Assembly (NCBI GenBank): GCA_944324805.1
Contig: CALUXS010000004.1
Coordinates: forward strand, 1-64,000
Length of the DNA: 64,000 nucleotides
Direction: 5' to 3'
From: an uncultured Acholeplasmatales bacterium
GTDB taxonomy: Bacteria; Bacillota_I; Bacilli_A; Acholeplasmatales; Anaeroplasmataceae
Position 1 is the first letter of the stretch. Each line of letters begins with the position of its first letter. Below are positions 1-64,000 of this stretch, piece after piece. The notes beneath the pieces are model-generated. The model was not told the origin of the DNA, searched no databases, and saw nothing but the letters and a program-made list of their open reading frames with translations. A program made the translations under genes and the position numbers.

Positions 1-67
1 CCTTTGTTATCATCTCTGCACTAAATACTCTTATTGTGTTAACACTTTTTTCATCAATAAAGCTCAT
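1..67 (-). CDS. tkt: Transketolase, N-terminal fragment (runs off the window)
   Basis: The minus strand from position 67 reads M-S-F-I-D-E-K-S-V-N-T-I-R-V-F-S-A-E-M-I-T-K before the window ends. The pattern VNTIRxxSAEMI is the characteristic first helix of transketolase, normally followed by K-A-x-S-G-H-P-G, which would lie outside the window. The start ATG at 67-65 overlaps the 3' end of the MATE gene (stop TGA at 56-54), and a GAGGT ribosome site precedes it, so it is translationally coupled to the sugar operon. Known role: thiamine-diphosphate-dependent transfer of two-carbon units between xylulose 5-phosphate and aldoses. Its position after a xylulokinase-type gene fits this. Only 22 codons are visible, so the call rests on one motif plus context. 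Confidence 0.72.
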   Translation of the reverse strand, partial: MSFIDEKSVNTIRVFSAEMITK

Positions 68-1493
68 AACTACCTCTTTTTTTATTAAAAATATTCAATT
101 TAATACCAATGATTAATGGTATTAAAGCAAATAACCAACACATTGGCTCAGCTAAGCAAGTAACTATAAAACTTAAATCACTTGCATCTCTTGTTATATT
201 CCCTTTATTTACTAATGGTGGAAAAATGAAACATACAAAACTTCTTCCTATTAATTCTCCTAAACCAGCTAAAAAAGGAAATAATGGTTTACCTAATCCC
301 TGCATACTATTTCTAAGTATATATAGTAATCCTACTAAAGGATAAAAAGGTAAAACTGTCCATAAAAATAATCTACCATATTTCAACGTTAATGCATTTA
401 TTTTTTCATCACTTAAAAAAATCTTTTGATAGAATCCATTAATTGTAAAAATATACCCTATTGGAATTATTATTAAACACATAATCATTAATATAAAGAA
501 TGAATTCTTCAATCCTTTTTTTATTCTATCATAATTAGCGGCGCCATAATTTTGTCCACAAAAACTAAGCATAGTAATCCCCAATGCAGTTAATGGTGTC
601 ATTAAAAAACTATGTAATTTATTAGCAGCACCAAAACCTATTTGGCACTCATTTGAAATAATACCATTATCTAATATATCAAATTTTATAATGCTACTTT
701 GAACAATAAGTAGTCCAATTCCCAAAAGTGAAAATTGAAATCCTAATGGTATTCCTTGTTTCAGATATCTTATTGCCACCTTATAATTTAGGTATTTTAA
801 ATCTGAAATCTTAGGAAAATAAATGTGATTTTTTTTATACAAATAATAAAATAGAAAAATAGCACACAAACACTGTGAAATAATTGTTGCAATTGCAACT
901 CCTACTACACTAAAATTTAATAATATTATAAAAATTAAATCTAAAAGGATATTGAGTGATGTCGATAGTATAAGAAATATTAATGGTAACATGCTATTTC
1001 CTATGCTTCGAAAAAAACAAATTAATAAATTGTATATAGTCATAAAGACTAAACCTGTAAATAAAACTGTTAGATACTTTTTAGCACTTGTATAGATAAC
1101 ATAATTACTACCTTCACTAAGTCCTAGTAATTTCAAAACAAAAGGTAGGAAAGCAATTGATATAATTATTAAAATAACACCTACTATAATTATTAGACAA
1201 ATGCTAATACTAAGAGTTATTCTAATTTTTTCATCGTCTCTTTTTCCTACCATCTTTGCTGTTTCAACACTAAAACCTGAGGCACAGCCATTAATAAAAT
1301 TCAAAACTATTACAATTATGCAACTAGAATTATTTAATCCTGCTACCTCATCAGCTTCTAAAAAATATCCACATATAATCGCATCTGTCATACTATAAAA
1401 TAGTTGACAAAAGTTTGCTAATAAAACAGGAATCATAAATATAATAACTGCTTTATTTATTGGACCCTCTAAAAAGCTTTTAGTATTTTTCAT
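54..1493 (-). CDS. MATE-family multidrug/solute exporter
   Basis: A 479-residue protein with about twelve hydrophobic helices and the N-terminal pattern of MATE (NorM/DinF-like) transporters: GPINKAVIIFMIPVLLANFCQLFYSMTDAIICGYF, where a Pro in TM1 and the xxDxxxxG segment after it are typical. A second FQxSLLGIG/CGQNYGA segment (roughly residues 255-320) mirrors it, as expected for the two-fold MATE repeat. Family role: Na+- or H+-coupled export of cationic or organic compounds across the cell membrane. It lies 6 bp after lacI and overlaps the transketolase start, so it appears to be part of the sugar operon. Its own ribosome site is weak, suggesting coupling. The substrate cannot be read; a role exporting a by-product or sugar analogue would be inference. 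Confidence 0.85.
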   Translation of the reverse strand: MKNTKSFLEGPINKAVIIFMIPVLLANFCQLFYSMTDAIICGYFLEADEVAGLNNSSCIIVIVLNFINGCASGFSVETAKMVGKRDDEKIRITLSISICLIIIVGVILIIISIAFLPFVLKLLGLSEGSNYVIYTSAKKYLTVLFTGLVFMTIYNLLICFFRSIGNSMLPLIFLILSTSLNILLDLIFIILLNFSVVGVAIATIISQCLCAIFLFYYLYKKNHIYFPKISDLKYLNYKVAIRYLKQGIPLGFQFSLLGIGLLIVQSSIIKFDILDNGIISNECQIGFGAANKLHSFLMTPLTALGITMLSFCGQNYGAANYDRIKKGLKNSFFILMIMCLIIIPIGYIFTINGFYQKIFLSDEKINALTLKYGRLFLWTVLPFYPLVGLLYILRNSMQGLGKPLFPFLAGLGELIGRSFVCFIFPPLVNKGNITRDASDLSFIVTCLAEPMCWLFALIPLIIGIKLNIFNKKRGSYELY

Positions 1494-1499
1494 ATATAT

Positions 1500-2462
1500 T
1501 TATTTTCTTACAATTAGCTTTGGTATAACCTTCAAATGTTTAACTTCACAACATCCATTTTCTAAACTAGGTATTGTATAATTGTAAATTGCCTCGCTAA
1601 TTTCATCAATTGGTTGAGCAATTGTAGAAATTTTCAATAAATCTAACCATTTGAATTCATCAAAAACTATCAAAGAAATCTGATTTTCTTCAATATTTAG
1701 CTCTCTAAACGCCTCTAGCACCTCGATACCAAAAGTATTAGTACCAGCAATTATTGCATCAGGTTTCTTTTCTTTTATTATTTTTATGATGTCTTCTTTA
1801 ATAGAAAAATTTGGAGAAAACTTGTAAATGTTGCTCATATCATATTTTAAACCAAATTCATTATAGGCATTTATGTAGCCTTGTGAACGATGAGGGGTAT
1901 GTTTAACATTTACTGATAGTAAAACAACATTACGTTTTCCTTCATTTAACAAATGACTAGTAGCTAAATATGCTCCATATGCATCATCTACAGTAATACT
2001 TCCTATATTATCAAAAGCCGATCTAAAAAGCTGCAATACAAAAATATTATGATTTCTAGCAATGCGGATCATTTCTTCATTATCACTTGTTATTGGTGTG
2101 AAAATTATAGCATCAACCTTAGAAGCAACTAAATATAAAAAATTTTCCTTTTCTGTTGCTTCATTTTCAAAGCTATATGTAACTACTACCTTATAATTTA
2201 CCTCTTTAAATTTTTTTACAATTTTTTCTAAAACTAAATTATAGAAAAAGTTTTTGATATCAGAAACAATAATACCAATTGTTCTAGTTTGACCATTTTT
2301 TAAAGCACGAGCATTCTCATCTGCTACATACCCCATCTCTTTAATAGCAGATTCTATTTTTTCTCTATTAGCTCGAGAAACATAACCAACATTTCTAACA
2401 ACCCTAGATACCATTGAAATTGATACATTACACTTTTCCGCAATATCTTTTATCCTTACCAC
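1500..2462 (-). CDS. LacI-family transcriptional repressor
   Basis: A 320-residue protein with an N-terminal LacI helix-turn-helix (residues 1-25: IKDIAEKCNVS then SMVSRVVRN), the linker segment KIESAIKEMGYVADENARALKNGQTRTIGIIVSDIKN, and a periplasmic-binding-protein-like effector domain. The start is GTG at 2462 with AGAGGA seven bases upstream; it overlaps the 3' end of the FGGY kinase gene by 7 bp. Family members repress sugar operons by binding palindromes with a central CG and are released by the sugar or its phosphate. The three dyads at 14948-15036 upstream of the first operon gene have that form, so this gene probably represses its own operon. It could alternatively act as a catabolite regulator; embedding in the operon argues for a local role. 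Confidence 0.93.
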   Translation of the reverse strand: MVRIKDIAEKCNVSISMVSRVVRNVGYVSRANREKIESAIKEMGYVADENARALKNGQTRTIGIIVSDIKNFFYNLVLEKIVKKFKEVNYKVVVTYSFENEATEKENFLYLVASKVDAIIFTPITSDNEEMIRIARNHNIFVLQLFRSAFDNIGSITVDDAYGAYLATSHLLNEGKRNVVLLSVNVKHTPHRSQGYINAYNEFGLKYDMSNIYKFSPNFSIKEDIIKIIKEKKPDAIIAGTNTFGIEVLEAFRELNIEENQISLIVFDEFKWLDLLKISTIAQPIDEISEAIYNYTIPSLENGCCEVKHLKVIPKLIVRK

Positions 2463-3910
2463 AATATCCTCTCTATTCTTTTTAAACTTGGATACAAATT
2501 CTTATAAACATTATACTTTTTTTCATAATAACTTGTCAAGTTTGGGGTAGGTTTTATGGTTTCAACAACCTTTATACTAATATCATCATTAGTGATTTCT
2601 TTATTTCTATAAAATGCTAACAAAGCAGCACCATAGGCAACCGTATCACTAGTTTCAAGTATATCTAGTTCTATGCCTAATGTATTAGCAATGATTTCAA
2701 GCCATATTCTTGATTTAGTTCCACCACCATTTACTCTCAAACGCTTAGGTTTTATTGCCTTAGGGAATTCTTCAAAAATATCTCTTATTCCAAAACTAAC
2801 ACCCTCTAAAACAGCTCTTGTAATGTCTTTTCTTTTACTACCTATTTCAAGTCCATAGAAGCATCCCTTGGCAAAAGGATCATTAATTGGTGTTCTTTCA
2901 CCAGATAAATATGGATTAAAAAATAATCTATGATTTTCATCAGTTATTTCAATCTCATTTACTAATGCGTTAATATAATTTGTCTCATATACATTATTTG
3001 CTAACCATTTAAGAGATCCTGCTGCAGAAAGCATCACTCCCATACAATGATATTTATAATTAGCGTCACAAAATACATGTAATTTCCCATTGTTTTTTTT
3101 AGGAAATTCTTTTAAATCAACAAATACTACTCCACTAGTACCTAATGACAAAATAGCTTCTTGATTATTGATAATTCCGCTTCCTAATGCTGCTACAGCT
3201 TGATCTCCACCACCAGCAATTATTTTGCAATTTGCATTTATATTATATTTATCAGCAATTGATTTTTTTATGAAACCTATTTCATCTGATGAATTATGTA
3301 AAGTAGGTAATATATTTTCATCAATATCAAATTTTTCTAAAATCTTTTTTTGCCAACATTTGTTCTTAACATCAAGCATAAGTGTTCCAGAAGCATCTGA
3401 ATAATCTGTGCTATATTCTCCTGTTAAGTAAAAAACTAAATAGTCCTTTGGTAACATTATTTTGTTAATCTTTATATATATATCAGGCATATTTTTTTTA
3501 ACCCATAAAAGTTTAGGAAGAGTAAAACCTGTCAAAGGAATATTACCAGTTAACTCAACAATTTCCTTTAATGAGAATTCTTCGCTTATTTTTGTAACTT
3601 CATCATAGTTTCTTTGATCATTCCATAAAATTGCAGGATATAAAATTTCTTTATTTTTATCTAACATTACTAAACCATGCATCTGTCCACCAAATGAAAT
3701 TGCACTTAAATTCTCTTTTATATTTTTATCTAGCTTTGAAAAAACTCTTTCTAGAGCATTAGACCATTCAATTGGGTTTTGTTCAAAAAATAGAGGTTTA
3801 GGGGTTAATAAAGGATATTCTTCAGAGCCTTTTAATATTATTAATTTATCTTGATTTAGAATCATATATTTTAATGATGATGTTCCTAAATCAACTCCCA
3901 TAACATACAT
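2456..3910 (-). CDS. xylB: FGGY-family carbohydrate kinase, xylulokinase type
   Basis: A 484-residue protein, the usual xylulokinase length. The N-terminus MGVDLGTSSLKY is the phosphate-1 loop, followed by the FGGQMHGLVMLD block (about residues 70-82) and WNDQR (about 98), which in xylulokinases contact substrate. The second domain carries GGGDQAVAALGSG (about residue 235) with the presumed catalytic Asp, and a C-terminal RVNGGGTKSRIWLEIIAN block followed by AYGAALLA. Known reaction: ATP-dependent phosphorylation of D-xylulose to xylulose 5-phosphate; FGGY members also act on other ketoses and polyols, so the substrate could be another sugar. Next to a transketolase start and three clan-J glycosidases, phosphorylation of a ketose released in the cell is likely. 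GAGGTG ribosome site precedes the first ATG. Confidence 0.85.
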   Translation of the reverse strand: MYVMGVDLGTSSLKYMILNQDKLIILKGSEEYPLLTPKPLFFEQNPIEWSNALERVFSKLDKNIKENLSAISFGGQMHGLVMLDKNKEILYPAILWNDQRNYDEVTKISEEFSLKEIVELTGNIPLTGFTLPKLLWVKKNMPDIYIKINKIMLPKDYLVFYLTGEYSTDYSDASGTLMLDVKNKCWQKKILEKFDIDENILPTLHNSSDEIGFIKKSIADKYNINANCKIIAGGGDQAVAALGSGIINNQEAILSLGTSGVVFVDLKEFPKKNNGKLHVFCDANYKYHCMGVMLSAAGSLKWLANNVYETNYINALVNEIEITDENHRLFFNPYLSGERTPINDPFAKGCFYGLEIGSKRKDITRAVLEGVSFGIRDIFEEFPKAIKPKRLRVNGGGTKSRIWLEIIANTLGIELDILETSDTVAYGAALLAFYRNKEITNDDISIKVVETIKPTPNLTSYYEKKYNVYKNLYPSLKRIERILW

Positions 3911-3922
3911 ATTACACCTCGA

Positions 3923-4696
3923 TTATTTAAATTCAACTGCTCCATCTGGTGACACTAATGGTAAATCAGTAACCTTAATATAATCATATTGCATTGCTGA
4001 TTGGAATGCTCTTACACCAAATCCACCATCCCAACTAGGAATCTTATGATTTACTACTAAAACATTGTTTACATATACATAAAGATTTACAAAACGATTT
4101 CCATCTGCATCTTCTTCAGATTTACCTAAAATTGTATAAGTATTCCATTCATCATATTTTAATTTGAAATCACTCACATATCCACGATCAGGATATTGTT
4201 CTTTATCATTAGTAGCCATAGGACCACCATCAACATTGCCTGCTTTCCACACATTAACAAATGCATTATCTTCAATATTTTCTGGATATCCAATTGCTGC
4301 ATCATATCTACCATCAGAACCAACAAATAATGCCAAACCACCATCATTTGCAATTCCATCATTCTCTTCAGGCAATCTAAATGCTGTTTCAATTGAAAAG
4401 TCTTTTAAGTAAATTTCATTACCATCTTCACCTGGTACTCCAAAGTAAATTGCTGAGAAATTTTGTGTATCCTTTGAAGTAATATAACCATTATTTCCCT
4501 CTTTTACTACCTTAAAACCTAATCCTTCTGTCCCTGTATTTGGAACATCAATTCCATCTTCTAAATCATCAAAAGTCCAATCAATATATGTTTTAACCTC
4601 TCTTGGTTTTTCTTGCTCTCCACCTTGATCATTGTTACAACTTGCTAAAGAAAAAGCACATAATAATGAAGTAACTGCAATAAATAATTTTTTCAA
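3923..4696 (-). CDS. Surface lipoprotein with LamG/concanavalin-like domain
   Basis: A 257-residue secreted lipoprotein: signal peptide with lipobox SLASC (Cys 19), then a polar linker and a beta-rich domain. Phrases such as DWTFDDLEDG, FSIETAFRLPEENDGIANDGGLALFVG, and KYDEWNTYTILGK followed by VNLYVYVNNVLVVNHKI resemble laminin-G/concanavalin-like glycan-binding domains (the 3-keto-disaccharide-hydrolase-like or pentraxin fold), where strand pairs end in a short ligand-facing loop. No catalytic pair can be named. It sits in the sugar operon between the kinase and the transporter genes, which supports binding of the same oligosaccharide at the cell surface. The function is an inference; the lipoprotein call is firm. 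Confidence 0.7.
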   Translation of the reverse strand: MKKLFIAVTSLLCAFSLASCNNDQGGEQEKPREVKTYIDWTFDDLEDGIDVPNTGTEGLGFKVVKEGNNGYITSKDTQNFSAIYFGVPGEDGNEIYLKDFSIETAFRLPEENDGIANDGGLALFVGSDGRYDAAIGYPENIEDNAFVNVWKAGNVDGGPMATNDKEQYPDRGYVSDFKLKYDEWNTYTILGKSEEDADGNRFVNLYVYVNNVLVVNHKIPSWDGGFGVRAFQSAMQYDYIKVTDLPLVSPDGAVEFK

Positions 4697-4700
4697 AATT

Positions 4701-4898
4701 TTATCTCCTTTTTAATTCTTTCTTATAATCTTTTCTAATCATTATACTTATTATTACAATCATAACTGCCGATATAATAGTACAATAAAGTGTAACTTGA
4801 AATTGTCCACTATTTGGTTCAAGAAAAATAAGTAAAACCAAACTAACTATCAAAATAATTGTAAAAAAACTAAAGTATAATCTTTTCATTTTTTCCAT
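4701..4898 (-). CDS. Small two-helix membrane protein of the sugar operon
   Basis: A 65-residue protein with two hydrophobic helices (about residues 8-26 and 36-54) and a basic tail, KDYKKELKRR, predicted to face the cytoplasm. Its start overlaps the 3' end of the downstream-ATPase gene oppF by 13 bp, and it ends 4 bp before the LamG-like lipoprotein gene, so it is in the same transcript and is probably real. I do not recognise the family. A small accessory of the importer is possible but not shown. Confidence 0.6.
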   Translation of the reverse strand: MEKMKRLYFSFFTIILIVSLVLLIFLEPNSGQFQVTLYCTIISAVMIVIISIMIRKDYKKELKRR

Positions 4899-5884
4899 TG
4901 TGGTACTCCTCCTAAATTACAACATTTTACTACACTATTATCACATTTTACATATTTAATATATTTGTTTTCGCACTCAGATATTCCATACGGACAACGT
5001 AAGTAAAAAGGACAACAATCTTTTCTTTTTTCTAAACTCATAAAATCCATATTTTTTAAAGGCAAAGGTTTAGTTCTTCTCATATGAACATCTGGTAATG
5101 GTACCGCTGATATAAGAGCTTGTGTATAGGGATGTTTTGGGTTTGAAAGGGTATCAGAAATACTTCCACTTTCTACAATTTCTCCTAAATACATTACTGC
5201 AATCCTACCATTTTCTGAAATATATCTAGCAGTTCCTAAATCATGCGTTATATAAATAAACGCTATATTAAAACATTTATTTAATTCTTTCATCAAATTC
5301 AAAATTGAAACACGCATTGATACATCAATCATACTAACTGGTTCATCAGCAACTATTAATTTTGGCTCTAAACTAAGTGCTCTTGCGATTAAAATTCTTT
5401 GTCTTTGTCCTCCTGATAGTTGATGAGGGAACTTAAACAAAAACTGTTCTACAGGTACTAAACCAACCATTGACATAACTTCTTGAATCTTTTTTTCTAC
5501 ATCGTCTTTCGTAAAATCTTTATTACGATGTTTTATTGGGGCTTCTAGGCTTTGATATATCGTTTTAGCCGGATTTAAAGCAGCATATGAATCTTGTTGT
5601 ACAAATTGAACCTTTTCACGATATTCTTCAATTTTCTTTATATTTTTTGTTATTTTTTCTCCTTCAAAGAATATTTCTCCGTTTGTAGGTATTAATAAGC
5701 CTGTTATTATTTTCCCAATAGTTGTTTTACCACATCCTGATTCTCCAACAATAGCTAATATTTCTCCTTCATCAACTGATAAATTTATATTTCTTAAAAC
5801 ATGAAACTTTTTTTCCTCTTTAAGAAACTTCCCCTTTTTATAAAAGTACATATCAATATTCTTTAATCTAATTATTTCCTTCAT
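4886..5884 (-). CDS. oppF: Opp/Dpp-type ABC importer ATPase (OppF-like)
   Basis: A 332-residue nucleotide-binding protein: Walker A GESGCGKTT (about residue 48), Q-loop FVQQDSYAALNPAKTI, signature LSGGQRQRILIARAL, and Walker B LIVADEPVSMID followed by THDLG. The C-terminal Opp extension is present, with NPKHPYTQALISAVP and a late cysteine cluster (CCPFYLRCPYGISECENKY). The Asp after the usual DEPTSALD position (here DEPVSMID) is the common OppF variant. It pairs with the OppD-like ATPase upstream, overlapping it by 17 bp. With the two permeases and the binding lipoprotein it makes a complete importer. Opp-type importers take up peptides in many bacteria but also oligosaccharides; the operon favours oligosaccharide here. 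Confidence 0.92.
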   Translation of the reverse strand: MKEIIRLKNIDMYFYKKGKFLKEEKKFHVLRNINLSVDEGEILAIVGESGCGKTTIGKIITGLLIPTNGEIFFEGEKITKNIKKIEEYREKVQFVQQDSYAALNPAKTIYQSLEAPIKHRNKDFTKDDVEKKIQEVMSMVGLVPVEQFLFKFPHQLSGGQRQRILIARALSLEPKLIVADEPVSMIDVSMRVSILNLMKELNKCFNIAFIYITHDLGTARYISENGRIAVMYLGEIVESGSISDTLSNPKHPYTQALISAVPLPDVHMRRTKPLPLKNMDFMSLEKRKDCCPFYLRCPYGISECENKYIKYVKCDNSVVKCCNLGGVPQWKK

Positions 5885-6878
5885 TTCTTAGATCCTCCAA
5901 TTTTAAATGACATCTAAAATAATGTTCATTATTAATATTACTTAAACAAGGGTTTTCTTTTTCACAGATTTCGTTTTTTCGTTTACATCTAGGATTAAAT
6001 GGACAGCCAGTCGGTAAATTAAGTAAATTTGGTGGCATTCCCTCTATTGATTTCATAGTATTTAAATCAGCAATTAAGGATGGAGTTGAATTAATTAAGC
6101 CTCTTGTATAAGGATGGATTTTGTCATCAAATATCTCTTCAACAGGACCATATTCCATTACTTGACCAGCATACATTACCGCAACATAATCACTATAATT
6201 TGCTACAACACCAATATCATGTGTTAATAATAACATTGAAATGTTCATTTCTCTGTTAATTTTTAATAAAATACTAAATATATAATCTTGGGTAATAACA
6301 TCAAGTGCAGTAGTTGGTTCATCTAGAATAATTAGCTTTGGATCTAATAATAAACTAAATGCAATCATTACCCTTTGCTTCATACCACCAGACAATTCAT
6401 GAGGATACATTTTTAAAATTCTATCTGCATCTAAATTAACAATTTTAAGTACCTCATATATCTTATCTAGCATTTCTTGCTTTGTTATTTTTTTTCTATG
6501 TACTCGCATAGTTTCCATAAATTGCTTTTCAATTGTCATTAGTGGATTTAATGAACTTTGAGCTCCTTGAAAAACCATTGAAACTTTTTCCCAACGAAAA
6601 GCATTTATTTCTTTTGCATTTAATTTTTCAACATTTATTACTTCATCATCATCAAAAAATTTTATTTCACCGGCAACAATTTCTCCTGGACTTGTTATAC
6701 AATTTATTATTCCAGTTGATAAGGTGGTTTTTCCGCACCCTGACTCTCCAACCAACGCAGTTATTTTTCCCTTTTTAATATTTAGGGAAACATTATTAAT
6801 GGCTTTAAGTGTACAATTTTTCATTTTATAGTGGATAGATAAATTTTCTATCTCAACAATATTTTCTTTGTTTATCAT
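5868..6878 (-). CDS. oppD: Opp/Dpp-type ABC importer ATPase (OppD-like)
   Basis: I place the start at the ATG at 6878 (336 residues) because it is preceded by AGGTGG, whereas the longer open frame runs into the permease gene upstream. Walker A GESGCGKTT at residues 44-52, Q-loop VFQGAQSSLNPL, signature LSGGMKQRVMIAFSL, Walker B LIILDEPTTALD and switch THDIG are all intact. The C-terminus has the Opp motif HPYTRGLINSTP and a cysteine-rich tail (CPFNPRCKRKNEICEKENPC) that in this family is thought to bind an iron-sulfur cluster. It forms the asymmetric ATPase pair with the OppF-like protein that follows and overlaps it. Confidence 0.93.
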   Translation of the reverse strand: MINKENIVEIENLSIHYKMKNCTLKAINNVSLNIKKGKITALVGESGCGKTTLSTGIINCITSPGEIVAGEIKFFDDDEVINVEKLNAKEINAFRWEKVSMVFQGAQSSLNPLMTIEKQFMETMRVHRKKITKQEMLDKIYEVLKIVNLDADRILKMYPHELSGGMKQRVMIAFSLLLDPKLIILDEPTTALDVITQDYIFSILLKINREMNISMLLLTHDIGVVANYSDYVAVMYAGQVMEYGPVEEIFDDKIHPYTRGLINSTPSLIADLNTMKSIEGMPPNLLNLPTGCPFNPRCKRKNEICEKENPCLSNINNEHYFRCHLKLEDLRNEGNN

Positions 6879-6886
6879 AAAACCAC

Positions 6887-7969
6887 CTAATTCTTTCTTA
6901 ATCTTGGATTTAAAGTTTCGTCTAATCCGCTTGAAAGTAATATTACTCCTGTTTGGAAAATCATTATTGCAATAATTGGTGAAAATACAAACCAAATTGC
7001 CTCAGGAATCAATAGTGCTCCAGCATCTTTAACTCTTAACAAAATTGCACCCCAATTGGTAGGTTGGAATGCTGCTAAACCTAGTAACATAATACCGACA
7101 CTACCTGTAATGGCATTTCTCATAATTAAAATAAAGTTAATTAAAATGTAACTTGCGATATTTGGAAGCAATTCGTTAAATACAATATGTGTCTTAGATA
7201 AATTCATTACTTTGCATATTTGTATATAATCACGTTCACGCAAACTAACAATCTGACTTCTAATTGCACGAGATAAACCTGCCCAATTAAACATACTAAG
7301 GACTAATGCAAATGTTAAAGAATCTTCTATTGTAAAAAATGAAGCTAAAATTAACAAGATTGGAAATGAAGGAATTGATAAAAATAGATTTGTTATCAAA
7401 TTAATAAATGCATCATATTTTCCACCAATTAAACCTGAACTCATACCAAGTACAATTCCAATAAAAACCGTTATGATTGATGTAAGTACTGCAATTACCA
7501 TTACATCTCTAGCACCATAAACTATTTGCCTAAAATTATCTCTTCCTAAATTATCAGTTCCTAACCAATGCTCCCATGATGGACCTAAATATTTATTTGC
7601 TTCATCTGTTACTGCATCATAAGGAAATATCATTCTACCAAAAATAGCTAAAAATAGGAAAAATAACATTATAATAGTTCCAACTGTAGCTTTTTTATTA
7701 CTAAAGAAAATTTTAGTAATCTTTTTAATTGAATTCCATATTTTTATATAAGTACTTTTTTTACCTAATTGTTTAAAAATATATTTACAACTTTTTCCAA
7801 ATTTTAAAGTGTAATATTTAATTGTCGCACCTATATTCTTCCAAGTATCCTTCTTAAAGATTGACTTTATTTTTTGTTTCAAATGATGATTACTTTTCTT
7901 AACTTTTTCTTTAAAAGATAAATTTTCCTCATATGAAAGGTCATTTAGCTCATCTATTTTAATTTCCAC
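6887..7969 (-). CDS. oppC: ABC importer permease, OppC-like
   Basis: A 360-residue protein with an unusually long, basic cytoplasmic N-terminus (about 80 residues, rich in Lys: KEKVKKSNHHLKQKIKSIFK and similar) before the first transmembrane helix, then an OppC-N-type helix, the GPSWEHWLGTDNLGRDNFRQIVYGAR segment that is diagnostic of DppC/OppC, and the binding-protein-dependent permease domain with the EAA loop (residues about 265-285: LSKTHIVFNELLPNIASYI). Ends LNPRLRK, the typical DppC tail. Start overlaps the OppB stop by a single base. Role: one half of the transmembrane channel of the importer. The Lys-rich N-terminal extension is longer than in characterised family members that I know. 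Confidence 0.93.
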   Translation of the reverse strand: MEIKIDELNDLSYEENLSFKEKVKKSNHHLKQKIKSIFKKDTWKNIGATIKYYTLKFGKSCKYIFKQLGKKSTYIKIWNSIKKITKIFFSNKKATVGTIIMLFFLFLAIFGRMIFPYDAVTDEANKYLGPSWEHWLGTDNLGRDNFRQIVYGARDVMVIAVLTSIITVFIGIVLGMSSGLIGGKYDAFINLITNLFLSIPSFPILLILASFFTIEDSLTFALVLSMFNWAGLSRAIRSQIVSLRERDYIQICKVMNLSKTHIVFNELLPNIASYILINFILIMRNAITGSVGIMLLGLAAFQPTNWGAILLRVKDAGALLIPEAIWFVFSPIIAIMIFQTGVILLSSGLDETLNPRLRKN

Positions 7970-9009
7970 TAAACATCCCTCCTTACTCTTGGATCAATTA
8001 TTGAATATAAAGAATCAGTAATTAAATTAGCAAAAATAACAACCGAACTCATAAATACAATTAAACCTTGTATCATAAAATAATCTCTAGCGCCTATAAA
8101 ACTGCTGAATTGTTGACCTATACCTGGGTAATTAAATATTGATTCCATTAGTGGTGAACCACCAAATAATCCTGCAAATGATAATGCTAATGATGTAACT
8201 AGTGGTAACATCGCATTATTACGTAAATATTTATTAATGATTCTTCTTTCTGGTATTCCACGTGCCTTAGCAGCATAAATATAATCTTCACCTAGTACAC
8301 CAATTGAACTACCTCTCATTGAAAGAGCCCAACTACCTGTTTGAACAAATGAGAAAGCCATAATAGGTAAAAAAGCATGATATAGCCTATTTAATATATC
8401 AGGCCATCCCTTCATTTCAAGAATAATATCATAATCTCCTTGGCTAGGAAAAATTGGCCATAATACTGCAAACAAGAATATAAATATCATTCCCCACAAA
8501 TAATCTGGGATAGCGCCTGATACAACTATATAACTTGAAATCGCACCTTCACTAACACTATTACGTTTATATGCCATTTTGGTTCCAAGAAGAATACCAA
8601 TAAAGAAACTAATAACTAGACTAATTGTAGATATAAAAAGTGTGTTGGGAAGAAAATCTGCTATAACTTTTGTAACCGTTACATCAGGTCTATAAATTGA
8701 TGTACCAAAATCACCATGTAACAGCCCTGTAAAGTACATTTTTAATTGTGACCATACACTCGCATTTGGATCATAATTAAGTAATGAGATAGCAAGTTTT
8801 CGAGCTTCTTCATAAGGTATTCCTCTTTCAACCATCAGTTTTTGGGCATATGTGTCAATTGGATCACCAGGCATCATTTTAATTAGAATAAAACCAAATA
8901 TCATTACTAAAAAGATAGTTACTAATGCCAAAGCAAACTTCTTCCAAAAATATCTAGTTTTAAAGAAAAACATTTTAATAGTGTTCCATATTTTATCCCA
9001 AAACTTCAT
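7969..9009 (-). CDS. oppB: ABC importer permease, OppB-like
   Basis: A 346-residue permease. After a short basic N-terminus it has the first DppB/OppB helix ending in KMMPGDPID (normally PGDP), the long external segment, and the SVVVS-type helices with the EAA-like loop (RGSSIGVLGEDYIYAAKARGIPERRIINKYLRN). The final SIIDPRVRRD is the standard DppB tail. Partner of the OppC-like permease with which its stop and start codons overlap. The operon supplies both permeases, both ATPases and one lipoprotein, so the importer should be complete without components from elsewhere. Confidence 0.94.
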   Translation of the reverse strand: MKFWDKIWNTIKMFFFKTRYFWKKFALALVTIFLVMIFGFILIKMMPGDPIDTYAQKLMVERGIPYEEARKLAISLLNYDPNASVWSQLKMYFTGLLHGDFGTSIYRPDVTVTKVIADFLPNTLFISTISLVISFFIGILLGTKMAYKRNSVSEGAISSYIVVSGAIPDYLWGMIFIFLFAVLWPIFPSQGDYDIILEMKGWPDILNRLYHAFLPIMAFSFVQTGSWALSMRGSSIGVLGEDYIYAAKARGIPERRIINKYLRNNAMLPLVTSLALSFAGLFGGSPLMESIFNYPGIGQQFSSFIGARDYFMIQGLIVFMSSVVIFANLITDSLYSIIDPRVRRDV

Positions 9010-9019
9010 ATAATTTCAC

Positions 9020-10912
9020 CTATCTTTTCTTAGGTTTATAGAAGCCAAGACTAAAGTTAATTCCTTGAGAAAAATAGAAATTAGTTCTTGCAACATCATA
9101 GAATTCTTCAGTTCCAACCTCAGGAACTAATGTTACATTTCTATTCTTAGCAATTTCATCAGCTAATGGAACTTCATCTAATAATTCAGTATTAATAAAT
9201 GAACCAGTTACATTTTGATAAAATTGCACGCCATACATTGCCTCACTTGCACCCTTCATCATATCATACAAAACATCTTGTAATTCAGTTTCTGAATAAG
9301 AATATAAGTTGGCTAATACATCTTTAACTTCTAAAATCTCACCTGAATCAGTCTCATATTGAACCTTTATTTGTCCAATATCCTCTTTTTCACATAATCC
9401 TTGTTCATAATCAGCATCCTCATATTTTGGAAGTTTTAAAATAGGAGCATCAATGTCTGAATAAAAATATTTAAATGATCCTGTAGGATAGTTAAATGTC
9501 ATATTTAATCCTGTCCAATTTACAACAAAATCATAAGGACCATCCTTCATTTTTGCATTATCAAGCCATGCACCAAAACTATCAGCACGCTTTAAGACAA
9601 CTTCAATACCAAAACTATTCATTTGTGCAGCTACTGCTTCAGCAACACCACTCATACCAGGATGACTTCCATCATAGCCAAGTGACAATTTTACAGGATT
9701 ACCACCTTGATACCAAACATTATTTTTCTTTTCCCAGCCAGCACTCTCTAATAATTCAGTAGCTTTTGCTAAGTCTTCATTATAAGAAGGTAATTTATTA
9801 TAATCTTCTTCTCTTAAAAATGCCTTAACTTCACTATCAGCCATTCCAACAACTGGCATATGACTTACAACACCATATTTGTTACCAGCATTTCTAACCT
9901 CTTCACGATTAAATATATATTGGAATGCCTCTCTTACCTCAGGAGTCCATATGCTTCTTTCCAAATTAAATAGAATACCAATTGAACCTGGATCAAACAT
10001 TTTTAAGTGTGCTAAATCTGTATTTCTATCTAGTATAGATTGTAATGTAGCTTCAGGAGCTAAACCATCTTGATAATCGATATCACCATTAGAAAGTAGC
10101 GTATATATATTATTTGTATCTGTCGTGTTATATGCTAGAATCTTTTCAAATTCAATATTTTCAGCATTCCAGTAATCTTCATTTTTAGTCAAAATCATTT
10201 GATTTTGTGTTACTTTTTCAACCTTATATGGCCCTGTGGCTACAAACCAATCAGGATTTGTTGCTTTAAAAGCATTATAATTTGCCAAATACTTCTCTTC
10301 GTTTTCTGGATCAGGTAATTTTCCATATGGTGCATATCCCATATAACCTTCTGGTGCATCCTCTTGTGTAGACAAAATATTCATGGCCTCATCTACATAT
10401 TCTTTAAACTCACTATATTTAACTGATCCTACCTTATATTGAGCAATTAAATAATTTTTAATAGTATCATTTAACTCAAATTGAGGCTTCCAATACAATT
10501 TAACTGTTTTATTATCAACTTTTTCTAATGGCTTAGCTAAATAATTAGAAATTTCAACAAAGTTGATATGGAAAAACGCCATAACATCTTCGGCAACAAA
10601 ATCATCACCATTTTGCCATTTTGCATCTTCTCTGATTTTTATAATAGATGTGTTATCACTATTATGAATAACATCTTCAGCTAAAATATAATGTGTTTCA
10701 TCAGTAGATCTCACATATTGAATTAATGGCTCAACAGCAAACCATTCTAACGCACCTATATTTGAACCACCATGATAATGATTTCTTATACCTGTTTTGT
10801 CCCATGATTTTGCAATTCTAAAAATATCATCTTCTGAATAGACATTATTTTTACAACCAAATAAAGCAAAAACACTTAATGCACTTACTAAACCTGCTAA
10901 TAATTTTTTCAT
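9020..10912 (-). CDS. oppA: Solute-binding lipoprotein of the Opp-type importer (SBP_bac_5)
   Basis: A 630-residue lipoprotein: signal peptide with lipobox FALFGC (Cys 20), then a family-5 extracellular solute-binding protein. Recognisable blocks are IKIREDAKWQNGDDFVAEDVMAFFH (the WHDG-like motif; about residue 80-105), ATGPYKVEKVTQNQMILTKNEDYW, and ILFNLERSIWTPEVREAFQYIFNREE. It captures the substrate outside the membrane and passes it to the OppBC channel. It is longer than the ~540 residues typical of OppA, because of inserts near residues 170-215 and 480-560. The operon neighbours are glycosidases, so the ligand is probably an oligosaccharide, not a peptide; this is inference. Confidence 0.92.
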   Translation of the reverse strand: MKKLLAGLVSALSVFALFGCKNNVYSEDDIFRIAKSWDKTGIRNHYHGGSNIGALEWFAVEPLIQYVRSTDETHYILAEDVIHNSDNTSIIKIREDAKWQNGDDFVAEDVMAFFHINFVEISNYLAKPLEKVDNKTVKLYWKPQFELNDTIKNYLIAQYKVGSVKYSEFKEYVDEAMNILSTQEDAPEGYMGYAPYGKLPDPENEEKYLANYNAFKATNPDWFVATGPYKVEKVTQNQMILTKNEDYWNAENIEFEKILAYNTTDTNNIYTLLSNGDIDYQDGLAPEATLQSILDRNTDLAHLKMFDPGSIGILFNLERSIWTPEVREAFQYIFNREEVRNAGNKYGVVSHMPVVGMADSEVKAFLREEDYNKLPSYNEDLAKATELLESAGWEKKNNVWYQGGNPVKLSLGYDGSHPGMSGVAEAVAAQMNSFGIEVVLKRADSFGAWLDNAKMKDGPYDFVVNWTGLNMTFNYPTGSFKYFYSDIDAPILKLPKYEDADYEQGLCEKEDIGQIKVQYETDSGEILEVKDVLANLYSYSETELQDVLYDMMKGASEAMYGVQFYQNVTGSFINTELLDEVPLADEIAKNRNVTLVPEVGTEEFYDVARTNFYFSQGINFSLGFYKPKKR

Positions 10913-10926
10913 GTTATTCTCCTTTT

Positions 10927-12366
10927 CTATACAATTTCACTTAAGTAATTCAAATGATATAAATTATAATTATTAATCTTCGCTTCACCACCTACAGAAC
11001 AAACTTTAATCAAATCATTGCCAAATTTTAAACCTACTCTACTTTGAAGTACATAACTATCATTTAGTGAAACTTCAAGAATATCTTCTTCGAAGATTAT
11101 CTCTAATTTGTTATTTGGCTTCAAATCAGCATTATTTACGATTAAGCTTGCAGTTTCTTGATATTGAGACCTTATCACTAATTTACTTTCTTTTTCAGAA
11201 ACTATTAAAGAGATTTCAACTTGTTTTTCATCTAACGAAACTTTTATTTCCTTAGCTTTATCTAAAGTAAAATCAACTTCTAAATATCCTCTTCCATCTT
11301 TTAGGGATGTTAGTTCTTGTTTACTTGTTTTAACATCAATTGAATCGCCTGTTGAAATACTATCACCTTTAATTAGTTTTTTTGTTTCCTCAGAAAATCT
11401 TGTTTTCAAAGTTCCATCAGATTCCTGATAAACCTCCATTGGTAAATTGATATGTCCTCCCCAAAAACCACCAAATACTTGTTTTGGTATCCATCCAAAT
11501 GCGTAATATTTATTATTAGGGCCTTTAGCAATTTGTGCAGCACACAAATCTTCACCACCAAGCGCTATAGGTTTTTTACTTGTCCAATCAACCTGATTAG
11601 GTGCTAGGTTTTCATCGCCCATTAAATAATACATTCTTCCTACTCCATGCTTTGACTCTCCGTAAAGACTATAAGTTACGTACCATCTATTTCCTATTTT
11701 AATCAATTGTGGACATTCAGGATCATGATTAGATAAATCATTAGCAAACACCTTTTTATGATCATTAGAAAAACTCTTTAAATTATTTTCTTTTGATACA
11801 CCAATAGCTAAATTAGCTTCATATACATTTTCAGATGGAATTCTTCTTGTATAGTTAATAGAAATACTATAATAACGATCTGTTGCTTCATCATATGCAA
11901 CAAATGGATCTCTATTCCCTCCTGGAAATTCTTCTAGGTCCTGTGGAATCTTATAAGCATCACCTGCATATTTCCAATTAATCAAATCTTCACTTACACT
12001 TGCCCAATAATCTCCATAGTAAGAATAGTATTTACCTTCGCTTTCTACTATTCCTAATACACCATAATTAGCAAATGAAGAACGTATTTTAATATCTTGT
12101 TTTTCCCAATTTATACCATCCTTGCTAACTAAAAGCTTTGAATTAAATCCTCCCGAAGTATCAAGATAGTATAAATACCATTTACCATCCTTTTCATTGT
12201 AATATGGATGGACATCTCCTATATAAGGAAATTCTTCATCTTCACTATGAATATAATGTAACATACCTGTTCCCTCTTCTTTTTTTTCTTTACATCCTGA
12301 CAAACCTATCACTGTTAAAACTGCTAAAAAGATAGCTCCAACTTTTTTTATGATTCTTCCCTCCAT
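10927..12366 (-). CDS. Divergent GH32-type glycosidase, lipoprotein
   Basis: A 479-residue lipoprotein (lipobox GLSGC, Cys 25) with a five-bladed beta-propeller sequence pattern of glycoside hydrolase clan J. The catalytic triad can be placed: nucleophile Asp 51 in GDVHPYY, transition-state Asp 153 in NRDPFVAYD, and acid/base Glu 217 in DPECPQL. The usual first GH32 motif WMNDPNG is replaced by a DVHP form. Residues about 355-470 form a second domain (SIDVKTSKQELTSLKDGRGYLEVDF and following), like the GH32 C-terminal beta-sandwich. Being anchored at the surface, it would cut the glycan before import by the Opp system. It overlaps the next upstream glycosidase gene by 19 bp. Substrate is not readable. 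Confidence 0.8.
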   Translation of the reverse strand: MEGRIIKKVGAIFLAVLTVIGLSGCKEKKEEGTGMLHYIHSEDEEFPYIGDVHPYYNEKDGKWYLYYLDTSGGFNSKLLVSKDGINWEKQDIKIRSSFANYGVLGIVESEGKYYSYYGDYWASVSEDLINWKYAGDAYKIPQDLEEFPGGNRDPFVAYDEATDRYYSISINYTRRIPSENVYEANLAIGVSKENNLKSFSNDHKKVFANDLSNHDPECPQLIKIGNRWYVTYSLYGESKHGVGRMYYLMGDENLAPNQVDWTSKKPIALGGEDLCAAQIAKGPNNKYYAFGWIPKQVFGGFWGGHINLPMEVYQESDGTLKTRFSEETKKLIKGDSISTGDSIDVKTSKQELTSLKDGRGYLEVDFTLDKAKEIKVSLDEKQVEISLIVSEKESKLVIRSQYQETASLIVNNADLKPNNKLEIIFEEDILEVSLNDSYVLQSRVGLKFGNDLIKVCSVGGEAKINNYNLYHLNYLSEIV

Positions 12367-13553
12367 TCTCTTACGACAATAGCTTGTCTATTAACAATTA
12401 TTTTTCTTTCCATAGCCTTTTCTAATGGAATAGTTAGTACTACCATCTTATTAAAAAATGCTTCTAAAATATCATCTTCTAACAATAATTTGACTTTCAT
12501 ACTTTTCCATAAAAAAGGTATTTTTCTAGTGTACTTTTTTTCATTTATACTAAATAGAATTTTTTTATTTACTATGCTAATTACCACCTTATCCTTTCTA
12601 CTAATCAATTCTATTTTTTGCTTATTCTTTAATTGAAAATCAATTAAATAAACATTATTAGAAATATCAACTTTTTCATATGATTGCTTGTAAAAATCAA
12701 AATTTTTCTCTAATGGATAATAAAATTTGAATGTCATAATATTTTTGTATGCGCTTACAATTCTAGGAATTGACATTTTGCCATTTATCCATCCCCCCAA
12801 CCAAATTGTATGTTTACCATCGTCTACTAATTTAGCAGCTCGACAAAACGGTAAATCAACAACATTATACTTACCTAACTTATAGCCAGATATTCTATTT
12901 TTAGAATAAATATATCTATGGCATCCATGAATAAAATAATATTTGTTTCCTTTATATAAACTAGGACATTCATCCCCGTATTCACTTATAATACTTTTTG
13001 GTTGGAAGTTATGTGGGCTTTTAGAAGTATAAAGTGCATATACAAATTCTTTACTTCCAACCAAATTAGTAAGGAGGAACATTTCGTATCTTTCCTGCTT
13101 TTCATTAAAATAAACCGCAGGATCTCTAAAATCTCTTTCTATTTCCTTGGAAAATAACTTTCCATCTGGTTCTATAACTTCTTCATTATCACTATCGAGA
13201 AAATCTAACTTATTATTCACTCTATGAAGTATAAATTCTCTACCGATAGGATTTGATAAATTGTAGCTTGTGAAAAAAGTATGATATGTCTCATCAATCT
13301 TTAAGTAACATCCTGTGAACATACATCCATTATGCATATAATCATTTTCAATATTAGTATGTTTAATGGATGGAGATAATTTTTTATAGTGTATAAAATC
13401 TCTAGTTACTGTATGTTCATGGTTTATATCAATATTTCCACTTCCATTTAACAAATAAAAAATATGATAGACACCATCAATATAGGCTGGCATTATATCG
13501 CCTATTTGTCTTTTTTCATCACTAAGTAAATGTATGCTATTCTTTGACTTCAT
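12348..13553 (-). CDS. Divergent GH32-type glycosidase, cytoplasmic (second paralogue)
   Basis: A 401-residue protein with no signal peptide, so probably cytoplasmic. Candidate triad: Asp 19 (QIGDIMPAYIDG), Asp 144 (DFRDPAVYF) and Glu 195 (GDECPSLY). Length is at the short end for GH32 (usually 450-500), mainly through a reduced C-terminal sandwich (residues about 290-395). It overlaps both neighbouring glycosidase genes (17-19 bp), so the three are translated together. It is clearly related to the other two yet very diverged, which argues for different linkages or chain lengths instead of simple duplication. Inference: intracellular trimming of imported oligosaccharide. Confidence 0.78.
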   Translation of the reverse strand: MKSKNSIHLLSDEKRQIGDIMPAYIDGVYHIFYLLNGSGNIDINHEHTVTRDFIHYKKLSPSIKHTNIENDYMHNGCMFTGCYLKIDETYHTFFTSYNLSNPIGREFILHRVNNKLDFLDSDNEEVIEPDGKLFSKEIERDFRDPAVYFNEKQERYEMFLLTNLVGSKEFVYALYTSKSPHNFQPKSIISEYGDECPSLYKGNKYYFIHGCHRYIYSKNRISGYKLGKYNVVDLPFCRAAKLVDDGKHTIWLGGWINGKMSIPRIVSAYKNIMTFKFYYPLEKNFDFYKQSYEKVDISNNVYLIDFQLKNKQKIELISRKDKVVISIVNKKILFSINEKKYTRKIPFLWKSMKVKLLLEDDILEAFFNKMVVLTIPLEKAMERKIIVNRQAIVVREWREES

Positions 13554-14928
13554 AATATTTTATGTTCTCTACTTTAATCTTTCCATGTTTCACGAATAAA
13601 CTTAATCCATTTTCTTTCAAATCATAAACATGACATGTTAATGCTATAAGAGTATCAACATATATAATAACTACTCCATCTTGATATACCATTTCAACCT
13701 TGTATTTATCTCTTTTTTCTAAATACCGCTCAACATTTCTAAAATTATTAAATCTCCACTCAGGACATGGAAAATTATCTAAATATAATTTATTTTTATT
13801 AATATCAAATACATACGAATATGACTTATCAGCAGATTCATTTTGATTGAATAAAATACCAAACGAGTAGGTACTATCTATTACCTCTAGATCAAAGCTT
13901 AATTTATAAGCATTACTTGTTTTCTTTATTAATGACTTTATTTCAACCCCATTTAAGTTATCTAATAAAATATTTTCCACTTTATGTTCTTCTTGTTCAA
14001 AGTATTTTTTTACATTATATGGGATTTTAACTCCTAAAGTACCATCACTTCTTTGGACAACCTCATGGCAAATCAAATTACCACCCCACATGAAGTGATT
14101 TAAATCAAGATTATTTTCTTTTGTTGGTACCCAACCAAAAATATATCTTTTATTTTTATTATCTAATGTTGTCTTAGCTGCATAAAATGCTCTTCCATCA
14201 AAACAATCATCTTTAGGAGCAATCCATGGGCCATTAATTGAAGTAGACATTACATATCTAGTTAAACATTTATCTGTAAATTCTGAATAAATTAGATAAT
14301 AATAATCACCTATTTTAAACAAGTCTGGACATTCATGAGTAAAGTATCCATTTGGATCCCAAAATATTTTTTCAAAACTCCAATTGTATAAATCTTTAGA
14401 ATTGCAAATTACTGTGCAACCTCTTCTTTCCTTTGGGCCTTGCTTTTTTCTAGCAGCAAGTAACATTTTGTATTCATTACTTTCATTGTCAAAATATACA
14501 AACGGATCACGCCAATCATCTTTTTCAAATAACTCAGGTGCATAAAAACAATAGTTAGGAATTTTTTTCCAATTATACCCATCTATACTTGTTGCATGCA
14601 TAATACCTTGAATTTTACCTTTTTCTTTAAAATGTGGGTTATGACCGGTATAAAAAATATGATACAAGTTATTTTTGTCTTTATAAACTGACCCTGTAAA
14701 AATATATAAATCTTGTTCTGTATTTTTACCTCTAGGAATAACCTCACCTTTTTCTTCAAAATCTACTAAGTTTTTAGTTTCTATCAATCTCCAAGGTGTT
14801 CCTTCACCAAATTCATCCCTATTTCTATAATCATGTAAATAAAATAGTTTAAACTTATCCTCATCATAAAAAGGAATAATATCAGCTGTAAAGCCATCTT
14901 TTGCTTTGTAAAAAACATTCTTCTTCAT
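13537..14928 (-). CDS. Divergent GH32-type glycosidase, first gene of the operon
   Basis: A 463-residue cytoplasmic protein. Clan-J triad candidates: Asp 16 (TADIIPFYDED), Asp 141 (WRDPFVYFD) and Glu 199 (THECPDLF). The stretch IFYTGHNPHFKEKG and the IDGYNWKKIP turn match GH32 beta-propeller blades. As in the two paralogues, the WMNDPNG motif is absent while the RDP and EC motifs are kept. A C-terminal sandwich domain follows (about residues 325-460). It is the promoter-proximal gene, with GAGGAGAT-type ribosome site just upstream and the regulated promoter at 15052-15080. GH43 was considered, but the RDP and ECP pair belongs to GH32/68. Confidence 0.8.
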   Translation of the reverse strand: MKKNVFYKAKDGFTADIIPFYDEDKFKLFYLHDYRNRDEFGEGTPWRLIETKNLVDFEEKGEVIPRGKNTEQDLYIFTGSVYKDKNNLYHIFYTGHNPHFKEKGKIQGIMHATSIDGYNWKKIPNYCFYAPELFEKDDWRDPFVYFDNESNEYKMLLAARKKQGPKERRGCTVICNSKDLYNWSFEKIFWDPNGYFTHECPDLFKIGDYYYLIYSEFTDKCLTRYVMSTSINGPWIAPKDDCFDGRAFYAAKTTLDNKNKRYIFGWVPTKENNLDLNHFMWGGNLICHEVVQRSDGTLGVKIPYNVKKYFEQEEHKVENILLDNLNGVEIKSLIKKTSNAYKLSFDLEVIDSTYSFGILFNQNESADKSYSYVFDINKNKLYLDNFPCPEWRFNNFRNVERYLEKRDKYKVEMVYQDGVVIIYVDTLIALTCHVYDLKENGLSLFVKHGKIKVENIKYYEVKE

Positions 14929-14947
14929 CTCTATCTCCTCAAATTTA

Positions 14948-14961
14948 TGATAACGTTGTCA
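14948..14961. promoter_or_regulatory. LacI/cre-like operator 1 (14-bp dyad)
   Basis: TGATAACGTTGTCA, an imperfect palindrome centred on CG, the form bound by LacI-family repressors. It lies 20 bp upstream of the first glycosidase start, inside the leader, centred at 14954.5. Confidence 0.7.
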
Positions 14962-14980
14962 TATTGGAATAAAAAAATAA

Positions 14981-14994
14981 TGCAAACGTTGTCA
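14981..14994. promoter_or_regulatory. LacI/cre-like operator 2 (14-bp dyad)
   Basis: TGCAAACGTTGTCA, centred 33 bp from operator 1. It shares AACGTTGTCA with operator 1, which argues for the same binding protein. Confidence 0.7.
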
Positions 14995-15022
14995 TATTCA
15001 ATTTTAAAAAAATCAAAAAATG

Positions 15023-15036
15023 TGAAAACGTTATCA
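15023..15036. promoter_or_regulatory. LacI/cre-like operator 3 (best dyad, at the start of transcription)
   Basis: TGAAAACGTTATCA matches the cre consensus TGWAANCGNTNWCA at all positions. It is centred 42 bp from operator 2 and begins about nine bases after the expected transcription start, so a bound repressor would block the promoter. Confidence 0.75.
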
Positions 15037-15051
15037 CTTTTTGCTATTTTT

Positions 15052-15080
15052 AGTATATATGCATTTTATTTTTTTGTCAA
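15052..15080 (-). promoter_or_regulatory. Promoter of the sugar operon
   Basis: On the minus strand TTGACA (15080-15075), a 17-bp spacer and TATACT (15057-15052). It faces the glycosidase genes, with operator 3 just downstream. Confidence 0.8.
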
Positions 15081-15114
15081 TACCCTTTTTTAAATTTGTA
15101 TTTTTATAAAAAAA

Positions 15115-15135
15115 AGACCTTATACTACAAGGTCT
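15115..15135 (-). terminator. Rho-independent terminator of the XRE-membrane gene
   Basis: Stem AGACCTT/AAGGTCT with a 7-nt loop, followed on the minus strand by a run of T. It ends the gene at 15143 and separates it from the sugar-operon promoter. Confidence 0.85.
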
Positions 15136-15142
15136 CACATAA

Positions 15143-15943
15143 TTAGATTAAAAACATTCTTACAATTAAGTCTATTACGTTGTAAAAAATATAAATTCCT
15201 GCAACTAAGCTAATTATTGTAAAAAGAGATAATCCTTTATCTTCATTATAAATCTTATAAATAGCAAATTTTATAGTAATATTAATTATAAAAATAATTA
15301 AAAGAATGTAGAATAAAAAGCTCATATCGCCAATCATATTAACTACATATGAAAGTTTTCTAGCAAAATCCATTTCCATATCAAAAAGGGTCAATATCCA
15401 AAAACTAACAGAACTTGCTATTAGTTCAATAGCAAATAACATTACAAAAGTCATTATTAATAAAGAACCTTTATTATACTTTTCTTTTCTTAAGATAAAT
15501 AAAATTACTAGCATAAAAATAGTCAACAAAAAATTACTTAAAGAACTAAATGGAATTACAAATCCACTAAGTCCTTTATAACCATACAAAAATTCAATTA
15601 ATGGATTTTGCAAACCAGTTATAAGAATTATAACAAATAAATAAGCTATACCTACAATAATTCCAAAAAGGTTCATTTTATCACTTAAGAGTCCTAGTTT
15701 AGTAATCTTACGTCTTAATACTTCTTCGCTCTTATGATTCTCTTCATTAGAGTATCCAAGTAGATAATCAATAGATACATTAAAATAATTAGCAATTAAT
15801 ACTAATTTATCTAAGTCGGGATTAGCTTGATTTGTTTCCCACTTACTTATACTTTGCCTACTGACACCAAGTTCTAAAGCTAATGTTTCTTGAGAAATAT
15901 TTCTTTTAAATCTTAACTCATATATTTTTTCGCCAACAGTCAT
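15143..15943 (-). CDS. XRE-family regulator with membrane domain
   Basis: I use the ATG at 15943 (266 residues), with AGGTGG seven bases upstream, not the GTG at 15961 whose codons include that ribosome site. Residues about 5-55 are a Cro/CI helix-turn-helix (KIYELRFKRNISQETLALELGVSRQSISKWE, then NLDKL-type end: ANPDLDKLVLIANYFNVSIDYLLG). After a short linker, four to five hydrophobic helices follow (residues about 85-260). Proteins with a DNA-binding head tethered to the membrane are common in Firmicutes and may sense membrane state; the signal here is unknown. A 15-bp palindrome lies in its promoter, suggesting autoregulation. Confidence 0.88.
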   Translation of the reverse strand: MTVGEKIYELRFKRNISQETLALELGVSRQSISKWETNQANPDLDKLVLIANYFNVSIDYLLGYSNEENHKSEEVLRRKITKLGLLSDKMNLFGIIVGIAYLFVIILITGLQNPLIEFLYGYKGLSGFVIPFSSLSNFLLTIFMLVILFILRKEKYNKGSLLIMTFVMLFAIELIASSVSFWILTLFDMEMDFARKLSYVVNMIGDMSFLFYILLIIFIINITIKFAIYKIYNEDKGLSLFTIISLVAGIYIFYNVIDLIVRMFLI

Positions 15944-16011
15944 TGTAATTCCACCTTTCACACTCTAAATATAACAAGAATAATATGACTTAACAACCTA
16001 TTTCACTTTAC

Positions 16012-16034
16012 ATTATACCGCAACTTCTAGTTGC
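16012..16034 (-). promoter_or_regulatory. Promoter and putative operator of the XRE gene
   Basis: On the minus strand, TATAAT (16017-16012) is preceded two bases upstream by the perfect palindrome GCAACT-N3-AGTTGC (16034-16020). A regulator bound there would fill the promoter spacer. The -35 is weak. Confidence 0.55.
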
Positions 16035-16051
16035 AGGAATATAAATAATAA

Positions 16052-16087
16052 AAAAACATAAGCTTTTCTAGTTATGCTTATGTTTTT
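16052..16087 (-). terminator. Rho-independent terminator of the histidine kinase gene
   Basis: 12-bp stem AAAAACATAAGC/GCTTATGTTTTT with a 12-nt loop just after the kinase stop; the minus strand continues with T-rich sequence. Confidence 0.85.
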
Positions 16088-16094
16088 ATCTATA

Positions 16095-16958
16095 TTAAAA
16101 TTCTACTATCAATGTAAAAATATTATCTTGTAAAGAAGCTTTTATATTACCACCAATTTCTTCAATTAAGCTTCGCGCTATATCTAGTCCTAAGCCTGTA
16201 CCGTGTTCCTTATATGAAACTGTGAAATAGCGATCAAATATTTTTCCAACTTGAATATTATCAAATTTGCTAGTTGGATTAGAAAAGTATATTTTTCTTT
16301 CTTCTACTTTAATATCCAGTTTTTGTTCGGCATATTTAATAATATTAGAAAAAATATTACCAAATATTCTTTGGATAGTCTCAGTATTACTATTAACAAA
16401 AATCTCTTTATTTGTAAAACTAATATTTACCTCTAAATTAGCTTGTTTCAACGATTCATAGAAACTAAGTAAAGTATCCTCTAATATCTTTATAACATTA
16501 ATTTTAGTCATTTCTTGATGCACTTCGGTTAATAATACATATCTGAATAAATCTTCTGTTAAATCTTTTAACTCATAAACTCGCTTTTGAATTATATCTA
16601 ATTCTTTAAGCTTTATATTTTTTTCCTCTAAAAGATTTAAATAACCGATAATTGCCGTGATAGGAGTCCTAAGATCATGTGATAAATTAATTATTATTTT
16701 TCTTAACTCTTTATTCCCATTATTATATTCCATTCTTAAAATTTTTAGTTCATTTAAAGAGTTATTTAGTTCTAAAACTAAATTTTTAAATTCTTTTGAA
16801 CGTGTACTTATAGTTATTTTTGAATTTGTATCAGTTTTAATAGCCTCCATATAAGACAATTTTACTTCTTTCAAGTTTTGCTTATAAATTATTATTTTAA
16901 CAATTAAAATGAAAATTATTAAAATTGCAAATACTAAAAACAAAATTAACCAAAACAT
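16095..16958 (-). CDS. Sensor histidine kinase
   Basis: A 287-residue kinase with a single N-terminal transmembrane helix (residues 2-25), no sizeable extracellular domain, then a coiled stretch and the HisKA dimerisation domain with phospho-acceptor His 94 (NLSHDLRTPI). The ATPase domain has the N box (GNIFSNIIKYAEQ), and the G box (GTGLGLDIARSL). The lack of an external sensor domain is the 'intramembrane-sensing' form, in which the partner ABC exporter often senses the drug. It is the last gene of the response regulator-ATPase-permease-kinase operon and autophosphorylates to activate the regulator at 18785-19441. Confidence 0.9.
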   Translation of the reverse strand: MFWLILFLVFAILIIFILIVKIIIYKQNLKEVKLSYMEAIKTDTNSKITISTRSKEFKNLVLELNNSLNELKILRMEYNNGNKELRKIIINLSHDLRTPITAIIGYLNLLEEKNIKLKELDIIQKRVYELKDLTEDLFRYVLLTEVHQEMTKINVIKILEDTLLSFYESLKQANLEVNISFTNKEIFVNSNTETIQRIFGNIFSNIIKYAEQKLDIKVEERKIYFSNPTSKFDNIQVGKIFDRYFTVSYKEHGTGLGLDIARSLIEEIGGNIKASLQDNIFTLIVEF

Positions 16959-16965
16959 TCTATCC

Positions 16966-17802
16966 CTACTTTAAATCTGTTTTACTAAATAATAGTATAC
17001 CTAAACTAGATGAAATAATAAAGAAAAATAATAAATAAGTAGACATAATTCCTAAAGACATCTCGCTAATAGTTGGATTTAACATAAAATAACAACTTTG
17101 ACAACTTGGGAAAAAGTTTACAATAAATGTCAAAATTACTCGCTTAGTTCCAGAAATATAACCTTCATTATATATTAAACCACCATTCTCATAATCATGC
17201 CAAAATTCTGGTTCATTTAATCTAGCAATTAATGAATAGCCAACTGTCATTAAAACAACAGAAAAGATAATCAAAATAACTACTGATGCAGTCATATTTT
17301 TGGTAATAAATGTAATAGCTGTAGCAATACTACTATATGTTAATACTAACAAAAGTTGATAAAGCATAAGTTTAATAACATCAACCTTATCTAAAAAAAC
17401 TAAAGGATTACCAATAGTAATCATACCTACTGTAAAAACAGCCAAATAGTAAGACAAATAAAAGAAAACTCCAGCAACGAACACTGTTATTAATGAAGAT
17501 AAATAAATTTCAATTCTTGTTTTACCCATAATTATTTTATTTTTAATGGTTCCGTAATTAAAATCCTGACCCAAAAATACACTTCCCATAACAGATACAG
17601 CTATACCAATAGTTGGTATCAAGGAAATTGAAGGGAAAGAAATAAAGAACAAATCAACAGAATTACCCATACTACCATTTGATGAATAAATTTTTAAAAT
17701 CAAACTATAAAAAGCAACAATCAAAAACATTAAAATAGAAAAAATATAAAATAACTTACTTTTAACTAATCTTTTAAAATTTGCATGTAATAAATTAAGC
17801 AT
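16966..17802 (-). CDS. ABC-2-type exporter permease
   Basis: A 278-residue membrane protein with six hydrophobic helices and the ABC-2 pattern: N-terminal MLNLLHANFKRLVKSKLFYIF, a GQDFNYGTIKNKIIMGKTRIE motif between TM2 and TM3 (typical of BcrB/YxdM-like permeases), and a long external loop before the last helices. Its start overlaps the ATPase stop by 8 bp. Role: membrane half of an exporter likely giving resistance to peptide antibiotics or lantibiotics, judged by pairing with the two-component system; the substrate is inferred. Confidence 0.85.
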   Translation of the reverse strand: MLNLLHANFKRLVKSKLFYIFSILMFLIVAFYSLILKIYSSNGSMGNSVDLFFISFPSISLIPTIGIAVSVMGSVFLGQDFNYGTIKNKIIMGKTRIEIYLSSLITVFVAGVFFYLSYYLAVFTVGMITIGNPLVFLDKVDVIKLMLYQLLLVLTYSSIATAITFITKNMTASVVILIIFSVVLMTVGYSLIARLNEPEFWHDYENGGLIYNEGYISGTKRVILTFIVNFFPSCQSCYFMLNPTISEMSLGIMSTYLLFFFIISSSLGILLFSKTDLK

Positions 17803-18706
17803 TGTTATTTCCTCCTAGAAGTCTCATAAAATATGTCTCTAAATTCTCATCGTTTTCTTTAAAACTTAATACCTTCACACCCTCGCTATCTAAATTTATA
17901 ACAAGTTTGTTTATGTCTACTTTAGTATATATTTCTGCTTCATTATTAGAAATAACTTTATATTCAATTTTTAACCTATCAAACACAATTAAACTAGTTC
18001 GTAAATTATCAGTTTTTATGATTACTGATTTACGGCATTGGCTCGCTAATTCACTAGCTGTAATTTCCTTTATTAACTCACCATTTTTTATAAAACCATA
18101 TCTAGTGGCCAATTTAGCCAATTCATCTAAAATATGAGAGCTTATTAGAAAAGTAATATTATAATTTCTATTAAGTTTTAATATCAATTCTCTTATCTCA
18201 ACAATACCCTCAGGGTCAAGTCCATTTGTAGGTTCATCTAAAATAATTAAATCGGGATTTCCCGTTAAAGTCAAACCTATAGCTAATCTCTCGCGCATTC
18301 CTAAAGAAAAGTTCTTGACCTTTTTATTACCAGTATTTTCAAGACCAACAAGCGTTAAAATTCTTTTAATAGCCGTAACGTCCGTATTACCAAGAAGCTC
18401 TAATTGATATCTAATATTTTCCTCAGCAGTTTGATCTAAATATAAGGCAGGTGTTTCAATAATTGCCCCTACTCTTTTTCTTATATAACGCATCTTGTTA
18501 CTCTTGTAAGATGCGTTATATAAGCTGTATTCTCCACTGCTAGGTGTTTGTAGTCCGCATAATATTCTTATTAATGTTGTTTTACCAGCACCATTTTTGC
18601 CAACAAAGCCATAAATGTCTCCCTTTTCAACATGCATATTGACATTTCTTAAAGCTATAAACTTATGATAATTCTTAGATAAATTTTTAGTTTCAATTAT
18701 ATTCAT
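17795..18706 (-). CDS. ABC exporter ATPase, bacitracin/lantibiotic-resistance type
   Basis: Start taken at the ATG at 18706 (303 residues), with GGGTGG six bases upstream; the GTG three codons earlier overlaps that site. Walker A GKNGAGKTT, signature NFSLGMRERLAIGLTL, Walker B LIILDEPTNGLDPEGI and switch SSHILDELAK are intact; the LGMRERLA signature and DPEG are typical of BcrA/NatA-like ATPases. A C-terminal regulatory extension of about 80 residues follows. It pairs with the ABC-2 permease downstream. Upstream sit direct repeats that look like a response-regulator site. Confidence 0.92.
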   Translation of the reverse strand: MNIIETKNLSKNYHKFIALRNVNMHVEKGDIYGFVGKNGAGKTTLIRILCGLQTPSSGEYSLYNASYKSNKMRYIRKRVGAIIETPALYLDQTAEENIRYQLELLGNTDVTAIKRILTLVGLENTGNKKVKNFSLGMRERLAIGLTLTGNPDLIILDEPTNGLDPEGIVEIRELILKLNRNYNITFLISSHILDELAKLATRYGFIKNGELIKEITASELASQCRKSVIIKTDNLRTSLIVFDRLKIEYKVISNNEAEIYTKVDINKLVINLDSEGVKVLSFKENDENLETYFMRLLGGNNNA

Positions 18707-18727
18707 CTTTACCACCCTTTCAAAAGC

Positions 18728-18781
18728 ATTTTACTTGATAATTCTTAAGAATCATTCAAGAAAAGTTAAAGAAAAGTTAAA
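18728..18781 (-). promoter_or_regulatory. Activated promoter with tandem response-regulator repeats
   Basis: On the minus strand, two exact 11-bp direct repeats TTTAACTTTTC (18781-18760) lie one helical turn apart, upstream of a weak -35 and a TAAAAT -10 (18733-18728). A 12-bp palindrome ATTCTTAAGAAT (18752-18741) lies between. This is the layout of an OmpR-type activator site, placed between the regulator gene and the ABC exporter genes. Confidence 0.55.
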
Positions 18782-18784
18782 GAT

Positions 18785-19441
18785 TTACTTTTGTAACTTA
18801 TATCCTAATCCCCATATAGCATCAATATAGCTTTCTTTAGCATAACGTTCTATCTTACTTCTAATATTACTAATATGTGCATTAAGAGATGATTCTATTC
18901 CATCATTAGTTAAATCATAAATTTGTTCAATAATTCCTGCTTTTGAAAAAACCTGATTAGGGTTTTTTAGTAAAATTTGTAAAATTGCAAATTCCGTTTT
19001 TGTAAGTTTTACTTCATTATCATTAACAAACATTTGATGAGTATCTATGTTCATTTTTAATTCTTTATAAGTTAGTAGTTTTTGGTTAAAATCATTACTC
19101 CTAAGGGCTACCTTTATTCTAGCTATTACCTCTTTTAGATAGAAGGGCTTAGTTATATAATCTGATGCCCCATTTAAAAGCAAAGATACTTTATTATCTA
19201 TATCTGCTTTTGCACTCATGATTATGACCTTTATAGAATTAATTTTTTTTAATAATTCTTCTCCTGTAATCCCAGGAAGCATTAAATCTAATAATACTAA
19301 ATCTATCTTCTTATTAGAAAGTTGTAGCAAAGCCTCAGTACCTGAATAAGCTCTAGTAACTAAATATCCTTCTTTATTTAATGCTTCCTCTAGCAAATTT
19401 CCTATATCAATATCATCCTCAACTATCAAAATATTTTCCAT
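18785..19441 (-). CDS. OmpR-family response regulator
   Basis: Start at the ATG at 19441 (218 residues) after GGAGGG; the longer frame starts inside that region. Receiver domain residues 1-115 with the acidic pocket (VEDDID) and phospho-acceptor Asp 52 (VLLDLMLPG), the conserved Lys in TKPF, then a winged-helix DNA-binding domain (YKELKMNIDTHQMF, LTKTEFAILQILLKNPNQVFSK, then ...VRSKI-type end: ISNIRSKIERYA, GLGYKL). It is first gene of the operon with the exporter and kinase. The direct repeats 18760-18781 just after its stop are a likely target. Confidence 0.93.
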   Translation of the reverse strand: MENILIVEDDIDIGNLLEEALNKEGYLVTRAYSGTEALLQLSNKKIDLVLLDLMLPGITGEELLKKINSIKVIIMSAKADIDNKVSLLLNGASDYITKPFYLKEVIARIKVALRSNDFNQKLLTYKELKMNIDTHQMFVNDNEVKLTKTEFAILQILLKNPNQVFSKAGIIEQIYDLTNDGIESSLNAHISNIRSKIERYAKESYIDAIWGLGYKLQK

Positions 19442-19558
19442 ACAAAACCCTCCAAATGATATTATTTTTGTCATAATTATAAACCACTTTATAATAAATG
19501 TTCAATATATGAAAAACCTTTGTTTCATTCTTTTTTATTATACCAATCCTATAAATTC

Positions 19559-19579
19559 GGCTTATTAAAGCCTTTTTTT
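19559..19579 (+). terminator. Plus-strand terminator-like hairpin upstream of the nitrilase gene
   Basis: GGCTT-ATTA-AAGCC followed directly by seven T on the plus strand, 73 bp before the hydrolase start. No plus-strand gene precedes it, so it either ends a short unannotated RNA or acts as an attenuator. Confidence 0.45.
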
Positions 19580-19651
19580 GTATTAATTATCTAAAAAATT
19601 TGTTAATTTACTAACAAAATATGTTAAAATAAATAAGGAATGAGGGATATT

Positions 19652-20413
19652 ATGAAAGTAGGATTTATACAATATAATGTTTCAAAAGATATAGAAAAAA
19701 ACTATTTGAAAATCGAAGATGAAATTAAAAAAAATGAGGCAGATATTATAGCTTTACCAGAGCTTAGTAACTGTGGTTATTTATTTGACAATAAAGATGA
19801 GCTTAAGAATGTAGCAAATATTACTAATGAAGAATATAAAATGTTTTTATTGAATCTATCTAAAAAGTATAAAAAAACTATCATTGCTGGTTTTGCTGAG
19901 TTAATAGATGACAATATCTATAATTCTGCTTTAGTTGTAAGCATAGGAAAATATATTGGAAAATATCAAAAAATCCATTTAAGTGACTTTGAAAAAAACT
20001 TTTTTACAGCAGGAAATAATAATAATGTATTTGAAGTAAATGGCATTAAAATTGGTATTCAAATTTGTTTTGATCTTTGGTTCCCAGAAATATCAAGGTG
20101 GCAAATTTTAAATGGTGCTGATTTACTAATTGTTTTAGGGAATTTTGGAGGGCCAACAACTTTTGAAATTGCAAGAATTAGAGCAATTGAAAATCAAACT
20201 CCTTTACTTCTTGTTAATAGAGTGGGATATGAAAAAAATAAACTCCTAGATGCAAGTTTTATTGGATTATCAAGTATTTATGATAAAGATGGTAATAATC
20301 TTGTTATTCCTATTAAGGATAAAGAAATAACAAATTTTGCCGAAATTGAAATAAAAAATAAATCTAATATAATTTGTAAAGATTTTATTAGTGAAATAAA
20401 AAAGCATTATTAA
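19652..20413 (+). CDS. Carbon-nitrogen (nitrilase-superfamily) hydrolase
   Basis: Start at the ATG at 19652 (253 residues), seven bases after GAGGG; the ATG at 19640 lies too close to its own AAGGA. The Glu-Lys-Cys triad is complete: Glu 37 (ALPELSN), Lys 107 (KYQKIHL) and Cys 139 (IQICFDLWFPE). The LGNFGGP and RAIENQTPLLLVNR segments are typical of the superfamily's omega-amidase/carbamoylase-like branches. Known chemistry: hydrolysis of amides, N-carbamoyl groups or nitriles through a Cys thioester. Substrate cannot be assigned. It stands alone on the plus strand, between the two-component operon and an ABC exporter, and ends at a strong shared terminator. Confidence 0.88.
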   Translation: MKVGFIQYNVSKDIEKNYLKIEDEIKKNEADIIALPELSNCGYLFDNKDELKNVANITNEEYKMFLLNLSKKYKKTIIAGFAELIDDNIYNSALVVSIGKYIGKYQKIHLSDFEKNFFTAGNNNNVFEVNGIKIGIQICFDLWFPEISRWQILNGADLLIVLGNFGGPTTFEIARIRAIENQTPLLLVNRVGYEKNKLLDASFIGLSSIYDKDGNNLVIPIKDKEITNFAEIEIKNKSNIICKDFISEIKKHY

Positions 20414-20428
20414 AAATAACAATTTCAT

Positions 20429-20478
20429 AAAACCCCATAAGTTCTTCTAATTTTACTTAGTACAACTTATGGGGTTTT
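20429..20478. terminator. Bidirectional terminator
   Basis: A perfect 15-bp stem AAAACCCCATAAGTT/AACTTATGGGGTTTT with a 20-nt loop between the converging hydrolase gene (+) and ABC exporter gene (-). The T-ends serve both strands. Confidence 0.85.
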
Positions 20479-20515
20479 CTTATTACACATATTTATTTTT
20501 ACTAAATAATATCAA

Positions 20516-22951
20516 CTAAACTGATTTAAGAGCGACTACAAGTTGTCTATTAATAAGCTTACGAATTGTTAAAGTAGTTACGCTTGCTACTAAAACAATT
20601 GTAAATCCTATAATTAATAACATTAATAAATAATTATTGTTAATTATAAGTGTGGATACTTCATAAACCATATTCATTAAATAACTATTTAACCATTTAA
20701 TTACTATATCTCCAATAATAAAGCCAATCAAAAAAGCTAATATACATAATAAATAACTATAACTCATAAATAGTATGCTAAGCTTATACTTCTTGATTCC
20801 TAAAGCATAGAAAATGGATATATCCTTATTCTTTATCTTTAAAACATAGTTAATTATTAACAAAACATTTACCACAACTAAAATAAGTGCAATTATTGTA
20901 AGACCAATCAAAAAATAACTAATTACTTCATAATTAATGAAATCATTAAAGCCATAAATACCTAATAGTCCTGACATTAAAATCTTATCATTATTAGCAG
21001 TAATAAAGTCTACATTACTAGAAGAATATGATATAGCTATTCCTAATGCAAGGTAATCAGTAATTTCAGTGGCTAAGTTATAATACATATTTTCATTACA
21101 AAGTATTTTATACTTAGAATCTTCTTCATAAACTCCTTTTATTAGGATCCCATCTTTAAATATAGCTTTCATATTAGGAATATTTTGATAAAAATAATAG
21201 TCATCATAATTAGTAAAGTCTTGATATTCTAACGTCGTTCCTAAAACTTCCTCACCATTTTTTTCTAAAAGAATGTCATATAAAGCACTTGATATAACAA
21301 CCTCATTAGCTGTTTTTGCTGCAACTCCTTCTACAATCACTTCATCCTCATAAAGATTATAGTTAAATAAACTGGATATAGAATGTATTTTTTCAAAATC
21401 TACTAGACCATCATTGGTAAAATAACTATGTGGCCTTAAATCATAATTTTTCAAATTCTCTATAAATAGAGTTTTGGGAATATAAATAATCGATAATTCA
21501 TTTACTAATCTATCTAATTCATCACGTTCTAAAGAAACACCAGAACGTAAATACTCAAGTTCATTTTGTTTATAGGGAACTTCAATTAACTTATCTATCT
21601 CTAAATTTAAAGTTATAAGTAATGGGTCTAAAAGGCGCGAATTTGGAGATATAGTCAACTGATAATTTTTCTCTTCTAGTTCTTTCTTACCAAATATGTT
21701 TTCATAACAAAAATTGGTCATACTAACTTCAGATTCATTTGTTAGGTAAACTCTAGTATTAATTGAATTTAAATTAGGATATGCTAAACTTCTAATTCCA
21801 ACATCAAAATATGGCAAATTATCAGTATAATCTTCTTGCAAATAATATCCATTATTAATTGTTTTTTTACCACCATCTAGTTTTACTTCTCTTGCAATTG
21901 GCAAATAACTATAATTATTATTTGCTATATAGGAATTAAGATATTTATTAGGCTTATAAGAAGTAACTAGAACACTTGTATAAGCAAGTAATATTAGTAA
22001 ACCTATCGTTATAAAGCAAAAGATTGTTCTTTTTAAGCTATCCTTAAAAAGATGTCTTAAATATTTAAGACTTATTTTAAATGGCAACTCTGTTTTAACA
22101 TCTAGACTATTTTTGAAAGAAAAGCTAGATGTTATTTCTTTAAAGCTAACTGTAATTTGCTCATTAATATTTTCTTTTGCTAGTTCTAATAAAGTTTTTA
22201 GATAATCTGGCTCTAAAACTTTTATTTCCTGTTTATTACTAACTTTGATATAAATCTCATAATTAGCTAATGATGAAAATTTATTTGTCTCATTGTATAA
22301 TTCATATGCCGTATTCAAATCTACTATTTTTTTAGTAAACGTCTTTTTTACTTTCTCATAATTAGTGATTTTTCCTGCATTGATATTTATTATATAATCT
22401 GCATAGTTATTAATTAGATTAGTATCATGCGTTGAAACAATTATTAAATGGTCATTAGCAAGTAACTTTAAAATATCTAAAATAATTTTAGCATTATCTT
22501 TATCAACACTTGCTGTCGGTTCATCTAATAAAATAACACTTGAGTTTTTAGCTAATGCTCTTACAATCGCAACTCTTTGCTTTTCCCCACCTGATAATAA
22601 CTTAACTGGAATGTCTACTTTATCTTCTAAAGAAACTAACGCTAATAATTCCCTAATTTTTATTTCATCTGTAAGTCCTACTATCTTTATATTATCAAGC
22701 AAACTAAGACCTTGAATTAAATTATAGTCCTGAAAAACAATTGATGTTTCTTGATTATCATCAAATATAATTTCTCCCCTTGTTGGCTTTTCTAGTTTTC
22801 CTAAAACATTTAACAATGTTGTTTTACCACAACCAGATGGACCTACTAAAGCATAGAATCCTGTCTTAGAAAAAGTAAAAGATACATCATCTAATGCTAC
22901 TATCTTTCTTTTATGAACATAATATTCCTTACTAATGTTGACTAACTTCAT
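20516..22951 (-). CDS. ABC exporter, ATPase fused to FtsX-type permease
   Basis: An 811-residue fusion. Residues 1-205 form a MacB/LolD-type ATPase: Walker A GPSGCGKTT, Q-loop FQDYN, signature LSGGEKQRVAIVRAL, Walker B VILLDEPTASVD and STHD. A linker of about 90 residues leads to TM1 (FCFITIGLLILLAYTSVLV), then an extracytoplasmic domain (about residues 325-665) and three more helices (FLIGLTIIALILVVVNVLLI and following). The four-helix layout with a large external domain is that of type VII (MacB-like) ABC proteins, which use mechanotransmission to export or release substrates. It is alone, with its own gene and no partner, so probably a homodimer. Confidence 0.85.
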   Translation of the reverse strand: MKLVNISKEYYVHKRKIVALDDVSFTFSKTGFYALVGPSGCGKTTLLNVLGKLEKPTRGEIIFDDNQETSIVFQDYNLIQGLSLLDNIKIVGLTDEIKIRELLALVSLEDKVDIPVKLLSGGEKQRVAIVRALAKNSSVILLDEPTASVDKDNAKIILDILKLLANDHLIIVSTHDTNLINNYADYIININAGKITNYEKVKKTFTKKIVDLNTAYELYNETNKFSSLANYEIYIKVSNKQEIKVLEPDYLKTLLELAKENINEQITVSFKEITSSFSFKNSLDVKTELPFKISLKYLRHLFKDSLKRTIFCFITIGLLILLAYTSVLVTSYKPNKYLNSYIANNNYSYLPIAREVKLDGGKKTINNGYYLQEDYTDNLPYFDVGIRSLAYPNLNSINTRVYLTNESEVSMTNFCYENIFGKKELEEKNYQLTISPNSRLLDPLLITLNLEIDKLIEVPYKQNELEYLRSGVSLERDELDRLVNELSIIYIPKTLFIENLKNYDLRPHSYFTNDGLVDFEKIHSISSLFNYNLYEDEVIVEGVAAKTANEVVISSALYDILLEKNGEEVLGTTLEYQDFTNYDDYYFYQNIPNMKAIFKDGILIKGVYEEDSKYKILCNENMYYNLATEITDYLALGIAISYSSSNVDFITANNDKILMSGLLGIYGFNDFINYEVISYFLIGLTIIALILVVVNVLLIINYVLKIKNKDISIFYALGIKKYKLSILFMSYSYLLCILAFLIGFIIGDIVIKWLNSYLMNMVYEVSTLIINNNYLLMLLIIGFTIVLVASVTTLTIRKLINRQLVVALKSV

Positions 22952-23073
22952 AAAATCACCTCAAAACTAAAAACCCTCGTTTTAATTATACAGCTTATTT
23001 TTATGGTAGTAAAATAAAAATATTTAAATTTATTAAATATAAATACTTTACTATTGTAACCTTAAAAATTTGA

Positions 23074-23099
23074 AAAAGGTGGATTTTTATCCACCTTTT
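23074..23099 (-). terminator. Terminator of the rubredoxin-flavoprotein gene
   Basis: 11-bp stem AAAAGGTGGAT/ATCCACCTTTT with a TTTT loop immediately after the stop; T-rich on the minus strand. Confidence 0.85.
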
Positions 23100-23101
23100 A
23101 C

Positions 23102-23722
23102 TTACTTTATAATTTTTTCAAAATCTGATTTACCATGCTTACAAATTGGACATATAAAATCATCAGGCAATTCATCACCTTCATATTCAAAGCCACAAAC
23201 CATACAGCGCCAATAAACCTTACCTGTCTTCTTCTCTTCGCTTTGTGGTTTTGGTTTAACCTCTTTTTGATATAAATCATAGGTAAGTGATTCTTTATCA
23301 CTTAGTATTTCTGCCTCACTTACAGTAGCAATAAACATTAGGTGTGTACCTAAATCGAAGGTTTCTTTTACTTCACAAGAAAAATAAGCATTTGTTCCTT
23401 CAGTTAAATAATAAATATCATTTGTTGCTCTTTTAACTCCAAAAAAGTCCATGAATTTATCAACATTTGCTCCACTTTGAAAGCCAAATCTTTTAAATAA
23501 AGAAAAATCTGCTTCTCTACTTAATATAGAAACATTAAATTTTTTAGTTTTTTCTATTAAAGTTGTTGTAAAATTACTTTTATTTATAACAACCTGTACC
23601 TGTAAAGGATTAGCTGTAACTTGCATGAAAGTATTTATTATACAACCATTATCTTTTATTCCATCCTTTGCAGTCAATAAAAATAACCCATATTGAATTT
23701 TAAATAAAGCCTTTGTATCCAT
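23102..23722 (-). CDS. hrb: High-molecular-weight rubredoxin (flavin reductase-rubredoxin fusion)
   Basis: A 206-residue fusion. Residues about 1-150 match the flavin-reductase-like (FMN-binding) split-barrel, with CIINTFMQVTANPLQVQVVINKSN and NVSILSREADFSLFKRFGFQSG. Residues about 168-206 are a rubredoxin: WRCMVCGFEYEG...DDFICPICKHGKSDFE, with the two C-x2-C iron-binding pairs. Such Hrb proteins pass electrons from NAD(P)H-linked partners to flavodiiron proteins (NO or O2 reduction) in anaerobes such as Moorella; here the electron acceptor is not in the window. Stands as a single gene with terminator, beside the six-gene cluster but not clearly in it. Confidence 0.9.
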   Translation of the reverse strand: MDTKALFKIQYGLFLLTAKDGIKDNGCIINTFMQVTANPLQVQVVINKSNFTTTLIEKTKKFNVSILSREADFSLFKRFGFQSGANVDKFMDFFGVKRATNDIYYLTEGTNAYFSCEVKETFDLGTHLMFIATVSEAEILSDKESLTYDLYQKEVKPKPQSEEKKTGKVYWRCMVCGFEYEGDELPDDFICPICKHGKSDFEKIIK

Positions 23723-23769
23723 TTAATCACCTCTAGCTACATTATATAGTAAAAAATTCTATTTGGCTA

Positions 23770-25029
23770 TTATATAGCATTAGAGAAATATTTATTAATC
23801 ATTTTATGATAATCTAACTTTGTATTATGCTTTCTATCATAATATAGTTTATTTACTTTTATCAAAATAAAATCATATGTGTTTTTAATGTTTTTAGTAG
23901 AAAAGATATATTTATTATCCTTATAATAAATGGTAAAGATATTCGGATTATTATTTTCTAATCTAAGCTTCTGATCCCATATGTAGTTATAAAATAACTT
24001 ATCTAAAGATGAATACTTGAGTCTTCCTAGCACATAAAGTCCGGAATTACATATTTTTCCTATATCTCCTGTTTTATGATAATTATTTAAAACATGGATA
24101 CCTTTAATTGCAATCTCTCCTACTAGCTCTTCGTTTGGATTTTCAATGTAGTAGGTAACACCATCTATCTTTTCATCAAAATAAAAAGGGTTATCTAAAT
24201 ATTTATTTAGGTTAGTTTTTCCTATTAAAATCCCTTCACTTGCTCCATAAGCATACGTAATTTTAGCATTAGGGTAGGAGCTTTTTATTATTTTAGCTTC
24301 ATTAGAATCTAAAATTGCTCCACCAAAATACACATTTTTAATAGTTGGTAAAGATTTTTTTATTTTCAATTTTTTAATTGTACCTAAAATCGTCTCTATA
24401 TTATACTTTTGACATTTTGCTTTTTTTATCTTTTTACTAATAAGAATTGAATTACCATTAAGAAGGGCAAGTAAAGTATAAATTGGCAAAAATGACAAAA
24501 CATTCTCTTCTTTTGTAAACTTAACATTTTTTCTTATAAGCTCAACTTGTCTTTCTAAATCTAATAGAGTTCGATCAATCCTTTTAGGATTTCCGGTAGT
24601 GCCAGATGTAAAAGTGGTTAAGACAATTATATTTTTATCTATGTCTAATTTTTCTTCTTTTTCTTGATAATTCTTATATTTAGAAAGATTTAATAGGGGT
24701 AAAGAAAAAATAGTTTTAGCTACAAGCTTAGTCTTATAATTTACCAAGATCATCTTTAAATTAGGAATTAATTTATAATTAGGCCTTAGGCTATCAGGAA
24801 CAACTATATTTAATCCTAGGTATATAGACGCAACTATTGCTAAATAAAATTCATAAGAAGGAGTACAAAAAAGTAAAACCTCATCACCTTTTTCTAATCC
24901 TTTTGTTTTATAATAATTTACCATTTTCAATATGTCTAAATAAAAACTATAGTAAGTTTTTTTCTTTGGTTCAAAAAAAGCAATATTGTTAGCTTCTTTT
25001 TTACAGGTTTCTATAAATCTTGCAACCAA
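23770..25029 (-). CDS. Adenylate-forming ligase (AMP-binding enzyme), short form
   Basis: A 419-residue protein starting at TTG (25029), eight bases after AAGGAG. Adenylation motifs: A3 TFTSGTTGNPKR (residues 139-150), A5 YGASEG (261-266), A7 YHKTGDIG (317-324), A8 GLYVLGRLKYSS (330-341). The tail YDRKHNTKLDYHK (around residue 400) looks like the A10 lysine region in the DxRHNxK form seen in OleC-type and related ligases. It is 100 or more residues shorter than acyl-CoA synthetases, with a reduced C-terminal subdomain. Role: activates a carboxylate as acyl-AMP. It is last in the six-gene cluster. Whether the acceptor is CoA, an amine or a beta-hydroxy acid is unknown. Confidence 0.8.
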   Translation of the reverse strand: MVARFIETCKKEANNIAFFEPKKKTYYSFYLDILKMVNYYKTKGLEKGDEVLLFCTPSYEFYLAIVASIYLGLNIVVPDSLRPNYKLIPNLKMILVNYKTKLVAKTIFSLPLLNLSKYKNYQEKEEKLDIDKNIIVLTTFTSGTTGNPKRIDRTLLDLERQVELIRKNVKFTKEENVLSFLPIYTLLALLNGNSILISKKIKKAKCQKYNIETILGTIKKLKIKKSLPTIKNVYFGGAILDSNEAKIIKSSYPNAKITYAYGASEGILIGKTNLNKYLDNPFYFDEKIDGVTYYIENPNEELVGEIAIKGIHVLNNYHKTGDIGKICNSGLYVLGRLKYSSLDKLFYNYIWDQKLRLENNNPNIFTIYYKDNKYIFSTKNIKNTYDFILIKVNKLYYDRKHNTKLDYHKMINKYFSNAI

Positions 25030-25044
25030 AATATCAACTCCTTA

Positions 25045-26103
25045 TTAGTATTTGTAGCACAACAAACGCTTATAATAAAAAGCTAAATCATCTTTTATAT
25101 CAATGTTTATTCTATCAAGCTTACTAAAAAAACGATCATTAAGCATATTCCAAAATAAAACTCTCCCGTTTTTATTTAAAGAATCAATAATCAATTTTTC
25201 GTATAAATCCATTTCATTAACATTAATATATTCGAAAACATCGCTTAGATTCATAAAATCATATTTGTTTTTTTCCTCTAAAACTTCTTTTAAAGTGGCA
25301 TATCTTATTTCTAATCTATCAATTCTAGACTTTATTATCTCATAATTTTCTTTAATCAAATAGATTGGTAATGTCTTAAACTTATTGAAGACAACATATT
25401 CTAAATAGGGATTTTTATTATTTAAATTATTATAGATACCTAGTTCAAAACGTCTTTTTACATTCTTCGCTAAAGGTTCTTTATTATATTTAAAATAATT
25501 TTTGTCTCTTCCAAGCATTTTCATAACAAATTCTGAGAAAAAAATTCGAAACATAAGTCTAAATCTAAGATTATTAAATTTTTTATTGTAAAATGTAATT
25601 TGACTTTCTATATTAGGCTGATTCATAAAAGCCTCAACTTTATTCTTAGAATGAATTAATGGCAAAACCTTTTTGCTAAAAATTTGAAAATAATATTCAA
25701 ATCTACCACAATTAACTATTTTAATATCCTTAATTAAATAATCATGATCCATAAAGTATTCTTTCGTTTCAGAATCTAAAAATGGAACTAAATTCAAGAA
25801 TAAAGTCCATGAATCTCCTTTTAAAATACCAATAAATTTTAAAAAATCCTCATAAGAAAATTTAATAATTGCTGCTTTTTTTAAATTAGCGAGATAAACC
25901 TGAGTAATGTTTGAATCTATCGCTAATATATGTGTTGGATTAGTCAATAAAAGCGCTAAAGAATTATCTAAGGCTGATGAAATTGATAAAATATTTGAAC
26001 CTTCAGTTTGACAAGCTTCAAGAAGTTTATTAGCATCTTCATGACAATTACTATAATGAATATAATTATCCTCCTTATAGTATTTTTTTATTTTCAACCT
26101 CAT
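25045..26103 (-). CDS. BtaA-like AdoMet aminocarboxypropyl transferase (DUF3419)
   Basis: Start at ATG 26103 (352 residues) after AAAGGGG; the gene overlaps the dikinase-like gene by 29 bp. Typical DUF3419 blocks: SNCHEDANKLLEA, NILSISSALDNSLALLL (residues 38-53; compare the family S-x-G-D-N-A-L), and HILAIDSNITQVYLANLKKAAI with Asp 63 where AdoMet is bound, followed by YEDFLKFIGI. In DUF3419/BtaA enzymes the 3-amino-3-carboxypropyl group of AdoMet is moved to a hydroxyl of diacylglycerol (first step of betaine lipid synthesis). The normally paired methyltransferase BtaB is absent here, so the acceptor or the final product probably differs. A later ...NLSDVFEYINV segment closes the domain. 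Confidence 0.8.
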   Translation of the reverse strand: MRLKIKKYYKEDNYIHYSNCHEDANKLLEACQTEGSNILSISSALDNSLALLLTNPTHILAIDSNITQVYLANLKKAAIIKFSYEDFLKFIGILKGDSWTLFLNLVPFLDSETKEYFMDHDYLIKDIKIVNCGRFEYYFQIFSKKVLPLIHSKNKVEAFMNQPNIESQITFYNKKFNNLRFRLMFRIFFSEFVMKMLGRDKNYFKYNKEPLAKNVKRRFELGIYNNLNNKNPYLEYVVFNKFKTLPIYLIKENYEIIKSRIDRLEIRYATLKEVLEEKNKYDFMNLSDVFEYINVNEMDLYEKLIIDSLNKNGRVLFWNMLNDRFFSKLDRINIDIKDDLAFYYKRLLCYKY

Positions 26104-28396
26104 ACACCCCTTTATTGCCATCTAGTTTAATATAGTCTCCAGTCTTTAATATTTTTGTTACTCCCTTTACTCCTATTATTGCTGGTATACCTAGCTCTCT
26201 TGCAACAACAAAGCTATGAGAAAGCATACTTCCATGTTCAACTATAAGTCCTTTTATTAAAGGAAAAAGACTAATCCACCCTGAATCTGTCCTTTTAGTA
26301 ACTAATATTGTATTAGGCTTAAAATACTCACTTGGATCATTTAGAACACTAACTACCCCACTTACTATTCCGCCACCACTTGCAATGCCTTGTTTTAGAT
26401 CATTATTTGTTTTTAAAATTGGTAAAACCTCATCTTGATAAAAAACAAGTCTATCAAAATATTCATTACTAAAATTATTAAATTGTCTTTTTCTTTTTGA
26501 AACAATTTGTTTAAAATCTAAATCTTGATTAAATAACTCATTAACAGTTAGATAAAAGATATCTCTTTCATTTTCGATTTTATCTTCTAATTCATACTTT
26601 CTACCAATAGCTAAAAATATATTTCTAACAACAGAAAATACATATGTACGTTTTAAGCGTAGACGCTCTCTATTTTTTATATAATGCTTTGTTTTATCCG
26701 CTATTTTTTTAATTCTCTTAGGAATAACAATTTTATTACTATTTTCAGCTTTAATTCTATTAGATATTAATGATTTTTTTATTAAATCATATGCCAGACT
26801 ATTGTCTTCAATTAATGTAATAGTTTCTAGCTTAAGTTCATCACAAACACGAGAACCAAAATCCTTAATATATTCATCAATTAAACACTTTAATTTAGAA
26901 TCTTCGTGATGATATTTATTATATATTTCTAAATAATCTAGATTTAAAAAATCATTATAGATAGATTCATTTTCTTTTATATAAGTAATAATATCTTCTA
27001 TTCTATAGTACATATCAGCACTTCTAACATTACCATCATTGTTTATTGCTTGTGCTATTATTTCATTTTTTAAAGGTATATTTATTCTACTAATCCTTTT
27101 TACTAACATACCATAATAAATCATTACTGCACAATCGTTTGCTATTGGTATAGAAAACTTACTAACAATTCTTTCTTCTAATCTCTTATACAAATTTATT
27201 AGTTCTTCTACACTACCATCTAATCTTTTACCATAATAGGGCATAACAATTTCATCAAATTCTTTTTCAAAATCACTAATTAACTTATCTAAAGTTTTTA
27301 GTCTCTTAAGTGCATTAAAACCAAACCTAACAATATCAAAAATATTCATCTTGATTCTTTTTGTATCGCTGATGGTTGTTTTTAGCCCCATCATATTTTC
27401 CATATAGTCCTTTGATGATCCTATTTGAAAAATTGAAGTCAAATAATACCAATTATTTAAATTATAATATATTTTTCCATCATAATAATAAAGCATATTA
27501 TCTAATGTAGACTTAAGACTTTTTATGATACCTTCTCTGACATTTACAAATTTAAGTGTCGATTCATAAACTTTGCTATATACACTATTAGCAAAACTAT
27601 AAGTTAAATATGACGTATTACCATAGTAAGATTCTATTATGTTTGAATTATCTAGTGTAAGAGTTCTTTTCTTGTTTAAAAACTTATTATAAGTTGTTAT
27701 ATCTCTTGTTTGTAAAAAATAAATTTTATTACCCTTTATAGCAAACTCAATATCTTGAAAGCCATTAGTTTTACTTACTACATCATATGCTAATCTTTTT
27801 ACTAATTCTATTTTTCTTTTACTTAAAATATCTTTTCCTGTAACAGTTATCTTATCTCCATTAATTAGATAACTTGAACCATCAATCTTTCCAGATAAAA
27901 GATTATCGCCATAACCATTAGTAACACTTATACATATTTCATCAGGATTATTAGTTATTGGATTAATTGTATTAATGACACCAGAAAAATCAGCCTTAAC
28001 CATTTCTTCAACAATAACTGCCATTTTTATACTATCATGGGAAATATTATTTTTTTGACAATATTTTTTAACCCTATTACTATCCTTGCTTTGATAAACC
28101 TTCATAATGTAATCATATATTTCATCCTTTTTAATATTTAAAAAAGAATCAAATATACCTGCAAAACTATAATTAGAGCCATCCTCTAATGTGGCTGATG
28201 AACGAATTGCATAAAGCTTTTTGGATGAAAATACCTTTTCTATTTCAAAAGTTAATTCTTCTTTAGATTTATCTTCTTCAAAAAAAGATGTTTTTAAGAC
28301 AAATAGTTTAGGAGTATTTTTTATTCCTAGTTTAAGAAGTTTATAAGCCTTACCGCCAATTAAATTTATATCTAATAGTTTATCTGTAAAAAACAT
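26075..28396 (-). CDS. PEP-synthase-like dikinase / rifampicin-phosphotransferase-type enzyme
   Basis: A 773-residue protein. Residues 1-235 form the ATP-binding domain of the PEP synthase/PPDK family: IGGKAYKLLKLG, AIRSSATLEDGSNYSFAGIFDSFLN, VEEMVKADFSGVINTINPIT, NGYGDNLLSGK, DIEFAIKGNKIYFLQTRDIT. A middle region (235-660) is rich in Lys/Glu with no recognised motif. The C-terminal phosphohistidine domain GGGIVSG...EHGSMLSHSFVVARELGIPAI has the catalytic His at about 727. There is no TIM-barrel PEP-binding domain, so this is the ATP-substrate-His order found in rifampicin phosphotransferase and the prodigiosin condensing enzyme PigC, not true PEP synthase. Expected chemistry: ATP-driven phosphorylation or condensation through phospho-His; the substrate is unknown. 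Confidence 0.85.
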   Translation of the reverse strand: MFFTDKLLDINLIGGKAYKLLKLGIKNTPKLFVLKTSFFEEDKSKEELTFEIEKVFSSKKLYAIRSSATLEDGSNYSFAGIFDSFLNIKKDEIYDYIMKVYQSKDSNRVKKYCQKNNISHDSIKMAVIVEEMVKADFSGVINTINPITNNPDEICISVTNGYGDNLLSGKIDGSSYLINGDKITVTGKDILSKRKIELVKRLAYDVVSKTNGFQDIEFAIKGNKIYFLQTRDITTYNKFLNKKRTLTLDNSNIIESYYGNTSYLTYSFANSVYSKVYESTLKFVNVREGIIKSLKSTLDNMLYYYDGKIYYNLNNWYYLTSIFQIGSSKDYMENMMGLKTTISDTKRIKMNIFDIVRFGFNALKRLKTLDKLISDFEKEFDEIVMPYYGKRLDGSVEELINLYKRLEERIVSKFSIPIANDCAVMIYYGMLVKRISRINIPLKNEIIAQAINNDGNVRSADMYYRIEDIITYIKENESIYNDFLNLDYLEIYNKYHHEDSKLKCLIDEYIKDFGSRVCDELKLETITLIEDNSLAYDLIKKSLISNRIKAENSNKIVIPKRIKKIADKTKHYIKNRERLRLKRTYVFSVVRNIFLAIGRKYELEDKIENERDIFYLTVNELFNQDLDFKQIVSKRKRQFNNFSNEYFDRLVFYQDEVLPILKTNNDLKQGIASGGGIVSGVVSVLNDPSEYFKPNTILVTKRTDSGWISLFPLIKGLIVEHGSMLSHSFVVARELGIPAIIGVKGVTKILKTGDYIKLDGNKGVYEVENKKIL

Positions 28397-28401
28397 CTTA
28401 A

Positions 28402-28875
28402 CTACCTCCTAACTAAAAATAAATCAAGAATTATTAATAACCCTAAAACTAAATATATGTATATATTAAATGAAAATTCATAGTAAACTAAAATAGTTAT
28501 AAAAACTGGCAAAATCAAAGATTTTAGATATCTTAGTTTTCTACTATTTATTACAAGTAATAATATAAGAAAAAAGGAAATAAAAAATAAATACCTATTA
28601 TAAAGACAAACTATAATTATATTAATAATACTAAAAGTAATAAAAATACTTAAAAGAAGCCATTTTCTAAAAATAATTTTATTGTTTTTTCTATCACTAT
28701 CATAATCTAAAATATCATCAAAAAACCTTATCTGATATGTATAAATTAGACAAACAAAAAATGAAATATTAAAATAATTATTTTCGTTAGTATTAGATAA
28801 ATAAAACAAAGATGTATATATTAGAAAAAATAGTATCAAAATTAATATATATCTTCTAAAAAATAATTTAATCAT
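28402..28875 (-). CDS. Half-size UbiA-like membrane protein
   Basis: A 157-residue membrane protein with about five helices. FFDDILDYDSDRKNNKI (about residues 51-67) matches the first Asp-rich motif of UbiA prenyltransferases (NDxxDxxxD), which binds prenyl diphosphate through Mg2+. The second Asp motif, present in full-length (~290-residue, nine-helix) enzymes, is absent: the protein stops after helix five. The next genes follow within 1-5 bp, so there is no room for the missing half and no sign of a recent frameshift. It may be a diverged or two-subunit enzyme, or a membrane protein that only keeps the fold of the N-terminal half. Probably in the same operon. Confidence 0.55.
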   Translation of the reverse strand: MIKLFFRRYILILILFFLIYTSLFYLSNTNENNYFNISFFVCLIYTYQIRFFDDILDYDSDRKNNKIIFRKWLLLSIFITFSIINIIIVCLYNRYLFFISFFLILLLVINSRKLRYLKSLILPVFITILVYYEFSFNIYIYLVLGLLIILDLFLVRR

Positions 28876-28876
28876 T

Positions 28877-29950
28877 TTACCACCAGCGCTTACTATATAT
28901 TTTAGCCTTAAACATTAAAAAATTATAGTTTAGATTGGCGTATCTAGCTAATTTTTTTATTTCTGGAATTGCTTTTTCTTTGGGAACTCTTTTTTCTAAA
29001 ATATTTAACGCTTCTTCTTTTTTCAATTTCTTTTCTCTTATCATAACACTGTATTCAGGCATTAAGTGACTTCTTTTTTGAATCAAATCTTTTAGATATA
29101 AAGCTCCATTATGAATAGAACAATCAAAATGTTCTTCTTCACTTTCTACCCTCCATGGTGTATTCTTCTCTAAGAAATTTATGATTTCATCTTTATCATA
29201 GGGATGATATAAAAAATAACTAATAAACTCTCTATATCCGTTTTTTAAAGAATCTATTAAAACTATTTTTTTAATTTCAGATTCTAGCTTCTTATCAACA
29301 AGCTTACCAATTTTTTCTAATAAACTATTATAAAAATTATTAAGCTCTTCTTCACTTGTTTTCTTAAGTCCATTTAATATAAATGGAGCAAATATATCAT
29401 TATTTGTGCCATCAAAGCCTCTTAGCATTTGATAAATACTTCTACCATGCATTCCTACTCTAGCATTCACTTTACTAGCATAATTAATCATTGCAGCATA
29501 TCCTAAAAAACTACATGCTAAGCATGGAGATAAAAATTTTCCAACAATTCTATGATATATTCTTTTTAATATTTCTTGATCATATACTACATATTCATGT
29601 TCAACATTTAAATATTTAACTATACTATCAATCTTTCTTTTAGCCTCTTCTGTTAAAAAACCATTATCTAATGTATAGGCAATAACTTTTAAATTATATG
29701 TTTTTACTAATTTATATAAAACATATGTCGAATCCTTACCACCGCTAAAGCCTAAAGCAACATCGTATTTATAATTTCCCTCTCCTAAATGTAATTTGCT
29801 TATAAATAATTTTTCTAGATAATTATAGTCATGTATTTTTTCTTCAATTTGTTGGTAAGCTTCACAAAATGAGCACAAACCATTTTCATTAAATTTTATA
29901 TTTTTTACTGTACTATCATTAACACATTTTTCACATTGCTTTTTAATCAT
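28877..29950 (-). CDS. PP-loop ATPase, N-acetyl-sugar amidotransferase-like
   Basis: Start at ATG 29950 (357 residues), overlapping the upstream stop by 8 bp. A zinc-finger-like N-terminus (CEKCVNDSTVKNIKFNENGLCSFC, C-x2-C and later C-x2-C) and the PP-loop GFSGGKDSTYVLYKL (about residue 65) are typical of the WbpG/PseA-type N-acetyl-sugar amidotransferases, which activate a substrate as an adenylate and add ammonia. A further SPCLACSFLG pair (about residue 155) could bind a metal or sulfur. The usual glutaminase and cyclase partners (HisH/HisF-like) are not in this window, so ammonia or sulfur from elsewhere would be needed. It may act as an amidating or thiolating enzyme in the cluster. Confidence 0.75.
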   Translation of the reverse strand: MIKKQCEKCVNDSTVKNIKFNENGLCSFCEAYQQIEEKIHDYNYLEKLFISKLHLGEGNYKYDVALGFSGGKDSTYVLYKLVKTYNLKVIAYTLDNGFLTEEAKRKIDSIVKYLNVEHEYVVYDQEILKRIYHRIVGKFLSPCLACSFLGYAAMINYASKVNARVGMHGRSIYQMLRGFDGTNNDIFAPFILNGLKKTSEEELNNFYNSLLEKIGKLVDKKLESEIKKIVLIDSLKNGYREFISYFLYHPYDKDEIINFLEKNTPWRVESEEEHFDCSIHNGALYLKDLIQKRSHLMPEYSVMIREKKLKKEEALNILEKRVPKEKAIPEIKKLARYANLNYNFLMFKAKIYSKRWW

Positions 29951-31121
29951 GACTAAATACCCCATATTCTTTTTCTTTAATTTTAGAATTTTTATGAACA
30001 TTCATTAGGGTTCGTGTCTTAGCATTTTGAAAATGGTACAAAATTTTATCATACCCTTTTTCTAAAATTATTTCATAATTTAATGATATTAATTTTAAAA
30101 TAATATTTTTATTTTGAAAATTCTTTTTTATTCCAACTGTTTTAGAAACATAAAATCTTTTTTCTGGGTCGTCATAGCCAAAGCTAAAAGCAATAGGTGT
30201 ATTCTTATAATAGATAATAACTAGATTTGGATCACAAAAAGATAAATTACTTATATATAAATCTAAAAAATCTTCCTTACTAATTGGTTCATAAAATATA
30301 GAATCTGTAAATGAATCTATAACAATTTCATAGACTTCTTCTAAGTGCTTATAGCATTCTTGTTTGTAATAAATAGCAAATGAATAGTTTGAATCTAGTT
30401 TCAAATTTAATGCTCTTTTAGCTAATCTATTATTATGATAAGCCAAAGTAGATATATATTTTTCTTTAATTATAAATCCATTATTTAGTAACAAGTTTAC
30501 TTCATAATTGGTGTTATTCAAATCGGGATATAATTTAAAGTCAAATTCATTCAAAGCTAACCTATATTTATACCACGTATTGCCATCAAAAGGTCCTAAT
30601 AAATTTGGTATATTTATTAACTTTTTAATTAAAAAATCATCATCATTGGTATGAGTAAAATTTAAAAAACCAAAATAATTATAACAAGCACGATAGATGA
30701 CTGTTACATTAGAATTTCTATAACTTATAATTTCATAGGGATAGTTACCTATCATTCTTTCTTTTATTTCTATTCTATTTATGATTTTATCTAAATCAGA
30801 TGCATCATTAATTACATAATCATATTCTAAAGCAACATCATTTAAAACTAAATTATATATAAAAAAAATTCTTTTATGATTACTAATTGCTTCATAATCA
30901 CTAGAATTAGCACCTACAAATATAAACTTACCAGTATTTTCTTTTAATATTCTATTTAATCCTTCAGCAACTGAGCATATATTAATGTTAGTTACTCCTT
31001 GTATGAGCTTTTCATGATTATAATTTAGAATATATATTTTGTATTTTTCTTGATATTTTTCATAAGCTTTTATGCTTTCTTTTTTAAGATATCTATCACA
31101 TAATATTAACCCACTAAGCAT
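29943..31121 (-). CDS. GNAT-like protein with unknown N-terminal domain, first gene of the cluster
   Basis: A 392-residue protein. Residues about 210-392 look like a GNAT acyltransferase: SFAIYYKQECYKHLEEVYEIVIDSF, then LVIIYYKNTPIAFSFGYDDPEKRFYVSKTVGIKKNFQNKNI, a beta-hairpin and a long helix with the acyl-CoA-binding helix-turn. Residues 1-150 form a separate alpha/beta domain (GLILCDRYLKKE..., FVGANSSDYEAI...), which I do not recognise; the ILCD/VGANSSD phrases suggest a nucleotide-sugar or ATP-grasp-like fold. A GPFDGNTWYKYRL motif links the two. It is the first gene after the ATP synthase terminator, with an extended -10 promoter (TGGTAAAAT) just upstream. Confidence 0.55.
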   Translation of the reverse strand: MLSGLILCDRYLKKESIKAYEKYQEKYKIYILNYNHEKLIQGVTNINICSVAEGLNRILKENTGKFIFVGANSSDYEAISNHKRIFFIYNLVLNDVALEYDYVINDASDLDKIINRIEIKERMIGNYPYEIISYRNSNVTVIYRACYNYFGFLNFTHTNDDDFLIKKLINIPNLLGPFDGNTWYKYRLALNEFDFKLYPDLNNTNYEVNLLLNNGFIIKEKYISTLAYHNNRLAKRALNLKLDSNYSFAIYYKQECYKHLEEVYEIVIDSFTDSIFYEPISKEDFLDLYISNLSFCDPNLVIIYYKNTPIAFSFGYDDPEKRFYVSKTVGIKKNFQNKNIILKLISLNYEIILEKGYDKILYHFQNAKTRTLMNVHKNSKIKEKEYGVFSHD

Positions 31122-31177
31122 TCTATCACCACTTTAAGTATATTTTACCATAGATTTTGCCATATAGAAAATAAAAA

Positions 31178-31232
31178 AAATATCTCCAAGATAGACAAGT
31201 TTCTACTAAAACTCGTTTTCTTAGAGATATTT
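31178..31232 (-). terminator. Terminator of the ATP synthase operon
   Basis: On the minus strand, AAATATCTCTAAGA and TCTTGGAGATATTT form a 14-bp stem (with one G-U) and are followed by eight T. It starts four bases after the epsilon stop. Confidence 0.85.
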
Positions 31233-31235
31233 CTA

Positions 31236-31661
31236 TTATTGTTTTAAATTTTCAGAAAAGCTTGCTTTAACCTTCATACGATTAATAGCTCTAGCTAATT
31301 GAGTTTGATTAACATAGTATTCCTGACGACTTAGCTTATGAAGTAATGCTTCTCTAGCATTTTCAGCAGCTCTTTTAGCTCTATTAATATCAATTTCACT
31401 AGGACGTTCAATTGAATCTACTAGAATCAAAACTTCATTATTTTCCATTTTAAATAAACCAGATGATACAGATGCAACTTCAAAATCTTTGCCTGGTAAT
31501 TTCACCTTTAATTCGCCTGGAATTATTGCGCCAAACAAATTACAGTGATAGGCTAATAATCCATATTGTCCTTTACTTGTAGGAATAACTACTGATTCAC
31601 AATCACCTTCATAAAAAACCTTATCAGCAGCTAAAATTGATACTTTAAAAGTTTTTGCCAT
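31236..31661 (-). CDS. atpC: F1 ATP synthase epsilon subunit
   Basis: A 141-residue protein with the epsilon beta-sandwich (SILAADKVFYEGDCESVVIPTSKGQYGLLAYHCNLFGAIIPGELKVKL) and a C-terminal helical hairpin (residues about 95-141) with basic residues. The AAENAREALLHKL helix is the regulatory arm that can contact alpha/beta. Last gene in the operon; a strong terminator follows. Stoichiometry one per complex. Confidence 0.95.
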   Translation of the reverse strand: MAKTFKVSILAADKVFYEGDCESVVIPTSKGQYGLLAYHCNLFGAIIPGELKVKLPGKDFEVASVSSGLFKMENNEVLILVDSIERPSEIDINRAKRAAENAREALLHKLSRQEYYVNQTQLARAINRMKVKASFSENLKQ

Positions 31662-31663
31662 TT

Positions 31664-33954
<2,291 letters not shown>

Positions 33955-33957
33955 AAA

Positions 33958-35694
33958 TTAAACTTCTAGTTGCACAAATTTTTTGACAAAATCATTTCCA
34001 GCAGCAATAATCTTTTCCTTTAATTCTGCGGTTAAAACACGATTATTTTCTATCTCAGAACATAAAATTTGTTCATTATTTGAAAAATAATCTAGAAGTT
34101 GATTTTGACAATTTTTAACATCCTTTAAAGGAACTAAGGTAAATAAACGCTCTAGAGCACAAACTAAAGTTATAACCTCTTCATATTGTTTTAAAGGATT
34201 ATATTGAGGTTGACGTAAAATTTGCATCAAGCTCTTTCCATAGTCTAACATTTGCTTAGTTGTATCATCTAAGTCACTCGCAAATTGAGTAAATACTTCC
34301 ATTTCACGATATTGTGATAAGTCTAATCTTAATGTACCAGCAGCTTTCTTCATAGCCTTTGTTTGAGCATCTCCACCAACACGTGATACTGATAAACCTA
34401 TATTAATAGCAGGACGTTGACCTGCAAAGAACAAATCACTTTCTAGGAATATTTGACCATCTGTAATAGAAATAATATTAGTAGGGATATATGCAGAAAC
34501 ATCACTTGCTTGAGTTTCAACAATTGGTAATGCTGTCATACTACCGCCGCCCTTAGCTTGAGATAGTTGAGCAGCTCTTTCTAATAATCTTGAATGAAGA
34601 TAGAAAACATCACCAGGATAAGCTTCACGACCAGGAGCACGTCCTAGTAACAAGCTAATTGTACGATATGCAATGGCATGCTTTGATAAATCATCATAAA
34701 TGATTAAAACATCCTTACCATTATTCATAAAGTATTCACCTAATGCACAACCTGCATAAGGAGCAATATATTGAATTGATGAAGCATCACTTGCAAAAGC
34801 ACTAACAACTGTTGTGTATTCCATAGCGCCTTTTTTTCTAAGCGTTTCTACTAATAATGCGACTGAACTAGCTTTTTGACCAATAGCTACATATATACAA
34901 AGACAATTTTTACCCTTTTGATTTAAAATAGTATCAATAGCAATCGCTGTTTTACCTGTTTGACGGTCACCAATAATTAATTCACGTTGACCTCGACCAA
35001 TAGGAAACATTGAATCAATTGTTAAAATTCCTGTTTCTAATGGTCTTTTAACTGGTTCACGATCAATAATAGATGGGGCAGGATTTTCTAAAGGAGAATA
35101 TGAAGTAGCTTCGATTTCACCTTTGCCATCAATAGGATTTCCTAAGGCATCAATTACACGGCCAATAAAACCCTCACCTACTGGTAAACCTGCAGTTTTG
35201 CCTGTTCTATATGCTGCACTACCTTGCATTACTTCATCATCAGAACCAAATAAAATACAGCTTATTTTGTCCTTACTGATATTTTGAACCATTCCTTTAA
35301 CACCAGAAGAAAAGACAATAATTTCACCATAAACTGCACTATCTAAGCCTTTTATATCAACAATACTATCAACAACTGAAATAACAACACCAACTTCTTC
35401 ACTAACAGCTTTAAAATTGAAATTAGTAACAGCCTCTTTTAGTAAAGGAATAATATTCCCGTTTGTTGTAGGAACACTATCTAATGCATCTTTCAATTGT
35501 CTAAAACGACCATTTACACTCCAATCGTAGATTTCTTCTCCTACTTCAAGACGAAATCCTCCAGGAAATGCATCAGTCTTTTCCCAAACTAATTCAATCT
35601 CTCCATATTTTTTATTTAAAAATTGCTTAAACTTTTTTTCTTGCTCCTGATTTGGTGCTAAAGATGAATAAATAACTGCTTTAATTTCACTCAT
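33958..35694 (-). CDS. atpA: F1 ATP synthase alpha subunit with fused delta-like C-terminal domain
   Basis: I start at ATG 35694 (578 residues), which overlaps the atpF stop as ATGAGTGA; the GTG at 35703 sits in the ribosome site. Residues about 80-578 are a standard alpha: Walker A GDRQTGKT (242-249), PGREAYPGDVFYLHSRLLERAA and LRLDLSQYREME. Residues about 2-76 are extra: KKFKQFLNKKYGEIELVW, then FPGGFRLEVGEEIYDWSVNGRFRQLKDAL, which matches the C-terminal domain of delta (pattern GGF-x-G-D-x-S-x-x-G-x-L-x-L). No delta gene exists in the operon. In the normal complex delta bridges alpha to subunit b, so the fusion would tie the peripheral stalk directly to alpha. The fusion call comes from motif reading only. 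Confidence 0.93.
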   Translation of the reverse strand: MSEIKAVIYSSLAPNQEQEKKFKQFLNKKYGEIELVWEKTDAFPGGFRLEVGEEIYDWSVNGRFRQLKDALDSVPTTNGNIIPLLKEAVTNFNFKAVSEEVGVVISVVDSIVDIKGLDSAVYGEIIVFSSGVKGMVQNISKDKISCILFGSDDEVMQGSAAYRTGKTAGLPVGEGFIGRVIDALGNPIDGKGEIEATSYSPLENPAPSIIDREPVKRPLETGILTIDSMFPIGRGQRELIIGDRQTGKTAIAIDTILNQKGKNCLCIYVAIGQKASSVALLVETLRKKGAMEYTTVVSAFASDASSIQYIAPYAGCALGEYFMNNGKDVLIIYDDLSKHAIAYRTISLLLGRAPGREAYPGDVFYLHSRLLERAAQLSQAKGGGSMTALPIVETQASDVSAYIPTNIISITDGQIFLESDLFFAGQRPAINIGLSVSRVGGDAQTKAMKKAAGTLRLDLSQYREMEVFTQFASDLDDTTKQMLDYGKSLMQILRQPQYNPLKQYEEVITLVCALERLFTLVPLKDVKNCQNQLLDYFSNNEQILCSEIENNRVLTAELKEKIIAAGNDFVKKFVQLEV

Positions 35695-36193
35695 CTTTAT
35701 CACTTCCTTCTAATGCTTTTTCTAAGAATTCATCATAAGCATCTGAAGTAGATGAATTTAAAACTAATTTCTCTGTTGCTTCAGATACAATATTTTTAAT
35801 TTCCTTATTTGAATCACTAAGAATCTTTTCTTTAGCTTGATTAGCATCACTAATAGCTTTTTTAAGTAACAAATCAGCCTCGGCTTCAATATTAGCCATT
35901 TCCTTAGCCTTATATTCTTCTAATTCTTTGTTAACATTAGCCTTTTCTGTTTTGATTTCAGTAGCTAAATTTAAAAGACGCTTATTAATTTCTTCTTCTT
36001 TTCTTTTACTTGCTTCATTTAAGCTATTTGTTTCGGCATCAATCTTTTCATAATGTTCTTTTCTTTTTGCCATAAAATTTTTAACTGGCTTATATAAAAG
36101 TAAATATAAACCTCCAGTTAAAATAACGAAGTTTAGCAAATGTAAAAGGATTTGTTGCCAATCAATATTAAGTGGTATATTTGCTAAAAACAT
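35687..36193 (-). CDS. atpF: Fo ATP synthase subunit b (peripheral stalk)
   Basis: A 168-residue protein: one N-terminal membrane helix (LNFVILTGGLYLLLYKPVKNFMAKR) and a long charged coiled-coil. The PVKNFMAKRKE block is the b-subunit signature. Length is normal, so no delta domain is fused here. Its C-terminus would contact the delta-like domain carried by alpha. Confidence 0.93.
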   Translation of the reverse strand: MFLANIPLNIDWQQILLHLLNFVILTGGLYLLLYKPVKNFMAKRKEHYEKIDAETNSLNEASKRKEEEINKRLLNLATEIKTEKANVNKELEEYKAKEMANIEAEADLLLKKAISDANQAKEKILSDSNKEIKNIVSEATEKLVLNSSTSDAYDEFLEKALEGSDKDE

Positions 36194-36212
36194 CTTATAT
36201 CACCTCGCAAAA

Positions 36213-36617
36213 TTATAAAACGAAGATTACTAAGATAGCAACGATTAATGCATAAATAACTAAAGTTTCAATAAATACTAAACCTAACATTAAAGTAGTT
36301 CTAATTTTGCTTTCAGCTTCTGGTTGACGAGAAATACTTTCAGCAGATTTTGCAATTGACATACCCATACCAATTGTACCACCTAATGCAGCTAAACCAA
36401 CAGCAATACCTGCTGCTAAAGCTTTACCACTAATTCCGCTATCAGCTACAGTTGCATCACCAGCTAGTAATTCCTTACCTGCTGCTAAATTAGCTTTTAC
36501 AGCGTTAAATGTCTCAGAACCATTACCATTCTTTACAAATAATAAAGTTACAAATACAGTTGTTAATAAAACTGCTACACCAAATAAAATATTTCTTACT
36601 TTAATCATATTTTTCAT
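36213..36617 (-). CDS. atpE: Fo ATP synthase subunit c, with N-terminal extension
   Basis: A 134-residue protein, far longer than the usual 70-90. The c hairpin is residues about 62-134: ALAAGIAVGLAALGGTIGMGMSIAKSAESISRQPEAESKIR is helix 1 with the polar RQPEA loop, and LMLGLVFIETLVIYALIVAILVIFVL is helix 2 with the ion-carrying Glu in IET. Residues 1-60 add a hydrophobic segment (NILFGVAVLLTTVFVTLLFV) and a soluble linker. Helix 1 has Met where Na+ enzymes have the Gln ligand, so H+ coupling is more likely, though the Thr after the Glu leaves some doubt. Confidence 0.93.
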   Translation of the reverse strand: MKNMIKVRNILFGVAVLLTTVFVTLLFVKNGNGSETFNAVKANLAAGKELLAGDATVADSGISGKALAAGIAVGLAALGGTIGMGMSIAKSAESISRQPEAESKIRTTLMLGLVFIETLVIYALIVAILVIFVL

Positions 36618-36636
36618 AAAATTTCCTCCTAAATGA

Positions 36637-37467
36637 TTAGGCTAAAGCCTTTTTCTCCTTCTTCTTTTTTTCCTTTTTTTCTGAAACTTCACCATAGAAT
36701 AGTGATGTTAGCATTGTCAAAACGTAAGTTTGAACTATAGCGTGAATTAATGTAAATAAAACACCAACAATTACTGGTAAGACAAAGCTTAATCCAATGT
36801 AATAATATAACAATTCTGTTACAAGTAATCCACTTAATAAAGCTCCAAATAAACGGAAGCTCATTGAGATAGGTAACGAAAAATCCTTCAAAGTCATGCC
36901 AACACCCTTTAGCTTATTAGCTATTATACCTCCTAGCATAATAACTAAATATGATAAACAGCCAATTGCAATTGCCCCATTAATGTCAGAAAGTGGAGCC
37001 GGTAAAGTGACAGGATTACCATGTATACCAATAACTTGAAGTCCAATAAGCTCAAATAATGTACCAACGAAAATATAGACACCAGCACCAAAAATATATG
37101 CTCCTAAAAAGCGATTGTGATGTGGACTATTTCCCTTAGCTAAATTATCAAAAAAGCCTACTATTTCTTCTATCACCAGTTGAAATTTACCTGGTACATA
37201 CTTGAATCTAGGAATAGCAAAGATTCTAATCAAAATTGCAGCAAATAAGATAATGCCTGTTACAACGAATCCAGATATTAAACCAGGATTAACATTTTTA
37301 ATTCCAAATAGTGAAATCAAATTATGTTCATGTAATACAGCATCTTGCATCGCATCTTGAATAGTTTCATCTTTTTCGACTGAAGGTACTAAAAAGACAG
37401 CAACTAACAAGATGATAATTGCTGACAAATAGATACTCCAGCTAATTATCTTTCTTTTTTTACTCAC
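36637..37467 (-). CDS. atpB: Fo ATP synthase subunit a
   Basis: A 276-residue membrane protein starting with GTG (37467), five bases after GAGGTG. Six hydrophobic helices; SFRLFGALLSGLLVTELLYYYIG has the essential Arg and the a-subunit signature. A Lys-rich tail (EKKEKKKKEKK) ends it. First gene of the operon; the leader carries a TTGACA-TAGTAT promoter. Forms the proton half-channel next to the c ring. Confidence 0.95.
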   Translation of the reverse strand: MSKKRKIISWSIYLSAIIILLVAVFLVPSVEKDETIQDAMQDAVLHEHNLISLFGIKNVNPGLISGFVVTGIILFAAILIRIFAIPRFKYVPGKFQLVIEEIVGFFDNLAKGNSPHHNRFLGAYIFGAGVYIFVGTLFELIGLQVIGIHGNPVTLPAPLSDINGAIAIGCLSYLVIMLGGIIANKLKGVGMTLKDFSLPISMSFRLFGALLSGLLVTELLYYYIGLSFVLPVIVGVLFTLIHAIVQTYVLTMLTSLFYGEVSEKKEKKKKEKKALA

Positions 37468-37486
37468 TATTACACCTCTTTTTGTG

Positions 37487-37507
37487 AAATTGTTTATATA
37501 ACAATTT
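37487..37507 (-). promoter_or_regulatory. Inverted repeat in the ATP synthase leader
   Basis: AAATTGTT-N5-AACAATTT, an 8-bp AT-only stem between the promoter and the atpB start. It could fold in the RNA leader or be a protein site; no A or U run makes it a terminator. Confidence 0.35.
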
Positions 37508-37518
37508 ATGACTTGTTT

Positions 37519-37547
37519 ATACTAGCACCAAGATTTTTTAGTGTCAA
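37519..37547 (-). promoter_or_regulatory. Promoter of the ATP synthase operon
   Basis: On the minus strand TTGACA (37547-37542), 17 bp, TAGTAT (37524-37519) with an upstream TG making an extended -10 (TGCTAGTAT). Confidence 0.65.
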
Positions 37548-37591
37548 TAATAACATTTTCATTTTGTGTAATTTTTTCCTCAAAATCACTT

Positions 37592-37605
37592 TGAAAACGT
37601 TATCT
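37592..37605. promoter_or_regulatory. cre-like site upstream of the ATP synthase promoter
   Basis: TGAAAACGTTATCT matches the cre consensus at 13 of 14 positions and differs from sugar-operon operator 3 only in the last base. It lies about 45 bp upstream of the -35, where catabolite control proteins usually activate. Confidence 0.5.
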
Positions 37606-37650
37606 AAAATATACAAATTTTTAATTGTTTTATTTTAATTTGAAAAAATT

Positions 37651-38124
37651 TTATTTTTTTAACTGCCTATTTACAAAAACTATACGAAATAATAATCGAA
37701 CAATTGGCCCTGCAACGAAAATTTGCCAACAAAGCGCCATAGGAAAATTAAGTATAATTGTTTGAAACCAAACAGCAATAAATTCGATGCCTGCATCTTT
37801 GAAAAGAATTGTCGCAACTAAGCTCATTAAAGGACACATAACAACAACAATCATAGAGCATAAAAATAAAGTAAATATAGTCATATTAGTTTCACTAGGA
37901 TTAAATGCTCTTAATGTTAGTTTCTTAGCTAATCTTTCTGCTAGTAACAGTTCAAATATAATTGCTACAGGCCACATAATAATTAATTCTTTGAAAGCCA
38001 TAACAAAAACCTGATTACTCATTCCACCAATATTTAGTGAAATATTGTAACAGATCATTGCATAGACCATCATAAAGGCCATCACTATTGTAAATATTAA
38101 ATTTTGAATTTTTGTCTTTGGCAT
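37651..38124 (-). CDS. DUF2798 membrane protein
   Basis: A 157-residue protein with four hydrophobic helices in the DUF2798 pattern: TKIQNLIFTIVMAFMMVYAMICYNI, a central EL/WPVAIIFELLLAERLAKKL block, PLMSLVATILFK, and WQIFVAGPIVRLLFRIVF. Function unknown in this family. It lies upstream of the ATP synthase operon, in the same direction, with AGGAGG as ribosome site; the synthase has its own promoter. A link to the synthase is not shown. Confidence 0.8.
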   Translation of the reverse strand: MPKTKIQNLIFTIVMAFMMVYAMICYNISLNIGGMSNQVFVMAFKELIIMWPVAIIFELLLAERLAKKLTLRAFNPSETNMTIFTLFLCSMIVVVMCPLMSLVATILFKDAGIEFIAVWFQTIILNFPMALCWQIFVAGPIVRLLFRIVFVNRQLKK

Positions 38125-38265
38125 AATTAAACCTCCTAAAATAAAAAAACATTTGTGTTGTTCTAAGTTTCCAATTATACCAAAGTTCTTTAAATTGCCA
38201 GAACGAATGATAGCACAATTTTATTTTTCGTGTAAGTATTTTTTTGCTAAAACGTTTTATTAAAA

Positions 38266-38293
38266 AAGCATAGCTTATACAAAAGCTATGCTT
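38266..38293 (-). terminator. Terminator of the 66-residue membrane protein gene
   Basis: A perfect 11-bp stem AAGCATAGCTT/AAGCTATGCTT, 60 bp after the stop, followed by T on the minus strand. Confidence 0.8.
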
Positions 38294-38352
38294 AATTGCT
38301 ATAAAATATTTATTATTTTCATTATCAAAATTAGTATCAAAAAACAAAAATT

Positions 38353-38553
38353 TTATTCTTTATTCTTAAACGTGACAACAACAGCAAAAACAATAATTGC
38401 AGTTATATATACAAAAAACAATACTAAAAACAAACCTAAACCAGCAGCACTATCAGCAATAGAAATAACTAATGCGATACTAATAGCTGAAAGAGATACT
38501 ACAACAACTGATAAAAATATATATAAGCCTAATAAATTCTTACCCTTATTCAT
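38353..38553 (-). CDS. Small two-helix membrane protein
   Basis: A 66-residue protein with two hydrophobic helices (about 8-30 and 38-62) and a charged tail. GGAGGG lies seven bases before the ATG and a terminator follows, so it looks real. I do not recognise the family. Confidence 0.55.
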   Translation of the reverse strand: MNKGKNLLGLYIFLSVVVVSLSAISIALVISIADSAAGLGLFLVLFFVYITAIIVFAVVVTFKNKE

Positions 38554-38899
38554 AAATATTACCCTCCATCATTAGTTAAAAAATATCTTAGCAACTTAAA
38601 AATAAGCAAAGCTCATATAATTCTAAGATCAAAAATTAATCTTAAAATTTTATTATCACTCCCCTAATCTATATTATAATTTACTAAATAGTCATATTCT
38701 CTGAGTATATTTTAACATTATATTAGCACTTAATCAACTTTCTATTTAATTATTGAATTGATAATAAAACCATTTATAGTTTAAGTTTGTTATAAATAAT
38801 TTGGCTATTATAAAACTAAAAACCGACCTAAGACTTAGTCTTAAATCGGTTTTTACTAGTTTAATAATTGTTTATTATTTTTAAACCTTAGTTAAATAC
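38554..38899. other. Intergenic region of 346 bp
   Basis: No coding sequence seen. It holds a candidate minus-strand promoter for the 66-residue gene (TTGATT-17-TAAAAT near 38720-38745) and the terminator of the lipoprotein gene at 38818-38854. The rest is AT-rich with no clear motif. Confidence 0.5.
38818..38854 (-). terminator. Terminator of the lipoprotein gene
   Basis: Outer stem AAAAACCGA/TCGGTTTTT enclosing a second short inverted repeat (TAAGACT/AGTCTTA), ending in T on the minus strand. Confidence 0.8.
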
Positions 38900-39751
38900 C
38901 TAGCTAAAAGTATAAACTCTATTTCCATTCTCATCTACTGATACTTCTAATCTAGCCTCAATATTTTCAGTTCCATCATTTAAATGTACTCTAACATATT
39001 TTTTTCCATCTAACTCAATGATATCATATTTATAATAAGTTGTTATGCCATTGCTATCTTTTTCTTTAAAGTTGAATTCTACCTTATGGTTTTTCTCTTC
39101 AACTTCCATTTCAGTTTGATAAACTCTACGTCCGTTTTCGTATTTTGTATACTTATATTCTTCTTCTCCATTTTCAGTTTCTTGTTCTACTTTAACATAA
39201 GTATCATTATCTAAAGAAATTTTGAATTCGACTTCCATCTCATTTCCTTCAATTTCCTTTTTACCATACATATTATAAGTAACGCCATCTAAAATAACAA
39301 TTCCGTCTAATCTAGATTCTCTTTCTTCTTCATCATCAAAATCAAATAAATCATCGTCATCATCATCCTTTAAGATGGTCTCGTTATAATAATACAAGTA
39401 ATTTTCTACTTCACCATTAATACTATTAACACTAATCGTATACATTGTTTCATATTCAGGCAAATCTGATGGCTTTTCTTCACTTTTTGTAATGCCACCT
39501 GCGATAAGATCTTCAATAATCTCAAAATTATTAATAACCTTATCTTTTTGAACGTCAGTAAGACTATTTCTCATTTTTAATTGACTGCTATTACTATTTA
39601 ACATGCTAATTCCTGAAATAGCTGAATAATCATACATAGTAGAAAACTTAACATTATTATCATTATTTGAATTATTTATTTCATTTTTATCACTACAACT
39701 TGCAAGTGCTATGGTGCCTGCTAAACCTAATAAAACTAACATTTTTTTCAT
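38900..39751 (-). CDS. Secreted lipoprotein of unknown function
   Basis: A 283-residue lipoprotein (lipobox ALASC, Cys 19) with a highly acidic segment of six Asp in a row (about residue 133-138) followed by FDFDDEEERE, and then repeats of beta strands with conserved Tyr (YKYTKYENGRR, YYKYDIIELDGKKYVRVHL). Not recognised. The acidic stretch could bind cations. The ribosome site AAAGGA lies in one arm of a 14-bp inverted repeat (39757-39809), so translation may be controlled by RNA folding. Confidence 0.75.
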   Translation of the reverse strand: MKKMLVLLGLAGTIALASCSDKNEINNSNNDNNVKFSTMYDYSAISGISMLNSNSSQLKMRNSLTDVQKDKVINNFEIIEDLIAGGITKSEEKPSDLPEYETMYTISVNSINGEVENYLYYYNETILKDDDDDDLFDFDDEEERESRLDGIVILDGVTYNMYGKKEIEGNEMEVEFKISLDNDTYVKVEQETENGEEEYKYTKYENGRRVYQTEMEVEEKNHKVEFNFKEKDSNGITTYYKYDIIELDGKKYVRVHLNDGTENIEARLEVSVDENGNRVYTFS

Positions 39752-39756
39752 ATTTT

Positions 39757-39809
39757 AAAATTCCTTTCTTTTTTCTTTACACCCTATATACAAATAAGAA
39801 AGGAATTTT
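39757..39809 (-). terminator. Inverted repeat acting as terminator and containing a ribosome site
   Basis: AAAATTCCTTTCTT and AAGAAAGGAATTTT form a perfect 14-bp stem with a 25-nt loop between the amino-acid permease stop and the lipoprotein start. The 3' arm holds the AAAGGA ribosome site of the lipoprotein. Confidence 0.6.
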
Positions 39810-39817
39810 ATTGGTGT

Positions 39818-41185
39818 TTATTTAATTTTTTTTATTTTTTCAACAAAAATTGCTATAACTACAACTATTAAAAAGAAAATTAAATAGTAAATAGTATTAA
39901 TCTTATGACGATAAAATGAAGCAAATATCATGAATAAAGAAGATAATATTCCTAAAATAGGCATAATAGTTGTCTTAATGCCTTTATTATTCTTATTTTT
40001 AATCATAAAGCCTATAAGCATAGGAATATAAAGCAAATATGTTGTTATAATTGGTAATTCACTAGAATCAAACGGAAAACCAATTCCATTTGCCAAGGAA
40101 TTAGTTTGACTAAAATAATAATATACTAACCACACTAACGCCATAATAAGACCAAATATAGAAGAAAAAAGGGGAACATTAGTTCTTCTTGTTAATTTTA
40201 ACATTTGCTTTTGGTAAATACCTTGATTATTAATTGCTAGAGCGTAGCCAGATCTACTATTGGCAATTACTAAACCATTTAAAGTACCAATAGCTGAAAT
40301 AACGACAATAAATATTAAAATATTAGCGAACGATTCCCCAAATATTTTTCTAAAGGCACTTCTTACTCCATCACTAGCTGAGAAAGAATTTAAAAGCTCA
40401 TCGGTTTTAATAGCTCCACTTAATCCAATGTTATATAAAATATAAATAATTATTACTATTAGCGTTCCAACTATAAGTGCGAGAGGTAAATTACGATTTC
40501 TATTCTTAATTTCCCCACCTATATTCGTAGCGCAAATCCACCCCTCATATGAAAAAGATGTGACACAAATAGCAGCTAGTAATCCACTTCCATTATAACT
40601 ATTATTTATATAACTAAAATTATCGTTAAGTGTATTATTAAAAATACCAACAAATAAACCAACAATTCCCATCAAAAGTAAAGGTATCATTTTGATAATT
40701 GTTGTTGAAACCTGAATTTTTGAGGCTATAAAAGGTGCAAATATATTTATTCCGGCTAGTAAAAATAAGAATACTCCCGCAAATAAAAAAACCGGTAAAC
40801 TAAAAGGAAATCCTGCTGTAACAATACCAAAAGCTTCGCAAAAATACATTCCAACCACAAATGAAACTGTCGCTGTCATTGAGGGAAAATAGATATACTT
40901 TGCAAAAACACCAACAATATAACCATATTTATTAGAAACAGTTAAACGTGCAAAATCCGTCATACTATGCACATTACCATAGGCCAAAGAAATATTAGCA
41001 AAATTATAACTTGAAATAAGCATGATTAGACCACCAATAATCCAAGCTAATATTGATAAAGAAAGATTGCCATTTACTTCTTCTAAAACTGTACTAGCTT
41101 TAAAAAAAACTCCTGTCCCTACTACTATTCCTACTACTAAACAAATAGAGGTTAATAGATTATATTTAGGTTTTAATTCATCCAT
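39818..41185 (-). CDS. APC-family amino acid permease
   Basis: A 455-residue protein with 12 hydrophobic helices. The first helix has GVFFKASTVLEE after IVVGTG, the GTGIF-like motif of the APC superfamily, and the sixth-helix FSYEGWICATNIGGEIKNRNRN block is the typical conserved loop. Role: uptake or exchange of an amino acid; substrate unknown. Single gene with a terminator on the way out (39757-39809). Confidence 0.9.
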   Translation of the reverse strand: MDELKPKYNLLTSICLVVGIVVGTGVFFKASTVLEEVNGNLSLSILAWIIGGLIMLISSYNFANISLAYGNVHSMTDFARLTVSNKYGYIVGVFAKYIYFPSMTATVSFVVGMYFCEAFGIVTAGFPFSLPVFLFAGVFLFLLAGINIFAPFIASKIQVSTTIIKMIPLLLMGIVGLFVGIFNNTLNDNFSYINNSYNGSGLLAAICVTSFSYEGWICATNIGGEIKNRNRNLPLALIVGTLIVIIIYILYNIGLSGAIKTDELLNSFSASDGVRSAFRKIFGESFANILIFIVVISAIGTLNGLVIANSRSGYALAINNQGIYQKQMLKLTRRTNVPLFSSIFGLIMALVWLVYYYFSQTNSLANGIGFPFDSSELPIITTYLLYIPMLIGFMIKNKNNKGIKTTIMPILGILSSLFMIFASFYRHKINTIYYLIFFLIVVVIAIFVEKIKKIK

Positions 41186-41240
41186 ATTATCCCTCCTAAT
41201 TTTTTTTATTATAAACTATCTATAGTAATTAAACAAGAAA

Positions 41241-41259
41241 AAGGAGTCTAAGACTCCTT
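41241..41259 (-). terminator. Terminator of the YtrA-like ABC operon
   Basis: AAGGAGT-N5-ACTCCTT hairpin at the stop of the permease gene, followed by a T run on the minus strand. Confidence 0.8.
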
Positions 41260-42274
41260 AATAATATAAATTGTTTATACCAAAATAACTTATAACTAAA
41301 ACAATCATTTCAACTAAATAAATGAATAGAGTTTTCTTAGTTATCTTAAATCCTCTTTGACTAATTAAAAGTAATATGAAATGCATAATCATTATAGTGC
41401 CAACGAATATAATATTAGAACGACTAATTGTAGTGGCAAAATAGATTACTAATGAATACGATAAACTAGGTATAAATGTTTTATAACCAAAAATTTTATT
41501 AGAGATTTGTCCGGCTCTTTCATTTTCATCAAATCTAAGTGTAAACATAAAACTTGCAAAAAATACAAATGGAAGGATTAAAGATATAATAAAATCAATT
41601 CCTAAATTAACCTCCAACCCTACTGCGTCAGCCAAACTATCTTCCATTCCTGTACTAAAGTATTTAATCAAATAGTATGGTAATAGATTAAATGATTTTT
41701 TTGTAAAATAATCTTGATTATTGTAATTTATTATATTTGAACCAACTAATGAAATGACAATTAATATAACAATTGCAAGTATAATATATACAAATCCATC
41801 AAAAGTTGAATTACCATAGTAAAAAAATGGTAATAAGAATAAATAAGATAATATGATTAACAAATATCCAAGTAAAAAATATAATATTAGTTTTCCTAAA
41901 TTTATGTTAATGAAATCTACATTTATCCACATTGTAAGACTATAAATCACAAATGCACATACTGCTAAGACACTAAATAATATTAGATCATATAATACCT
42001 TTGATATTATTAATTTTCTTTTAGATGCGGCTAAGGAATAGTAAAAATCAATTTCTTGTTTTCTTTTATTAAATATAAATGAATTAATCATTATTACAAA
42101 AATAACTATTGATAATATATTCAAAAATCCACCAATTCCATAATTAGCAATTTGTCCCTGTCTATCATATGTAGATGTCAATGAAAAAAATACAGTAATA
42201 ATTCCTAAAACGGCTAATAAAATCAAAGAAAAATTTTTATTTTCTTTAAAGTGGATTAGTAATAACTTTTTCAT
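41258..42274 (-). CDS. ABC-2-type permease of the YtrA-like operon
   Basis: A 338-residue membrane protein with eight or so hydrophobic helices. The KRKQEIDFYYSLAASKRKLIISKV segment near residue 70 is the cytoplasmic motif of YtrC/BcrB-like permeases. Start and upstream ATPase stop overlap by 4 bp (ATGA). Together with the ATPase it makes an exporter possibly involved in cell-envelope stress, inferred from the GntR/Ytr-type context. Confidence 0.8.
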   Translation of the reverse strand: MKKLLLIHFKENKNFSLILLAVLGIITVFFSLTSTYDRQGQIANYGIGGFLNILSIVIFVIMINSFIFNKRKQEIDFYYSLAASKRKLIISKVLYDLILFSVLAVCAFVIYSLTMWINVDFININLGKLILYFLLGYLLIILSYLFLLPFFYYGNSTFDGFVYIILAIVILIVISLVGSNIINYNNQDYFTKKSFNLLPYYLIKYFSTGMEDSLADAVGLEVNLGIDFIISLILPFVFFASFMFTLRFDENERAGQISNKIFGYKTFIPSLSYSLVIYFATTISRSNIIFVGTIMIMHFILLLISQRGFKITKKTLFIYLVEMIVLVISYFGINNLYY

Positions 42275-43149
42275 TTTTCTTCCCCCTTTACACTATAAAT
42301 AAAGAAGTCCTCAAAATTCATAGGAAGCTCATCTATTAAAATAGGTCTAGAATCCTTAATTACTTTTAACTTTTCATCATAGTCATCTGCTATTACAATT
42401 GTAACTACTCTACCTTCTATATTATAGTAACGTGGATTTAGATTTTTGAAGAAATCTTCAGGTGGTAACTTTTCATATGCAACTTGTATTTTAAAGAATT
42501 TATCAATTGCATCATCCATTTCTCCAAATGATTTTAGCTTATGGTTATCTAAGATGGCATAAGAATCACAAAAATCCTCTAATTCTCTTAGTGAATGTGA
42601 AGAAATAATAACACTAGCTTCCTTTTCTTCTACGTATTTAATTAGTTCTTCTTTCATTTCTAATCTAGCTAATGGATCTAATCCATCAAAAGCCTCATCA
42701 AATAAGATCAATTTTGCATTTGAAGAGATTGCTAAAGCAACAAATACTCTTCTTTTCATGCCCTTAGAAAAATTATAAATACGACTTTTTTCTTTGATAT
42801 CAAATTTTTTTATCAATTCATTCCACTTATCTGTTGAAAAATGAGGATAATTAATCTCATACACATTTTTAAGATCATTAGGAGTTATCCACATTCTATT
42901 AATCAAATCATCTGGTAAAAAGAAAATATCTTGTTTTGCTTTTAAATTATCATAAGTTATTTTACCTTCAAAAAGAACTTTACCATCATTAGGCTCATAA
43001 ACACCAGCGATAGTTCTTAATAGCGTTGATTTACCAGCACCATTGATACCTATAAGTCCTAATATACTACCTTTATTCAAATTGAAGCTAACATTATCAA
43101 ATACTATAAATTTATCAAATTTCTTTTGTAGATTGATTACTTCTAACAT
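42271..43149 (-). CDS. ABC transporter ATPase of the YtrA-like operon
   Basis: Start at ATG 43149 (292 residues) after AAGGAGG. Walker A GINGAGKSTLL, signature NFSKGMKRRVFVALAI, Walker B LILFDEAFDGLDPLAR and SSHSLRELED. The DEAFDGLD form is typical of YtrB/NatA-type ATPases. It starts three bases before the GntR stop, so translation is coupled. Confidence 0.9.
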   Translation of the reverse strand: MLEVINLQKKFDKFIVFDNVSFNLNKGSILGLIGINGAGKSTLLRTIAGVYEPNDGKVLFEGKITYDNLKAKQDIFFLPDDLINRMWITPNDLKNVYEINYPHFSTDKWNELIKKFDIKEKSRIYNFSKGMKRRVFVALAISSNAKLILFDEAFDGLDPLARLEMKEELIKYVEEKEASVIISSHSLRELEDFCDSYAILDNHKLKSFGEMDDAIDKFFKIQVAYEKLPPEDFFKNLNPRYYNIEGRVVTIVIADDYDEKLKVIKDSRPILIDELPMNFEDFFIYSVKGEEK

Positions 43150-43150
43150 T

Positions 43151-43480
43151 TTATTCCTCCTTGTATACCTCATCTAATAACCTTAAAGCTTCATCATATT
43201 CTAAACCATCTTTTTTCAATTCTCTAATTTTATCAATATAATTAGGCTTTAAATATCTACTTCCTTCTTTTTTTAGAAAGTAACCCTTTTTCGGTATGCT
43301 ATATAAGATATTTTCCTCTTCTAAATAATTATATGCCTTTTGTACAGTATTAGGATTTACACAAAGCTTTAATGCCAACGTCCTACATGATGGTAAAGGC
43401 ATATCGTTCTGATAAATATTAAGGCTAATTTGTTCTTTAATTTTATCAGCTACAATTAAATACAATTCTCTTTTTGCCAC
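43151..43480 (-). CDS. ytrA: GntR-family (YtrA-type) repressor
   Basis: A 109-residue protein starting GTG, after GGTGG. It is only the N-terminal winged helix (IVADKIKEQISLNIYQNDMPLPSCRTLALKLCVNPNTVQKAYNYLEEENILYSIPKKGYFL) plus a short tail, which is the YtrA subgroup of GntR regulators. Such regulators usually repress their own operon with ABC transporters. The promoter has four CTGTATTA repeats in its spacer and start region. Confidence 0.9.
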   Translation of the reverse strand: MAKRELYLIVADKIKEQISLNIYQNDMPLPSCRTLALKLCVNPNTVQKAYNYLEEENILYSIPKKGYFLKKEGSRYLKPNYIDKIRELKKDGLEYDEALRLLDEVYKEE

Positions 43481-43491
43481 TTTATCACCAC

Positions 43492-43539
43492 CTGTATTAT
43501 CTGTATTAATATTATACTGTATTAACTGTATTATGTCAA
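43492..43539 (-). promoter_or_regulatory. Promoter and repeat operators of the YtrA-like operon
   Basis: On the minus strand TTGACA (43539-43534), exactly 17 bp, TATAAT (43516-43511). Plus-strand octamers CTGTATTA lie at 43492, 43501, 43517 and 43526: two pairs, each spaced 9 bp, one filling the promoter spacer and one covering the start site. Confidence 0.7.
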
Positions 43540-43545
43540 ACTATA

Positions 43546-43575
43546 AAAAAATCGTAGCAAAACCTACGATTTTTT
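43546..43575 (-). terminator. Terminator of the small HTH-regulator gene
   Basis: 12-bp stem AAAAAATCGTAG/CTACGATTTTTT with a 6-nt loop; it overlaps the last codons and stop of the gene at 43564. Confidence 0.8.
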
Positions 43576-43839
43576 ACAACAACCACAAGGAGTAACGATA
43601 AAAGCTAAAAGATTTTCTAATAATGGCTTATTAATCTTATATAAAGTAGCTTCTAAGAGAACAAGTTTAGCCTCTAATAAATTACTTAAAGCTTTCATAA
43701 ATTCTTCAGGTGTAGTTTTTATTAATTTTTCTAAGTTTGATATATCCATATCACCTTTATTGTATAACATTTTAGCAATTTTTACGCTATTTGGATTACC
43801 TAAAACACTAAATAAATAACTAGCTTCTTCCTTATGCAT
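43564..43839 (-). CDS. Small ArsR-like HTH regulator with Cys-rich tail
   Basis: A 91-residue protein. VLGNPNSVKIAKMLYNKGDMDISNLEKLIKTTPEEFMKALSNLLEAKLVLLEA is a short winged helix like ArsR. The C-terminus ends CGCCKKS, a likely metal or redox site. It overlaps the DUF3793 gene by 8 bp and the pair shares a promoter region with two GTTAG/CTAAC inverted repeats, so it may autoregulate. The family is not certain. Confidence 0.65.
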   Translation of the reverse strand: MHKEEASYLFSVLGNPNSVKIAKMLYNKGDMDISNLEKLIKTTPEEFMKALSNLLEAKLVLLEATLYKINKPLLENLLAFIVTPCGCCKKS

Positions 43840-44371
43840 ATTTTACTACCTCCTCTTTAAATACATTATTAATAACATTGTTAGCTAGACTACAACGACA
43901 AATGTCATATAGTTTAAAGGTATTAATTGCATGCTTAACATTTGCATATACCTTCCAATATCCAACGTACTTACATTCTTTCTTATTTATAAATCCTAAT
44001 ACATCTGTAATAGGATAACCAAGAAAAAGACCTATCTCATGAGGAAAAATATGAGTATTTGTAATTTTATTTTTTAAGATTTCTAGATTTTTAGATAGGT
44101 CTTTAGTCTTGTAACCAAATTTTAAAAATTGTTTTTGCGTCTTGCGCTTAACAAACATTTTTTTTAGGGCAATCACATCATAAAGCATAATTATTGCTTT
44201 TCTTTCGTTTTTTGTAAGTAGGATTATTTTTTTATTTGAAGCAATACTATTATAAGATTCTACTTCTAAAAGTAAAGTGTTTGTATAATCTATGCTTATT
44301 AAACTAGCTGGCTTTACACCTAGTAATGTAGGCGCTCCATGTGTTAATAACAAATCATAAAAATTATGCAT
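43832..44371 (-). CDS. DUF3793 protein
   Basis: A 179-residue protein with the family signature FPHEIGLFLGYPITDVLGFINKKECKYVGYWKVYANVKHAINTFKLYDICR (about residues 108-162). Members are found in anaerobic Firmicutes, often with flavodoxin-type or metal-related genes; the function is unknown. Here it is paired with an HTH regulator with a cysteine tail. Confidence 0.8.
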   Translation of the reverse strand: MHNFYDLLLTHGAPTLLGVKPASLISIDYTNTLLLEVESYNSIASNKKIILLTKNERKAIIMLYDVIALKKMFVKRKTQKQFLKFGYKTKDLSKNLEILKNKITNTHIFPHEIGLFLGYPITDVLGFINKKECKYVGYWKVYANVKHAINTFKLYDICRCSLANNVINNVFKEEVVKYA

Positions 44372-44384
44372 CTTGCCCTCCTTG

Positions 44385-44400
44385 GTTAGTTATAGCTAAC
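44385..44400. promoter_or_regulatory. Inverted-repeat operator near the DUF3793 start
   Basis: GTTAG-N6-CTAAC in the leader, next to the ribosome site. It has the same half sites as the dyad at 44417-44434. Confidence 0.55.
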
Positions 44401-44416
44401 TATTCTTTATTAATTA

Positions 44417-44434
44417 AGTTAGCGTATGCTAACT
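44417..44434. promoter_or_regulatory. Inverted-repeat operator at the promoter of the DUF3793 pair
   Basis: AGTTAGC-N4-GCTAACT, a perfect 7-bp dyad, just downstream of the -10. Centred 33 bp from the other copy, three helical turns. Confidence 0.6.
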
Positions 44435-44440
44435 ATCTTT

Positions 44441-44468
44441 ATTTTATCATATATTTTGCTTTTGTCAA
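44441..44468 (-). promoter_or_regulatory. Promoter of the DUF3793/HTH pair
   Basis: On the minus strand TTGACA (44468-44463), 16 bp, TAAAAT (44446-44441). Confidence 0.6.
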
Positions 44469-44476
44469 TAAAAAAA

Positions 44477-44494
44477 TCCATAGTTACCTATGGA
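44477..44494 (-). terminator. Terminator of the drug-type ABC exporter operon
   Basis: TCCATAG-TTAC-CTATGGA hairpin after the permease stop, followed by a T run on the minus strand. Confidence 0.8.
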
Positions 44495-44501
44495 CTATCA
44501 T

Positions 44502-45437
44502 TTATCTTCTTTTTGAAGATAATTTATATAAAACTAAATTTAATACCAAGCAAACTACAATTGTAATAGTAACATATATATACATTATATGAATTCCTAT
44601 TTCTTGACCAAAGAAATTCAATTTAAAAGAAAATATATCCTTCATTGTCTTCATAAACATGCCACCATCATAACCAACCAAATTACTATTAATAAATTCT
44701 AAAGGTCCTTGCATTAAATAATTTCTAAACAGACATGTTATATGTGAGCCAGGGATAATATTAGCAATATATTGAATAGGTTTAGAGAACTGACTAATCG
44801 GCATATAAGCACCAATTAAAAAACCAATACCTGCTGATACAATTCCTGAAAAAGCTGATAAACTACTGCTCTTTTTAAAGAATGATACAATTAACATCAT
44901 CAAAATCGTACTAGACATTACAGCGAATAATAAAACTACATAAAGTAATAAAATACTTTTTAAACTAATATATAAATTACCAATAAGGGATAAAATAACC
45001 AAACCTAATGATAAGATAAATGCACTTACTAGATATGTACAAATTACAGCACCTAAAAAATATGATAATGTTATAATAAAGCCATTAATAGGAGATGCTA
45101 AGTAATCAAAATCTATCTTTTTTTCTTTATCTGAAACCATAATAGAAAGACTATTTAAAGCTATAGTAATAGTAGCTGAACCAGTAACACCAGATAATAA
45201 CCAGGCATTAATAAAATTAGAAATATCCTTATTTGTAACAAATTCCTCAAAGCCAACTAAATTTGCCTTTATCGTATCGACATAGGTTTGTTTTAAAAAA
45301 GCTAAATATAAGAATAAAATTATAAACTGAGCTAAAAGTGAAAAAAAGACATTTGTTTTGTCTCTAAAAAACATCAAAACATTGCGCTTTGTTACACCAA
45401 TTAATGCAACTATTTTTTGTCTAAAAGTCATAACCAT
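44502..45437 (-). CDS. ABC-2-type exporter permease (DrrB-like)
   Basis: Start at ATG 45437 (311 residues) with AGGTG upstream. Six hydrophobic helices; RNVLMFFRDKTNVFFSLL and the FLIGAYMPISQFSKPIQYIANIIPGSHITCLFRN segment are the ABC-2 family signature. It is encoded after the DrrA-like ATPase, so the two form an exporter of drug-like compounds. Confidence 0.87.
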   Translation of the reverse strand: MVMTFRQKIVALIGVTKRNVLMFFRDKTNVFFSLLAQFIILFLYLAFLKQTYVDTIKANLVGFEEFVTNKDISNFINAWLLSGVTGSATITIALNSLSIMVSDKEKKIDFDYLASPINGFIITLSYFLGAVICTYLVSAFILSLGLVILSLIGNLYISLKSILLLYVVLLFAVMSSTILMMLIVSFFKKSSSLSAFSGIVSAGIGFLIGAYMPISQFSKPIQYIANIIPGSHITCLFRNYLMQGPLEFINSNLVGYDGGMFMKTMKDIFSFKLNFFGQEIGIHIMYIYVTITIVVCLVLNLVLYKLSSKRR

Positions 45438-45438
45438 T

Positions 45439-46353
45439 CTATTCACCTAGTTTTCTTCCTGTAACCGTTAAAAAGACATCATCCATATTGCCCTTAATGA
45501 CTTCAAAATTTGTTATTTTATCCTTATTTAAATAAATAAATTCTAAAATATCTTTATAGTTAATAAATGGAATGACAAAATAATCAACATTATATTCATA
45601 ATCTAGATTATTATCTTCTAAAAGCTTAATATTACTATCAGTGTTATTAGTATACCAATATAATTTATTTTTCGTATATTTAGTTTTAAGCATTGATGGA
45701 GTGCCAGCAGCTACAATATGACCATGATCAATTATTACAACCTCATCCGCAGTGATTGTCTCTTCCATATAATGAGTAGTTAAAAATACAGTTAGTCCCT
45801 CTTCTTTTCTTAATTTATTAATTACCTCCCAAACTAGTTTTCTAGTTTTAGGATCAAGCCCCGTAGTAGGTTCATCTAAAAAAATAAGTTTCGGCTTATT
45901 GATTAATGCTCTTGCAATATCAGCTCTTCTTTTTTGACCACCAGATAGTGAATCATATCTGCGCTTTAAGATTTCATTTAAATCAAGCATTTTATCTAAC
46001 TCTAAAATTCTACTTTTTGTTTTTTCTTTATCTAAACCATAATATTTCGCTCTAGTAATTAGATTTTCTTTCACAGTTAAAGCTCCATCTAATACAGAGC
46101 CTTGAAAAACAATTCCAATACTATTTCTAATCTTATCTGGATCTAAATCTAAATCAAAACCATTAATATATACTTTACCACCATTTTTTTCTAATACTGT
46201 AGATAAGACATTAATAGTAGTTGATTTACCTGCACCATTTTCACCTAAAAAGGCAAATAGACTCCCTTCATACACATCAAAAGAAATATCATCTACTGCC
46301 TTTATATTTTTATAATATTTTATCAAATTTTTTACTTCAATAATTTTTTTCAT
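45439..46353 (-). CDS. ABC exporter ATPase (DrrA-like)
   Basis: A 304-residue ATPase: Walker A GENGAGKST, signature LSGGQKRRADIARALI, Walker B LIFLDEPTTGLDPKTR and TTHYMEE. The LSGGQKRRADIA and DPKTR forms are typical of DrrA/daunorubicin-resistance ATPases. C-terminal domain present (FEVIKGNMDDVFLTVTGRKL). Confidence 0.9.
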   Translation of the reverse strand: MKKIIEVKNLIKYYKNIKAVDDISFDVYEGSLFAFLGENGAGKSTTINVLSTVLEKNGGKVYINGFDLDLDPDKIRNSIGIVFQGSVLDGALTVKENLITRAKYYGLDKEKTKSRILELDKMLDLNEILKRRYDSLSGGQKRRADIARALINKPKLIFLDEPTTGLDPKTRKLVWEVINKLRKEEGLTVFLTTHYMEETITADEVVIIDHGHIVAAGTPSMLKTKYTKNKLYWYTNNTDSNIKLLEDNNLDYEYNVDYFVIPFINYKDILEFIYLNKDKITNFEVIKGNMDDVFLTVTGRKLGE

Positions 46354-46404
46354 TTTGCTCCCTCGCTCTAATTATCTTGATTATATCATATTTTGAACTA
46401 AGAA

Positions 46405-46445
46405 AAAAATCTCTTATTAAGAATTTATCCTAATAAGAGATTTTT
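46405..46445 (-). terminator. Terminator of the FtsX-type ABC exporter pair
   Basis: A 15-bp stem AAAAATCTCTTATTA/TAATAAGAGATTTTT just after the second exporter gene, ending in a T-rich minus strand. Confidence 0.85.
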
Positions 46446-46446
46446 A

Positions 46447-49005
46447 TTAGATATCGTATAAAGCAGTTATTTCTGCTGGTGTCTTTTTTAAGTACCTTCT
46501 AATCGGAAGTATACCTACCGAGAAATTAATTACAAAAATGAGTATCAATCCAATTAGGAAAATACCTACATTTGTAGTAATCATAACAGAACCTACTAAA
46601 CCATTAACAGCACTACCTAAACTAAAATAAATTATATATGTTAATAAATAACCTATCAAATTAGTAAAGATGGTAATAGTCAGTAGTTCAACTAAAAATT
46701 CTCTATAAACATACCTCTTAGAAGCACCAATATTTCTTAAAACGGCTGTTTGATAGCGAACATTTATCATTTTACTACGCATTATAAAATAAATATAAAT
46801 CATAGTTACAGCTAATAATAAAATGGCAATAGAACCTGATGTTATTAAATTAACATTCCTATCTTCCTTACGATCATTTATTCTAATATTATACATAGTG
46901 TCAAATGATGCTAAATCACCAAGTAATTCTTTAAGTTTAGAAGCATCATTCACGCTAAATGCACTAAATACATTATGTCTTGCTTCATGTGCAATAAATG
47001 CTTTTTCAGTTAACATAATTGAATTGTTTACTTCATTAAAGTCAGTTCTATAAGTTCCTACAACTTTATATTCATTGATTGTATCACCAACATTCATATA
47101 ATATTCAGGAACTATACACTCATCCATACTAGTAGGTTTTCTTCCTTCAACCATTATTACATCTTCTATAGTAGGAATAAAACTAACTGTAATATCTTTT
47201 TTGGTATTTATAACCATTTCTTTTGAATCAAGTAAAACTGGATTATAATAACCTTCTAATTCTTTTGCCTCAACTATACCTGAAACAATAAAATCCGTAT
47301 TTTTAATAAAATCATCTACATTATAACCACTATCTTTTAAAACTAAAACTTCGTTAGATGACTCAGTTTCTTTTCCTTCTAATAGTGTATAATCTATGTC
47401 ACCTTTATAATAATAGTTATTATCTATGTTTTCAATTATTATTTGTCCATCTTGAAGCTTATTATAATCAATTGGATTAATATATAAGGCTTGTCCGCTT
47501 TCATCAGTAATTCCTGAAATAGTAAATTCCTGGGAATAATTCAAATTAACCTTAGTTCCAATTAAATTTTCCTCTTTAATTCCTGTTTTAGCTATAATTT
47601 CTTTTTTGAAGCCAGAACTTATTAAGGCTTCACCTAATTTAGGCATATTACCTTTATTAATGTTTTTTGCATCAAAAGGAAATAATAATGATATAGTTGA
47701 AAACCTATATTCATTTGTATCTAATAAACTACTATTCTTAGTTAGACTAACATCAGCACTATATAATCCTACATAGTTACTAATATAGTCATTTTTGTAG
47801 GCTTCTGCAAGCTTTGTTTCAAGTATATTACGATTTTCATAATCAAAATCAGTTAATAAATATTTATTATCTAAATAACTAACATTTTTATTATAATAAA
47901 TTGAATTGCCAAGAATAATTGTAGAAATTGCTAAAAATATTCCCATTATAAAGAAGCACGCATTAAAAAACTTAACTTTCTTTTTACTAGAGAAAAATGC
48001 AATTATACTATCCTTAAATTTTTTAGCAAAAGAAACCTTTTTTTCTAAACTATCTTTATACCAGCTAATATCAAAGGAAAAATCAGAAATAGCTTCTTTC
48101 TTTAAATCCTCATACTTACCTTCATTAATTATTACATTTTTATCAATTATATGAATAGGTAAATTAGCATCAATATATAATTTTCCTGCCTTTTCAATTA
48201 CTCTAACTGACAACTTTTCTTTAGTTTGACGGTAAATATCAAAAGCTAGAGTTGGAGTTTCTTCACTAGTTTTTTCTAAGTCAGATAGATAAATAACATC
48301 ATCTGAATCATGCTCTAAGCTTGTACCTTCACCTAGCTTTTCACCAACTACACTACCATCTTTTAAAAGAATTATTTTATCACTATAAAATTCTGCTAGT
48401 TCTTTTGAATGGGTTACTAACAAGACTAATGTTTTTTCACTAATCTTTTTTAAGATATTCATTACTTCAATCGAATTCTTTTTATCAAGATTTCCTGTTG
48501 GTTCATCGGCAAAAATTATTTTAACATTTTTCAACAAAGCCCTCGCTATTGCTACCCTTTGTTGCTGTCCTCCAGACAATGCACTAGCAAGCTTTTTACG
48601 ATATTTATACATACCAACAGCCTTTAGGGTATATGTTATTCTTTCATCAACCTCAACAAAGTCAATTACCCCCATTACCTCTAAGGCTAATTTAAGATTA
48701 TCATAAACAGTCAAATCAGGTAGTAGTAAATAATTTTGGAAAATATAGCTTATATTTTTATTACGATAAGCATCAATAATACTAGGGCTATATTTAGAAA
48801 CAGTTAAATCATCATATATTATTTCTCCTGAGGCTTTATCAAGTCCACCTAAAACATTTAGAAGGGTTGTCTTTCCGCATCCTGAAGATCCTAAAAAGGA
48901 AACTAAACCTTTATCTGGTAATGACAGGGATATATTCTTTAGTACATGTAATTCCTTACTTTTTCCCTTATCATAATATTTATCAATATTGTTTATTTTA
49001 AGCAT
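46447..49005 (-). CDS. ABC exporter, ATPase fused to FtsX-type permease (first of a pair)
   Basis: An 852-residue fusion. ATPase residues 1-235: Walker A GSSGCGKTT, signature LSGGQQQRVAIARAL, Walker B IIFADEPTGNLDKKN, VTHSKE. A linker of about 100 residues carries YxxLKxE-like beta segments. TM1 at about residue 340 (FNACFFIMGIFLAISTIILG), a large external domain (365-700) and three more helices near the C-terminus, with ILPIRRYLKKTPAEITALYDI at the end, the LIxxxxPxxxxx tail of FtsX. It overlaps the second exporter by 1 bp; probable partner of that protein in a heterodimer. Confidence 0.87.
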   Translation of the reverse strand: MLKINNIDKYYDKGKSKELHVLKNISLSLPDKGLVSFLGSSGCGKTTLLNVLGGLDKASGEIIYDDLTVSKYSPSIIDAYRNKNISYIFQNYLLLPDLTVYDNLKLALEVMGVIDFVEVDERITYTLKAVGMYKYRKKLASALSGGQQQRVAIARALLKNVKIIFADEPTGNLDKKNSIEVMNILKKISEKTLVLLVTHSKELAEFYSDKIILLKDGSVVGEKLGEGTSLEHDSDDVIYLSDLEKTSEETPTLAFDIYRQTKEKLSVRVIEKAGKLYIDANLPIHIIDKNVIINEGKYEDLKKEAISDFSFDISWYKDSLEKKVSFAKKFKDSIIAFFSSKKKVKFFNACFFIMGIFLAISTIILGNSIYYNKNVSYLDNKYLLTDFDYENRNILETKLAEAYKNDYISNYVGLYSADVSLTKNSSLLDTNEYRFSTISLLFPFDAKNINKGNMPKLGEALISSGFKKEIIAKTGIKEENLIGTKVNLNYSQEFTISGITDESGQALYINPIDYNKLQDGQIIIENIDNNYYYKGDIDYTLLEGKETESSNEVLVLKDSGYNVDDFIKNTDFIVSGIVEAKELEGYYNPVLLDSKEMVINTKKDITVSFIPTIEDVIMVEGRKPTSMDECIVPEYYMNVGDTINEYKVVGTYRTDFNEVNNSIMLTEKAFIAHEARHNVFSAFSVNDASKLKELLGDLASFDTMYNIRINDRKEDRNVNLITSGSIAILLLAVTMIYIYFIMRSKMINVRYQTAVLRNIGASKRYVYREFLVELLTITIFTNLIGYLLTYIIYFSLGSAVNGLVGSVMITTNVGIFLIGLILIFVINFSVGILPIRRYLKKTPAEITALYDI

Positions 49006-51056
49006 TAGATAGTTTCCTCCTTTAGCATTCTATTAGATGTCTTAGAGAAAAGTTTTTTGGCAAACTTTTTGCCAACAAAGAATGAAAAAGCCCCCATAAT
49101 AACAAAGAAAACGATAACAATAAATGGTGAAATTTGTCCGTAAAATTTCAAGAATTTAAATGGTAATAGACTTAATAGACTCAAGAAGCTAAATGCTAGT
49201 AAAGAACATATTATACCTATAAATAAAGTTTCTAATATAACCATTTTGTTCATATCTTTTCTAGCAATTCCTAATGTGCGCATAATTGTGTATTCCTTAA
49301 CCTTAGATAAATATACCTTTGCTAAAACAAGGAAAGTTACAATATAAATTAAAAATACCGGTATTAATAAAGAGATTGAATTTATGACTAATTTCAATTT
49401 AGTAAAGCTATCAATCTTAACCTCAGTTGCAGGATGAATGGTATTGAATCCTAATTTTTCTAATTGATCTATTGCCTTTTCTGGATTGTTAGTATATAAG
49501 CGTGCCTCATAAGCTGGCAATGTAGTTAAGAAATCTTCAGGAATAACAATAGTAATAGAATTATTATCAGAATATTCTACCTCATATTCTATTTCTAGGT
49601 TATAAACATAATTTAAGCTAAACTTTAGATTTAAAACCTCTACATTGCTACCTTTAGGTATCCTAACTATTACTTTTGTTGTATCCTCAAAGGCAAAATG
49701 CGTATTTATACCTAAGCTATTATCACATTTTAATATTGCCGATGCTAATCCTTTATTTAAAAAGGCACTAATATCATTATTAGTTTTTATAACAGGTGCT
49801 GTAACATATTTTGATTCTGCTATACCTTTAACATTAAGATTATATGTCTCTGTAACATAATTTTTAATACCTATATCTTTATTTAAGAATTCATCATAAT
49901 AGTAACCACTATCTGTAGGAATTATTAAAAGAGCCTCATTTTCTTTTTGTGGTAACTCTCCTTTTAAATTACTATACTCTAAATCAAGTGTCGTATAATA
50001 ACAATAACCATTACTATATTCATCTACTATTAAATTATATCTAACAAGTTCATTAAAAGGATTTAACTTTAAATTTCCGTCTATATTTTCTAACTTAGTT
50101 ACATCAAGTTTCGTTTTATCCTCATTATTAATGACAATAAACTTATTATCGGTAATGTTATAATTAGAATAATTATAGGTAAACTGGCTATTATAATTTG
50201 TAACATAAACACTTTGGTAAAGTGTATACACTACAATAGATATCACAAAAAATATAAAGGATAAAAGCATTGTTTTTCTTGGTGTAGAAAAAATGTTAAA
50301 TCTTGTAAGTAAGCCAATTGTTTTCTTTTCTAATGGTTTATAGTCTAAGTCTAACTTGCAATTTTCATCCATCAAAACATTATTTATTACCTCATCTTTT
50401 GCTACCTTGCCATCAGCAATAACAATTTTTCTTGTGGCAATATCCTTAACCTCATCAAAATTATGAGTTACAATTAAAACTAATTTATCCTTAGCAATTT
50501 CTCTTATTAACTCAATAATTTCCTTACCTGTCTTACTATCTAGATTACCTGTTGGTTCATCACAAGCTAAAATATCACAATCAGATGCTAAAGCACGTGC
50601 TATTACTACTCTTTGCTTTTCACCACCTGATAATTTTGTACCTCTATTATTTATTCTTGCTTCTAGACCAACTCTTTTTATCAATTCAGTCGCTTTTTCT
50701 TTTGCTTCTTCTTTTTTTATTCCCTTTACTAATAAGGGAAACATTACATTTTGCAAAACTGTGTATGAATCAATAATGTTATAGTTTTGAAAGATGAATC
50801 CAACATGTTTCTTTCTAAATTCATCCATATCATCTCCATTAAAGTATGATGTTTCATTACCTTTGTAATAAATTTCTCCCTCATCATAATTATCCATACC
50901 AGTAATGATATTTAAAAGAGTAGATTTACCACTACCACTTTCACCTGTAATAGCGACAATCTCACCTTTAGCAAACTTTAAATTAATATCCTGTAAAGCA
51001 ACTGTAACAACTCCGTTTGAATTATAATACTTATAAACTTCCTTTAATTCAATCAT
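49005..51056 (-). CDS. ABC exporter, ATPase fused to FtsX-type permease (second of a pair)
   Basis: A 683-residue fusion. ATPase residues 1-230: Walker A GESGSGKST, signature LSGGEKQRVVIARAL, Walker B ILACDEPTGNLDSKT, VTHNFDE. A short linker, TM1 (LLSFIFFVISIVVYTLYQSV; about residue 265), an external domain of roughly 290 residues, and C-terminal helices with the FtsX tail region. It begins the two-gene operon at 51056 and would be first to be made. It is 170 residues shorter than its partner, mainly outside the membrane. Confidence 0.87.
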   Translation of the reverse strand: MIELKEVYKYYNSNGVVTVALQDINLKFAKGEIVAITGESGSGKSTLLNIITGMDNYDEGEIYYKGNETSYFNGDDMDEFRKKHVGFIFQNYNIIDSYTVLQNVMFPLLVKGIKKEEAKEKATELIKRVGLEARINNRGTKLSGGEKQRVVIARALASDCDILACDEPTGNLDSKTGKEIIELIREIAKDKLVLIVTHNFDEVKDIATRKIVIADGKVAKDEVINNVLMDENCKLDLDYKPLEKKTIGLLTRFNIFSTPRKTMLLSFIFFVISIVVYTLYQSVYVTNYNSQFTYNYSNYNITDNKFIVINNEDKTKLDVTKLENIDGNLKLNPFNELVRYNLIVDEYSNGYCYYTTLDLEYSNLKGELPQKENEALLIIPTDSGYYYDEFLNKDIGIKNYVTETYNLNVKGIAESKYVTAPVIKTNNDISAFLNKGLASAILKCDNSLGINTHFAFEDTTKVIVRIPKGSNVEVLNLKFSLNYVYNLEIEYEVEYSDNNSITIVIPEDFLTTLPAYEARLYTNNPEKAIDQLEKLGFNTIHPATEVKIDSFTKLKLVINSISLLIPVFLIYIVTFLVLAKVYLSKVKEYTIMRTLGIARKDMNKMVILETLFIGIICSLLAFSFLSLLSLLPFKFLKFYGQISPFIVIVFFVIMGAFSFFVGKKFAKKLFSKTSNRMLKEETI

Positions 51057-51161
51057 AGGAACCTCCTTTTACATCATCCATTATAACATTTTATAAAATA
51101 AAAGCCATTTTATTCACAATATTATCACAAAAGGGTATAATTAAATAAAGGAGATGAAACA

Positions 51162-52085
51162 ATGAGTAGTTTTAAAAATCTAAGAATTGTTGATAATTTC
51201 TATCAAACATCAAGCTTCTTTCCAATGCCTACGACCTTAATAGGAACATTAGCTGAGGATGGTAAAACAACAAGCTTTGGAGCTTATTCTTTAGTTCAGC
51301 CTTATTATATTGCTGGAAAAGATTATTATGCGATGCTTCTTATTTGTAGAAATTCTTCAAACACCTGTAAAGGCATTTTGAGACATAAAAAATGCACAAT
51401 TAACTTTATTCCCGATAACAAGAAATATTTTAAAGAGGCAGTAAGATTAGGATTCCCTGGTGATACTCCAGAAGAAAAAATGAAAAATTGTCTTTTTACC
51501 TTAGAGGATGGCTTAAGGAAAGAGGAAGATCCTAATGGTAAATACCCTAAAGTTATTAAAGAAAGCTATCAAGTATTTGAATGTAGCTGGGTAAGTGAAC
51601 TAGATGGAGCTAATAATGATACGGTAAAAGATGAATATCTACCACCATATCATAACTTTAATGGTATCACAAGCGAGCATGGAGCTCACTTCATCTTAAA
51701 AATTGATAAAATATTAATGAAGGAAAAATATTATAACGCTATTCTTGATGGTGTAAAATCAATTGATTTTCCTAATGTTCCTGTTGACTATGGCTATAGA
51801 GATAGTAAATATTTTTGGTATTCTTGTTTTAAACGTCCTAAAAAAGAGCCAATTCCTAACCGTGAAATTGATATAGACTCTGTCATTTACGCTACAACTA
51901 GAGCTGATGATAAAATCAAATTCACAAAAGAAGCATGTATGTGTTTAGTAAAGGTGCCAAGAATTTTTTTAAACACTGCAATAAAAGGCTGTATAAAATG
52001 GGCGAGAGAAAATAATGTAACTTTAATTACTGAAGAACATATGAAAATAATCAATGATAAGCGTAGTAAAGAAAAGAAAAAATAG
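51162..52085 (+). CDS. Flavin-reductase-like protein with C-terminal PCP_red-like segment
   Basis: A 307-residue protein. Residues about 5-200 match the flavin reductase-like FMN barrel: TSSFFPMPTTLIGTLAEDGKTTSFGAYSLVQPYYIAGKDYYAMLLICRNSSNT. The C-terminus (about 250-302), with a cluster of Cys (TKEACMCLVKVPRIFLNTAIKGCIKWARENNV then TLITEEHMKIINDK), resembles the PCP_red three-helix domain. AGGAG ribosome site seven bases before the ATG. Possibly an oxidoreductase or FMN binder; substrate and partner unknown. Confidence 0.65.
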   Translation: MSSFKNLRIVDNFYQTSSFFPMPTTLIGTLAEDGKTTSFGAYSLVQPYYIAGKDYYAMLLICRNSSNTCKGILRHKKCTINFIPDNKKYFKEAVRLGFPGDTPEEKMKNCLFTLEDGLRKEEDPNGKYPKVIKESYQVFECSWVSELDGANNDTVKDEYLPPYHNFNGITSEHGAHFILKIDKILMKEKYYNAILDGVKSIDFPNVPVDYGYRDSKYFWYSCFKRPKKEPIPNREIDIDSVIYATTRADDKIKFTKEACMCLVKVPRIFLNTAIKGCIKWARENNVTLITEEHMKIINDKRSKEKKK

Positions 52086-52090
52086 ATAAT

Positions 52091-52138
52091 AAAAAAGGAA
52101 CTATAGACTAGTTAAATTCTAGTTTATAGTTCCTTTTT
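52091..52138. terminator. Bidirectional terminator
   Basis: A long stem AAAAAGGAACTATA/TATAGTTCCTTTTT with internal CTAG repeats, between the converging genes at 51162-52085 (+) and 52158 (-). Confidence 0.85.
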
Positions 52139-52157
52139 ACATATTTTTTACTAATAA

Positions 52158-53333
52158 TTATTCCCCAAGACCATTAAGAAAATCTATAATCTCTTTTTTA
52201 TGGTCACCATAAATAATAACATGATGATTTCCATAAGGACGCTTTAAGAAATAATCAATATTTTCATCTACCTCTACTTCAATTTGAGTACGACATAGAT
52301 TATTCTCATCTAAATTTCTAACAATTCTTCCGGTTGTTACAAAGTAATCTTTTAAATTACGCGCAAATTTAAAAATAGTAATCTTATCTTCTTTAAGTTT
52401 TCCTCTAATTGCAACACCAATACCTGATTCATAATGAGTATCTAATGTATAGCTAGTAGGCATATTAAATGGCAATGTACAGTGTGCTAAAACCATTTTT
52501 TTATTAACTATATCAATTCTGCTTGGATTAGCTTGGAACCCTGGTGACTTTAATAGTTCATTTAAAACATGCATACTTAACATTGTTGGAATATCACCCT
52601 CACAAGTGCTAACAATTCCGTCTGCATTTAAAAGTGCTAAGCCTAAGCAAGCAGTTGTATGAATAGAATCAAGCAAATCGAAACAACGAATAGTTAATCC
52701 ATCAAGCGAATACTTTTTCTTTATTGTTTTTAAAGCCTCATATAGTTTTAGAGCCTTAGAAACCTCATGTTTATCATATTCTAGTTCATACTTGACGTCC
52801 TGATTAATAGCCTTATTATATTCACTTATTACCTCTTCAATGGTTATATCTATTAAATCTACATTTAGTCTTTTTAAAGCTTCTTTATAATCAACATTGC
52901 TAGCTATTAACCAATCACTAGGTTTACCTAAAACACCTAAACGCTTTTTAGGTAAACTTGTTTTATTTACTAATGCCATAATTCGGTTTGCTATGTAATC
53001 ACTGCTACCATGTAAAACTTCGGCTACTTCTCCACTATCTTTCAAATATGATAGAATTTCTAATGAGGCAGCAAGTGAGTTATTAGAACCATATGTAAGT
53101 AAATAATAAGGTGCCTTAAGGTTATCTTTTATTTTTAAGAATTCTCCTTCTGAACCACCACTTTGGATTAATATCAAAGATAAATCTGCTTCATATAATT
53201 CCTTAAAATTATCAGTGAATTTAATTTCAGATTTAGTTTTTTCTTCAATTTCTAAAACTAGCTTTCTAGTTTCTTGATTAATAACATTTTTCGAATGTAG
53301 ACTAGAAACAATAGGATAAATATTTATTTTCAT
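52158..53333 (-). CDS. L-fucose/L-arabinose isomerase-family protein
   Basis: A 391-residue protein. GLTIRCFDLLD and STCEGDIPTMLSMHVLNELL, then HCTLPFN, YESGIGVAIRGKL and YGNHHVIIYGD are the fucose/arabinose isomerase-like C-terminal blocks, with metal ligands probable in the CEGD Glu and the HH pair. Length is below FucI (590) and near the shorter isomerase-like group. Single gene beside an alcohol dehydrogenase; the sugar is unknown. TGGAGG ribosome site supports the start. Confidence 0.7.
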   Translation of the reverse strand: MKINIYPIVSSLHSKNVINQETRKLVLEIEEKTKSEIKFTDNFKELYEADLSLILIQSGGSEGEFLKIKDNLKAPYYLLTYGSNNSLAASLEILSYLKDSGEVAEVLHGSSDYIANRIMALVNKTSLPKKRLGVLGKPSDWLIASNVDYKEALKRLNVDLIDITIEEVISEYNKAINQDVKYELEYDKHEVSKALKLYEALKTIKKKYSLDGLTIRCFDLLDSIHTTACLGLALLNADGIVSTCEGDIPTMLSMHVLNELLKSPGFQANPSRIDIVNKKMVLAHCTLPFNMPTSYTLDTHYESGIGVAIRGKLKEDKITIFKFARNLKDYFVTTGRIVRNLDENNLCRTQIEVEVDENIDYFLKRPYGNHHVIIYGDHKKEIIDFLNGLGE

Positions 53334-53404
53334 GTTAGTTCCTCCATATAAATCTTAGCCAGCTAAAAAAGCCAACCACTTATTTTAACCTATTTAATTA
53401 GAAA

Positions 53405-54568
53405 TTAAAAGCACTCATTTAAAATTTCTAATATTTCCTCTTCAGTCATTACCTTATATGCACTACTACTAATATCACTTGATTTAGCAATCAATGGCAA
53501 CATCTCTCTTGTTGCGCCTAACTCACTTAGCTTTGTTACCATTCCACATTCTTTAATAAATTTTTCTAAAGCTTCTATACCTTTTAAAGCAACCTCTTCT
53601 TTTGATAGGTCATCTTCATTAATATTCCAAACATTTGTTGCGAAACGTACAAACTTATCCAAACCATACTTATAAATATGTTTATAATATGGTATAGAGA
53701 TTGCTGCAAGACCCATACCATGTGCACAATCAGTATAAGCTCCTAATTGATGCTCAATTGAATGAACCTCCCAGTCTTGCTCCTTACTCATTCCTACTAG
53801 GGTATTAAGAGCTACTGTAGATGCCCACATCAAATTACCTCTAGCTTCATAATCAAGCGGATTTTTTATTGCCACATAAGTGTTATTAATTACTGACTTT
53901 AATAAGCCTTCAATCAAATAATCTGATACATTATCATCATCACCAGAAAAATATTGTTCCATAAGATGACTCATAATATCAAATATACCACTTAACATTT
54001 GATACTTAGATACTGTATATGTATAAGTAGGATCTAGAATAGAAAATTTAGGATAAACTTGAGCAGGAAAAACTCTACCAGATTTTATTTTTTCTTCTTC
54101 ATTTGTTATAACAGATCCACCATTCATCTCACTACCAGTTCCAACCATTGTTAATATACTTGCAACCGGAACAGTGTTATGTTTAACTTCCTCATGCTTA
54201 ATCCAGAATCTTTCCCACGCATTTTCTTGATATGCGGCAACACTTACACCTTTAGCACAATCAATTACTGAACCTCCTCCAACTGCTAGAATCAAATCAA
54301 TTTTATTATCCTCTACTAGTTTTGCTCCCTCTAGCATTTTTTTATAAGTTGGATTTGGCATTATTCCTCCATATAGTACAACATTCTTTTTTGCTCTTTT
54401 AAGAATGTCAACTACTGTATCGAATAAGCCAATTTTCTTTATAGAACCCCCTCCAAAAGCAAGTAGAATATTAGGGCCATAATTATTTAACTCTTCTTCT
54501 AAATTAGAAATTGCATCCTTACCAAAATATATTTTTGTAGGATTATAAAACGTAAAATTATATTTCAT
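53405..54568 (-). CDS. Iron-containing alcohol dehydrogenase, butanol-dehydrogenase type
   Basis: A 387-residue protein. VGGGSVIDCAKGVS is the coenzyme-binding loop (G-G-G-S), and the metal ligands fall in FDIMSHLMEQYF, HSIEHQLGAYTDCAHGMGLA and neighbouring His residues, as in YqhD/BdhA. Known reaction: NAD(P)H-dependent reduction of aldehydes to alcohols. Close to the sugar isomerase; both read on the minus strand and are separated by 71 bp. Confidence 0.9.
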   Translation of the reverse strand: MKYNFTFYNPTKIYFGKDAISNLEEELNNYGPNILLAFGGGSIKKIGLFDTVVDILKRAKKNVVLYGGIMPNPTYKKMLEGAKLVEDNKIDLILAVGGGSVIDCAKGVSVAAYQENAWERFWIKHEEVKHNTVPVASILTMVGTGSEMNGGSVITNEEEKIKSGRVFPAQVYPKFSILDPTYTYTVSKYQMLSGIFDIMSHLMEQYFSGDDDNVSDYLIEGLLKSVINNTYVAIKNPLDYEARGNLMWASTVALNTLVGMSKEQDWEVHSIEHQLGAYTDCAHGMGLAAISIPYYKHIYKYGLDKFVRFATNVWNINEDDLSKEEVALKGIEALEKFIKECGMVTKLSELGATREMLPLIAKSSDISSSAYKVMTEEEILEILNECF

Positions 54569-54657
54569 TTAAATCACCTCTTGTAATTATTATAACATTT
54601 TTATATACAATTTTTAAAAAATAAACTATAATTAATATAGTAAAGGAGGGTTTCAAA

Positions 54658-55170
54658 ATGCAAAATAATACAATAAATGACCCAAAACATAGCAGTACAA
54701 GTAAAAAATTGAGAATTATTGGCCCTATTGTAGTTGCAATTGGTTTAATTTTTACAATAATTGGATTAGGTAGCTTTTTTTCTGCCTTTAGTAGTGGAAA
54801 ATCACCAGAATTATTTTGGTGTTGCTTCATTGGTTTTCCATTACTAGCTGTTGGTGGTTGGTTAACATCATTAGGATATATGAGAAAATTTGGTTCCTTT
54901 GTAGCTTCACAAACAGCACCTGTAGCAAAAGATACTATAAATTATATAGTCGATGGTACTTCTGATACAGTGGCAAACACTATTAATAAAATTAAAGGAA
55001 ATAACAATAATAGTTCTCTAGTTTGCCCTAGTTGCCACAAAGAAAATGATAAGAATGCAAAATTTTGCAATTATTGTGGAAAACCCCTAACAGTAAAGTG
55101 TCCTAAATGTGGTCAAGATAATGATCCTGAGGCAAGATACTGTGATAATTGCGGGGAAAGATTAATTTAA
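54658..55170 (+). CDS. Zinc-ribbon membrane protein
   Basis: A 170-residue protein with two N-terminal helices (residues about 22-44 and 55-77), an amphipathic segment, and two zinc ribbons at the C-terminus: CPSCHKENDKNAKFCNYCG and CPKCGQDNDPEARYCDNCG, each C-x2-C ... C-x2-C. AGGAGGG ribosome site. The tandem zinc-ribbon/transmembrane architecture is common in Firmicutes, function unknown. A gene for a large polytopic membrane protein follows 162 bp downstream. Confidence 0.8.
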   Translation: MQNNTINDPKHSSTSKKLRIIGPIVVAIGLIFTIIGLGSFFSAFSSGKSPELFWCCFIGFPLLAVGGWLTSLGYMRKFGSFVASQTAPVAKDTINYIVDGTSDTVANTINKIKGNNNNSSLVCPSCHKENDKNAKFCNYCGKPLTVKCPKCGQDNDPEARYCDNCGERLI

Positions 55171-55332
55171 AATTTTAATAGATACTCTTTATACATAAAT
55201 GGATACTATAACGTGTAACAAAAAAACAAGTTTTAAAAGATTACAAATTCACAACTAAATACAATTTAATACTACTAAATAATTATAATTTGCTTAAAAT
55301 TTTATAAAAATTTTTTTATAGGAGGTTGATTT

Positions 55333-56943
55333 ATGAAAAGAAAAGTGATGGGAAGTAGTATATTTGTTACAGTTATCTTTGTAATTAGCTATTTATTTGC
55401 AATAAGTATAAATACTAATTATCTAGTAAGTCCATTAGTATATTTAGTTCTTAATTTTTTAACCTTACTCTTGATTTCTTTATACTTTTCTTTATTTAAA
55501 AGTCAAAAAGGACATCATTTACAAACATTTTTTTATGCCTTATCAATAAATATTTTGTCTTTAAGTTTTTATTTGCCATTTCTTTTTTGTAAATTCTTTG
55601 GCGAATCTAATTCTATCAATGAATATTTATTGTTTGGAGAATTAAATTTAAGTATCTTCTTCTTATATTTAGGATTTAAGAAGAATAATAATGCTTTATT
55701 TTTATCTTCAAGTTTATTGTTTTTGAATTTTATTTCCCAATTAATTAATTTTGCTTACTTCAAACTTATTATTTTACTTATTTTAATTGGTATTGTTTTA
55801 TTCAGTTTAATAAAGCAAAAAAAAGATATTACTAGTGCGATTTTATCTATTTCAATGTTAATTATTTTTATAGCTTGTAATGTTTTATTTTATGTAACAA
55901 ACACCTTAGTTGAAACTAATTTATTTAATTGTGTAATTATATCAATTGGCATTTTTAGCTATCTATTAATAGCTACAACAAATATGCAAAAAATCAACAA
56001 AAATATTTATTTTATTCTTTTGGTATTTTTAATTTATTCTGCTTCATTGAATTTATTGTCTGAAATTCAAAGAGTAACTGAAAATCCAGGTTTAACTAAT
56101 AATTACTTTAGTTTCTACATTTTATTATCTAGTTTAACAATATATATTGGCAATGTTTCTTTGCCTTTAAAAACAAAGCAGCAGCAAATTAACATAGAAC
56201 GTTTAGCGATATTCATTATCTTTTTCTTAGTTTCTATTTGTAATATTAACTTAAACAATGACGAAATTGACTTAACAACAACTTCATTTAATACAGCAAA
56301 TGATATGATAAGTAAGGCTAATTCTTCTGATGAAAAATATGAAAAGACAGATGGTACTAAAAAATTATCTACTACTGCCTATTATGATTCTGAATCACAA
56401 ATGTTCAAATTTAAAAGCGAAGTAACTTGGTTAGAAACACCAAAAGAACGTTTTGTAGACTTAATTGGTGTTAATTTTAGTAATGAATTATTAATTATTA
56501 GCGATGATGATAAAAAATTAGACTTTACTGTTAAATTTAGTTATTCAGAGTGTATAAACGATGGTGTTCAAACTATAACCAATCACAAAGAGATTATTAT
56601 AGATAGTTCTTCTATTTCAAAATATTATTCTTCTTCAGGTAGCCTAGCAGTAAAATTAAAATTACCAGAAGATAGATTTTATGATTATAGTATTTTACCA
56701 TTTGAAAAATATCATTTTTATGAATACAAGGACTTCAAAATAACATTAGAAGCTAACCTAGTAACTAATAAAGCTAATTTAATTCGTTGTGCCTTTAGTC
56801 CATTTTATTTGCATCAAAATAGACAGGGTGAACTTGGCTGGGAAAATATAAATGTTAGTTCTGTTTCATATTCTACACCTGTATGGGCAAATAATCCTAA
56901 ATATGATGTTCCACTTTTAAGTTATATATCAGTAGATAAGTAA
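55333..56943 (+). CDS. Polytopic membrane protein with extracytoplasmic C-terminal domain
   Basis: A 536-residue protein: about ten hydrophobic helices to residue 315, then a soluble domain of about 220 residues that begins NLNNDEIDLTTTSFNTANDMISKA. The domain has Ser/Lys-rich beta-like phrases (YDSESQMFKFKSEVTWLE, LKLPEDRFYDYSILPFE). AGGAGG seven bases before the ATG. Not recognised; ends at a strong terminator. Confidence 0.6.
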   Translation: MKRKVMGSSIFVTVIFVISYLFAISINTNYLVSPLVYLVLNFLTLLLISLYFSLFKSQKGHHLQTFFYALSINILSLSFYLPFLFCKFFGESNSINEYLLFGELNLSIFFLYLGFKKNNNALFLSSSLLFLNFISQLINFAYFKLIILLILIGIVLFSLIKQKKDITSAILSISMLIIFIACNVLFYVTNTLVETNLFNCVIISIGIFSYLLIATTNMQKINKNIYFILLVFLIYSASLNLLSEIQRVTENPGLTNNYFSFYILLSSLTIYIGNVSLPLKTKQQQINIERLAIFIIFFLVSICNINLNNDEIDLTTTSFNTANDMISKANSSDEKYEKTDGTKKLSTTAYYDSESQMFKFKSEVTWLETPKERFVDLIGVNFSNELLIISDDDKKLDFTVKFSYSECINDGVQTITNHKEIIIDSSSISKYYSSSGSLAVKLKLPEDRFYDYSILPFEKYHFYEYKDFKITLEANLVTNKANLIRCAFSPFYLHQNRQGELGWENINVSSVSYSTPVWANNPKYDVPLLSYISVDK

Positions 56944-56956
56944 ATAAAACTATTAA

Positions 56957-56989
56957 AAAAGTAGATTACTATTTTTGTAATCTACTTTT
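56957..56989. terminator. Bidirectional terminator
   Basis: 13-bp stem AAAAGTAGATTAC/GTAATCTACTTTT with a 7-nt loop, between the plus-strand membrane protein and the minus-strand GH3 gene. Confidence 0.85.
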
Positions 56990-57003
56990 CTTTTTCAAAA
57001 ATA

Positions 57004-59373
57004 TCAATTTATTTTCTTTAAAATCTTTAATAATCCTTTAAATATATGTCCTTTTGCTATTAACACTAATCCTGAAGCTACATTGTATGGAAGCTTACTA
57101 GAAGTCATTGACATTGAACGAAGTGAATTGTTTTCCATAGCCTTAAGCATAAATAATGCTCCTTTTATTTCACTTTCTCTTTCTTTACTATCCTTTATTT
57201 TGTTTGCTTCTTTAAGTTTCTTTTTAGGAATACTTGTAATTGCATTATATATTCTTCTACCCATAAATGTTTGTTTAAAATCAACTAGTCTTGATTCTAA
57301 AGTAAGTGGTAATAATGGTGGATTATCCTTAACCTCTTTATTCAACAATTCTAAAAAAACATTATTATCAATTGTAAAGTCCTTATAAGCTTTGATAATC
57401 CTAGGACTATATATTTCTCTTGGCTCAACACCATTTGTTACTATTAATTTGTCTTCTAATCTAATATCATTTAAAGATGAACATATTTGAATTTCATATT
57501 CACCATTTTCTAAAACAAAACTTTTGTCTAAGATATCATAATATGCTAAATCAACTAGATTAAAGCTTAAATTTACCTGTTTTGTTTCATTTACGTTTAG
57601 ACTAATCTTATCAAAGGCTTTTAATTCTTTATTGGCTTTGAAAATTTTTGAATTATAATTATTTTTTACAAATACTTCAACAATCTCTTTTCCTTTAAAT
57701 TTACCAGTGTTAGTTAAATTAAAACTAATATAAACCTTACTATCATCATTACTAATATTCAAGTCACTATATTTAAAATGTGTGTAGCTTAATCCATATC
57801 CAAACGGATATCTAACAGGTATATTAAAAGTATCATAATATCTATATCCTACATATATTGATTCCTTATATAATTCATTAACTGTATTACCATATTCATT
57901 ATAAAAAGGAACATCAGTATATTTTAAAGGCCATGTTTCAGCTAATTTTCCTGATGGACATACATGACCAAACAATATATCTAAAACTGCCTTACCTCCA
58001 TTTTCTCCAGGTAAATACATATTTAATATTGCTCTTACATCATCTGCAAAGCTTATTTCAAAAGGTGCCCCTCCAAATAAAACAACTATGACCTTATTAT
58101 GAAATTTTAATAACGCATTAATTAACGCAACCTGATTTTTAGGCAATGAATATGAAACTCTATCACTACCTTCTGTTTCAACATTATCTGTAAGACCAGC
58201 AAAAACTATCACTTTTTCATAAATTTCTGAAATATTTACTGCTTCTCTAATTAATGACTCATTTATTTCTTCATCGCTTTCTTTATATCCTTTTACATAG
58301 CGATATACTATTCCATCTTCATCAAAAGCATTTAAAGGAGTATTTAAGGTTTGAGGATTAATAAGAGAACTACCTGCTCCTTGATAACGCATTTTTTCAA
58401 ATAATTCTCCTACTATTAAGTACTTATCATTCTTTTTTAAAGGTAAAATACCATCATTTTTTAATAAAACTGCACTATCAACTGCCAAATCATATGCAAG
58501 TTTATGGTGTAGTGAAAAATCAATTGCTGATTTTTCGCTATTTAGCTCATTTGCTAGTTTAATTACATTATTAGAAGAATAATCTAATGCCTCTAATATT
58601 GCTTCTTTATTTTCATTAAGAAGCTTTTTATTTATCAATGTATCACCAGGCATTTCTAAATCCATTCCTGATAAAAGCCCCTTAACTCTATCATGAGTTG
58701 CCCCCCAATCTGTCATTGTTAGGCCTGAAAATTTCCATTCTTCCCTAAGTACATCTTTTAATAACCATTTATTTTCTGAACAAAACTCACCATTAATCTG
58801 ATTATACGCACACATTAATGCTTTAGGCTTGGCATTTTTAACTATTAATTCAAAAGGTTTTAAATAAATTTCTCTTATTGTTCTATCATCTGCAACACTA
58901 TTTCCCATATAGCGGAAATTTTCGCTATTGTTTAAGGCAAAATGCTTAACACAAGCTCCAATTCCCTCCTTTTGTACGCCTTTAACAAAAGATATACCTA
59001 AAGTTCCTGCTAGTAAAGGATCTTCAGAATAATATTCAAAATTACGCCCACATAGAGGGTTTTTCTTAATATTAACACCAGGAGCTAATAACAGATTTAC
59101 ACCATAATGCTTTGCTTCTTTTGCTATTGCTTCACCCATTAAACTAACAGCTTTCTTATTCCAACTTGATGCAATTGTAGCCGCTGTAGGAAATGAAGTA
59201 GCCAATTCACTTTTATTAATTCCTGTTAATGAATCTCCTAGTTGTTTTCTAAGCCCATGAGGTCCATCTGCCATTTGAATCTTTTTTATTCCTAGTCTCT
59301 TTATTTCATTTGTTTCCATACTATTATGACCTGAAACAAGCTCTAGTTTTTCATCGAATCTTAAATTTTCCAT
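57004..59373 (-). CDS. GH3-family beta-glucosidase
   Basis: Start at ATG 59373 (789 residues) after AAGGTG; the GTG at 59382 contains that site. Domain 1: DGPHGLRKQ (about 36-44), the CVKHFALNN Lys-His pair (143-144), and the nucleophile Asp 222 in LTMTDWGA. Domain 2: LKNDGILPL and ETEGSDR (the usual acid/base Glu region, about residue 410), then an FnIII-like C-terminal domain. No signal peptide, so intracellular. Cleaves terminal beta-glucosides or related sugars; precise substrate unknown. Single gene. Confidence 0.9.
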   Translation of the reverse strand: MENLRFDEKLELVSGHNSMETNEIKRLGIKKIQMADGPHGLRKQLGDSLTGINKSELATSFPTAATIASSWNKKAVSLMGEAIAKEAKHYGVNLLLAPGVNIKKNPLCGRNFEYYSEDPLLAGTLGISFVKGVQKEGIGACVKHFALNNSENFRYMGNSVADDRTIREIYLKPFELIVKNAKPKALMCAYNQINGEFCSENKWLLKDVLREEWKFSGLTMTDWGATHDRVKGLLSGMDLEMPGDTLINKKLLNENKEAILEALDYSSNNVIKLANELNSEKSAIDFSLHHKLAYDLAVDSAVLLKNDGILPLKKNDKYLIVGELFEKMRYQGAGSSLINPQTLNTPLNAFDEDGIVYRYVKGYKESDEEINESLIREAVNISEIYEKVIVFAGLTDNVETEGSDRVSYSLPKNQVALINALLKFHNKVIVVLFGGAPFEISFADDVRAILNMYLPGENGGKAVLDILFGHVCPSGKLAETWPLKYTDVPFYNEYGNTVNELYKESIYVGYRYYDTFNIPVRYPFGYGLSYTHFKYSDLNISNDDSKVYISFNLTNTGKFKGKEIVEVFVKNNYNSKIFKANKELKAFDKISLNVNETKQVNLSFNLVDLAYYDILDKSFVLENGEYEIQICSSLNDIRLEDKLIVTNGVEPREIYSPRIIKAYKDFTIDNNVFLELLNKEVKDNPPLLPLTLESRLVDFKQTFMGRRIYNAITSIPKKKLKEANKIKDSKERESEIKGALFMLKAMENNSLRSMSMTSSKLPYNVASGLVLIAKGHIFKGLLKILKKIN

Positions 59374-59436
59374 AAGTATCACCTTATTTACAATTATATC
59401 ACTAAAAGTAATATATTTTACATTACATTTTAAAAA

Positions 59437-59470
59437 AATAGAAGCTACAGGTAAAACTGTAGCTTCTATT
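59437..59470 (-). terminator. Terminator of the FucO-like gene
   Basis: 14-bp stem AATAGAAGCTACAG/CTGTAGCTTCTATT with a 6-nt loop, then T on the minus strand. Confidence 0.85.
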
Positions 59471-59472
59471 AA

Positions 59473-60618
59473 TTAGATTAAAGACTCGTAAAGCTTAGCA
59501 ATTTCTTCAACTGAGGTGTCACGTGGATTTCCTGGTCTACATGCATCGGCATATGCACTCTCAGATAAGAATTTTATATCTTCTTTCTTAACAATAGCCT
59601 TTAAATCTTGTGGAATACCAACTGTAATTGAAAGATTTCTAACAGCTTCTACCGCTGCCTTACGATATTCTTCTTGAGTCATATTTTCAGTTCCTTTAAC
59701 ACCCATTGCACGAGCAATATCACGATATTTTTCACCTGTGTAAGGAGCATTATATTCCATAACTGTTGGTAAAATGATAGCATTAGCAATTCCATGTGGA
59801 GTATCGTATAAAGCTCCTAATGGATGTGCCATTGAATGAACAATACCTAAACCAACATTGCTAAATCCCATACCTGCAACATATTGTCCTAAAGCCATAT
59901 CTTCTCTTCCCTTAGGATCATTATTACATGCACTTGGAAGTGATCTTGCAATAATTTCAATTGCCTTTAAATGGAACATATCTGATAATTCCCAAGCACC
60001 CTTTGTAATATAACCTTCAATTGCATGAGTAAGTGCATCCATACCTGTTGATGCAGTTAACATTTTTGGCATTGATGACATCATATCAGGGTCTACAAAG
60101 GCAACAACAGGAATGTCGTGAGGATCAACACAAACAAATTTTCTTTGTTTTTCTTCATCAGTAATTACATAGTTTATAGTAACTTCAGCAGCAGTACCTG
60201 CAGTTGTTGGAACTGCAAAAATATCTACAGCCTTATTTTTTGTCTCTACAGCACCTTCTAAGCTTAATACATCCGCATGCTCAGGGTTTCTAACAATAAT
60301 ACCAATAGCTTTAGCAGTATCCATTACTGAACCACCACCTACAGCTACTAAATAGTCACAGCCAGATTCTTTAAATAATTTCAAACCATCTAAAACATTT
60401 TTTACAGTTGGATTAGCTTTAATATCTGAAAAAACTTGATATTCAATATTAGCTTCTTCTAATACATCTAATACCTTCTTAGTTACACCAAATTTTAATA
60501 AAGACTCATCTGTACAAACAAACGCTTTTTTTAAGCCTCTAGTTTTAGTTTCTGTTGCAATTGCTTTAATTGCCCCTGAATTGTGATAAGAAGTTTCATT
60601 TAGAATAAATCTATTCAT
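59473..60618 (-). CDS. fucO: Lactaldehyde reductase-type iron alcohol dehydrogenase
   Basis: A 381-residue protein, the FucO length. VGGGSVMDTAKAIGII, VPTTAGTAAEVT, TGMDALTHAIEGYITKGAWELSD and HSMAHPLGALYDTPHGIANAI hold the coenzyme loop and the metal ligands. Known reaction: NADH-linked lactaldehyde to 1,2-propanediol during deoxysugar fermentation; some members act on other alcohols. No fucose or rhamnose pathway genes are next to it. Confidence 0.9.
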   Translation of the reverse strand: MNRFILNETSYHNSGAIKAIATETKTRGLKKAFVCTDESLLKFGVTKKVLDVLEEANIEYQVFSDIKANPTVKNVLDGLKLFKESGCDYLVAVGGGSVMDTAKAIGIIVRNPEHADVLSLEGAVETKNKAVDIFAVPTTAGTAAEVTINYVITDEEKQRKFVCVDPHDIPVVAFVDPDMMSSMPKMLTASTGMDALTHAIEGYITKGAWELSDMFHLKAIEIIARSLPSACNNDPKGREDMALGQYVAGMGFSNVGLGIVHSMAHPLGALYDTPHGIANAIILPTVMEYNAPYTGEKYRDIARAMGVKGTENMTQEEYRKAAVEAVRNLSITVGIPQDLKAIVKKEDIKFLSESAYADACRPGNPRDTSVEEIAKLYESLI

Positions 60619-60705
60619 TTTATTTACCTACCTTTATTTATTTTTTATTTTTGAACGCTTCTAAAATTATTTTACTGCTATTTTTTTCTAAAGACAAGTA
60701 AAAAA

Positions 60706-60756
60706 AGAACTAGTTTATATTTATGTGTACAACAAGTACAAATAACAACTAGTTCT
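60706..60756 (-). terminator. Terminator of the arsenic operon
   Basis: AGAACTAGTT/AACTAGTTCT stem enclosing a second short repeat (GTAC), followed by T on the minus strand, after the thioredoxin-like gene. Confidence 0.75.
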
Positions 60757-60763
60757 ATATCTC

Positions 60764-61024
60764 TTAACAACAGCTACATTTAGAGTTAATAGCTTTAGTG
60801 ATTAATTCTTTTGCTTGCTTAACATTTAATGAACGACCTACAGCAAGTATTTTTCCATCTACTACTAATCCAGGCGTACTCATAACTCCTAAATTCATAA
60901 TCTCGTTTGTATCTGTAACATGAATTACCTCTACATTAAGATTAAGTTCCTTTACAGCCTCACAAATTGCTTCATAGTTTGCCATTGATTTTTTACAACA
61001 ACCACCCAATGCCTTAATTTCCAT
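60764..61024 (-). CDS. Thioredoxin-like redox protein of the arsenic operon
   Basis: An 86-residue protein of the small 'redox-active disulfide' type: EIKALGGCCKKSM (vicinal Cys 9-10), IMNLGVMSTPGLVVDGKI (with cis-Pro) and a C-terminal CSCC tail (Cys 83, 85, 86). The thioredoxin-like alpha/beta fold is clear, but C-C replaces C-x2-C. Located after arsC; a plausible electron donor for ArsC or a thiol metal binder. Confidence 0.8.
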   Translation of the reverse strand: MEIKALGGCCKKSMANYEAICEAVKELNLNVEVIHVTDTNEIMNLGVMSTPGLVVDGKILAVGRSLNVKQAKELITKAINSKCSCC

Positions 61025-61037
61025 TTTTTTACCTTCC

Positions 61038-61409
61038 TTACTTTATTTTCAAAATTTTATTTTTTATTTCTTCAATAACCTTGATAAATTCATCATCACT
61101 TTTACCTGTTGGATCTTCTATACCAAAGTTATCGGAAAAACCACCATCAATGAATGGACATCTAACATTGCACCCCATTGAAATATTAATATCACAATGA
61201 GGTATGTCACTAATTAATTTAGAATATTGTTTACTCATATCAATATTATAAATACTTTTCATAATCCTAACTGCATCTTGATTTATTTGAGGCTTAACCT
61301 CTGTACCAGCAGAATAGGCTTCTAAATCTGGTCTATATACCTTACATAGCGCTTCTGCAATTTGACTTCTACAAGAATTATGTACACAAATAAAAGCTAC
61401 TTTCTTCAT
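61038..61409 (-). CDS. arsC: Arsenate reductase (thioredoxin-type)
   Basis: A 123-residue LMW-phosphatase-like protein: catalytic P-loop CVHNSCRSQ (Cys 8, Cys 13), the redox Cys pair 80 and 84 in MGCNVRCPF, and the Asp in GIEDPTGK. This is the Staphylococcus/Bacillus-type ArsC, which reduces arsenate to arsenite through a Cys relay. Confidence 0.93.
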   Translation of the reverse strand: MKKVAFICVHNSCRSQIAEALCKVYRPDLEAYSAGTEVKPQINQDAVRIMKSIYNIDMSKQYSKLISDIPHCDINISMGCNVRCPFIDGGFSDNFGIEDPTGKSDDEFIKVIEEIKNKILKIK

Positions 61410-61420
61410 TATAATTTCTC

Positions 61421-62530
61421 CTATATTAACAAATATCCGAATATATTAAATAAATACCCAATAATTATAATACCAATTAATACAATACTAATAAATGCTA
61501 TTAATAATTTTGGCTTTACAACCCTCCTAAGCATAACTAAAGATGGCAAAGAAAGAGCAGTAACACTCATCATAAATGATAGAATTGAACCAAGCCCTGC
61601 TCCTTTACTAAATAGGGCCTCAGCCACAGGAAGAGTTCCAAAAATATCTGCATACATCGGAGCACCTAATACTGTAGCTAATAAAACACTATACCAAGAA
61701 TTTGATCCTAACAAAGCTTCAATAAATGCCTCTGGTAAAACATTATGAATTAATGCTCCAATTAAGATTCCTACTATTATATAAGGAAATACCTTTTTGT
61801 ATGTTGCTAGCACTTGTTCTTTAGCATAAATTAATCTTTCTCTTGTTGATAGTTCTACTATATCAATATCTATACTACTTCCATTTTTTACAAACTCTTC
61901 AATATTTTCCCCTATTTTAGTCTTTTCTATAATCGTTCCACCAATAACTGCAAGGATTAAGCCAACAACCACATACATAATAGCTATAGGCCAACCAAAA
62001 AAGCTTACTAGAAGCATTAATGACGCTAAATCAACAAGTGGCGATGAAATTAAAAAACTAAATGTAACTCCACTTGATAATCCAGCCCTAGTGAAACCTA
62101 TAAAAATGGGAATAGAAGAGCAGGAACAAAAAGGAGTGACAGTTCCAAGTAGCGCCCCAATAATATTTGCCTTGATTCCCTTATATTTTCCTAATATCTT
62201 TTTAGTTCTTTCAGGAGGAAAATATGATTGAATATAAGAAATACCAAATATTAATACACATAACAAAATAGTAATTTTAATAAAATCATAAACAAAAAAT
62301 TGGATGGCATTAGATAAAATATATTGCCACGTTCCTTCTTGGTATGTCCCTACTATTGACTTTATCGCATTACCAATAAAATTATTTAACCACTTCATAC
62401 CAAAAATTTGATCACTAATAAATTGCCATGGAATCTTTGCAATCTCCCAACCTAAAAATATACCTACTAAAATGTTAACTATTATAATCAATAAAATAAT
62501 TGCTAAAATAATATAAATTCTTTTTTTCAT
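61421..62530 (-). CDS. ArsP/YraQ-type permease (SO_0444-like)
   Basis: Start at ATG 62530 (369 residues) with AAGGTG. About ten hydrophobic helices; GALLGTVTPFCSCSSIPIFIGFTRAGL has the characteristic T-P-F-C-S-C-S-S motif and the LISSPLVDLASLML block follows. Members export arsenite or organoarsenicals or related metals. It lies between arsR and arsC; together they form a resistance operon. Confidence 0.88.
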   Translation of the reverse strand: MKKRIYIILAIILLIIIVNILVGIFLGWEIAKIPWQFISDQIFGMKWLNNFIGNAIKSIVGTYQEGTWQYILSNAIQFFVYDFIKITILLCVLIFGISYIQSYFPPERTKKILGKYKGIKANIIGALLGTVTPFCSCSSIPIFIGFTRAGLSSGVTFSFLISSPLVDLASLMLLVSFFGWPIAIMYVVVGLILAVIGGTIIEKTKIGENIEEFVKNGSSIDIDIVELSTRERLIYAKEQVLATYKKVFPYIIVGILIGALIHNVLPEAFIEALLGSNSWYSVLLATVLGAPMYADIFGTLPVAEALFSKGAGLGSILSFMMSVTALSLPSLVMLRRVVKPKLLIAFISIVLIGIIIIGYLFNIFGYLLI

Positions 62531-62549
62531 ACTTTTCACCTTTTTCACA

Positions 62550-62563
62550 TTGATATATATCAA
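62550..62563. promoter_or_regulatory. ArsR-type operator copy between arsR and the permease gene
   Basis: TTGATATATATCAA, a perfect palindrome similar to the dyad at 62900-62913, about 20 bp upstream of the permease start. Suggests a second regulated entry to the operon. Confidence 0.55.
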
Positions 62564-62579
62564 TATATTTTTCAAAATA

Positions 62580-62597
62580 AAAAGCCTTAAGGCTTTT
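62580..62597 (-). terminator. Weak terminator at the end of arsR
   Basis: AAAAGCC-TTAA-GGCTTTT palindrome overlapping the arsR stop; could reduce read-through into the permease gene. Confidence 0.5.
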
Positions 62598-62883
62598 GAC
62601 AATCTGAATCACATTTACAAATAGATTGTAAAAAAATTGCTAACTCACAAATTTTTTTATTATTTAGGCTATAATATGACCATTTACCTTCTTTTCTTAC
62701 ATAAACAATTTCTGCTTCTACAAGAAGCTTCATGTGATGTGATAATGTCCCTTGAGTTATTTCTAACTCCTCTAAAATACGGCACGCACATATTGTTTTA
62801 TTTTTAGCTATTATTTGTAATATTTTTAGTCTAGTATTATCATTTATCAAGCTAATTCGTTTTAGAAATTCAAAGTTATCCAT
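62587..62883 (-). CDS. arsR: ArsR-family arsenic-responsive repressor
   Basis: Start at ATG 62883 (98 residues) after AGGTG. Winged helix with the arsenite-binding pair ICACRILEEL (Cys-x-Cys in the DNA-contacting helix), EITQGTLSHHMKLL recognition helix and a Cys-rich tail (CKCDSDC). Longer frame upstream of 62883 has no support. Three TTGA...TCAA dyads lie in its promoter and in the gap to the permease. Confidence 0.92.
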   Translation of the reverse strand: MDNFEFLKRISLINDNTRLKILQIIAKNKTICACRILEELEITQGTLSHHMKLLVEAEIVYVRKEGKWSYYSLNNKKICELAIFLQSICKCDSDCQKP

Positions 62884-62899
62884 CGTACAACACCTCATA

Positions 62900-62913
62900 T
62901 TGATATACATCAA
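62900..62913. promoter_or_regulatory. ArsR operator in the arsR leader
   Basis: TTGATATACATCAA, a near-perfect dyad just below the -10 of the arsR promoter, sharing TTGATATA with the copy at 62550. Confidence 0.6.
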
Positions 62914-62914
62914 T

Positions 62915-62943
62915 ATAATAACATTTAGATTGATTGCTGTCAA
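62915..62943 (-). promoter_or_regulatory. arsR promoter with overlapping dyad
   Basis: On the minus strand TTGACA (62943-62938), 17 bp, TATTAT (62920-62915). The dyad TTGATTGCTGTCAA (62930-62943) covers the -35. Confidence 0.65.
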
Positions 62944-62961
62944 TATATAGTAATTAAAAAA

Positions 62962-62982
62962 AGCTGCCTAATCAAGGCAGCT
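62962..62982 (-). terminator. Terminator of the Pr6Pr-type gene
   Basis: AGCTGCCT-N5-AGGCAGCT stem followed by T on the minus strand. Confidence 0.85.
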
Positions 62983-62985
62983 ATC

Positions 62986-63669
62986 TTAAAGAGCTTTTTT
63001 AAATTCAAGTTTAAACTTTTTATTTTCTAGGTACACCTTATCCCATAAGTAGAACAAATATCCAATAAATACAAATGCAATAACTAAAATACTTACCCAA
63101 GTTAATACTCCACTAAACCCAATTTCTTTAACATTTAAAAAGAAATATGGATAAATAGTTCCTGCATAATCACTAGGTAAAATAGCTCCTCTGATTAAAA
63201 TAAATGCTACATATAGCAAAGGTAAAACTGTTGATAATAAAGGATCATACCATCTAACACTTTGCTTAGCATCAAATAAAATAAAATCAATTACAACCAT
63301 TAAAGGGCAAATAATGTGTTTAGTTAAATTTCCTAAATTATTCCAACCAGATTCAAACATATTATCTGCTAGAATAAAATTATAAACAATAAATGTAACT
63401 AAAATAATAATTGTTGTATAAAATTTTAATCCGACTATTTTATCATTGCATCCCTTAATTTCTCCTTTAGTTATATGTTGATAAGTAGCTAACCATACTA
63501 CAAACATAACACCAAAAGCTAAAAAATTTGAAAGAGATGTATAATAAATAAAACATTCTAGATTCGGATTTTGACCAGCAAATAAACCAAAGCTTTCAAT
63601 AATTCCAAATACACTTATAGTCAAAAAAATTGTTCTATAGACAAGTTGTACCATTCTATTTTTTATCAT
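62986..63669 (-). CDS. Pr6Pr-type membrane protein
   Basis: A 227-residue protein with six to seven hydrophobic helices: ISVFGIIESFGLF, CFIYYTSLSNFLAFGVMFVVWLATY, the HIICPLMVVIDFILFDAK block and YPYFFLNVKEIGFSGVLTWVSILV match the Pr6Pr/FAR-17a-like family. Function unknown. The ATG is eight bases after GGAGG, which lies at the centre of a GC-rich dyad. Confidence 0.65.
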   Translation of the reverse strand: MIKNRMVQLVYRTIFLTISVFGIIESFGLFAGQNPNLECFIYYTSLSNFLAFGVMFVVWLATYQHITKGEIKGCNDKIVGLKFYTTIIILVTFIVYNFILADNMFESGWNNLGNLTKHIICPLMVVIDFILFDAKQSVRWYDPLLSTVLPLLYVAFILIRGAILPSDYAGTIYPYFFLNVKEIGFSGVLTWVSILVIAFVFIGYLFYLWDKVYLENKKFKLEFKKAL

Positions 63670-63672
63670 AAC

Positions 63673-63688
63673 TCTCGCCTCCGCGAGA
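63673..63688 (-). promoter_or_regulatory. GC-rich dyad containing the ribosome site
   Basis: TCTCGC-N4-GCGAGA; on the minus strand the loop is GGAG, part of the GGAGG ribosome site. It overlaps the expected transcription start of the adjacent promoter. Confidence 0.5.
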
Positions 63689-63689
63689 T

Positions 63690-63719
63690 ATTATATCGGA
63701 AATTGATATAATATGTCAA
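63690..63719 (-). promoter_or_regulatory. Promoter of the Pr6Pr-type gene
   Basis: On the minus strand TTGACA (63719-63714), 18 bp, TATAAT (63695-63690). Confidence 0.7.
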
Positions 63720-63744
63720 GCATAATTTACATTGATAAATAACT

Positions 63745-64000
63745 TCATTTATTTATACCAACTCTTTTTAATAATTTATGATAAATAAAAAGCATATCTT
63801 TTTCTGAAACAACTGAATCTAAATCTTCTATTTTAAACCAACCTATTGCACTATTTTCATCAGGTTTTATCCTTATTGGAAGTTTATTATCAGCTTCAAA
63901 AATATAACTGACATTTAAATGAGTATGACAAGTAACATAATTACCATTTTTTAAATGATTATTAACCGGTAATATTTCAATAGAAGCAATGCCGTTATGT
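63745..64000 (-). CDS. Nudix hydrolase, C-terminal part (start outside window)
   Basis: The minus strand from the window edge codes for about 85 residues ending K-stop TGA at 63747-63745. HLNVSYIFEADNKLPI then RIKPDENSAIGWFKIEDLDSVVSEKDMLFIYHKLL is the C-terminal half of a Nudix fold: the strand after the Nudix box, and the E-x-x-x-x-x-W-F substrate loop. The Nudix box itself is beyond the edge. Acts on nucleoside diphosphates or similar in this family. Confidence 0.65.
   Translation of the reverse strand, partial: HNGIASIEILPVNNHLKNGNYVTCHTHLNVSYIFEADNKLPIRIKPDENSAIGWFKIEDLDSVVSEKDMLFIYHKLLKRVGINK

Follow-up and report, generated by a model that had tools for sequence, protein, structure and literature searches.

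A recurrent six-gene cassette of gut bacteria as a candidate pathway for a membrane-associated, lipid-like molecule with a homoserine-type group

A stretch of 64,000 nucleotides from an uncultured Acholeplasmatales bacterium (contig CALUXS010000004.1, in the following termed the window) contains six neighbouring minus-strand genes from enzyme families of very different kinds, raising the question whether they form one biosynthetic system and, if so, what this system produces. An earlier sequence-only reading had described them as a single run, with overlaps or gaps of at most 15 bp, between the ATP synthase and rubredoxin genes. Coordinates of the six tightly packed ORFs (window 23770-31121; named A to F in transcription order) and of the two flanking genes agree with this description (Table 1): A and B overlap if B is read from its first ATG (30001), B and C are 1 bp and C and D 5 bp apart, D and E overlap by 47 bp, and E and F are separated by 15 bp. 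For B, however, translation more probably begins at an internal start codon at 29950 than at the first ATG.

Table 1. Genes of the cassette and its two flanks in the window
Feature	Coordinates	Strand	Basis
A: tandem-GNAT acyltransferase-like protein	29943..31121	-	homologue Pfam matches, AlphaFold model
B: PP-loop ATP-dependent amidotransferase-like enzyme, WbuX/PseA-related	28877..30001, likely start 29950	-	NCBIfam, motifs
C: reduced UbiA-like membrane protein	28402..28875	-	invariant RxxDDxxDxxxD motif
D: rifampin-phosphotransferase-like dikinase (ATP-grasp, substrate domain, phospho-His swivel)	26075..28396	-	Pfam, PDB profile search
E: BtaA/DUF3419-like AdoMet 3-amino-3-carboxypropyl transferase homologue	25045..26121	-	Pfam
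F: short AMP-forming adenylating ligase	23770..25029	-	Pfam, core motifs and HNTK C-terminal lysine motif
Flavin reductase-rubredoxin gene, downstream flank, outside cassette	23102..23722	-	
atpC, upstream flank, outside cassette	31236..31661	-	

The site after atpC is variable in the window genus (window 31121-31236; L107-L112). Seven other genomes of the genus lack the cassette, and in the five of these in which the region after atpC is readable, other genes follow, e.g., those for a glutamine synthetase-like, a transporter-like and a 1955-residue protein. The flavin reductase-rubredoxin gene is missing beside most other cassettes; its product is the counterpart of the C-terminal part of a 595-residue fusion (L019:12428-14215), in which an ODP/metallo-beta-lactamase domain is joined to flavodoxin, flavin reductase and rubredoxin.

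When the single window protein E served as query, nothing was retrieved from genome contigs; the loci were found with an alignment-based profile of E. The profile scan yielded 16 loci, one of them in a Fibrobacter MAG and the remainder in Treponema, Anaeroplasmataceae, and other Bacilli and Clostridia-labelled MAGs; neighbouring genes were read at the ten loci outside same-order genomes and, additionally, in one genome from a second Bacilli family. Counted once per genome, all six genes are present at 15 loci (the window and 14 others; A cut by the contig start in one), with gene order A-B-C-D-E-F and strand being fixed. Among the incomplete loci, one is interrupted within E and three are truncated more severely; wherever E matches strongly, the other genes are present up to the contig limit. 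Among 160 genomes of the order, E was detected in seven: that of the window and six from a different Anaeroplasmataceae genus (g5), the latter six all sharing an identical gene set and order (two cut by contig ends). Profile searches with A (strong matches of the GNAT part) and B retrieved the same eight of these 160 genomes; E is present in seven of them, while the contig of the eighth stops inside C, i.e., before E. In one further genome of the order, an A homologue is represented by its first 92 residues only, where the contig breaks off. In the Treponema family, E was found in 5 of 274 genomes. The neighbourhood search and co-occurrence check proposed in the sequence-only reading thus revealed adjacency of the six genes in every genome where the contig permits and no scattering. 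Genes flanking the cassette are unrelated between lineages; an epimerase-like gene precedes A in two Treponema loci. A Mur-ligase-like gene located after the cassette in several g5 genomes was considered as a seventh member and rejected as native, since it also occurs in members of g5 that lack the cassette and is absent from the window genome. Most genomes of g5 carry this Mur-ligase-family gene (L015:9795-11033), as do some further members of the Anaeroplasmataceae-like family, in which peptidoglycan is not expected.

Phylogenetic analysis of D and E places the Fibrobacter copy inside the Treponema copies (support 0.99-1.0) and does not group the g5 copies with the window copy of the same family. 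Judged from these sequences, the cassette is spread horizontally among gut bacteria of several phyla. The Fibrobacter case consists of one MAG contig and may, despite the equal GC content of its flanks, represent a binning error. Each cassette resembles its own flanks in GC content, so the transfers need not be recent. Between relatives, pN/pS ratios range from 0.13 to 0.48 for the CD fusion and for every single gene except C, which is least constrained (0.71 in one pair). Intact recurrence in many genomes together with this purifying selection argues against a chance arrangement of the six genes. No relative of E was found in viral contigs, and an anti-phage defence system was dismissed, PADLOC giving only a chance-level Cmr3 match for B.

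D matches Pfam PPDK_N (1.3e-36) and PEP-utilizers (3.1e-22), with Listeria rifampin phosphotransferase (RPH) as best solved relative (profile search, 1.9e-68; the fold match agrees). RPH uses Arg117 for ATP binding, His825 as phosphate carrier and Arg666 plus Glu667 at the acceptor site (PMC4844700); the equivalents in window D are R65, H727, R576 and E577, respectively. The Arg-Glu pair and the His are kept in every D copy examined, including those of the sister operons described below. The pair was aligned by reading, based on equal spacing from the Arg to a conserved Gly in both proteins, at a position where HMMER put a gap. Since D is devoid of a pyruvate-binding domain and retains the RPH residues, it should phosphorylate a hydroxyl group rather than pyruvate. 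Against the NCBIfam equivalog for RPH (NF041857), D scores 181.4 bits without reaching the cut-off of 999; it also resembles PigC/RedH in NCBIfam, its scores lying far below both model cut-offs.

C, previously read as a half-size UbiA-like protein, comprises 157 residues, about half the length of UbiA. It does not match PF01040 and contains the first Asp-rich motif only, whereas UbiA has both motifs and nine helices; five to six helices are predicted for a C homologue. An hhalign comparison with the Pfam-confirmed UbiA of the sister operon, which occupies the operon position of C, gave 89 % probability (P 2.3e-6) across just 32 columns at the first Asp motif. Thus, this motif and the predicted helices suggest the proposed UbiA-likeness, which is not accompanied by a Pfam UbiA match. 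Residues R50, D53, D54, D57 and D61 are invariant across phyla. In 12 of 16 loci C and D form a single protein with C at the front, suggesting that they probably act together; C may also be a mere membrane anchor. The low overall confidence of the CD model (pTM 0.44) confined its use to helix placement and the RPH match.

E belongs to DUF3419 (6.5e-50; 170.8 bits vs the curated cut-off of 28.2) and matched no solved structure at E-values up to 1. The family member BtaA forms diacylglyceryl homoserine, a homoserine ether, from diacylglycerol and AdoMet (PMC3972451). No cassette contains any methyltransferase gene, and hence no counterpart of the BtaB N-methyltransferase. DUF3419 genes also occur in other contexts. 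Plasmids of Rhizobium (L119:712-5032) and Shinella (L120:1700-8032) carry an operon encoding an MBL-fold protein, a 'CoF synthetase' (probably an adenylating enzyme), a DUF3419 protein and an unknown 368-residue protein; upstream of it lies an oxidoreductase gene, accompanied in Shinella by a KASIII-like gene. The Rhizobium 'CoF synthetase' is weakly similar to F, and a supposed similarity of a DUF3419-neighbour protein in Rhizobium to A was unsupported. On a Deefgea piscis plasmid (L121:3499-8019), a DUF3419 gene close to IS elements neighbours genes for AdoMet decarboxylase and an iron-containing redox enzyme. Distant, sometimes multicopy DUF3419-like proteins are encoded in a Bacilli family without the cassette (L081:8110-8919 and other f14 genomes).

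Neither A nor C on its own matches a Pfam family. Homologues of A match Acetyltransf_1 (up to 5e-05), and the AlphaFold model of one homologue (pLDDT 87.7) displays a HAD phosphatase domain (motif DLDGT) followed by two GNAT lobes, bearing out the GNAT-like assignment made previously. The closest tandem-GNAT structural relative of A was obtained by Foldseek alone, a second structural comparison covering the HAD part. The N-terminal HAD domain (DxDGT) is intact in the 12 other full A copies aligned; in the window copy it is truncated and degenerate, the start lying after motif I, and hence lost. The HAD step is therefore dispensable or supplied elsewhere. FkbH-type glyceryl transfer (HAD-IIIC plus GNAT) was rejected, since the HAD domain found in the A homologue belongs to the phosphoglycolate-phosphatase type and scores 20.1 bits against HAD-IIIC (cut-off 35.75). 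B matches TIGR03573 (WbuX) with 1.9e-35 and 122.9 bits, under the cut-off of 203.2; its CxxC pairs, SGGKDS loop and SPCxxC motif are invariant across copies, and PDB 8wex was matched in the structural database. F matches Pfam AMP-binding (2.8e-19) and contains all core adenylation motifs as well as the C-terminal lysine (HNTK), its C-terminal part being short. It scores 26.4 bits against NF045785 (OleC beta-lactone synthetase; cut-off 850 not reached), and genes for the Ole partners OleA, OleB and OleD are absent from the cassette. Overall, Pfam, NCBIfam, homologue and profile evidence agrees with the six families originally assigned, in case of C in part.

A related gene arrangement, for which no description was found in the literature searched, is present in a Bacilli family (f15; L078) and on a plasmid of Roseinatronobacter sp. 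S2 (NZ_CP121116.1; L082). This sister operon encodes, in order, a full-length UbiA, D, E, a membrane protein, a GNAT protein and F, with D and E sharing 28-33 % identity with the window proteins. The membrane protein has no Pfam or NCBIfam match and carries the motifs RKxVHxGxG and KSxEG, from which we take it to be VTE5/dolichol-kinase-like (polyprenol-kinase-like). Presence of a full UbiA and a polyprenol-kinase-like protein beside D and E points to a membrane-soluble substrate. Together with the cassette-encoded UbiA remnant and BtaA-type enzyme, the sequences of these proteins suggest the same.

Based on these features, the six genes may represent a self-contained, horizontally exchanged cassette for the formation of a membrane-associated, lipid-like molecule with a 3-amino-3-carboxypropyl (homoserine-type) group (probability about 0.45). 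The sequence-only reading had proposed an undescribed system for a lipid or peptide-like product with a homoserine-derived moiety. Such a moiety fits E, the C/D pair and the sister operon, while the chemistry, i.e., substrates, step order and product, is deduced from the enzyme families. Likewise, the recurring organization agrees with a dedicated biosynthetic system, and no characterized pathway or described six-gene set was found in the literature searched, most subscription journals being outside this search. The gene set is thus provisionally regarded as undescribed, its novelty residing in the combination and not in the individual enzyme families. Loss of the HAD domain in A, the usual C-D fusion, the spread across phyla and the sister operon are additions to the earlier reading.

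D, held at the membrane by C, would transfer the beta-phosphate of ATP via His727 to a hydroxyl group of a hydrophobic C/D-bound substrate. E could use AdoMet to place a 3-amino-3-carboxypropyl group on a hydroxyl of an acceptor, by analogy to BtaA and diacylglycerol, and F would adenylate a carboxylate, possibly that of the newly added amino-acid group. An acyl (or aminoacyl) group may be transferred by the tandem GNAT of A, whose HAD domain, where present, would take off the phosphate added by D, and B would activate a carbonyl with ATP for nitrogen insertion. No order is implied by the listing of these predicted steps. The lack of any exporter or carrier-protein gene argues for a product retained in the membrane.

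Against a lipid-like product one may hold that the chemistry of B and F equally occurs with sugars or peptides, that C, the least constrained gene, may be just an anchor, that E matched no solved structure and that the window copy of A does without its HAD domain. The cassette could accordingly produce a soluble, peptide-like specialized metabolite (antibiotic, signal or metal chelator), with F activating, A joining, E adding the aminocarboxypropyl group, B making an amidine, D condensing or phosphorylating as in PigC/RedH, and C serving as membrane tether only. Resemblance of D to PigC/RedH and of B to amidine-forming sugar amidotransferases as well as the patchy distribution and transfer, typical of specialized metabolites, would suit such a product, but the scores of D are remote from the PigC and RedH cut-offs, every cassette is devoid of transporter, resistance and regulatory genes, and the Asp motif of C, invariant across phyla, and the C-D fusion likewise speak against it, rendering a soluble metabolite rather unlikely.

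Still less probable is the modification of a cell-surface glycan or polyprenyl-linked sugar, in which C would hold polyprenyl phosphate, D phosphorylate, B amidate an N-acetyl sugar in the manner of WbuX/PseA, and E and F add an amino-acid group. WbuX, an N-acetyl sugar amidotransferase, is the nearest named family of B, which also matches PDB 8wex, and the epimerase-like gene before A in two Treponema loci would be in line with sugar chemistry; yet B stays under the WbuX cut-off, and the cassette lacks genes for a glycosyltransferase, nucleotide-sugar formation, a flippase and HisH/HisF partners. Functional independence of the six neighbours, suggested by nothing more than the diversity of their families, is contradicted by the joint occurrence of the genes in fixed order and by their overlaps and fusion across phyla and can practically be dismissed.

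If the membrane-associated product is correct, a gut and rumen pathway for a new compound is defined in testable form by its gene set, natural variants and a distant relative. Through the fusion of a UbiA-derived membrane domain to a phospho-histidine dikinase, RPH-type chemistry would reach membrane substrates, and E would represent a BtaA-family enzyme outside betaine-lipid synthesis. More tentatively, one may envisage a new class of bacterial membrane molecules: an AdoMet-derived aminocarboxypropyl lipid formed via a membrane-tethered dikinase (reduced UbiA fused to an RPH-type enzyme), its six-gene cassette having spread between gut phyla and being related to a wider UbiA-dikinase-BtaA pathway found in Alphaproteobacteria as well.

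Compared to known systems, F shares with OleC-type ligases (PRK09274) the core and the C-terminal lysine motif, and the sister F proteins match PRK09274 with 1e-63 and 1e-83; however, F scores below the OleC cut-offs and the OleA/OleB/OleD complement is missing. Similarly, B has the zinc-ribbon-like cysteines and PP-loop of WbuX/PseA N-acetyl sugar amidotransferases, but falls below the family cut-off and is not accompanied by HisH/HisF. The betaine-lipid pathway of Rhodobacter and Sinorhizobium likewise employs a DUF3419 protein (BtaA), by analogy to which aminocarboxypropyl transfer from AdoMet is expected for E; in contrast to the cassette, it includes BtaB and none of the five other enzymes. 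RPH and D agree in three-domain order, catalytic His, Arg-Glu pair and ATP-site Arg, whereas identity is about 20 %, and D scores below the RPH cut-off and is usually joined to a membrane domain within a multi-enzyme operon. The sister operon differs from the cassette in its full UbiA, the additional kinase-like membrane protein and the lack of B and a HAD domain, but shares homologous D, E, GNAT and F proteins and a UbiA directly before D. UbiA-D-E plus GNAT and F thus represents the common core, with B and the HAD domain being specific to the gut form.
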